Positions 1 through 32,527 of a stretch of 32,527 bases of DNA are shown here, in pieces (the stretch's first letter is position 1; every line of letters starts with the position of its first letter). The DNA comes from Oscillospiraceae bacterium (GTDB lineage: Bacteria > Bacillota > Clostridia > Oscillospirales > Oscillospiraceae): contig JAFXCL010000037.1 of NCBI GenBank assembly GCA_017521485.1, positions 1 through 32,527 of the forward strand, given 5' to 3'. The notes under the pieces are model-generated. The model ran no database searches and had not been told where the DNA came from. It worked only from the letters and a program-made list of their open reading frames with translations. The position numbers were made by a program, and so were the translations under genes.

Positions 1-226
1 AACGGAGCAAGGCAATTCACCCTCCTGTTGCGGTGCCCTGTGTGCGCCTTGGCGATAAAACGCCTGCGTTGCACACAGACCGCTGCCACTCGCTCAGGTC
101 GCTGTATCCGCCCCTGGCGGCGCTCCCATCGCTCCCCCCAGCCGCGTTCTTTGGGTACTTTCTTGGCGGGACAAGAAAGTACCGCCCCCAGCAGGGACTT
201 CGCCTCCGAATTGGAAATTGCCGCAG
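1..226. repeat. Hairpin-rich intergenic element, copy 1 (left end of window)
   Basis: No gene is convincing here. The stretch is packed with inverted repeats. GCGGT (30-34) pairs with ACCGC (79-83), enclosing CTGTGTGC/GCACACAG (38-45/71-78) and GGCG/CGCC (51-54/61-64). CCGCC/GGCGG (108-112/116-120) forms a short hairpin, and an 11-bp stem (155-165/172-182) has a 6-nt loop. The order and some sequence (GCGGTGCC, ACCGC, CGCTGTATC, CGCTC) recur at 31866-31962, so this is a dispersed structured repeat. Short open frames across it are not gene-like. Whether it works as RNA or DNA is unknown. Confidence 0.6.
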
Positions 227-1144
227 CTAACCTAATGCAGCAATAGTTAGAATATGCTCATTGTCCCGATATATTTCGTCGAACTGGCTCAGGGGCAAGG
301 GGTTGACACCTGAGCCCACCTCAATGGTATAGCCCGGTCTGCGGAAATTCTGGATGAACCAGTCCTTATAGCCTGCAAAGCTGGAGGCATAGGGGGTTTG
401 GGCAAGGGCATATCCGCTTGCCGCCGCCATTTGTTCCCCCAACTGCCTTGCACCGGGTACTTCATAGTCCTGAAACTGCCAGTAAATTTCCTTCCCCTGA
501 GAATGATACGCCAGCACCAGCGCCGGCGAAATATACTCGGTATAGCCCGCCAGTGCTTTTGCTTCCAGCTGATTCAGGGGCGCGCGCCCCACATAATCCC
601 GGGGTGCGGGGCGATCGTAGCCCTGACGGAATTTGATCTCCCTGGCAGTCAGCCATCCGGCAGGATACTGTAAATTCAGGTCCACGCCCAAAAGATTTGC
701 TTTCCACCCATCGGGAAAGGGAATGGCGGGAAAATCCTCTCCGATGCGCCGTGCCTGTTCATACTGGATGCTGCCCGGCTGAATTTCTCCCACCACCAGG
801 TCTACGCCGTCCGGGTCTACCATTGGCACCATATAAATGGTTGCACTTTCTCTGATCTTTTGTGCGTCCTGCCCGCCGATCCGTCCACCTTCCTGTATGG
901 CCTGTGCCAGTTCTTCTGCAAATTTCAGAAGCACCAATGTTGTGATCCATTCGTTGGCGTGGTGGGCTGCGGAATAGATCACTTTTCGAGGGCCGTTTCC
1001 AATTACCAATGTTCGAATGGGCCGCTGAAAGGCAGAGCTTGCCAGCAGCTCCGAACGGCAGAACGGATAGGTGCGAACGATTTCCCGGATCATCCGGTCG
1101 CAGCTTTCGGAAGTAATGGGTACAGTGGTATTCACAATTGGCAT
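227..1144 (-). CDS. M14-family zinc carboxypeptidase, gamma-D-glutamyl-diamino acid endopeptidase type
   Basis: A 305-residue protein, probably cleaving gamma-D-glutamyl-diamino-acid bonds in peptidoglycan peptides. The start at 1144 is chosen because GGAGG lies 8 nt upstream; a longer frame reaches 1261 but runs through a repeat and has no such site. Zinc ligands and catalytic residues of the M14 fold are visible: H62-A-N-E65, H214 (AYHSQG) and E275 (TIEVG). The usual DLNRN motif reads GVDLNLQYPAGW and is followed by a PRDY-G-PL segment, as in the YqgT/ENP1 branch that acts on murein peptides rather than dietary protein. There is no signal peptide, so it is probably cytoplasmic and used for murein peptide recycling (inference). 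It lies 131 nt downstream of mnmG on the same strand. The family call is firm; the substrate is inferred. Confidence 0.85.
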   Translation of the reverse strand: MPIVNTTVPITSESCDRMIREIVRTYPFCRSELLASSAFQRPIRTLVIGNGPRKVIYSAAHHANEWITTLVLLKFAEELAQAIQEGGRIGGQDAQKIRESATIYMVPMVDPDGVDLVVGEIQPGSIQYEQARRIGEDFPAIPFPDGWKANLLGVDLNLQYPAGWLTAREIKFRQGYDRPAPRDYVGRAPLNQLEAKALAGYTEYISPALVLAYHSQGKEIYWQFQDYEVPGARQLGEQMAAASGYALAQTPYASSFAGYKDWFIQNFRRPGYTIEVGSGVNPLPLSQFDEIYRDNEHILTIAALG

Positions 1145-1249
1145 AAAAATCGCCTCCGACCATTCTATGTGTCGAAGGCAATTTGTGTGTATAAACGGTG
1201 GAGATTGCCACCGGGCGCAAATGCGCCCTCGCAATGACATTCGTTTTTC

Positions 1250-1275
1250 GGTAATTGTCAATTGTCCATTGTCAA
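1250..1275. repeat. CAATTGTC/GACAATTG interspersed repeat, copy 1
   Basis: A run built from ATTGTCAATTG and TCCATTGTCAATTATCC lies just after the mnmG stop. Related runs occur at 5676-5699 and 16799-16833, always in intergenic DNA. It is a short interspersed repeat of unknown function. Confidence 0.5.
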
Positions 1276-3150
1276 TTATCCATTATTTTGTTCCAGCCAG
1301 ATCAGGAGGACGGCAATATCTGCAGGGCTGACACCGGAAATTCTGCCTGCCTGCCCAATGGACAAGGGGCGCACTTCCGATAGCTTTTGCCTTGCTTCCA
1401 GTCGAAGACCGGCGATGGCGTTATAGTCCATATTCTCCGGCAGCAGGCGGCTTTCTTCCTTTTTGAATTCCTCTACCTGCTTTTCCTGGCGGGCAAGATA
1501 GCCGGCATACTTGATTTGAATTTCCACTTCCTCGGTCACTGCCAGGGGCAGCTGGGGGCGATCCGGATCGAAGGGAGTGAGGTCTCCATAGCTAACCTGA
1601 GGGCGGCGCAAAAGGTCTGCCAGCCTTGCAGAGTTTTCCACTCTTGCAGTGTTCCGGCGCTCCAGCATTTCGTTCAGGGCGTTACTTGCCGCCACGCCGC
1701 TACTTTCCAATCGGCTGATTTCCCGGCGGACTGCTGCATACTTTTCTTCCACCTGCTGCAGCCGCTCCGGGGGCACAAGGCCCACTGCCGCGCCAATGGC
1801 TGTCAGCCGCTGATCCGCGTTGTCCTGCCGGTGCAGTAACCGGTACTCACTGCGGCTTGTCATGATCCGGTAGGGCTCTTCCGTTCCCTTGGTTACCAGA
1901 TCGTCAATGAGTGTGCCGATATAGCTGGTATCCCGGGTGAGGATCATAGGAGCTTTCCCCTGAATTTTCAGCACCGCATTGATACCTGCCACCAAACCCT
2001 GAACCGCCGCCTCCTCATAGCCGGAAGTGCCGTTGAACTGGCCTGCGCCGTACAGTCCGGAGATTTTTTTACACTCCAGTGTGGGCAGAAGCTGCGTCGG
2101 GTCGATACACTCATATTCGATGGCATAAGCCGGGCGCATCATTTCCGCCTTTTCAAGGCCGGGAACGGTGCGCAGCATTTCTAGCTGGACATCCTCCGGT
2201 AAAGAAGAAGAAAAGCCCTGAATATACATTTCCTCCGTGTCCAGACCGCAAGGCTCAATAAACAATTGATGCCGGGGCTTTTCCGCAAACCGAACGATTT
2301 TGGTTTCGATACTGGGGCAATACCTAGGTCCAACACCTAAGATCGTGCCATCGTACATAGGACTGCGGTGCAGATTTTGCCGGATGATTTCGTGGGTCTT
2401 TTCGTTGGTATAGGTCAGGTAGCAAACTGCCTGATTGTTCACATCCCCCTCTGTGCGGAAGGAGAAGGGCTCAGGGATCTCATCTCCCGGCTGCAGCTCC
2501 ATTTTGGAAAAGTCAATGGAGCGGCGGTTCACTCTGGGAGGTGTTCCGGTCTTGAACCGGCGCAGGGGAAGTCCCAGCTGGCGCAAATTATCCGCAAGAC
2601 CGATAGACGGATGCATCCCGTCCGGTCCGGAGGACTGGACGGACTCGCCGATGATAATGGTGCTGTCCAAAAATGTACCGGTGCAGATAATCACCGCTTT
2701 TGCGGTATATTCAGCGCCCAACTGGGTCTGTACTCCGGTCACCGCACCGTCTTGTGTTAAAATTTTTGTGATCTGCGCCTGCTTGAGCTGCAGATTTTCC
2801 TGCCGCTCCAGGGTATGCTTCATATATTCCTGATACCGCCGCCGGTCTGCCTGCGCCCGGAGAGAATGGACTGCCGGTCCTTTGCCCCGGTTGAGCATCC
2901 GATACTGGATGCAGGCTGCATCTGCCGCCAGACCCATCTGCCCGCCCAGTGCGTCCAGCTCCCGGACCAGATGTCCTTTGCCTGTGCCGCCGATGGCAGG
3001 ATTGCAGGGCATATTGCCCACAGTATCTAAGTTGATGGTAAACAGGATAGTGCTAAGCCCCAGCCGTGCCGCCGCCAGTGCGGCTTCGATGCCTGCGTGA
3101 CCTGCACCAATGACAGCTACATCACAGCTGCCTGCGTAATAAGCCTTCAT
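1276..3150 (-). CDS. mnmG: tRNA uridine-5-carboxymethylaminomethyl(34) synthesis enzyme MnmG
   Basis: A 624-residue FAD enzyme that, with MnmE, installs the cmnm5 modification at wobble uridine 34 of several tRNAs. The N-terminal Rossmann motif G15-A-G17-H-A-G20 binds FAD. The family signature around C49[11 protein letters not shown] follows, and the conserved C-terminal region includes a tract rich in [10 protein letters not shown] and [13 protein letters not shown], the usual MnmG blocks. Length matches the family (about 620-630). It follows trmB with a 12-nt gap, so the two tRNA-modification genes are likely one transcript. MnmE is not in the window. Identification is secure from sequence alone. 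Confidence 0.97.
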
Positions 3151-3162
3151 AGGTTTCCTCTT

Positions 3163-3846
3163 TTATTCGTTTGTTTCCTGCTCTTTTTTCTCTTCCGGGG
3201 GGAGAACAAAAGGCTTGCACACCACTTCGCACCGGTTGATAGGCGTTCCCAAGGCGTGGAATTTTTCCTCGTAGCCGGTCATAATGCCCACGATTCCATT
3301 TTCGTGGAGATTGCGGGTCAGATTCTTCATCTGAAGACCGCAAGCGGCAAACTCCTCCACAGAAAACTCGAAGAGGGGTGCGTTGTCGGTTTTATAATGG
3401 ATCTCCCCATTTTCCCGAACCACCCGGCAGTACTTATCCAGAAAGCCTCTGTGGGTCAAGCGCCGCTTGGCGTTTTTCTTTCTGGGCCAGGGATCGGGGA
3501 AGTTGATAAACAGCCGATCAATTTCCTCCGGCGCAAAGATTTCTTCTATATTTGCCACATCCATATCGATGTAAAAAACATTTTTAAGGTCCATCGCCTT
3601 TGCCTTTTCCATGGCCACCACCATTGCCTCCCGGCAACGCTCCACAGCGATCAGTAAAACATCCGGGTTTGCCGCGGCAGTTTCCGCGGTAAACTTACCC
3701 TTTCCGCAGCCAACCTCCACCCACAGGGCTTTGGCATCCTCTTTCAGGGAGCGCCAGTTTCCTTTCAAGGTCGCCGGCTGGGCAATGCGAAATGCCTGGC
3801 ATTTTTCCATCCGGGGATCTAAATTTTTCATTCTTCTCATTCTCAT
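3163..3846 (-). CDS. trmB: tRNA (guanine-N7-)-methyltransferase TrmB
   Basis: A 227-residue SAM-dependent enzyme that makes m7G46 in the tRNA variable loop. The start at 3846 has AGGAGGG 7 nt upstream; a frame beginning seven codons earlier would place that ribosome site inside the gene. Motif I (E45-V-G-C-G-K-G) binds SAM, and the family-specific NFPDPWPRKKNAKRRLTH block is at about 115-132. Length is normal. A promoter with TTGACT and TATAAT lies immediately upstream, its -35 being formed by the end of a repeat element. It is the first gene of trmB-mnmG. Confidence 0.96.
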   Translation of the reverse strand: MRMRRMKNLDPRMEKCQAFRIAQPATLKGNWRSLKEDAKALWVEVGCGKGKFTAETAAANPDVLLIAVERCREAMVVAMEKAKAMDLKNVFYIDMDVANIEEIFAPEEIDRLFINFPDPWPRKKNAKRRLTHRGFLDKYCRVVRENGEIHYKTDNAPLFEFSVEEFAACGLQMKNLTRNLHENGIVGIMTGYEEKFHALGTPINRCEVVCKPFVLPPEEKKEQETNE

Positions 3847-3883
3847 AACTTGTCCCTCCTCGGACACATTCTCTCAATTTTGC

Positions 3884-3912
3884 ATTATAACAGAAACCGG
3901 GCAAACAGTCAA
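3884..3912 (-). promoter_or_regulatory. Sigma-A-type promoter for trmB-mnmG
   Basis: On the minus strand TTGACT (3912-3907), a 17-nt spacer and TATAAT (3889-3884) lie 38 nt ahead of the trmB start. The -35 hexamer overlaps the terminal inverted repeat of the element at 3909-4024. Confidence 0.75.
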
Positions 3913-4024
3913 ATTTCTATTCGACGGGCTGTAGGGGCGATTCACGAATCTCCCGCGGGTCATTCGTGAATGACCCCTACGGTTTGTTGGCGTGTTAAAA
4001 ACCACACCAACAAACTGAAATTTA
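3909..4024. repeat. MITE-like palindromic element, copy A
   Basis: The left end TCAAATTTC and the right end CAAACTGAAATTT are inverted copies, as in the elements at 12246-12463 and 16218-16282. The interior holds two further hairpins: one built on GTAGGGG/CCCCTAC arms with ATTCACGAAT/ATTCGTGAAT, the other on GTTTGTTGG/CCAACAAAC. It encodes no protein. It lies between the divergent trmB and csoR-like genes and contributes to the trmB promoter. Confidence 0.6.
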
Positions 4025-4026
4025 TA

Positions 4027-4069
4027 TGCCCTATGGGGGGTTGCAAGTTATAGAAAAATAGGATATAAT
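4027..4069 (+). promoter_or_regulatory. Promoter with candidate CsoR operator
   Basis: TTGCAA (4041-4046), a 17-nt spacer and TATAAT (4064-4069) form a strong sigma-A promoter. Directly abutting and overlapping the -35 is TGCCCTATGGGGGGTTGCA (4027-4045). This resembles the GC-tract pseudo-palindromes (CCC-N-GGGG) bound by CsoR repressors. Autorepression by the downstream gene is the simple reading; the promoter is clear, the operator is inferred. Confidence 0.65.
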
Positions 4070-4098
4070 GCAAGAAATTACGAAAAGGAGGGGCGAAA

Positions 4099-4440
4099 AT
4101 GTCCGAACATCACCACGATCATCACGAACACGACCATGCCTATATGCACGCCCACGGCATCGCCCACTCCCACGGCCATGTCCACGAAAACCAGAAAGCG
4201 GTAGTCAACCGCCTTGCCCGCGCCATCGGCCACTTGGAAAAGGTCAAGCGGATGGTGGAAGAGGGTTATGACTGCTCTGAGGTGCTTATCCAGCTTGCGG
4301 CTGTCCGTTCCGCGCTGGAGAACACCGGCAAGGTGATCCTCAAGGACCATATGCGCCACTGTATGGTGGACGCAGTGGCTGCCGGAGACGAAAGCGCAGT
4401 CAACGACCTGTGCGAAGCAATCGACAAATTTATGAAATAA
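4099..4440 (+). CDS. CsoR/FrmR-family metal-sensing transcriptional repressor with His-rich N-terminus
   Basis: A 113-residue all-helical DNA-binding protein (DUF156). The spacing C59, H84, C88 (25 and 4 residues apart) reproduces the Cys-His-Cys copper(I) site of CsoR, not the FrmR/RcnR set. The first 30 residues contain 13 histidines, an unusual extension that could buffer or sense Cu, Ni or Zn. AAGGAGG precedes the ATG. The gene is monocistronic: its promoter is at 4041-4069 and a terminator follows at once. No copper ATPase or chaperone is adjacent, so the regulated target lies elsewhere or the gene regulates itself. The metal is inferred from the ligand pattern only. Confidence 0.88.
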   Translation: MSEHHHDHHEHDHAYMHAHGIAHSHGHVHENQKAVVNRLARAIGHLEKVKRMVEEGYDCSEVLIQLAAVRSALENTGKVILKDHMRHCMVDAVAAGDESAVNDLCEAIDKFMK

Positions 4441-4470
4441 AAACATCCCGGGTGACCCCGGGATGTTTTT
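4441..4470. terminator. Bidirectional terminator between csoR-like gene and hemW
   Basis: A 12-bp perfect stem (4441-4452/4457-4468) with loop TGAC is followed by T residues on the plus strand and preceded by A residues. It serves the convergent genes on both sides and overlaps the hemW stop. Confidence 0.9.
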
Positions 4471-5662
4471 ATCTTCTTCTGGCAATGGGTTTGCATTTTT
4501 CCTGAATCAGCAGTAAATCTGAAATAATGCTGTTGGACACCAAAAATCCGTTGGGGGTCAGATGCCAGCGGCCGTCAAAGGTTTTCACCGCCAGACCCTG
4601 TTCCTTGTGCTTTTCCAGCGCTTTCTGCAGCGGCCCAAAGGGCAGCAGATAGCGCTTTTCGTATTCTTTGGGGTCAAGGCCGGATACCGTACGCAGGCGC
4701 ATCATTAAGTATTCCCCTGCCCGCTCTCTGGGAGGCACTTCCTGCACCTCCCGAAGGACCTGTCCGCCGGAGCGGATACCCGCAATGTATCCCTGTAGAT
4801 CCCGAATAATGGCAAACCGCCGTCCGCCGAAATCAGAGCTGGCATCCGGTCCGAAGCCCAGATACTCGCCGCCGTTCCAGTATTTCAGATTGTGCCGGGA
4901 TACATGACCCTTCCGGCAGAAATTGGAGATCTCATACTGCCGGTAACCGTGCTGGCGCAAGATTTCAATGGCGGACAGATACATATCCGCCTGGGTATCG
5001 TCGTCTGCCAGATTGCAGCAGTCCTGATATTCATAAAGGGGGGTTCCCTCTTCCACCTTCAGGCCGTAGCAGCTGATGTGCTCCGGCTGCAGCTTTAGTA
5101 CATTTTGCAAGGTATGCTCCCACGCCTGCAAGGACTGCCCGGGCAGACCGTACATCAGATCCAGAGAAAGGTTTTTAAAGCCCATTTTACGGATGCGCTT
5201 GACTGCGTTCACCGCCTGGGCATAGCTGTGGGGTCGACCCAGTTTTTTCAGAATGTCGTCGTTATCGCACTGAATTCCAAGGCTCACCCGGTTAAAGCCC
5301 TCACTGCGTAACCTTCGCAGCAGCCGGTCGGACACAGAGTCGGGGTTTGCCTCAAAGGTGATCTCCGCGTCCCGGGCTACATCGAAGCTTTTGCGGATCA
5401 CCGTCAGGATCGCCGCCATACCCTCTGCGCCGAAGAAGCTGGGCGTGCCGCCCCCAAAGTAGATGGTATCCACCAGATAGTTGGGTGCTAACGCGCCTGC
5501 CTCCTTAATGTGGCTGCACACCGCATCCAGATAGCCGTCGTGGAGGCTGTCCTCTTTGGTTGTCAGGGAGTAAAAGTCACAGTACTGACACTTGCTCCGG
5601 CAAAACGGAACATGGATATAGATTCCCAGTGGTGTTTTATTTTTTCGGGATAATAAAGCCAT
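4469..5662 (-). CDS. hemW: Radical SAM heme chaperone HemW
   Basis: A 397-residue protein of the HemN-like family, now viewed as a heme-trafficking chaperone rather than a coproporphyrinogen oxidase. The radical-SAM cluster motif is C21-x3-C25-x2-C28 inside IHVPFC-SKC-YCDF. GGGTPS and the later GIQ and GLPGQ blocks are typical. The start at 5662 (ATG) has GGAG 6 nt upstream; a TTG four codons earlier would overlap that site. It is slightly longer than most HemW proteins because of a basic N-terminus. It lies 54 nt after lepA, a common Firmicutes pairing, and probably shares its promoter. True HemN is less likely because the N-terminal cysteine extension of HemN is absent. Confidence 0.92.
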   Translation of the reverse strand: MALLSRKNKTPLGIYIHVPFCRSKCQYCDFYSLTTKEDSLHDGYLDAVCSHIKEAGALAPNYLVDTIYFGGGTPSFFGAEGMAAILTVIRKSFDVARDAEITFEANPDSVSDRLLRRLRSEGFNRVSLGIQCDNDDILKKLGRPHSYAQAVNAVKRIRKMGFKNLSLDLMYGLPGQSLQAWEHTLQNVLKLQPEHISCYGLKVEEGTPLYEYQDCCNLADDDTQADMYLSAIEILRQHGYRQYEISNFCRKGHVSRHNLKYWNGGEYLGFGPDASSDFGGRRFAIIRDLQGYIAGIRSGGQVLREVQEVPPRERAGEYLMMRLRTVSGLDPKEYEKRYLLPFGPLQKALEKHKEQGLAVKTFDGRWHLTPNGFLVSNSIISDLLLIQEKCKPIARRR

Positions 5663-5675
5663 AACACTCTCCAAT

Positions 5676-5699
5676 CAATTGTCCATTGTCAATTGTCCC
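5676..5699. repeat. CAATTGTC/GACAATTG interspersed repeat, copy 2
   Basis: TCAATTGTCCATTGTCAATT and its tail lie between lepA and hemW. The run matches those at about 1250 and 16800. Confidence 0.5.
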
Positions 5700-5716
5700 T
5701 TCTGTGCGTTGCGCAG

Positions 5717-7525
5717 TTAGTCTTCGTCCAGTTTCAGAACTGCCATAAAGGCTTCGGAAGGAACTGCCACTGTGCCGAAGGTGCGCATCCGCTTCTTGCC
5801 TTCCTTCTGTTTTTCCAGCAGCTTTTTCTTACGGGTAATGTCGCCGCCGTAGCACTTGGCAAGCACATCCTTACGCAGCGCCTTAATGGTCTCACGGGCA
5901 ATGATCTTGCCGCCGATGGCAGCCTGCACCGGGATCTCAAACTGGGCGCGGGGAATGTTCTCCTTGAGCTTTTCGCAGATCTTTCTGGCTCTGGGATAGG
6001 CATTGTCTGCAAAAAGGATAAAGCTCAGGGCATCCACCACATCGCCGTTTAGAAGAATATCCAGCTTCACCAGCCGGCTGGGCCGGTAGCCGATCAGCTC
6101 ATAGTCCAAAGAGCCGTAGCCTCTGGTACGGGATTTCAGGGCATCGAAAAAGTCGTAAATGATTTCGTTGAGGGGCATTTCATAGTGCAGCTCCACCCGG
6201 TTGGCATCCAGATAGACCATATCCTTAAATTCGCCCCGGCGGGAGGTGGCAAGGTCCATAATGTTGCCCACATATTCCTGGGGTGCCATCAGGTTTACCT
6301 TTACAAAGGGCTCTTCTGCCAGCTGAATTTCCATGGGGTCGGGGTAATCCAGGGGGTTATCCACCATCAGCACTTCCCCGTTATTTTTCGTGACCCGGTA
6401 CACAACGTTGGGGGCGGTGGTGATCAGATCCAGATTATACTCCCGCTCCAGCCGCTCCTGAATGATCTCCATGTGCAGAAGTCCCAAAAAGCCGCACCGG
6501 AAGCCAAAACCCAGGGCAATGGAGCTTTCCAGCTCGTAGGTCATAGAAGCATCGTTGAGCTTCAGCTTTTCCAGCGCTTCTCGCAGATCCTGATACTTTG
6601 CGCCGTCTGCCGGATACACACCGGAAAACACCATAGGCTGTACCGGGCGGTAGCCGGGCAAGGGTTCGGCAGCGGGATTTTCCACAGTGGTAATGGTATC
6701 GCCCACCTGTGTATCTGCCACGGTCTTAATAGAAGCCGTAATATAGCCGACCTCTCCTGCGCCCAGAGCATCCGCAGGGATCAGCCCCGCAGGACTCATA
6801 GTGCCCACTTCCACTACTTTGTACACAGCGCCGGTAGCCATCATTTTAATGTCCTGACCTGCCCGGATCGTGCCTTCCTTGATCCGCACATAGACGATAA
6901 CGCCCCGGTAGGCATCGTACTGGCTGTCGAAGATCAGCGCCTGCAAAGGCGCATCCCGGTTGCCGGCAGGTGCGGGCACATCCCGGACGATCATTTCCAG
7001 TACAGAATGGATGTTAATGCCGTTTTTGGCAGAGATCTCCGGAGAATCCTCCGCAGGCAGACCGATAATATCCTCGATCTCCGCCTTTACTTCCGCCGGG
7101 CGGGCAGAGGGCAGGTCGATCTTATTGATAACCGGCAGCACTTCCAGTCCTGCATCGATGGCAAGATAGGTGTTTGCCAAAGTCTGGGCCTCCACGCCCT
7201 GAGAGGCATCCACCACCAAGATCGCGCCCTCGCAGGCAGCCAAAGAGCGGCTGACCTCATAGTTAAAGTCCACATGGCCGGGGGTGTCGATCAGGTTCAG
7301 GGCATAGGTTTCCCCATCATCGGCAGTGTAAGAAAGGGTGGCAGCAGTTGCCTTAATGGTAATACCCCGCTCCTTTTCCAGCTCCATAGAATCCAGAAGC
7401 TGCTCGGCACGGATGCGCTGATCGATGGCATCGCATTCCTCCAGCAGGCGGTCTGCCAGGGTAGACTTGCCGTGATCGATATGGGCGATGATGGAAAAAT
7501 TACGAATTTTCGAAAGCTCTGTCAT
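5717..7525 (-). CDS. lepA: Elongation factor 4 (LepA), ribosome back-translocase GTPase
   Basis: A 602-residue translation GTPase of normal length. The G1 loop AHIDHGKST is at 14-22, followed by RGIT (G2), DTPGH (G3) and NKID (G4). The C-terminal domain is the LepA-specific form: KLDILLNGD, the [30 protein letters not shown] block and a basic end. GAGGAG lies a few nt before the ATG. A consensus promoter is at 7579-7607. It is the first gene of lepA-hemW and is divergent from rpoD. Confidence 0.98.
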
Positions 7526-7578
7526 AGGGAACTCCTCTATATATAAATGGTTCGGAAAGTTACATTGTTATCTAAATA

Positions 7579-7607
7579 ATTATACCGAAATTTTCCGGTG
7601 TTGTAAA
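7579..7607 (-). promoter_or_regulatory. Sigma-A-type promoter for lepA-hemW
   Basis: Minus strand: TTTACA (7607-7602), 17-nt spacer, TATAAT (7584-7579), about 54 nt before the lepA start. Confidence 0.8.
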
Positions 7608-7700
7608 CTGTATCTTTTCGCAAATTAGGGGGAATACTGTCTATTGCCGCGACAAAAAACGCCGAAACTTTCTTTTTTCAAAAATTTTTAAGCAAAACCC

Positions 7701-7729
7701 TTGTCAAAATTCCAAAATCAGCTTATAGT
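7701..7729 (+). promoter_or_regulatory. Sigma-A-type promoter for rpoD
   Basis: TTGTCA (7701-7706), 17-nt spacer, TATAGT (7724-7729), 31 nt before the rpoD start. It is the nearest good match in the lepA/rpoD divergent gap. Confidence 0.7.
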
Positions 7730-7760
7730 TTAGAAAACTAACATAGAGAGGGATACCAAT

Positions 7761-8915
7761 ATGGCAACTGAAAAAAAGACCCCCAAGTCTCCTGAAGACT
7801 TGCAATCTGTGCTCCAGAAGCTGATCGCTCAGGGGCGCAAGGACGGTATGATCCGTGCCGCTGACCTCAACTCCCATCTGGAAGAGCTGGATCTGAGCCC
7901 GGAAAAAATTGAAGACATTTACGATCAGTTTGAAGCAATGAACATTCAGATCGTTACCTCCGATCTGGATCTGGTCCTGGACGACGATATGGACCTTGGG
8001 GACGCAGACGATCTGGGGGACGACATCGACCTGAGCGATGTGGAAGAAGAGGATCTGATCGACCCGGTGGATCTGGTAGCTGAGTACAATCTGGACGATC
8101 CGGTGCGTATGTACCTGAAGGAAATCGGTCAGATCCGCCTGCTGTCTGCAGAGGAGGAAGTGGAGCTGGCAAAGCGGGTCTCCGAGGGCGATCAGGATGC
8201 GAAAAACAAGCTGACGGAAGCCAACCTCCGTCTGGTTGTTTCCATTGCAAAAAAATATTCCGGCAGAGGTCTGCACATTCTGGACCTGATTCAGGAGGGC
8301 AACACCGGCCTGATCCGTGCCGTGGACAAGTTTGACTGGACAAAGGGAAACAAATTCTCTACATATGCTACCTGGTGGATCCGGCAGGCCATTACCAGAG
8401 CCATTGCCGATCAGGCGCGGACCATCCGTGTGCCGGTGCATATGGTTGAGGTGATCAATAAGGCAACCCGCTGTAACCGGAAGCTGGTGCAGGAGCTGGG
8501 CCGCGAGCCCACTGTGGAGGAGATCGCTGCTGAGCTGGGTCTGCCGGTTGAGAAGATTATCGAGGCAAACCGCACCGCCGCGGACACCTTGAGCCTGGAC
8601 ACCCCTGTGGGTGATGAAGAGGACACCTCCATTGGTTCTTTCGTAGAAGATGAGCGCACCCCCGGTCCTGCGGACGCCACCTCCAATGCCCTCCTTGCAG
8701 AGGCGCTGAAGGAAATTTTGGACACCCTGACCGAGCGGGAAGCGGATGTTCTGCGGATGCGTTTTGGTATGTACGACGGCCGCACCCACACGCTGGAAGA
8801 AGTAGGACAGATCTTTGGCGTTACTCGCGAGCGTATTCGTCAGATCGAAAACAAGGCAATCCGTAAGCTTCGCCACCCCAGCCGGGCAAAAAAAATTAAA
8901 GATTTCTATTGTTAA
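7761..8915 (+). CDS. rpoD: Primary RNA polymerase sigma factor RpoD/SigA
   Basis: A 384-residue group 1 sigma-70 factor. Region 1.1 is acidic and helical with a long Asp/Glu tract around residues 70-100. Region 1.2 begins at [13 protein letters not shown]. Regions 2.1-2.4 run from [13 protein letters not shown] through [12 protein letters not shown], including the -10 recognition helix. Region 3 starts near RVPVHMVE. Region 4.2 carries the -35 helix-turn-helix [22 protein letters not shown]. Length fits Bacillota SigA. dnaG, its frequent upstream partner, is absent; the gene has its own promoter and terminator, so it is transcribed alone here. Confidence 0.98.
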
Positions 8916-8916
8916 T

Positions 8917-8948
8917 AAAAAGCTCGTTGCATCAGCAACGAGCTTTTT
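8917..8948 (+). terminator. rpoD terminator
   Basis: A 14-bp stem (8917-8930/8935-8948) with loop ATCA and a T-rich 3' arm lies 2 nt after the rpoD stop. Confidence 0.9.
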
Positions 8949-8953
8949 ATTAT

Positions 8954-9121
8954 CGATATAAATCCCTTGCAGGATTTTCGATATGCGCTAACGCGCTCGA
9001 TATGTGCTGCGCACTGGATATGCCCTGCGGGGCGAGAGGGGATTTATATCATATCGTATGCCGTAGGCATATATCGATTTTGCCAATCGGCAAAAATATC
9101 GAATTGCGAAGCGATATATCG
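8954..9121. repeat. Seven-hairpin mirrored array, copy 1
   Basis: A 12-bp clamp GATATAAATCCC (8955-8966) / GGGATTTATATC (9039-9050) encloses four hairpins: AAATCC/GGATTT (8960-8965/8972-8977), GCG/CGC near 8985-8994, GTGC/GCAC (9004-9007/9011-9014) and GCCC/GGGC (9022-9025/9030-9033). Three more follow: TATGCC/GGCATA (9057-9062/9066-9071), TTTTGCC/GGCAAAA (9078-9084/9089-9095) and ATTGC/GCGAT (9103-9107/9111-9115). Linkers in the first half are CGATAT (8954, 8979, 8998; GGATAT at 9016). Those in the second half are the complement ATATCG (9051, 9071, 9096, 9116). It is the only content of the 318-nt gap besides a terminator and a promoter. Confidence 0.75.
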
Positions 9122-9155
9122 TCAAAAGTGTGTTGCAACTTTCGGTGTAACGCGC

Positions 9156-9184
9156 TTGCTTTTACCTTACTGTTATGATAAAAT
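9156..9184 (+). promoter_or_regulatory. Candidate promoter for the DUF2207 gene
   Basis: TTGCTT (9156-9161), 17-nt spacer, TAAAAT (9179-9184), downstream of the hairpin array and 49 nt before the GTG start. It is a moderate match. Confidence 0.5.
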
Positions 9185-9233
9185 AACGAGGTTAAGAAAA
9201 GCTTGCAAAATTTGTCGAAGGGAGGGCGGTATT

Positions 9234-10943
9234 GTGCGTCGGATCTGGGCTTTTATTCTGACTTTTATTTTGATTTTTTCACTTGCTGTGGGTGTTTCTG
9301 CCGCCTCCGCCCCTGCCGTTGGCACTTATGCCACGGTTACCCAGAACGGCACCTGTCAGGTGAATATGACGGTACAGATCCATTTGGATCAGGCTTCTTC
9401 CGATCTAAAATTCCCTGTTCCCGGAGATGCCACAACAATCACCCTGAACGGTCACCGGGTGCGTACCCAGTTAAAAAACGGCTCCCGGCTGATCGATCTG
9501 TCTGACACCCTGGGAAATCTTGTGGGAGATATAACAGTCACTGTCAGCTATGCCCTCAGCGATGTGATCCACACTACCGAAACCGATCAGCTGCAGCTAC
9601 AGCTGCCTCTGCTGTCCGGCTTTGCCTATCGCGTAGAAGCGCTGGAGTTTTCCGTGACCCTGCCCGGGGAGGTGACCGCAAAGCCGGCTTTTTCCAGCGG
9701 CTATCATCAATCGGACATTGAAAAAGACCTGGTCTACACCGTTTCCGGTGCCACCGTTTCCGGTTCTTCCCAAAAGGAACTGAAGGATCACGAAACCCTT
9801 GTGATGACCCTGACGGTAACCGAGGAAATGTTCCCTCAGACCAAAGTTACCCTGCCGGATCTGCAGGCGCTGAACATTGCTATGGGCGTTTGCGCAGGAC
9901 TGGCTGTGCTGTACTGGATGATCTTCCTGCGCTGTGCACCCTACCGCCGTATCCACTGCCCCACGCCGCCGGAGGGCCTGACTGCCGGCCAGATCGGCTC
10001 TGTCCTCACCCTTTCCGGTGTGGATCTGACCCTGATGATCCTATCCTGGGCACAGCTTGGCTATGTCCTTATAAAGTTGGACCGGCAGGACCGGGTAACC
10101 CTTTATAAGCGAATGGATATGGGCAATGAGCGCAGCGACTTTGAGCGGCGGTGCTTCAAGCTTCTGTTCGGCAAACGGGATGCTGTCAACGCCTCCGGCA
10201 GCAGCTACGGAGAACTGTGTCTAAAGGTGCAGAAAATGCGCCCGCCTGTGGCGTCCTATTTCCGCCCCCACTCCGGAAACGCCATGCTGTTTCGGGCTTT
10301 TTCCGCGGCAATGGGACTGTTTGCAGGTGTGAGCCTTGGTATTTCCCTCAGTGCCGGTGCGGCGCTGCAATGGTTCTGGGTGATTGTTTTAGCTTTAGCC
10401 GGCGGATACACCGCCTGGCTGATCCATAACTGGGCGCTGTGCCTGTACAGCCCAGATAAAAAATCCCTCTATCTTGCATTCGGCTTATGCATCGGATGGA
10501 TCTTCCTTGGCAGTCTTGGGGGAAAATTCGGCTTCTGCCTCCTGATAAGCCTTTGTCAGCTTCTCTTTGGTCTGATGGCAGCTTTCGGCGGCTTGCGCAC
10601 AGAGGAGGGACGGCAGGTATGTCGGCAGGTTCTGGGTCTGCGGCGGTATCTGCGGCGGGTTGACAAGCAGGAGCTTTCCCGGATTTTAGACAAAGACCCG
10701 GATTATTTCCACACCCTCGCCCCCTATGCAGTGGCGCTGGGTGTTGATGATGCCTTTGCCCGTCGGTTTGGCAAGGTGCGACTGACAGAAAGTCCTTATC
10801 TGACAACCGGCAGCCACAATACTCTGACTGCCTCTGAGTGGAGCGCTCTGCTGCGGCGGACTGTCGCCATTATGCAGTCCACCCAAGCTCAGCACACTGC
10901 CAACAATCTGCTGGCAATTCTGCGCAATCTGATAAAGCCTTAA
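9234..10943 (+). CDS. DUF2207-family membrane protein
   Basis: A 569-residue protein of unknown function. The GTG at 9234 is chosen because GGGAGG lies 8 nt upstream and the product then begins with a textbook signal peptide (MRR, hydrophobic 5-20, VSA-A). Residues about 25-205 form the extracytoplasmic beta-rich DUF2207 domain. One membrane helix follows at about 213-232, then a cytoplasmic PPEGLTAGQIG segment that reads like the family's winged-helix-like part. Further hydrophobic helices come next, then the family signature DPDYFHTLAPYAVALGVDD with an A-x-x-F ending. It follows rpoD and the hairpin array but has its own candidate promoter. The frame extends upstream to 8967 only through the hairpin array. 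Confidence 0.82.
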   Translation: MRRIWAFILTFILIFSLAVGVSAASAPAVGTYATVTQNGTCQVNMTVQIHLDQASSDLKFPVPGDATTITLNGHRVRTQLKNGSRLIDLSDTLGNLVGDITVTVSYALSDVIHTTETDQLQLQLPLLSGFAYRVEALEFSVTLPGEVTAKPAFSSGYHQSDIEKDLVYTVSGATVSGSSQKELKDHETLVMTLTVTEEMFPQTKVTLPDLQALNIAMGVCAGLAVLYWMIFLRCAPYRRIHCPTPPEGLTAGQIGSVLTLSGVDLTLMILSWAQLGYVLIKLDRQDRVTLYKRMDMGNERSDFERRCFKLLFGKRDAVNASGSSYGELCLKVQKMRPPVASYFRPHSGNAMLFRAFSAAMGLFAGVSLGISLSAGAALQWFWVIVLALAGGYTAWLIHNWALCLYSPDKKSLYLAFGLCIGWIFLGSLGGKFGFCLLISLCQLLFGLMAAFGGLRTEEGRQVCRQVLGLRRYLRRVDKQELSRILDKDPDYFHTLAPYAVALGVDDAFARRFGKVRLTESPYLTTGSHNTLTASEWSALLRRTVAIMQSTQAQHTANNLLAILRNLIKP

Positions 10944-10948
10944 ATTGT

Positions 10949-10981
10949 AAAGGGCGCATTGCAAAATGCAATGCGCCCTTT
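10949..10981. terminator. Bidirectional terminator, DUF2207 gene / flavodiiron gene
   Basis: A 14-bp stem AAAGGGCGCATTGC / GCAATGCGCCCTTT (10949-10962/10968-10981) lies in the 40-nt convergent gap, with T residues on both exits. Confidence 0.9.
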
Positions 10982-10983
10982 TC

Positions 10984-12135
10984 TTATTTGCTAAGTTCCT
11001 TTGTCAGATCTTCGATCTGCGCCTTACTGTCATCACTGAGGGCAGAAAAAATTCGCACTGTGGTATCTGCAAATGTCAGGTTTTTGGATTTCTCCAGCAT
11101 TCCTGCCATCACCTTTGCCGCCATAGGTGCCCAGGAGCCGTTTTCCATAAAGGCAACGGTGCGGTTCTGGAAATTCCGCTCTGTGAGCTTGTGGATAAAG
11201 GTTTTCATATAGGGAAAAACATCAGCATTATAAGTAGTCGTCGCCAGCACCAATTTTCCATAGCGGAAGGCATCTGCCACCGCCTGTGCCATATCGCACC
11301 GGGCCAGGTCATACACCGCAACCGTCTGTCCCTTTGCCAGCAGGCTTTCTGCCAGTTCTTCCACCGCTTTTTTGGTGTTGCCGTAAATGGAAGTGTAGGC
11401 GATCACAATGCCTTCGCTTTCCGCCCGGTAGGAGGACCAGATGTCATATAAATTCAGGTAGTGCCCCAAATTTTCCTTCAGCACCGGTCCGTGGAGGGGG
11501 CAGAGCATAGCAATGTCCAGTCCTGCCGCTTTTTTTAGCAGTGCCTGCACCTGAGGTCCGTACTTGCCCACAATGCCGATAAAATACCGGCGGGCTTCAT
11601 CGTCCCAGTCTTCCTCTGTGTCCCAGGTGCCGAATTTGCCAAAGCCGTCGGCGGAGAACAGCACCTTATCATAAGAATCGTAAGTAACGATCACTTCCGG
11701 CCAGTGAACCATGGGTGCAGTAACGAAGGTCAGCGTGTGCTTGCCCAGACACAGGGTATCGCCCTCGCCTACCACGATCCTGCGGTTTGCATAATCCTCC
11801 CCAAAAAACTGGGCGATCATGGTAAATGCTTTGGCAGATGCTACCACAGCTGCCTGGGGATAAAGGGTCAAAAACTGCGCTATGCCTGCGGAATGATCCG
11901 GCTCCATATGCTGAACGATCAGGTAGTCCGGGGTTCTGTCGCCCAACACCTTTTGAAGATTATCTAGCCACTGGGCGGTGAAGTTCTTATCCACCGTATC
12001 CATAACCGCGATCTTCTCGTCCAGAATCACATAGGAATTATAGGAGATGCCGTTGGGAACAGTATACTGACCTTCAAACAGATCCACCTGCCGGTCGTTT
12101 ACGCCGATGTAGCGAATATCATTGGTAACAGTCAT
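10984..12135 (-). CDS. FprA-type flavodiiron protein (A-type flavoprotein)
   Basis: A 383-residue cytoplasmic enzyme expected to reduce O2 and/or NO to harmless products in an anaerobe. The N-terminal metallo-beta-lactamase-like domain carries the diiron ligands H76-x-E78-x-D80-H81 (HMEPDHS), and further His/Asp ligands sit in PMVHWPE, FSADGFG and CPLHGP. The C-terminal flavodoxin domain (about 250-383) has the FMN loop TSIYGNTKKA. The start at 12135 has GGAG 8 nt upstream; an upstream ATG adds 12 non-conserved residues. No rubredoxin domain is fused, so electrons come from a separate carrier. It is monocistronic. Confidence 0.93.
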   Translation of the reverse strand: MTVTNDIRYIGVNDRQVDLFEGQYTVPNGISYNSYVILDEKIAVMDTVDKNFTAQWLDNLQKVLGDRTPDYLIVQHMEPDHSAGIAQFLTLYPQAAVVASAKAFTMIAQFFGEDYANRRIVVGEGDTLCLGKHTLTFVTAPMVHWPEVIVTYDSYDKVLFSADGFGKFGTWDTEEDWDDEARRYFIGIVGKYGPQVQALLKKAAGLDIAMLCPLHGPVLKENLGHYLNLYDIWSSYRAESEGIVIAYTSIYGNTKKAVEELAESLLAKGQTVAVYDLARCDMAQAVADAFRYGKLVLATTTYNADVFPYMKTFIHKLTERNFQNRTVAFMENGSWAPMAAKVMAGMLEKSKNLTFADTTVRIFSALSDDSKAQIEDLTKELSK

Positions 12136-12245
12136 ATCAATTGCTCCTTTGCTTTTCTTTACCGGTATCATACCACAATTTCTCTCTGATGAAAAGGGAT
12201 TTTATTCAAAGAAAAATCAGGAAAAATCCGGCACAGGCTAGGCTG

Positions 12246-12463
12246 CCAAATTTTAGTTTGACGGTGCCTTCCCCTGGGGGAAGGTGGATTCACATTCGTC
12301 CACACCTGGACGGATTTGAAGACGGATGAGGGCAAACCCTAAGCTAATTTACAGGATTGTTCTGATCGCCGGTGCAAGTTCTTCCCTCATCCGCCCCAGT
12401 GTGCGCACTGGGGCACCTTCCCCTGGGGGGAAGGCATTTGCCCGATAAATAGAAATTTGACAG
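12246..12463. repeat. MITE-like palindromic element, copy B
   Basis: Left end CAAATTTTAGTTTGACGGTG and right end CCCGATAAATAGAAATTTGACAG are inverted relatives of the ends of copy C. The two copies of GCCTTCCCC/GGGGAAGG that form the core in copy C are here separated by about 140 bp of extra sequence with its own inverted repeats (GATGAGGG/CCCTCATC; CCAGTGTGCGCACTGG). It fills most of the 373-nt gap between the flavodiiron gene and rplT. Confidence 0.6.
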
Positions 12464-12467
12464 ATAA

Positions 12468-12497
12468 AAAATCGTGGTACTTTCGTACCACGATTTT
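12468..12497 (-). terminator. Terminator of infC-rpmI-rplT
   Basis: A 13-bp stem AAAATCGTGGTAC/GTACCACGATTTT (12468-12480/12485-12497) lies 11 nt after the rplT stop and is followed on the minus strand by a run of T. Confidence 0.9.
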
Positions 12498-12508
12498 ATG
12501 CAAACGAA

Positions 12509-12862
12509 TTAGAGAGCTGCTTTAGCCTTCTCGACCAGAGCAGCGAATGCAGCTGCGTCCTGGATAGCCATTTCACTCAGGCTCTTGCGGTTCATCTCAA
12601 TGCCTGCCTTCTTCACACCGTTCATGAAGGTGGAGTAGTTCAGACCGTAGGGCTTAACTGCAGCGGAAATACGGGTGATCCACAGTCTGCGGTAGTCACG
12701 CTTCTTCAGCTTACGGCCGACGAAAGCGTAGTTGCCGGACTTCATCACCTGCTGCTTCGCCATCTTAAAGTGCTTAGACTTAGAACCCCAGTAGCCCTTG
12801 GCCAGCTTCAGGGTAGCATTTCTTCTCTTGCGCGTCATCATTGCGCCTTTAACTCTTGCCAT
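12509..12862 (-). CDS. rplT: 50S ribosomal protein L20
   Basis: A 117-residue 23S rRNA-binding protein. The opening [24 protein letters not shown]-type block, [18 protein letters not shown] and the [16 protein letters not shown] block are diagnostic. In Bacillota L20 also represses its own operon by binding the infC leader, and such a leader is visible here. It is the last gene of the operon, 19 nt after rpmI. Confidence 0.99.
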
Positions 12863-12881
12863 TATTCACATCCTCCTTCGC

Positions 12882-13079
12882 TTATTTGTACGGGATCAGT
12901 TTCTTAACTGTCGCAGTGTTGGTCACATCCGTGTAAGCAGTCGTACGCAGACGACGGGTACGCTTCGTGTCCTTCTTGGTGAGGATATGGCTCTTGTAAG
13001 CGCGGGCTCTCTTAACCTTACCGGACTTGGTCAGGTTGAATCTCTTCTTTGCACCGCTATGGGTTTTCAGCTTGGGCAT
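12882..13079 (-). CDS. rpmI: 50S ribosomal protein L35
   Basis: A 65-residue, very basic protein beginning [14 protein letters not shown] and ending KKLIPYK, the normal L35 form and length. It is the middle gene of infC-rpmI-rplT. Confidence 0.99.
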
Positions 13080-13120
13080 AGTGATATCTCCTTCCGAATC
13101 TTTAGGTATAGAAAAACAAA

Positions 13121-13639
13121 TTACTTGCTATTCTTGGGTGTAAGGAACATAGCCATAAAACGGCCGTCCAGTTTGGGGTTCTTTTCCATATTTGCCACTT
13201 CGGAGCAGCTTTCCGCAAAGTCCAGCAGCAGCTTCTCACCCAGATTGGTGTGAGCCATTTCACGGCCGCGGAAACGGACACTGACCTTTACGCGATTACC
13301 TGCGGTAAGGAACTTCAGTGCTGCTTTTACCTTGGTGTTGAAGTCATTGGTGTCGATGCTGGGACTCATACGAATCTCCTTGATCTCCACAACGTGCTGG
13401 TTCTTCTTGGCTTCCTTTTCCCGCTTCTTCTGATCGAAGCAGAACTTGGAATAGTCCATAATCTTGCAGACAGGGGGAACGGCATTGGGTGAGATCTTCA
13501 CCAGATCCAGACCTTCCTCTTCTGCCATTTCATTGGCTTTTTCAGCGGACATAATGCCCAGCTGTGCGCCGTCAGCGCCGATCAGGCGGATCTCCTTATC
13601 CCGGATCTCCTCGTTGAGCTGATGATCTAACTTGGCTAT
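13121..13639 (-). CDS. infC: Translation initiation factor IF-3, apparent ATA start codon
   Basis: A 172-residue factor that binds the 30S subunit and discriminates start codons. [14 protein letters not shown] opens the N-domain and [16 protein letters not shown] leads to the helical linker; the C-domain has [11 protein letters not shown]. The start is placed at ATA (13639-13637) because GGAGGTG lies exactly upstream with a 6-nt gap. The nearest in-frame ATG (13654) would put that ribosome site inside its own first codons and has no site of its own. Non-canonical starts are the known basis of IF-3 autoregulation (AUU in E. coli). The resulting length fits the family. Start confidence is lower than family confidence. 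Confidence 0.93.
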
Positions 13640-13660
13640 GGTAAGCACCTCCATAAAAAC

Positions 13661-13778
13661 AAAAAACGCGGATGACATTCCATCCGCATACTCAAAATCT
13701 CCCTGCTGGGAAAGTAAGAATATTGACCTTTTTGCTGTACGCTTAAGGTGAGGCGGATGTTCAGCCTTCTTTATTGCT
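13661..13778 (-). promoter_or_regulatory. infC operon leader with transcription attenuator (L20-leader type)
   Basis: On the minus strand GCGGATG (13687-13681) and CATCCGC (13674-13668) form a hairpin followed by GTTTTTT: an intrinsic terminator upstream of infC. An identical CATCCGC occurs earlier in the transcript (13759-13753) and can pair with the terminator's 5' arm, giving an antiterminator. This is the logic of the L20 leader of Bacillota, in which excess L20 favours termination. The pairings are directly visible; the ligand is inferred from the operon. Confidence 0.8.
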
Positions 13779-13783
13779 CGAGT

Positions 13784-13812
13784 ATTTTAGCATAGTATTT
13801 CCCCTTTGTCAA
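13784..13812 (-). promoter_or_regulatory. Promoter of infC-rpmI-rplT
   Basis: Minus strand: TTGACA (13812-13807), 17-nt spacer, TAAAAT (13789-13784). Transcription would start near the beginning of the leader. Confidence 0.85.
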
Positions 13813-13844
13813 GAGGAAAATTCAAAACTTTACCGGTTGTTTGT

Positions 13845-14012
13845 AGGACGGGGCCTTGGTCCCGCCTCTTAAAATTTGATAGGGACGATGTAGGCATCGT
13901 CCCCTACATGCACCATCGATAGATATTCGTAGGGGCGGATGCCTACATCCGCCCGTTTTATAATCCGTCTGCGTCAGCAGACACATCTATTCTGCATTTT
14001 GCACTTTGGATT
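13845..14012. repeat. Intergenic repeat cluster with GTAGGGG palindromes
   Basis: No gene is seen. The stretch holds short palindromes such as GGGACGATG..CATCGTCCC and GGGCGGATG..CATCCGCCC. A 19-bp unit CGATAGATATTCGTAGGGG (13917-13935) recurs at 16846-16864. A TGTCTGC-type inverted repeat and a GCATTTTGCAC tail also recur at about 16945-16990. Confidence 0.5.
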
Positions 14013-14013
14013 T

Positions 14014-14044
14014 AAAAGCCCTCCGGTATGTCCGGAGGGCTTTT
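14014..14044 (-). terminator. groESL terminator
   Basis: A 13-bp stem (14014-14026/14032-14044) with loop TATGT lies just after the groEL stop. Confidence 0.85.
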
Positions 14045-14047
14045 ATC

Positions 14048-15694
<1,647 letters not shown>

Positions 15695-15698
15695 CTAA

Positions 15699-15974
15699 TC
15701 AGTCAATGACAACCGCAAGGATGTCTTCCTGCTTTACGAACTTATAGTCCTGACCGTCCAGCTTGATCTCGTTGCCGGAGAACTTGCTGACGATTACCTT
15801 GTCCCCTGCCTTCACAGTGACTTCCACTTCCTTCGTGCCGGGGCCAGCGGAAACAACCTCGTAAATTGCGGGCTTTTCCTTATTGCTGGTAGCCAGAATG
15901 ATGCCGGAAGAGGTGGTCTCCTCCGCTTCGGTAGCTTTGAGCAGAATGTTGTCTGCCATAGGTTTGAGTTTCAT
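15699..15974 (-). CDS. groES: Co-chaperonin GroES (10 kDa)
   Basis: A 91-residue lid protein for GroEL. LKPMADNILLK at the start, the mobile-loop region TTSSGIILATSNKEKP and the K-GDKVIVSKFSGNEIKLDGQDY block identify it. It is the first gene of the groES-groEL operon, under CIRCE. Confidence 0.99.
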   Translation of the reverse strand: MKLKPMADNILLKATEAEETTSSGIILATSNKEKPAIYEVVSAGPGTKEVEVTVKAGDKVIVSKFSGNEIKLDGQDYKFVKQEDILAVVID

Positions 15975-16037
15975 AACATTACCTCCGTCGATTGGTTATT
16001 TAGATCGCGGTTTGGCCCGCTGTTATCTACATAGTTG

Positions 16038-16064
16038 TTAGCACTCTATGTTTTTGAGTGCTAA
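16038..16064. promoter_or_regulatory. CIRCE operator (HrcA binding site)
   Basis: TTAGCACTC, 9-nt spacer, GAGTGCTAA: a perfect CIRCE palindrome 64 nt upstream of groES and just downstream of its -10, as expected for HrcA heat-shock repression. Confidence 0.98.
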
Positions 16065-16071
16065 CGGCTAT

Positions 16072-16100
16072 ATCATACCCCAACCAGACGGAAAAAGCAA
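16072..16100 (-). promoter_or_regulatory. Promoter of groESL
   Basis: Minus strand: TTGCTT (16100-16095), 17-nt spacer, TATGAT (16077-16072). CIRCE lies across the expected transcription start. Confidence 0.8.
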
Positions 16101-16192
16101 GTACTATTTGCATATTTTTCTTGAAAATTTTGTAAACTTACCCACACAGAAGTAGCGCGCACCGTTATTAAGAAATAGCCTTAGGCTGTAAA

Positions 16193-16221
16193 AGCATAAG
16201 CTTAATATATCAAGCTGTCAA
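16193..16221 (-). promoter_or_regulatory. Possible second groESL promoter using a repeat end
   Basis: Minus strand: TTGACA (16221-16216), 17-nt spacer, TATGCT (16198-16193). The -35 hexamer overlaps the end of MITE-like copy C. If active, it would read toward groES through CIRCE. Confidence 0.4.
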
Positions 16222-16282
16222 ATTTCAGTTTGACGATGCCTTCCCCTGGGGGAAGGCATTTGCCCGTCAAACAGAAATTTGA
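16218..16282. repeat. MITE-like palindromic element, copy C (compact form)
   Basis: A 65-nt near-perfect palindrome. TCAAATTTCAGTTTGACG (16218-16235) pairs with CGTCAAACAGAAATTTGA (16265-16282) with one mismatch, and GATGCCTTCCCC pairs with GGGGAAGGCATT inside. It is the shortest complete copy and defines the family ends. Confidence 0.7.
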
Positions 16283-16355
16283 TGCAGGCTGATATCTCGT
16301 TTTAGGCACGGCGGCTGTCACAGAACATATATTGGAAAGAAGAAAGGATGATTAT

Positions 16356-16808
16356 ATGAATAACTACGATCCCAAAAAAGCCGCTGCAATCTGGCAGCGG
16401 GTGCAGGGGCAGATGGAATCCGTGCCGGACATCTCTACCCTTTTAACACTGATCTCCCAGGAGCAGGAGGACGCCGCCACCTATTTACATCTTTCCCGGC
16501 AGTTTGAGGGGAAAGACGCCGCTGCTCTGCGGCAGATCGCCCACCAGGAGCAATCCCACGCCGCCTGTCTGCGGGGGATCTATGCCCTGCTCACCGGCAA
16601 AAAGCCCGCCCTTCACACACCCCCTGCCTCCCGGGAAAACCGGCAGACGCTTCTGCGCCGCTGCTACGGCAGAGAGATGCAAAGCCTTGCCCACTATCAG
16701 GCCCGGGCAAACGACCCTCAGTACGGCCATATTTTCGCCCGTCTTGCCGCTCAGGAGCAGGAGCATTGCCACACCCTGCTGCATATACTAGGCAACCAAA
16801 ACAATTGA
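16356..16808 (+). CDS. Ferritin-like diiron protein (rubrerythrin-related)
   Basis: A 150-residue four-helix protein. Helix 1 carries Glu (LISQEQEDAATY, 36/38), helix 2 has E65-Q-S-H68, helix 3 has E107, and helix 4 has E134-Q-E-H137: the paired E...ExxH pattern of a diiron site. There is no C-terminal rubredoxin domain, so it is not a full rubrerythrin. A role in peroxide or oxygen defence, or iron handling, is likely but unproven. The start at 16356 has AAAGGA 8 nt upstream; an upstream TTG in frame was not used. It is a single gene flanked by repeats. Confidence 0.75.
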   Translation: MNNYDPKKAAAIWQRVQGQMESVPDISTLLTLISQEQEDAATYLHLSRQFEGKDAAALRQIAHQEQSHAACLRGIYALLTGKKPALHTPPASRENRQTLLRRCYGREMQSLAHYQARANDPQYGHIFARLAAQEQEHCHTLLHILGNQNN

Positions 16809-16990
16809 CAATGGACAATTGACAGTTGACAATTAGGAAACGGTACGATAGATATTCGTAGGGGACGCCGCGAACTGCGTCCCGTCAATGTTGTTTTGCG
16901 CTGCGCGACGGACAGTCGGGGGCGACTGTCCCTACAATAAATTGTGTCTGCGCCTGCAGACACAATCATTTTGCACTTTGCATTTTGCAT
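16799..16990. repeat. Intergenic repeat cluster
   Basis: It contains the third CAATTGACAATGGACAATTG run (16799-16833), the 19-bp CGATAGATATTCGTAGGGG unit (16846-16864), a GGGACGC..GCGTCCC palindrome, a TGTCTGC/GCAGACA inverted repeat, and a TTTTGCACTTTGCATTTTGC tail. No gene is seen. Confidence 0.55.
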
Positions 16991-17024
16991 TATAAAAAGG
17001 AGGGCAACTGCCCTCCTTTTTATA
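16991..17024. terminator. Terminator of the acyltransferase gene
   Basis: A 15-bp stem TATAAAAAGGAGGGC/GCCCTCCTTTTTATA (16991-17005/17010-17024) overlaps the stop of the minus-strand gene. The tract is T-rich on both strands. Confidence 0.85.
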
Positions 17025-18297
17025 CGGTCGCCTTGCGGCGTTTTTTCAGTTTATACAGTTCCTCTGTTGCTAAGCGGGTCTTTGCCACCACATCGCCGCC
17101 GCCCCTGGGGAAGCAGTAATACAGGGCATCTTTATTACCGATACAGATCACATCCCCGATCTCATACCAGTAGTAATCGCAGTTTAAGGTATAGCTGGCT
17201 AACGGGCCTTGGGAATAGTCCAGCTTTCCGTGACAGCCGGTCAGGCGGAATCCCTTTTCATCGTGGATCAGCGTTCCGTTGCCCACCATATAAAGGGCCT
17301 TATAATCCACAAGCACACCGATATCCACCTTTGCTTCCAGCCGGTATGTGCCGTTTTCCAGCTCGTTTCGTACCTGACCCCGCTCCCAGGCGTACCAGTT
17401 GGGGATGTGGGTAAAGGCGTTCTGTCCGTCCTGTGCCTGCAAATGACCTGTTTCGGTCAGCTCATAGACCTTGCCGCAATTCCGGCAGGTAAGGAGCGTG
17501 CCTTTTCCTTCCATTTTCCCCTCTTTGCCGCAGTGGGGGCAGCGATACAGCACCCGGTTCAGGCCGTCCGCCCGGAAAGGCTCGTCGATCACCACGCCCT
17601 TTTCTTGCTGCCACAGGAAATTATCAAAGCTGAATGTTTCTTCCAGCATTGCATCTAGCTCCGCAACACGCCTTTGCCGGATTTCCTCCCGGCTGAGCAG
17701 GTACTTCACATCTGCACGAACCTTCACCTTGCGCTTTTGCAGGCAGTTATACAGGGGATCTCTGGCAAATGCGCCCTGGGTGATCACCGTCACCACCGGC
17801 ACATCCAGTTTTTTCAGCAAAACGCCCATCTTCCGGGGCAGGGGCGTTGCCTTGCCGTCAAAGGAGTAGCCAGCCTCCGGGAACATCAGCACACTTGTCT
17901 TTTTCTTTTTCAGCAGATGCTCCATATCCTTGATGAGGGTCACATCGCTGACAAATTTCCGGGTAGGAATACAGCCCAGCAGCCGCATCAAAAGGGATTT
18001 CCCCACAAAGCCGTCGGTGGTGCAGACAATGCCGTACCGCCGGGGGAAGAAAATCTTGGAGGCAATCTTCAGGTCCAGAAAGCAGGAATGGTTCATCAGG
18101 ATCAGACAGGGCTCTTTTCTGCCCAGCTTCTCCATCCCGTAGGTTTTATAAGTGAATTTGGTAGGCATCAGGTCGAACACGGAAAGCACCCGGACTACCA
18201 GCTGCAGCAGGCCCATAGGACGCAGCGGCTTTTTATGCTTTGGTCTTTCCAGTTCCATAACCTTGCTATAGGAAAGGTGCTTTGTTTTTATCTTCAT
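17020..18297 (-). CDS. PlsC-like lysophospholipid acyltransferase with zinc-ribbon extension
   Basis: A 425-residue protein. The N-terminal half (about 30-240) is a glycerolipid acyltransferase: N69-H-x4-D75 is the catalytic HX4D motif, and FPEAGYSFDG (E141) is the acceptor-phosphate motif III. Unlike ordinary PlsC (about 200-250 residues), it continues with a four-cysteine zinc ribbon (C253-x2-C256, C271-x2-C274) and a C-terminal beta-rich domain of about 130 residues that I do not recognise. It probably acts at the membrane face in phospholipid synthesis or remodelling. GAGGGG lies rather far upstream of the ATG, and I see no better start. It is monocistronic. Confidence 0.8.
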   Translation of the reverse strand: MKIKTKHLSYSKVMELERPKHKKPLRPMGLLQLVVRVLSVFDLMPTKFTYKTYGMEKLGRKEPCLILMNHSCFLDLKIASKIFFPRRYGIVCTTDGFVGKSLLMRLLGCIPTRKFVSDVTLIKDMEHLLKKKKTSVLMFPEAGYSFDGKATPLPRKMGVLLKKLDVPVVTVITQGAFARDPLYNCLQKRKVKVRADVKYLLSREEIRQRRVAELDAMLEETFSFDNFLWQQEKGVVIDEPFRADGLNRVLYRCPHCGKEGKMEGKGTLLTCRNCGKVYELTETGHLQAQDGQNAFTHIPNWYAWERGQVRNELENGTYRLEAKVDIGVLVDYKALYMVGNGTLIHDEKGFRLTGCHGKLDYSQGPLASYTLNCDYYWYEIGDVICIGNKDALYYCFPRGGGDVVAKTRLATEELYKLKKRRKATV

Positions 18298-18368
18298 TGC
18301 GGTTACCTGTTCCCCTCATTTTCTACTACATATTGTATCATAGAGGAAATAGAAACACAAGATAAAAT

Positions 18369-18406
18369 AAAAGGCAGCATTGCAAAAATTTACAACGCCG
18401 CCTTTT
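18369..18406 (-). terminator. Terminator of the trxA-trxB-sortase-hydrolase operon
   Basis: A 14-bp stem with G-T pairs (18369-18382/18393-18406), followed on the minus strand by a T-rich tract. Confidence 0.8.
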
Positions 18407-18409
18407 GTT

Positions 18410-19525
18410 TTAATATGTAAGATTGTTTTCTTCCGGATCGGGGATCGTAACCTCAATATCATACCCCAGATCCTTCAGCAGCGCTTCATAAACGCGGCTT
18501 CGAATGGACATATTGGGTGAAGAACGCAGATGCTGGCTATAGAAGACCGTAATGCCGTGGGGAATGTCCACATTCATCATAGAACCTGCCGCACCGCCCC
18601 AACCGAAGTCAGCCCGGGCAGTGCCCGGCTTTGCGGTGCGCATACCAAAACCATAATAATAGTTAACCTTGTGTCCGAACTTTTCGTGTTGCTCGTCCGT
18701 CAGCCAGTTTTTGGCGATCATTTCGGTGGTTTCCTTTTTCAGGAGCTTATAGGTACGCAGTGCCTCTGCAAACTTGACATAGTCATCCACCGTTGTCACC
18801 AAACCCGCGCCGCCGCTGGCATGCTCCGGTCCAAACCGAAATTCATTGACCGTTCTGCGCCGCACGGTCTTTTCTTCCTGGACAAAGTCATAATGGGCAG
18901 GCAGCCGGTCATAGGGATACAGGAAAGTGGAATGGGTCATACCTAAAGGCGCGAAGATGTTTTCCGTCACATAGTCATTAAACGCCTGTCCGGAAACCAC
19001 TTCCACCAGCGCCGCCAGCACATCGTGGGCAAGGCTGTATCGATAATCTGTTCCCGGCTCATAGATCAGAGGCGACTTTGCCAGATACCGCGCCACCTCC
19101 CGGGTAGGACAGCGTCCGAATGTATCTTTTCGCAATTCATCCAGCCAAGGACCACTGTTATTATAGTGAAAGCCTGCGGTCATTGTAAACAAATGCCAGA
19201 TATTAATGGGGTTCTTGGCAGGAACGATCCCCGTTTCTGTCTGAACGGTCATTTCCTTGTATTCCGGCAGGTATTCCCAAAGCTCGTCCTCCAGATCGAA
19301 CAAGCCCTTTTCCCACAGCTGCAGAGCCGCAACCACAGTAACTGGCTTAGAATTGGAATAGACATTGAGCAGCTCATCACCACGCACCGGGATCTTATTT
19401 TCCACATCTGTGTAGCCGTCCATATAACGCAGGATCTCTTTGCCGTCCTTGTAGATGATCACATCAAAATAGGGCACACCCATTTTTAGAAAACTCTGAC
19501 ACATTGCTTTTACGTTTTCAAACAT
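18410..19525 (-). CDS. Serine hydrolase, class C beta-lactamase/esterase family
   Basis: A 371-residue protein of the beta-lactamase-like fold. The catalytic SxxK is S57-N-S-K60. Y163-S-L stands where class C enzymes have Y-S-N, and the third motif region is HASGGAGL with FGWGGAAG in place of KTG. These changes and the missing signal peptide argue against a true beta-lactamase and for a cytoplasmic esterase or D-aminopeptidase-like enzyme; the substrate is unknown. It starts 2 nt after the sortase gene stops, so it is the last gene of the trxA operon. Confidence 0.82.
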   Translation of the reverse strand: MFENVKAMCQSFLKMGVPYFDVIIYKDGKEILRYMDGYTDVENKIPVRGDELLNVYSNSKPVTVVAALQLWEKGLFDLEDELWEYLPEYKEMTVQTETGIVPAKNPINIWHLFTMTAGFHYNNSGPWLDELRKDTFGRCPTREVARYLAKSPLIYEPGTDYRYSLAHDVLAALVEVVSGQAFNDYVTENIFAPLGMTHSTFLYPYDRLPAHYDFVQEEKTVRRRTVNEFRFGPEHASGGAGLVTTVDDYVKFAEALRTYKLLKKETTEMIAKNWLTDEQHEKFGHKVNYYYGFGMRTAKPGTARADFGWGGAAGSMMNVDIPHGITVFYSQHLRSSPNMSIRSRVYEALLKDLGYDIEVTIPDPEENNLTY

Positions 19526-19527
19526 AT

Positions 19528-20337
19528 TTATTCTCCAATCCGCTTGGCAAGCACTGCCAGCCGTCCGTTATTTAAGGTATATTCACAAGTAGACAGGGTG
19601 ATCAACTTGTCTCCGTACTTCGCAGTCACCCCGGTATCGTAAAATGCAAGCGCCTTGCAATTTTCTACAAATTCGTCAAATTCCTCTTCACTGCCCGCGT
19701 CCACAAAGCGGTGGTAGGGATAGCCCTCGTCCAGATTGGCAGAGGTTTTGAACACTGCAATAATTTCATAAGTATTTTGCTGTGTCAGGGTGTCGAACTG
19801 AATGTAGCGGTGTTCCTCCCAAAAGCTTTTCCGGGTGTAGCCGCTTAGGTCGTGGAACATAATCTTACCCCGGATGTTATGGCCGTAAATGGTGATATTG
19901 TCCGAGGGGCTTTCCACATTACATTCTGCCTGTGCATACAGACAACCGTTTTTGCTGGAATTTTTGTAAAAATCCCGGTACAGGTAATAATCCGGATCCT
20001 CCGGCGACTGCATCACCGGATAGTTGATCGTCGTGCCGTCGATGTGCAGCCAGCCCACCATATCCGAATTGTAATTATAAATCTCCCGGTACTGGGGCAG
20101 AATATCCGTCCGTCCCCCCTGTTCCGTGGCTTGGAGCTGGGGGGTCTGGGTTTCTCCCACCGGCAGGCTTTCTGCCTGTGTGGGCGCAGGACGGGCCTGT
20201 TCCACCAGTAAAGCCAATTGACCGTAAGCTTCTTTGCTTTCCCGGACGCCTAAATAGTGGCGCAAAAGGATAAACCCGGAGATCAGAAATACCGCCCCAA
20301 AAACCCCGATCAGCAAATTATTCAGCCACCGTTTCAT
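19528..20337 (-). CDS. srtB: Class B sortase
   Basis: A 269-residue membrane-anchored transpeptidase. It has a short basic N-terminus, a single hydrophobic helix at about 8-26 and a Thr/Gln-rich linker to about 78. The class B catalytic domain then has H153 (YGHNI), C251 (TLSTC) and R259 (NGRL). Class B enzymes attach heme-uptake proteins or assemble pili. No LPxTG/NPxTN-type substrate or pilin is encoded in the window, so its target is elsewhere. Its position directly after trxB is unusual. Confidence 0.92.
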   Translation of the reverse strand: MKRWLNNLLIGVFGAVFLISGFILLRHYLGVRESKEAYGQLALLVEQARPAPTQAESLPVGETQTPQLQATEQGGRTDILPQYREIYNYNSDMVGWLHIDGTTINYPVMQSPEDPDYYLYRDFYKNSSKNGCLYAQAECNVESPSDNITIYGHNIRGKIMFHDLSGYTRKSFWEEHRYIQFDTLTQQNTYEIIAVFKTSANLDEGYPYHRFVDAGSEEEFDEFVENCKALAFYDTGVTAKYGDKLITLSTCEYTLNNGRLAVLAKRIGE

Positions 20338-20345
20338 CCAGACCC

Positions 20346-21248
20346 TTATCCTTCCATTTGATGAACTGCTGCCGCGCCGTCCGCAACCGCAGTCACAACC
20401 TGCCGCAAAACCTTTGTGCGCACATCGCCCACTGCATAAACCCCGGGGATGCTGGTTTTGGTGCTCTCATCGGCAACAATATAGCCCGCCTCGTCCAGCT
20501 TCAATTGACCGAACAGCTCCGTTGCCGGCTTTCTTCCGATGCTCACAAATACACCGTCGCAGGAAATTTCTTGCTTTTCCCCTGTGAGGAGATCTGTCAC
20601 ACGAACACCGGTTACCTTTTGTTCGTGCAAAATTTCTTCTGCGATACTGTTCCAGAAAAATTCCACATTGGTTGCGTTCTGTAGGGGCTCATGGTAAACC
20701 TTCGTTGCCCGCAGGGTATCCCGCCGGTGGACTAAGATCACCTTTTTCGCCACCCGGGACAGGAGCATTGCATCCGCCGCCGCGGAGTTGCCGCCGCCAA
20801 CTACCACCACAGTCTTGTCCTTATAGAACATTCCGTCGCAGGCGGCACAGTAGTGGACGCCCCGGCTTGCCATTTCCTTTTCACCGGGAATTCCCAACTG
20901 CCTGGGGTTTGCACCGGTGGCGATTACCACGGTCTTACCGTAAAATGTTCCCTCGGTAGTCTCCAGAGCCTTGGGCTCTGCCAAAAGATCGGCTTTTATG
21001 ACTTGGGCATATTCCGTCACTGCCCCAAAGCGCTCTGCCTGGGCTTGCATTTTCTCGCCCAGCTCAAAGCCGTCGACCCCCTCCGGGAAACCGGGGTAAT
21101 TGTCGATCTGGTGGGTCAGCGCCATCTGCCCACCGGCAGACAGCTGCTCCAGTACCACAGTGCGAAATCCTGCTCTGGCAGCATAAAGGGCAGCGGTATA
21201 ACCGCCCGGTCCTCCGCCGATGATCACAACATCATAAATCTTTTCCAT
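20346..21248 (-). CDS. trxB: Thioredoxin-disulfide reductase
   Basis: A 300-residue FAD/NADPH enzyme that regenerates reduced thioredoxin. G11-G-G-P-G-G binds FAD, the redox-active pair is C134-A-A-C137 followed by D-G, and VVGGGNSAAADA is the NADPH site. The CAAC variant of the common CATC centre is seen in related clostridial enzymes. It starts 3 nt after trxA and is clearly co-transcribed. The ferredoxin- or flavin-dependent relatives are less likely given the intact nucleotide motifs. Confidence 0.95.
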   Translation of the reverse strand: MEKIYDVVIIGGGPGGYTAALYAARAGFRTVVLEQLSAGGQMALTHQIDNYPGFPEGVDGFELGEKMQAQAERFGAVTEYAQVIKADLLAEPKALETTEGTFYGKTVVIATGANPRQLGIPGEKEMASRGVHYCAACDGMFYKDKTVVVVGGGNSAAADAMLLSRVAKKVILVHRRDTLRATKVYHEPLQNATNVEFFWNSIAEEILHEQKVTGVRVTDLLTGEKQEISCDGVFVSIGRKPATELFGQLKLDEAGYIVADESTKTSIPGVYAVGDVRTKVLRQVVTAVADGAAAVHQMEG

Positions 21249-21251
21249 AGC

Positions 21252-21569
21252 TTACAAAGAACCGGAAATAAAATCTTCGATGGCTGCCTTGGAGGCAGGC
21301 GCGACCACAGAATTGACCGCTTGTCCGTTCTTAAAAAACACCAAGGTGGGGATCACTTCAATGTTATATGCCTGTGCCAGACTGGGAACTTCATCGATAT
21401 TTACCTTTACCACTGCCACGTCATTGGCATAATCCTCGGCGATCCGGTCATAAGCCGGTCCGATCCGGCGGCAGTAGCCGCACCAAGGTGCCCAGAAGTC
21501 CACAAGAACCGGCTTATCCTGTGTCAAAAGTTCCTGAAACTGCTTTTCGTTAACATTCATTGCTGCCAT
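21252..21569 (-). CDS. trxA: Thioredoxin
   Basis: A 105-residue thiol carrier with the fold markers VLVDFWAPWCGYC, a cis-Pro loop (VIPT) and a final helix. The active site is W29-C30-G-Y-C33, that is CGYC instead of the standard CGPC, which should raise the redox potential. GGAG lies 9 nt before the ATG. It is the first gene of the trxA-trxB-srtB-hydrolase operon. Confidence 0.94.
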   Translation of the reverse strand: MAAMNVNEKQFQELLTQDKPVLVDFWAPWCGYCRRIGPAYDRIAEDYANDVAVVKVNIDEVPSLAQAYNIEVIPTLVFFKNGQAVNSVVAPASKAAIEDFISGSL

Positions 21570-21642
21570 AATATTGCACTCCTTTTTCTTTTTTTGTCAG
21601 TAGTGTTCCCGGAAAGAGGGATGTAACTCTCTTTGTGAAAAT

Positions 21643-21670
21643 ATTATAGCATAAATAAAAATTTTTTCAA
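21643..21670 (-). promoter_or_regulatory. Promoter of the trxA operon
   Basis: Minus strand: TTGAAA (21670-21665), 16-nt spacer, TATAAT (21648-21643). Confidence 0.75.
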
Positions 21671-21727
21671 TGAGGCAGCGCCGGACATTTTGCACATATC
21701 CAGTATAACTGCATCGACAAATGGTGC

Positions 21728-21756
21728 TTGAATTTTTGGTTTTGTTTTGATATAAT
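21728..21756 (+). promoter_or_regulatory. Promoter of tRNA-Gly
   Basis: TTGAAT (21728-21733), 17-nt spacer, TATAAT (21751-21756). The start would fall a few nt before the tRNA at 21768. Confidence 0.8.
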
Positions 21757-21767
21757 ACCCTCACAAT

Positions 21768-21841
21768 GCGGGATTGGTATATCGGTATTATGCGGCCTTC
21801 CCAAGGCTAAGAGGCGGGTTCGACTCCCGTATCCCGCTCCA
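21768..21841 (+). tRNA. tRNA-Gly (anticodon CCC)
   Basis: A 74-nt tRNA with encoded CCA. The acceptor stem GCGGGAT/ATCCCGC and a T arm with loop TTCGACT are intact, and the anticodon loop TTCCCAA gives CCC. The anticodon stem CGGCC/GGCTA has a C-A opposition and a G-T pair, and the D stem is short, so the molecule looks slightly degenerate. It is a single gene with its own promoter and terminator, next to the four-helix-bundle module. Confidence 0.93.
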
Positions 21842-21846
21842 GAAAA

Positions 21847-21884
21847 GAGCCCTCTTTTGTCTGCGGACAAAAGGGGGTTCTTTT
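21847..21884 (+). terminator. tRNA-Gly terminator
   Basis: A 15-bp stem with two wobble pairs (21847-21861/21866-21880), loop TGCG, then TTTT. It begins 5 nt after the tRNA. Confidence 0.85.
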
Positions 21885-21889
21885 CAACT

Positions 21890-22049
21890 AAATCCGTCCT
21901 TGCGGACGGGATAAATCCCACCTCAGCGGGATGAAATCACTTCGTGATGAAATCTGACTTCGTCGGGAGAAGGACGGATTTAATTTCATCTGCGTTAGCA
22001 GATTTCATCCGAGCAATGCCCGGATTTCATCGCGCTTGCGCGATTTCAT
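21890..22049. repeat. Seven-hairpin mirrored array, copy 2
   Basis: A 12-bp clamp AAATCCGTCCTT (21890-21901) / AAGGACGGATTT (21970-21981) encloses four hairpins: CCGTCC/GGACGG (21894-21899/21904-21909), ATCCC/GGGAT (21915-21919/21928-21932), ATCAC/GTGAT (21936-21940/21944-21948) and CTGAC/GTCGG near 21954-21966. Three follow: ATCTGC/GCAGAT (21988-21993/21998-22003), ATCCG/CGGAT (22007-22011/22021-22025) and ATCGCG/CGCGAT (22029-22034/22039-22044). Linkers are ATGAAA in the first half (21931, 21947) and the complement TTTCAT in the second (21984, 22003, 22025, 22044). It lies between the tRNA-Gly terminator and the promoter of the next gene. Confidence 0.78.
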
Positions 22050-22077
22050 TGAAAATCATTGAAGTTTGTGATATAAT
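22049..22077 (+). promoter_or_regulatory. Promoter of the four-helix-bundle/EEP gene pair
   Basis: TTGAAA (22049-22054), 17-nt spacer, TATAAT (22072-22077), beginning at the last linker of the hairpin array. Confidence 0.8.
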
Positions 22078-22098
22078 ATATTTAAAGAGGTGATTTCG

Positions 22099-22446
22099 AT
22101 GGCTGAAAATAAACTTGCGGATATGTCAACAGAATTTGCGATTCAAATCCTAAAACTGACAGAAACTATAAAAGGACATTATTCTCTGTCAAATCAGCTT
22201 GAACGAAGCGGAACGAGTATCGGTGCAAATATCCGTGAGGCGAAATATGCGCAAAGCCGTCCCGATTTTATCGCTAAATTACAAATCGCATTGAAAGAGT
22301 GCTATGAAACAGAATATTGGATCGAGATTGCCCAAAAAACGAGCATTATCTCTTGTGATGTTGCAAAGACTATGTTGCACGATTGCGGATCTATTCGCAG
22401 AATGCTCATCTCCTCTGTCAATACCGCAAAGGAGAATGGAAAATGA
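22099..22446 (+). CDS. Four-helix-bundle protein (S23/23S rRNA intervening-sequence, Avd-like family)
   Basis: A 115-residue, all-helical protein. The family core QLERSGTSIGANIREA (33-48) and the later block ALKECYETEYWIE (64-76) are clear. Relatives are found inside 23S rRNA intervening sequences and as accessory Avd proteins of diversity-generating retroelements, where a basic bundle binds nucleic acid. No reverse transcriptase or variable repeat is present here. The start at 22099 has GAGGTG 7 nt upstream; an upstream GTG (22090) would overlap it. Its stop overlaps the next start (ATGA, 22443-22446). AT-rich codon use differs from the neighbours and suggests transfer. Its position directly after a hairpin array is suggestive of RNA or DNA hairpin binding (inference). 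Confidence 0.88.
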   Translation: MAENKLADMSTEFAIQILKLTETIKGHYSLSNQLERSGTSIGANIREAKYAQSRPDFIAKLQIALKECYETEYWIEIAQKTSIISCDVAKTMLHDCGSIRRMLISSVNTAKENGK

Positions 22447-23120
22447 AGATTGTCAGTTGGAATTGTGGGGGTAAGTTTCGCGAAAAATTTCAAGCTATCC
22501 TCGATGTTGATGCAGATATATATGTAATTCAAGAATGTGAAAACCCTGTCGAAAGTAGATGTATCGCGTATAGAGAGTTCGCACACAATTATTTATGGAT
22601 TGGCGAAAATAAGAACAAGGGCTTGGGCGTTTTTGCTAAAAACGGAATACGCTTAACGGAAAATAATTGGAATAAATATTGTTTGCGTAATTTCCTTTCG
22701 GTACGCATTGATGATGTTTTTGATTTGGTTGCAGTATGGGCGTGCAAACCTTATATAGAAGAATATTACATATATCAAAGCATCAATATTTCTAACTATA
22801 CGAAGAAAACTGTTATTATTGGAGATTTTAACAGTAACGCAATTTGGGATAAAAAGCACGACACACGAACTCACAGTTCCGTTGTTCGCCAACTTAATGA
22901 AGTAGGATTGATTTCGGCATACCATCATATGAGCGGCGAGAAACAAGGCGAAGAAACAATACCGACATTCTATTTGTACAGACACACTAATAAGGGATAT
23001 CATATCGACCATTGCTTTACAGGCGAAAGCAATATTAAAGATTTTCAGATTTTACCCAAAAGTGATTGGTTAACTAAATCAGATCACATACCTATTTTGA
23101 TTGAAATCCAAAGCGAATAA
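22443..23120 (+). CDS. Endonuclease/exonuclease/phosphatase (EEP) superfamily protein
   Basis: A 225-residue metal-dependent phosphodiesterase or nuclease of the ExoIII/DNase I fold. The full set of catalytic motifs is present: N7 (SWNCGG), E31 (IQECE), D128-F-N130 (IIGDFNS), D189 (YHIDHCF) and S213-D214-H215. There is no signal peptide or DNA-repair extra domain, and the protein is shorter than typical ExoIII (about 250-270), so the substrate is uncertain (DNA, RNA or a small phosphoester). The ATG overlaps the stop of the four-helix-bundle gene by 4 nt, showing translational coupling. Codon use is AT-rich with many AAT, ATA, AAA and TAT codons, unlike flanking genes. Confidence 0.85.
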   Translation: MKIVSWNCGGKFREKFQAILDVDADIYVIQECENPVESRCIAYREFAHNYLWIGENKNKGLGVFAKNGIRLTENNWNKYCLRNFLSVRIDDVFDLVAVWACKPYIEEYYIYQSINISNYTKKTVIIGDFNSNAIWDKKHDTRTHSSVVRQLNEVGLISAYHHMSGEKQGEETIPTFYLYRHTNKGYHIDHCFTGESNIKDFQILPKSDWLTKSDHIPILIEIQSE

Positions 23121-23188
23121 ATGTAAGTAGTGTACTTTTACTTACTCTTACCTCAATTCTGCTCCGTTTGGTTACTCTTTGGCAGAAA

Positions 23189-23222
23189 ACAAGGGCGTGT
23201 TCCCTTTCGAACACGCCCTTGT
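23189..23222. terminator. Bidirectional terminator, EEP gene / catabolic operon
   Basis: A 13-bp stem ACAAGGGCGTGTT/AACACGCCCTTGT (23189-23201/23210-23222). On the minus strand it is followed by TTTTC. Confidence 0.88.
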
Positions 23223-23230
23223 AGATTTAT

Positions 23231-24403
23231 TTAGATACGAGCCACGCCGGTTGCGCGGGCTGCCTCGGCAACTGCCTTAGCAACCGCAGCACCCACTCTG
23301 GGGTCGAATGCCTTGGGAATGATGTATTCTTCGCTGAGCTCCTCGTCGGAGATCAGATTTGCAATAGCCATAGCCGCTGCCATCTTCATCTCCTCGTTGA
23401 TGTCGGAAGCACGCACATCGAAAGTACCGCGGAAGATACCGGGGAATGCCAGGACATTATTGACCTGGTTGGGGAAGTCGGAACGGCCGGTGGAGATCAC
23501 GCGAGCACCGCCTGCCTTTGCATCCTCCGGGAAGATCTCGGGAGTGGGGTTGGCACAAGCAAAGATGATGGCATCCTTGTTCATGGTCTTGACCATCTGG
23601 GTAGTCAGAGTGCCGGGAGCGGAAACGCCGATAAATACGTCAGCGCCAACGATCACGTCGGAAAGCTTTCCTGTCTTCTTCTCCAGGTTGGTGACCTGAG
23701 CCATTTCTTCCTTGATCCAGTTCAGGTTCTCACGGCCAGCGTAAATTGCGCCAGAACGGTCAGTCATAATCACATTCTTGAAGCCAGCGCTCAGCAGGAG
23801 CTTCACAATGGAAATGGCTGCAGCACCTGCGCCGGAGGTAACGATCTTAACCTCTTCCTTCTTCTTGCCCACAACCTTCAGAGCGTTTACGAGACCTGCC
23901 AGAGTAACGATGGCAGTGCCGTGCTGGTCATCGTGGAAGATGGGAATGTCGCACTTTTCCTTCAGCTTGCGCTCGATTTCGAAGCAGCGGGGAGCGGAGA
24001 TGTCCTCCAGGTTCACGCCGCCGAAAGAGCCGGAGATCATATAAACGGTGTTGACGATCTCGTCCACATCCTTACTCTTCACACACAAGGGGAATGCGTC
24101 CACATCGCCGAATGCCTTAAACAGAACGCACTTGCCTTCCATAACAGGCATACCGGCCTCAGGACCGATATCGCCCAGACCCAGAACGGCAGTACCGTCG
24201 GTAACGACGGCGCACAGGTTATGACGGCGGGTCAGGTCATAGGACTTGTTTACATCCTTGCTGATCTCCACACAGGGCTGTGCAACACCGGGGGTGTAAG
24301 CCAGAGACAAGTCATCCTTGGTAGCCACGGGAACGGTGGCTACAACCTCGATCTTACCCTTCCACTCGCCGTGCAGGCGAAGGGATTCCTTTGCGTAATC
24401 CAT
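23231..24403 (-). CDS. NAD(P)-dependent malic enzyme
   Basis: A 390-residue oxaloacetate-decarboxylating malate dehydrogenase making pyruvate and CO2. The bacterial short-form blocks are present: AYTPGVA (35-41), the [19 protein letters not shown] block, FHDDQHGTA for metal and substrate, the nucleotide fold SGAGAAAI, and [21 protein letters not shown]. The start at 24403 has GGAGG upstream; a TTG six codons earlier was rejected. It is the last gene of the seven-gene operon, 18 nt after the Ldh-type gene, where it would feed C4 acids to pyruvate or supply reductant. Confidence 0.95.
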
Positions 24404-24421
24404 AAATTTAAATCCTCCCAA

Positions 24422-25513
24422 TTAGTCCAGGTACTCGGGCAGGTAAGCACTTGCGCCGGTATACTCTGCGATCATCTTCATTTCGTCGTAGGTCTTGTCG
24501 TTGAGGTAAACGCCGTTTGCCAGAACCTTAGCTTCGGACTCTGCTTCCTTTTCGCCGTGGATGTAGATCCGGTCCTGACCCTCTGCCTTAGCGGAGTCAC
24601 GGACCTCCTGCAGGTACTTGCTCAGGTTTGCCTCGATCTCCTTCTTGTCGCCGAACATACCGTGATCCAGAGCGATGAAGCAGTGGGCGATGTTGGCGCG
24701 GCCGGGAGTCTTGTAGATGTAGTTGGAGGTAGTACCGCCGGACAGGATAGCTGTTGCGATCTCGCAGAGCATTGCAAAGCCGTAGCCCTTGTAGCCGGAG
24801 GTCATCTCACCGGAGCCGCCCAGAGGCAGGATGCCGCCGCCGGTCTTGGCAATGATGTTCTTCAGCACACGATCAGCCTCGTCACTGTCGTGGCCGTTCT
24901 CGTCCAGAGCCCAGCCAACGGGCAGACCGTTGCCGCGCTTGACGTAAACTTCCAGCTTGCCACGGGGCACAACGGTGGTCGCTGCGTCGAAGGAGTAGAT
25001 GGTAGGCTCAGCGGGCATAGCGAAAGCGATGGGGTTGGTGCCCAGCATAGCCTGCTTGCCGAAGGTGGGAACCATAATTGCCTCGGTATTTGTCATACAC
25101 ATACCGATCAGGCCCTGCTTAGCAGCCATCTTGGTGTAGTAGCCGGCGATGCCGTAGTGGTTGGAGTTACGGACAGTAACCATACCGAAGCCGGTTTTCT
25201 TAGCCTTGTCGATGGCCATCTGCATTGCATCCACACCCAGAGTCTGACCCATAGAGTCGTTACCCTCGATGACAGCAGACAGGGGGGTCTCAAATACGAC
25301 TTCAGGCTGTGCATCCAGCTTGACCAGGCCACTTGTGATCTCCTTGTGGTAGCGGATCAGGCGCTGTACGCCGTGGGACTCGATGCCGGACAGGTCAGCA
25401 GCCAGTAGAACGTCGGTGATCTGGTTGGCCTTCTCCTGGGAGAAGCCGTAGCCCTTGAACACTTCCTGGCAGAATTTTACCAGCTTTTCATAATTAACGT
25501 GATGATACTGCAT
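24422..25513 (-). CDS. Ldh2/malate-lactate-ureidoglycolate dehydrogenase family oxidoreductase
   Basis: A 363-residue NAD(P)H-dependent 2-hydroxyacid dehydrogenase of the fold shared by YlbC/AllD, ComC and Mdh-type enzymes, unrelated to classical LDH. Markers are SGIESHGVQRL (42-52), the catalytic RNSNHYGIAGYY histidine, LGTNPIAFA, and GYKGYGFAMLCEI near the C-terminus. Family members reduce or oxidise small alpha-keto or hydroxy acids such as malate, lactate, ureidoglycolate or 2,3-diketogulonate; the substrate here cannot be told. Neighbouring malic enzyme makes malate a reasonable guess. Confidence 0.88.
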   Translation of the reverse strand: MQYHHVNYEKLVKFCQEVFKGYGFSQEKANQITDVLLAADLSGIESHGVQRLIRYHKEITSGLVKLDAQPEVVFETPLSAVIEGNDSMGQTLGVDAMQMAIDKAKKTGFGMVTVRNSNHYGIAGYYTKMAAKQGLIGMCMTNTEAIMVPTFGKQAMLGTNPIAFAMPAEPTIYSFDAATTVVPRGKLEVYVKRGNGLPVGWALDENGHDSDEADRVLKNIIAKTGGGILPLGGSGEMTSGYKGYGFAMLCEIATAILSGGTTSNYIYKTPGRANIAHCFIALDHGMFGDKKEIEANLSKYLQEVRDSAKAEGQDRIYIHGEKEAESEAKVLANGVYLNDKTYDEMKMIAEYTGASAYLPEYLD

Positions 25514-25536
25514 TTTTCGTACCTCTTTTCGTAAAA

Positions 25537-26358
25537 TTAGACGCCCCAGTAGGAGGAGAAGCCGCCGTCAACAGGCAGAACTGCGCCGTTAACGAAGGAA
25601 GCAGCCTCGGAGCACAGGAAGATCACAGGACCGACCATTTCCTCGGGCTTGCCGTAACGACCCATAGGCGTCTTTGCCAGAACGCGCTCGCCGCGAGGTG
25701 TGGGAGAGCCGTCCTCTTCCTTGGTCAGCAGGAAGCGGTTCTGGTTGGTCAGCAGGAAGCCGGGAGCGATGGCGTTAACACGGATATTGTTGGAATAGTT
25801 CTGGTTGAAGTGGGTAGCCATCCACTCGGTGAAGTTGGCAACCGCAGCCTTCGCACCGCAGTATGCAGCGGTGTTGGTCAGGGGGTGGTAGCTGGACATG
25901 GAGGCGATGTTGATAACATTGCCGTGACCTTGCTTTGCCAGCAGCTCACCGAAGACCATAGTAGTCAGAACAGCGCCGGTAACGTTCAGGTCGAATACCC
26001 ACTTGAAAGCGGCCATATCCAGATTGAAGAAGTCACGGTCAGCAGAAACGGTAGCCTGCGGCTTGTTGCCGCCAGCGCCGTTGATGAGGATGTCGATGTG
26101 ACCGAAGTGTGCGATCACTTCGTCACGGGCAGCTTCCAGGCTCTCCCGCTCCAGAACGTTTGCCTTTACAGCAATTGCGTCGCCGCCAGCTGCGTTAATT
26201 TCGTCAGCGATCTTCTGAGCGCTCTCCAAAAACAGGTCCAGCAGGGCGATCTTTGCGCCCTTCTTTGCCATTTCACGAGCCATCGTGCCGCAGATGATGC
26301 CGCCGGCACCGGTGATGACAGCCACCTGGCCACTGATGTCAAAGCTTACATTGTACAT
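25537..26358 (-). CDS. SDR-family oxidoreductase, D-mannonate-oxidoreductase-like
   Basis: A 273-residue classical short-chain dehydrogenase. T16-G-A-G-G-x-x-x-G is the nucleotide loop, with NGAGGNKPQAT near residue 95, catalytic Ser in NIASMSSY, and Y-x-x-x-K in AAYCGAKAAV. The GGNKP, DLNVTG, NVINIASMSSYHPLT and GFLLTNQNR segments resemble the SDR group that reduces fructuronate to mannonate or handles related sugar acids. It sits between the Ldh-type gene and the iron-sulfur flavoprotein with gaps of about 20 nt. The SDR call is certain; the sugar-acid substrate is inferred from resemblance. Confidence 0.88.
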   Translation of the reverse strand: MYNVSFDISGQVAVITGAGGIICGTMAREMAKKGAKIALLDLFLESAQKIADEINAAGGDAIAVKANVLERESLEAARDEVIAHFGHIDILINGAGGNKPQATVSADRDFFNLDMAAFKWVFDLNVTGAVLTTMVFGELLAKQGHGNVINIASMSSYHPLTNTAAYCGAKAAVANFTEWMATHFNQNYSNNIRVNAIAPGFLLTNQNRFLLTKEEDGSPTPRGERVLAKTPMGRYGKPEEMVGPVIFLCSEAASFVNGAVLPVDGGFSSYWGV

Positions 26359-26376
26359 TATTAACTCCTCCTTAAA

Positions 26377-28866
26377 TTAAACCGTATATCCAAGATTTAC
26401 CATTTCAATATTTCCGTTGGGGCAGCGATTGAAACACATACCGCAGGCAACGCATTCTTCCTTGCGGATATGCATTGTATCGGTGTCTGCAACCTCGGGG
26501 GCAAAGTCTGTGCAGATGGTCTTACACAGCTGGCAGCCCTCGCCACAGCCGCAATTTAAGCAGCGGGATGCTTCCTTCACAGCCTCAGCCTCGGTCATCA
26601 CCCGGCTGTATGCCTCAAAGTCAGCCTTGCGCTCTTCAGCGCTCTTATTCAGCTTCACAGGATTGATATCCCGCTTTAAGTAACCGGTGCGCTTGCGGAC
26701 CATTTCTGCATTGACAGTCTTGACTGTGCCGATAGCAGTCAGAGTTGCACCCTCACCGCGGATAGCAGCATCCATTGCAGCAGCTGCGTTCTTACCGGCA
26801 GAGATGGCAGAGATCACATTGCGGATCTTCTCGCTGGTCATCATCACATCGCCTGCAGGCAACTCGGTAACATAGTCATTTTCTACGATCACCTGATCGC
26901 AGGAGAGGGTCATCTGGGCGCCGTCCTTAGTAAAGGAGATGCTATTTGCAGAAACCTCATTGATAATAACCTTATCGAAGGTCACCACGCCCTCTTCCTT
27001 TGCATCTGCGAGCATTTCAGCTTCGCCGCTGCGCTGGGCAAAACCTGCAGGGTTCAGGATGGTTACATTCTTCGCACCCAGACGGACTGCACAGCGGGCT
27101 GCATCCACAGCAGCAAAGCCGCCGCCCAGAACAGCAACGCGGTCAGAAACCTTTACATTTTCGCCGCAGTTGACCTGATACAGGAACTGCCGGGCATCCA
27201 CGCCTTCCCATACGGAGTACACAGGCTTGTTTGCGCCCACAGCAGCAAAGACCTTCTCATAGCCTTCTGCCTTTAATTCGTCTGCATTGGAAACTGCCTT
27301 GCCGAACACAAAGTTCACGCCGCAGGCCTTCAGGTTTTCAACTTCCTCGTCAAGGATTGCCTTGTGACCCATATAGTTGGGGATGCCATAGCGCAGTGCG
27401 CCGCCGGCAGAGGCTTCCTTCTCGAAAACAGTCACTTCGTAGCCGCCCTTAGTAAGCTCCGCAGCACAGCTCAAACCGCAAGGACCGGCGCCGATCACAG
27501 CAACCTTATGTCCGTTGGGTTCTGCCTTTGCCCAGGCGGGCTTCCAGCCCTGTGCCTTGCCGTATTCCAGAACGAACTTTTTCAGCTCACGGATCTTCAC
27601 AGGGGCATCGATGCTGCCGCGGATACAGGCATCCTCACAGGGATGGGTGCACACCAGTGCACACAGGTTCTGCAGGGCATTTTTGCCGGTGATCAGGTCA
27701 AAGGCTTCCTTGTACTCGCCCTTGGCGATTTTCTGCACATAAGCCTGCACCGGTACATGGTGGGGGCAGCTGCTCTTGCAGGGTGCAGACAGATTGGGCT
27801 CTTTGATCTTTGCATAACCGGCGTACAAGGTTACATCGGTAGCTGTCTTAACTTCATCCACCAGAATGCTTCTAAAGTCATCCAGGGACTTGTAGTTATG
27901 TGCCTGCATATAATCGTGCATACCCTGGATCATAGGACGGACGATGTCATAGCCGGAGATCAGGGTCTCTGCACACACGCCAACCAGGTTGCCGCCACAC
28001 ATCACCATTTCCACAGCGTCACGCCAGTTGGTAATGCCGCCGCAAGCCATAATGGGAGGCTCTTTGCCGCAGACCTTACGCATTTCGTATGTATCACGCT
28101 GAGCAAGGGGCTTCAGCCAGGTGGAGCAGTAGCAGCTCATACTGACCTCGTCCTGCAGGTGATAGAAAGCGCGCTCGGGGTTATCCAGATTAATGGGGGG
28201 AATACCCATCCGGTTTCCGGTACCGCCAACAGCATCTGCGCCGGCTTCGTACAGGCTCTTTGCCACCTGTGCGATCTTGCCGCCCTCGGGGGTCAGCTTT
28301 ACGAACAGGGGGATATTGATCGCCTTCTTAACAGCGCTGACGATCTCGGCTGCCACATTGGCATTCTGTCCCATACTTGCGCCGGTCTGCTTGGAAGCAG
28401 TCTGGCTGCCGCCGCTTGTCAGCTCCAGGTTGTAGGACATATTGGGGCAGCACATATTCAGCTCGATGATGTCTGCACCGGCCTTCTCGAACTCCACGGC
28501 CATATTGACCCAGCCGGCAACACCGTCGTCACCTGCATAGGTCATATTTGCCATCAGTTTCAGGTCTTTCAGCAAGGGCTTTGCATCCCGGATCAGCTTC
28601 AGACCCTCTTGGAAGGTCAAACGCTTTTCTGTGGTAAATGCCAGTGCATCCCGGTCCTTAAAAATACCATAGCGGGGCTTGCGGTTGATATAGGGAGCGG
28701 GGTCAATGCTCAGCTTAATGCTGGCAGCCGCCCAACCGGTCCGCTCAATTTCCAGCAGCTGCCGGACGTTCTTGGTAGTCGGTCCGGAAGCAACATAGAA
28801 GGGGTTTTTGAAGGTAACGCCGCCGATGGTAACCGGAATTTGGATATCAGGCAGAGTCTTTTTCAT
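26377..28866 (-). CDS. PreA-PreT-like fused iron-sulfur flavoprotein (dihydropyrimidine dehydrogenase-like)
   Basis: An 829-residue three-part protein. Residues 1-345 form a DHOD/PreA-like FMN barrel with NPFYVASGP, LNMCCPNMS and KLTPEGG. Residues about 360-415 hold the GltD/PreT-type Fe-S cysteines (C363, C367, C402, C406, C410, C414). Residues about 455-720 are the FAD/NAD(P)H reductase (GAGPCG 459-464, GGGFAA). Residues 769-816 carry ferredoxin-type cysteine clusters. The order DHOD, reductase, ferredoxin differs from eukaryotic dihydropyrimidine dehydrogenase (reductase first) and from the two-subunit bacterial PreT/PreA. The substrate loop after LNMCCPN is unlike the pyrimidine enzymes by eye, so another substrate is possible. 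It starts 2 nt after the Gfo/Idh gene. Confidence 0.85.
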   Translation of the reverse strand: MKKTLPDIQIPVTIGGVTFKNPFYVASGPTTKNVRQLLEIERTGWAAASIKLSIDPAPYINRKPRYGIFKDRDALAFTTEKRLTFQEGLKLIRDAKPLLKDLKLMANMTYAGDDGVAGWVNMAVEFEKAGADIIELNMCCPNMSYNLELTSGGSQTASKQTGASMGQNANVAAEIVSAVKKAINIPLFVKLTPEGGKIAQVAKSLYEAGADAVGGTGNRMGIPPINLDNPERAFYHLQDEVSMSCYCSTWLKPLAQRDTYEMRKVCGKEPPIMACGGITNWRDAVEMVMCGGNLVGVCAETLISGYDIVRPMIQGMHDYMQAHNYKSLDDFRSILVDEVKTATDVTLYAGYAKIKEPNLSAPCKSSCPHHVPVQAYVQKIAKGEYKEAFDLITGKNALQNLCALVCTHPCEDACIRGSIDAPVKIRELKKFVLEYGKAQGWKPAWAKAEPNGHKVAVIGAGPCGLSCAAELTKGGYEVTVFEKEASAGGALRYGIPNYMGHKAILDEEVENLKACGVNFVFGKAVSNADELKAEGYEKVFAAVGANKPVYSVWEGVDARQFLYQVNCGENVKVSDRVAVLGGGFAAVDAARCAVRLGAKNVTILNPAGFAQRSGEAEMLADAKEEGVVTFDKVIINEVSANSISFTKDGAQMTLSCDQVIVENDYVTELPAGDVMMTSEKIRNVISAISAGKNAAAAMDAAIRGEGATLTAIGTVKTVNAEMVRKRTGYLKRDINPVKLNKSAEERKADFEAYSRVMTEAEAVKEASRCLNCGCGEGCQLCKTICTDFAPEVADTDTMHIRKEECVACGMCFNRCPNGNIEMVNLGYTV

Positions 28867-28868
28867 AT

Positions 28869-29939
28869 TTATGCCTCCAGTGCGTCGTTTTTAATGTGGG
28901 TTCCTTCCTTAGCGGATTTGTAGATCAGGTTGATGACCTTCAGGGTCTCCAGACCGTCCTTGCCGCGCAAGCCTACCTGTGCATCTACACCAGCCTTGCA
29001 GCACTCCACAAAGTGGTTGATCTCGCCGCAGTAACCCAGGTTGTACTTTTCGTCAACAGCGGGGGTGGACCAGCCGGTGGTGATCTCAGCCTTTTCTACG
29101 GTGTAGTCAAGACCGGGGATGGAGAAGACCTTCACAGGACCGGAGAAGCTCAGGTCCACATGGACACAGCCTTCCTCACAGTAGATGTCCAGTACATCTT
29201 CCATGCCGCCAACGGTCACATAGTTTGCTTCCAGCGTTGCGTAGGTACCGTCTGCAAAACGCAGGAATGCGCCTGCCCAGTCCTCGCCCTCCATCTGCTG
29301 GTGGACCATATTGTTCTCGCCGCCGCCGGATGTCATGGCAGTCAGCTCGCTCCACTTGTTGTCCTTCATAGCCAGCATAAAGCTAACAGGGTGAACACCC
29401 AGGTGCACCATACAGCCGCCGCCGCAGTACTTGATGGTCTGGGCGAAGGGGCTGTGAGAACCGCAGTGGCTCTCCCGAGCACGGACATACAGGGGTTTAC
29501 CTACCTTACCGGAGTTGATGATCTCCATTGCCTTGCGGAAAGCAGGGGCAAAGAGCCAGTCCTCAGCATAGTAGATGTGCTTACCCAGCTTATCAGCGGT
29601 GTCTACCATATCCTGCGCATCTTCAACGGTGGTAGCCAGGGGCTTCTCACAGATGATATCGCGACCTGCATTCATAGCCTTGATTGCTACATCGTGGTGC
29701 AGGAAGTTGGGCATACAGATGTCCACCAGATCGCACTGGCACTCAGCAATTGCCTTGTCGTAATCGTCATAAGCAGTGTAGCCGGTGAAGCCGTAGCGGT
29801 TTGCCAGTTCTTCGATGCGGCTCAAGTTCCTGTCGCAAATACCGACGATCTGCACCTTGTCCAGCATACGGCTGTAGCCGTCAGAATGAAGATCGGCAGA
29901 AAATGCTGCGCCGATCAGCAGAACTCTCAATTTTTCCAT
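28869..29939 (-). CDS. Gfo/Idh/MocA-family sugar or cyclitol dehydrogenase
   Basis: A 356-residue NAD(P)-dependent oxidoreductase. The N-terminal Rossmann fold begins RVLLIGAAFSADLHSDGY. E98-K-P100 is the family's catalytic-lysine motif, and the C-terminal alpha/beta domain contains GGGCMVHLGVHPV with the usual D/H-type active-site region. Members oxidise inositols, glucose, N-acetylhexosamines or sugar acids. It is the third gene of the operon, 15 nt after the creatininase-family gene, where it could produce a keto-sugar or keto-cyclitol for the hydrolase (inference). Confidence 0.9.
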   Translation of the reverse strand: MEKLRVLLIGAAFSADLHSDGYSRMLDKVQIVGICDRNLSRIEELANRYGFTGYTAYDDYDKAIAECQCDLVDICMPNFLHHDVAIKAMNAGRDIICEKPLATTVEDAQDMVDTADKLGKHIYYAEDWLFAPAFRKAMEIINSGKVGKPLYVRARESHCGSHSPFAQTIKYCGGGCMVHLGVHPVSFMLAMKDNKWSELTAMTSGGGENNMVHQQMEGEDWAGAFLRFADGTYATLEANYVTVGGMEDVLDIYCEEGCVHVDLSFSGPVKVFSIPGLDYTVEKAEITTGWSTPAVDEKYNLGYCGEINHFVECCKAGVDAQVGLRGKDGLETLKVINLIYKSAKEGTHIKNDALEA

Positions 29940-29954
29940 TGTGATCCACTCTCC

Positions 29955-30695
29955 TTAAAAATAACTGTAGTTAAATTTTTCCTTACTTTCCATATATGCG
30001 AAGATCTTCTCCAGTTGTTCCACTGTTTGATTGGCACAGTGTTCAAAGATCGCTTCGCCCTTTTGTGCGCTTGCCTTGGTAGGCTCGCCCCAAACGCCGT
30101 CCGGGCAGGCTCTAAACAGGCTGCCGTAATTTAAGTAGGGTCTGGGAACATCGGGAACATGATCCACCGCCCGGTCCATATGTACCGTCTGTGGAGCAAT
30201 GGCAAGAATTTGAGAGGTCTCCACCTCGCCTGCATGCAGCTCTGTGTTGGTTTCGATTATGCCTTCCGCATAGAGATTTCCAAAGAAAGAGCATCCATCG
30301 ATCAGCGCCACCATCAGATCCGGATTATACCGGGCATTCAGGTCCCGGACAAGGGGGGTGTTGATAAACACGCCACCGTGGAGCTGCAGGATTGCAACCT
30401 TCTTAAAGCCCTGCACTTTCAGGCTCATAATGATGTCGGTCATCATCTGGTAGAAGGTAACGGGTTCCATCCATACCGTTCCCTTTTTGCCCATCTGCTC
30501 CCGACAGGTGGAGATGGGAAGGGCAGGTACCAAAAAGGCGTTCATTTTCTCTGCCACACGCCGGCCCAGCTCCGCTGCGATGGCCCAGTCGGTCATCACC
30601 GGCAGGTGGGGTCCGTGCTGCTCCAGAGAACCCACAGGAATGATTGCCAGCTCTGGATCGATCGCCATAATTTCGTCCGCAGTCTTGCGATACAT
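29955..30695 (-). CDS. Creatininase-family metal-dependent amidohydrolase/hydrolase
   Basis: A 246-residue cytoplasmic metalloprotein. The N-terminal motif GSLEQHGPHLPVMTD gives metal ligands E25, H27 and D36, and HAGEVETS (154-161) gives further ligands. The usual NGHGGN segment reads LQLHGGVFIN (103-112), keeping the histidine and glycines but losing both asparagines. Family activities include creatininase, the archaeal formamide hydrolase ArfB, MftE and C-C hydrolysis of keto-inositols, so substrate cannot be read from family alone. AGGAAG precedes the ATG. It is the second gene of the operon. Confidence 0.87.
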   Translation of the reverse strand: MYRKTADEIMAIDPELAIIPVGSLEQHGPHLPVMTDWAIAAELGRRVAEKMNAFLVPALPISTCREQMGKKGTVWMEPVTFYQMMTDIIMSLKVQGFKKVAILQLHGGVFINTPLVRDLNARYNPDLMVALIDGCSFFGNLYAEGIIETNTELHAGEVETSQILAIAPQTVHMDRAVDHVPDVPRPYLNYGSLFRACPDGVWGEPTKASAQKGEAIFEHCANQTVEQLEKIFAYMESKEKFNYSYF

Positions 30696-30715
30696 AATAC
30701 GCTTCCTTTCTGTTA

Positions 30716-31477
30716 TTACAGCTTGGAAGCGCTGTCAGCATCCAGATACAGAGTTGCACTGGGGTGGTTGCGCAGGATACTTGCAGGGCAAGCGGTGGTC
30801 ACTTCACCGTAAATTGCGTTATGTACTGCATCAGCCTTGCGGATGGTGGGAACTACGCAGATCGCCTGGGGAATGCTCATAATCAGGGACATGGTCATGG
30901 TCATTGCGTTCTTCGGCACTGCATCCAGATTGGGGAAGCAGCCGTCGTTGACCTGCTGCTGACGGCAAACATCGTCCAGCTCTACGATCTTGACCATCTT
31001 GGGGTCATTGAAGTCTGCAACAGCGGGGTCATTGAAAGCCAGGTGACCGTTCTCGCCAATGCCCAGGAAGATCAGATCGATGGGATACTTCTTCAGAAGC
31101 TCGGTGTAGGACTCACACTTAGCCTCTGCCTCGTCCTTGCCGCACAGCAGATAGTGCAGCTCCTTAAAGGGAACCTTGTCAAAAATGGCTCTGCGCAGGA
31201 AGTTGCCAAAGCCTGCAGGCTCGCTTGCGTCAATGCCTACATACTCGTCCTGATGGAAGCCACGAACCTTGGTCCAGTCGATGTCCTGCTTCAGCAGATG
31301 CTCCAGCACATCGTCCTGAGAGGGCGCAGCAGCAAATACCAGATTTGCCTCGCCCTTTTCTGCAATGATTGCATTGATGCGCTTTGCGGCATCCTCGGCA
31401 GCAGCCTTGCCCATTTCCTTCCGCTCATCGAAAATACGAACGGACAGATTCACTACTTTCTTACCTTGTCTTTCCAT
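30716..31477 (-). CDS. NagB/6-phosphogluconolactonase-family protein (glucosamine-6-P deaminase-like)
   Basis: A 253-residue alpha/beta protein aligned by eye to NagB. FHQDEYVG (74-81) matches the FNMDEY region and GIGENGHLAFNDP (139-151) matches the active-site loop GVGNDGHIAFNEP. The positions of E. coli NagB D141 and E148 are N143 and D150, while H145 is kept. This pattern marks a distinct subfamily and makes standard deaminase/isomerase activity uncertain. The start at 31477 has GGAGG 9 nt upstream. It is the first gene of the seven-gene operon, suggesting an early sugar-phosphate or lactone step. Confidence 0.85.
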   Translation of the reverse strand: MERQGKKVVNLSVRIFDERKEMGKAAAEDAAKRINAIIAEKGEANLVFAAAPSQDDVLEHLLKQDIDWTKVRGFHQDEYVGIDASEPAGFGNFLRRAIFDKVPFKELHYLLCGKDEAEAKCESYTELLKKYPIDLIFLGIGENGHLAFNDPAVADFNDPKMVKIVELDDVCRQQQVNDGCFPNLDAVPKNAMTMTMSLIMSIPQAICVVPTIRKADAVHNAIYGEVTTACPASILRNHPSATLYLDADSASKL

Positions 31478-31525
31478 AATCAATTTCCTCCTGCTTGTTA
31501 ATTTTTTGCGGTATTATTCCATTCT

Positions 31526-31566
31526 GATTTAAGTATAAATCAAATTTAGCTGGGTTTCCTTGAAAC
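31526..31566 (-). promoter_or_regulatory. Candidate operator palindromes upstream of the catabolic operon
   Basis: Two inverted repeats lie 50-90 nt before the first gene: GATTTA-AGTA-TAAATC (31526-31541) and GTTTC-CTT-GAAAC (31554-31566). No clear -35/-10 pair was found around them. They may be regulator sites, by position only. Confidence 0.3.
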
Positions 31567-31696
31567 AATTGATAGTGTAAAAAGTTTTTCTTTGTTTTTT
31601 TGATATTCCACCCCTGTAAAATGCCTAAATTTTCCAAACCCTTCCATTTTGGTTTGTGGACAATGACACAGAGCTTCGTCATTTGGCAATACAGTA

Positions 31697-31716
31697 TCAA
31701 ATTTCAGTTTGACGAT
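31697..31716. repeat. MITE-like element, half copy D
   Basis: TCAAATTTCAGTTTGACGAT is identical to the first 20 nt of copy C (16218-16237), but no matching right end is seen. It is followed by a GGCGGG/CCCGCC-type hairpin (about 31729-31748). Confidence 0.5.
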
Positions 31717-31768
31717 CCGGTATGGTAGGGCGGGGGCTTGCTCCCGCCGTTGTTTAATGTTGGGAAGG

Positions 31769-31806
31769 TTTTAGGGACACCCCTCCCGGGGTGTCCCTAA
31801 AAAACC
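31769..31806. repeat. Large perfect palindrome without terminator polarity
   Basis: TTTTAGGGACACCCC, a 4-nt centre TCCC, then GGGGTGTCCCTAAAA. The T tract precedes and the A tract follows the stem on both strands, so it is not a classical rho-independent terminator in either direction. Confidence 0.55.
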
Positions 31807-31865
31807 AACAGATTGTTTCCCGCACTATACCATTAAAATATAATTGGTCGGTACTATGAACGTTT

Positions 31866-32049
31866 GCGGTGCCTGACAAAATCTTCGGGCTTTCGCATTT
31901 CCTCGATTTTGTCGACCGCGGCACACACTGCGCCCTCGCTGTATCTGCCACCGGCAGCGCTCGGGCTCGTGGCTACCTCCTTCGCAACGCTCAGTCGGTA
32001 AAGCGATAGTCTGTTGATCGTAGATCATTGATGCGAAGGCATCAATGAT
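31866..32049. repeat. Hairpin-rich intergenic element, copy 2
   Basis: GCGGT (31866-31870) pairs with ACCGC (31915-31919), as in the copy at 30-83. Between them GACAAAATC/GATTTTGTC (31875-31883/31905-31913) replaces the CTGTGTGC stem of copy 1. CTGCC/GGCAG (31945-31949/31953-31957) replaces CCGCC/GGCGG, inside the conserved frame CGCTGTAT..CGCTC. An 11-bp stem with GAAG loop (32024-32034/32039-32049) closes it. No gene is seen. Confidence 0.6.
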
Positions 32050-32051
32050 GG

Positions 32052-32093
32052 CCAAATAAAAAGGACATCCTTTCGGATGTCCTTTTTATTTGG
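32052..32093 (-). terminator. Terminator of the 5S rRNA-tRNA-Asn unit
   Basis: A 19-bp perfect stem (32052-32070/32075-32093) with loop TTTC, T-rich on the minus-strand exit. Its 5' arm on the transcript includes the CCA end of tRNA-Asn. Confidence 0.9.
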
Positions 32094-32166
32094 CTCCCCT
32101 TGTTGGACTCGAACCAACGACCTGCGGATTAACAGTCCGTCGCTCTACCGACTGAGCTAAAGAGGA
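32091..32166 (-). tRNA. tRNA-Asn (anticodon GTT)
   Basis: A 76-nt tRNA with encoded CCA. Acceptor TCCTCTT/AAGGGGA, D arm GCTCAGTCGGTAGAGC, anticodon loop CTGTTAA (GTT) and T loop TTCGAGT are all standard. It lies directly downstream of the 5S gene. Confidence 0.97.
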
Positions 32167-32170
32167 ATAT

Positions 32171-32287
32171 TTGTGTTGGCATTACCTATCTTCCCGGGCA
32201 GTCGCCCGCCAAGTATTGTCGGCGCAAACGAGCTTAACTTCTGTGTTCGGGATGGGAACAGGTGGACCCACATGACAATCAACACGA
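32171..32287 (-). rRNA. rrf: 5S ribosomal RNA
   Basis: A 5S gene of about 115 nt. GTGTTG at the 5' end pairs with CAACAC at the 3' end (helix I). The internal blocks CCCATCCCGAACACAGAAGTTAAG and the loop-E/helix IV region GGCGGGCGACTGCCCGGGAAGATAGG are diagnostic (each spans the interior at about 32190-32260). Ends are approximate by a few nt. It is followed by tRNA-Asn and preceded by its own promoter, not by a 23S gene within the window. Confidence 0.95.
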
Positions 32288-32296
32288 ACTCATTTG

Positions 32297-32313
32297 GATG
32301 GGTTTTTCCCATC
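32297..32313 (-). promoter_or_regulatory. Leader hairpin before 5S rRNA
   Basis: GATGGG/CCCATC with an AAAAA loop on the minus strand, between the promoter and the 5S start. It may be a processing or antitermination element; the function is unknown. Confidence 0.4.
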
Positions 32314-32353
32314 TTTTATTGTTAAAAGCCTTGCGACTTGAAACAGTATTAGG

Positions 32354-32382
32354 ATTATAGCACCTTGAAACGCACCTGTCAA
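32354..32382 (-). promoter_or_regulatory. Consensus promoter of the 5S rRNA-tRNA-Asn unit
   Basis: Minus strand: TTGACA (32382-32377), 17-nt spacer, TATAAT (32359-32354). Both hexamers match consensus exactly, as expected for a stable-RNA promoter. Confidence 0.93.
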
Positions 32383-32423
32383 GAAAAAATTCTCGACAAT
32401 TTCTTACGCGATGAGGAGCTAGT

Positions 32424-32498
32424 TGGTGACCCGTACCGGATTCGAACCGATGTTAACGGCGTGAGAGGCCGCTGTCTTAACCACTAGACCAACGGGCC
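32424..32498 (-). tRNA. tRNA-Glu (anticodon CTC)
   Basis: A 75-nt tRNA with encoded CCA. Acceptor GGCCCGT/ACGGGTC, anticodon stem-loop GCGGC-CTCTCAC-GCCGT giving CTC, T loop TTCGAAT. It starts 2 nt after the 3' end of the next upstream tRNA, so the two are co-transcribed. Confidence 0.94.
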
Positions 32499-32500
32499 AT

Positions 32501-32527
32501 TGGTTCACCTTCACGGACTCGAACCGG
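32501..32527 (-). tRNA. 3' end of a further tRNA (cut by the window edge)
   Basis: The minus strand reads T loop TTCGAGT, then a 3' acceptor strand and ACCA. The anticodon lies outside the window, so specificity is unknown. Confidence 0.8.

Follow-up and report, generated by a model that had tools for sequence, protein, structure and literature searches.

Integron cassettes combine small cargo genes with a conserved 3' sequence, are stacked in tandem and joined at a short core, and employ folded hairpins (attC). In REP/REPIN-RAYT systems, palindromic repeats are present in the genome and matching copies stand beside one protein gene. Avd, an accessory protein of diversity-generating retroelements, is a four-helix bundle. 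Intervening sequences coding for S23 proteins are known from 23S rRNA of Leptospira. The S23 insertion in 23S rRNA of Coxiella is treated as a selfish unit (PMC4990558), and the passages found in a further paper name the 23S IVP family only in a figure legend (PMC10910872). Gut-1 is listed for human gut only, most likely as a noncoding RNA unaffiliated with mRNAs (PMC2864571). Among the matches listed, no description of a unit composed of S23 gene, hairpin array and cargo gene was found in the open-access literature.

The window analysed here, the whole 32,527-nt stretch of contig JAFXCL010000037.1, carries one copy of a widespread unit (21842-23184), in which its own terminator is followed by a mirrored array, a promoter-like site, an S23 gene, an ATGA-coupled cargo gene and a conserved 3' sequence (3'CS). 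The features are as follows.

21768-21841, forward strand: tRNA-Gly (CCC), found by ARAGORN; the insertion target, its CCA at 21839-21841, with the unit starting directly after
21842-21884, forward strand: T1, terminator-like hairpin of the unit, read in the sequence
21885-22051, forward strand: mirrored hairpin array, left-half tag GATGAAATC, right-half tag GATTTCATC (reverse complement); two head-to-head Gut-1 matches
21894-21909, forward strand: first array hairpin, CCGTCC-GGACGG, with covariation over homologous arrays
22049-22077, forward strand: sigma-70-like promoter TTGAAA-17-TATAAT with extended -10, a consensus match only
22099-22446, forward strand: S23 family protein (PF05635/TIGR02436), 115 aa, with AAGGAG and the ATGA overlap in the 3' end of its gene
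22443-23120, forward strand: predicted EEP-fold phosphodiesterase, 225 aa, cargo of the window copy, with a PF03372 match
23126-23184, forward strand: 3'CS, in which two direct repeats, not quite perfect, can be made out by eye; final bases CA
23185-23226, forward strand: terminator after the 3'CS, from a terminator scan, stem 23189-23222, common to a convergent gene

With integron cassettes the S23 unit shares cargo, 3'CS, tandem stacking, a short core join point and a role for hairpins. Unlike them, it has no integrase regularly beside it (no such family in at least two of 105 ORFs flanking 22 units), each unit brings promoter, S23 gene, array and terminator, and the target is a tRNA end with its terminator. 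Scattered palindromic repeats, matching ones beside one protein gene, recall REP/REPIN-RAYT; here, however, the linked gene codes for S23 and not for a Y1 transposase, some seven hairpins, interspersed with tag words, make up each array, and cargo is carried. The 23S rRNA intervening sequences employ the same protein family and are likewise small and selfish, associated with a gene for a stable RNA (PMC4990558), whereas the window unit lies behind tRNA-Gly, not inside rRNA, and possesses cargo and a mirrored array. Diversity-generating retroelements have a four-helix-bundle protein of similar family; in contrast to them, no reverse transcriptase family was seen here in at least two of the 105 flanking ORFs and no template/variable repeat was noted when repeats were sought around the window unit (20500-24500). 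One Gut-1 model (RF01706) covers one half of the array; an RNA published as probably noncoding and standalone (PMC2864571) is here half of a mirrored element beside an S23 gene.

A preliminary description of this DNA had proposed that array, S23 gene and second gene form one unit adjoining a tRNA gene. This is borne out, as is its spread, and a mirrored array lies upstream of the S23 gene at 66 of 69 loci (window included). The unit is nevertheless larger than described, its left terminator and 3'CS having been missed. The differing base composition reported before is confirmed (GC 39.9% in the S23 gene, 35.5% in the EEP gene and 48.5% in the array, compared with 52.1% in the window), as is the ATGA overlap of the two reading frames at 22443-22446. 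The S23-like nature of the first product is backed by matches to PF05635 (6.5e-26; 91.1 bits, cut-off 33.8) and TIGR02436 (9.4e-29; 99.8 bits, cut-off 24). Its sequence relatives with solved structures are 2rld (E 2.5e-25) and 2gsc (3.5e-4), and the protein is predicted to be a member of the four-helix-bundle family. It is not basic (pI 7.7).

The near set comprises the best 80 of 535 S23 relatives (69-94% identity, some of them near duplicates), mostly from Clostridia of animal guts as judged by record titles. Together with the window they make 81 loci, 12 of which were omitted from the array count for having less than 250 nt upstream. An array was scored where some word of 7 bases occurs at least twice and its reverse complement does so too. 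Three loci fell short of this, L074 and L140 with a weaker array and L096 with a partial one; L080, with 96 nt upstream of S23, has no array by eye. Downstream of the S23 gene the count was 0 of 69, six of these controls being shorter than 320 nt. Arrays upstream of divergent S23 genes, collected from order and family, use different words, many of which are TGA followed by three further bases: a mirrored tag at p 0.025 precedes 63 of 120 distinct genes (66 of 124 in the raw count, four loci having been fetched twice), and 57 are without a clear tag, including two of the four S23 genes of the window genome.

tRNA genes are frequent upstream neighbours. With 16 of the 81 loci left aside (less than 330 nt upstream), 55 of the remaining 65 have a same-strand tRNA gene in the 700 nt that precede S23. 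These tRNAs represent 14 isotypes, and 45 of the 55 end 200-265 nt before S23; control intervals contained 0 of 74 (700 nt downstream) and 1 of 57 (1400-2100 nt upstream). In the divergent set, tRNA genes precede 36 of 60 tagged S23 genes, 5 of 31 untagged ones and 10 of 22 in between. The insertion point is visible at L083, whose flank aligns (77-81%) up to the tRNA-Gly end in three genomes, L289, L290 and L291. In all three the tRNA passes straight into a terminator (by eye). The terminator of L289 and L290 resembles one lying 1358 nt further on in L083, and one full and one array-only unit lie between the tRNA and that terminator; L291 has a different one. L289 and L290 lack the unit but are not pristine, as another small tRNA-end element stands behind their terminator. 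At a second site (L085 compared with L322), tRNA-Thr and tRNA-Tyr are directly followed by a terminator. Because unit-less relatives join tRNA to terminator, insertion is placed between CCA and terminator, the unit bringing a terminator of its own.

Terminators on both sides might also reflect a target-site duplication, as the identical ones flanking the units in L061 and L086 suggested. This was rejected in view of unlike terminators on the two sides in L083 and others, and T1 is therefore taken as part of the unit. T1-type terminators precede arrays behind different tRNAs, and in the window T1 occupies the place expected for the tRNA's own terminator. The terminator at 23185-23226 is taken as that of tRNA-Gly, displaced, by analogy with L083 and L289/L290. 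No relative close enough to reveal a unit-less site was found for the window's own locus, nor one sharing the flank of L095. Elsewhere in its genus, at L152 and L169, tRNA-Gly(CCC) is closely followed by arrays that bear a different tag; this may or may not be the window's site. Insertion at some non-tRNA terminators was seen as well (by eye).

The array is predicted to fold. Region 21880-22075 folds better than 200 of 200 dinucleotide shuffles (z -3.74 as RNA, -3.68 as DNA). Covariation was assessed on 49 window-type arrays, taken from the 56 of suitable length among 62 extracted (alignment A2). Local hairpins are paired in 89.1% of cells, compared with 82.9% after shuffling and 30-40% when slid. 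Changes on both sides affect 109 cells versus 27 shuffled. In an alternative long stem, the 5' arm of the first hairpin pairs with GGACGG at 21972-21977, midway along the array; 98.5% of its cells are paired and 41 changed on both sides versus 12 shuffled. Numbers of further pair types are within chance for the hairpins (34 versus 31.8; 95 of 500) and also for the long stem. As the first hairpin and the long central stem use the same bases, they are mutually exclusive alternatives.

The Gut-1 model matches each array half head to head with 46.0 and 44.9 bits, both below the gathering threshold of 50; other arrays in the same genome reach 91.4, and the 49 window-type arrays have the covarying stem structure of Gut-1. 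The window genome contains four S23 genes and 15 Gut-1 matches, of which five exceed the threshold. Across the family, 15 of 81 genomes gave a Gut-1 match, the filters used losing weak ones, and a search of 14 control genomes gave a below-cut-off match in one, E. coli.

The switch-like pair of exclusive, covarying structures and the array abutting a promoter-like site would suit a regulatory role, in which the array controls tRNA read-through or S23-cargo expression in cis through S23, dispersal being secondary. A promoter between array and genes had been claimed before, and a match to TTGAAA-17-TATAAT does start at the right edge of the array; the same kind of scan yielded 6 sites in the sequence scanned versus 3.7 expected. 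Because of this position, the array lies upstream of the promoter-like site, outside the predicted S23 message, which argues against regulation, as do several solo arrays with neither S23 nor cargo adjoining (by eye). We therefore hold the regulatory explanation to be improbable.

The genes behind S23 are variable. In 46 of 81 loci the S23 end adjoins an ORF of 60 aa or more, 35 of these with an ATGA or GTGA overlap; by the rule used, 21 of the 81 have no cargo ORF, and in five S23 is cut short. Pfam families of 34 of the 46 near cargos include GNAT, NUDIX, methyltransferase, Metallophos, AAA_17, pyrophosphatase, DUF4279, DMP19, WapI-like, EEP and others. Near and divergent sets together give 115 cargo ORFs (112 distinct) in 89 clusters, ordinary neighbours being included where the S23 gene has no tag. 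Three clusters span S23 genes with differing six-base tags: GNAT with L237; L098, L221 and L276; L122 and L193. Known defence genes were considered as cargo and dismissed, as few among 34 were recognised by PADLOC (a mad2, a PDC-S07 and an IetA-like gene).

The cargo of the window copy matches PF03372 (6.1e-6; 26.6 bits over a cut-off of 24.5), which supports its earlier assignment to the EEP fold; the catalytic motifs reported with it were read by eye only. The preliminary description went further and made the EEP enzyme a regular partner of S23, the latter binding the hairpins and directing the former to cut or trim these. One further instance of the pair exists, likewise with an array. The EEP protein (E 1e-15) is however present in only 2 of 394 order genomes, the window genome included, and most S23 loci are followed by other, unrelated cargo. 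S23-EEP pairs without arrays, named beforehand as a refuting outcome, were not seen at the two EEP loci of those 394 genomes, but S23-array pairs without EEP are far more numerous. The second EEP gene (L346, in a different bacterial family) is 82% identical to that of the window and again has ATGA and 3'CS, with a different S23 (57% identical), another tag (GTGAAGT versus GATGAAATC) and tRNA-Ser instead of tRNA-Gly. Cargo variety and the rarity of EEP led us to reject a functional pair; we give S23-guided EEP cleavage next to no credence, and the EEP enzyme is, judging from these comparisons, a passenger and not a partner of S23.

Exchange of cargo is best seen between L083 and L034 (array tag GTGAAAT). 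In blocks of 60 nt, cargo and 3'CS share 57-60 positions (95-100% DNA identity), whereas the S23 gene agrees at 28-43 of 60 in its first five blocks and at 48 in the block of its 3' end. Such near-identical cargo and 3'CS on S23 genes whose proteins are identical at 81 of 118 positions (69%) indicate that the cargo was exchanged. No docking signal is apparent in the S23 3' end, third positions there being no more conserved than elsewhere (58.8 versus 58.1%, 46 loci).

The 3'CS, about 59 nt long, is the same behind unlike cargos. Its profile gave 26 matches in 301 loci, 24 of them ending in CA; by eye, nearly all 26 are followed by a terminator-like hairpin (L062 has none) and about 14 by another array, and in L089 the 3'CS runs straight into an array. 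A second, longer 3' type (CATGGAGCAGCACCCCGGAAGATAGCGGT...) stands behind cargo in L097, L106, L110, L112 and L113, and neither type was seen in some loci. A tandem second cassette with a TGATAT-type tag and a broken S23 gene is located in L085 (about 5865-6540). In L052, an array is followed by another gene (by eye) without S23, then by 3'CS and the start of a same-type array.

Since the join between stacked units lies at the end of the 3'CS and not at a tRNA, the junctions speak against a retro-element, in which S23 would act like Avd and a reverse transcriptase supplied in trans would prime at the mature tRNA 3' end. That the tRNA junction is exactly the mature end fits this idea, as does the S23 family, which we take to resemble Avd. 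No reverse transcriptase family recurs among the 105 ORFs beside the units, in line with the absence noted before, and we consider a retro-element very unlikely.

Tag and S23 gene appear to be inherited together. Of 190 S23 loci, 115 could be labelled by tag and 55 thinned rows were entered into a quick tree of S23 proteins, in which 30 of 52 inner branches are weak. It requires 14 tag changes, and none of 2000 shuffles went below 29 (mean 34.5). Without TGAAAT rows there are 13 changes versus at least 19 shuffled. The sequences can thus indicate co-inheritance of array tag and S23 clade, for which linkage alone would suffice. Arrays also occur alone, some of them at other tRNA genes, and for some solo tags no matching S23 was seen in the window genome (84% complete). 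In genome G072, where one S23 gene was found, a single solo array is matched 18 times (query included), in full or in part, at 79-100%, which looks like amplification in trans. An IMG/VR contig listed as viral (L308) has a GMP-synthase-like gene (by eye) beside an S23 unit with GTGAAAT arrays; phage carriage was rejected, this single contig being taken as host DNA.

Comparison of sequences shows the anatomy of the unit, its insertion point, exchange of cargo, tandem stacking and the co-inheritance of tag and S23. We propose that terminator, mirrored array, S23 gene with promoter, exchangeable cargo and 3'CS probably constitute a mobile cassette unit. The best reading is an integron-like cassette system lacking an integrase, with S23 presumably as array-specific factor. 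The unit is inserted at the tRNA CCA end, ahead of the tRNA's own terminator, and owing to its own terminator and promoter-like site the tRNA gene stays intact. The array may fold as DNA into a recognition structure bound by the matching S23, and an excised copy would join at the short CA/AAAA core, at the foot of a terminator hairpin, like integron attC. Cargo is swapped by recombination near the S23 3' end. The enzyme for cutting and joining would act in trans, not being encoded in the unit. Counting against the cassette reading are the non-basic S23, the 57 divergent S23 genes with no clear tag, the solo tags for which no matching S23 was seen, a co-inheritance that linkage by itself could produce, third positions at the S23 3' end that are no more conserved than others, the 21 loci with no cargo ORF and the lack of a recurrent recombinase.

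No recombinase, transposase or reverse transcriptase family occurs in at least two of the 105 ORFs flanking 22 units (150-500 aa, 105 of 134 listed, families counted from two occurrences up). The lack of a recombinase, both within the unit and as a regular neighbour, solo arrays without S23 and the non-basic S23 are also consistent with a satellite, moved by the integrase of another element or by homologous recombination at tRNA loci, S23 only regulating or stabilising it. S23 remains constant while cargo changes, the tag tracks S23 clade, and insertion takes place behind tRNAs of 14 isotypes, as well as at some non-tRNA terminators; these observations make a mere satellite unlikely. An integrase-less cassette system could further present a new class of gene capture, in which S23/tag pairs set cassette identity, Gut-1 is half of the recognition array and S23 proteins serve recombination by recognising structure; this we put forward tentatively, at somewhat less than even confidence.

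With these units, S23, a large and unexplained protein family, and Gut-1, an orphan RNA family, gain a common context, and the units point to a route of gene exchange in gut Clostridia, providing promoter, coupling signal and terminator within about 1.3 kb. A precise join to the tRNA end without visible recombinase poses a testable question. If true, a role of S23 as structure-specific recombination factor would also explain S23 genes in rRNA insertions.

Apart from hairpin arrays, AT-rich mirrored repeats of TTCACTATTCACT type, with no clear hairpins, precede S23 in L193, L197, L198, L199, L172 and L176; in L193 and L199 they stand behind a tRNA. They are perhaps another class of the same design. 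A second tRNA-linked element was noticed by eye in L289, L290, L147, L150, L153, L157, L166 and L169. It lies behind the tRNA terminator and consists of an antisense tRNA 3' part, a GTCCGGTGGAC hairpin and a sense tRNA 3' end, followed in L289 and L290 by a clear second terminator.
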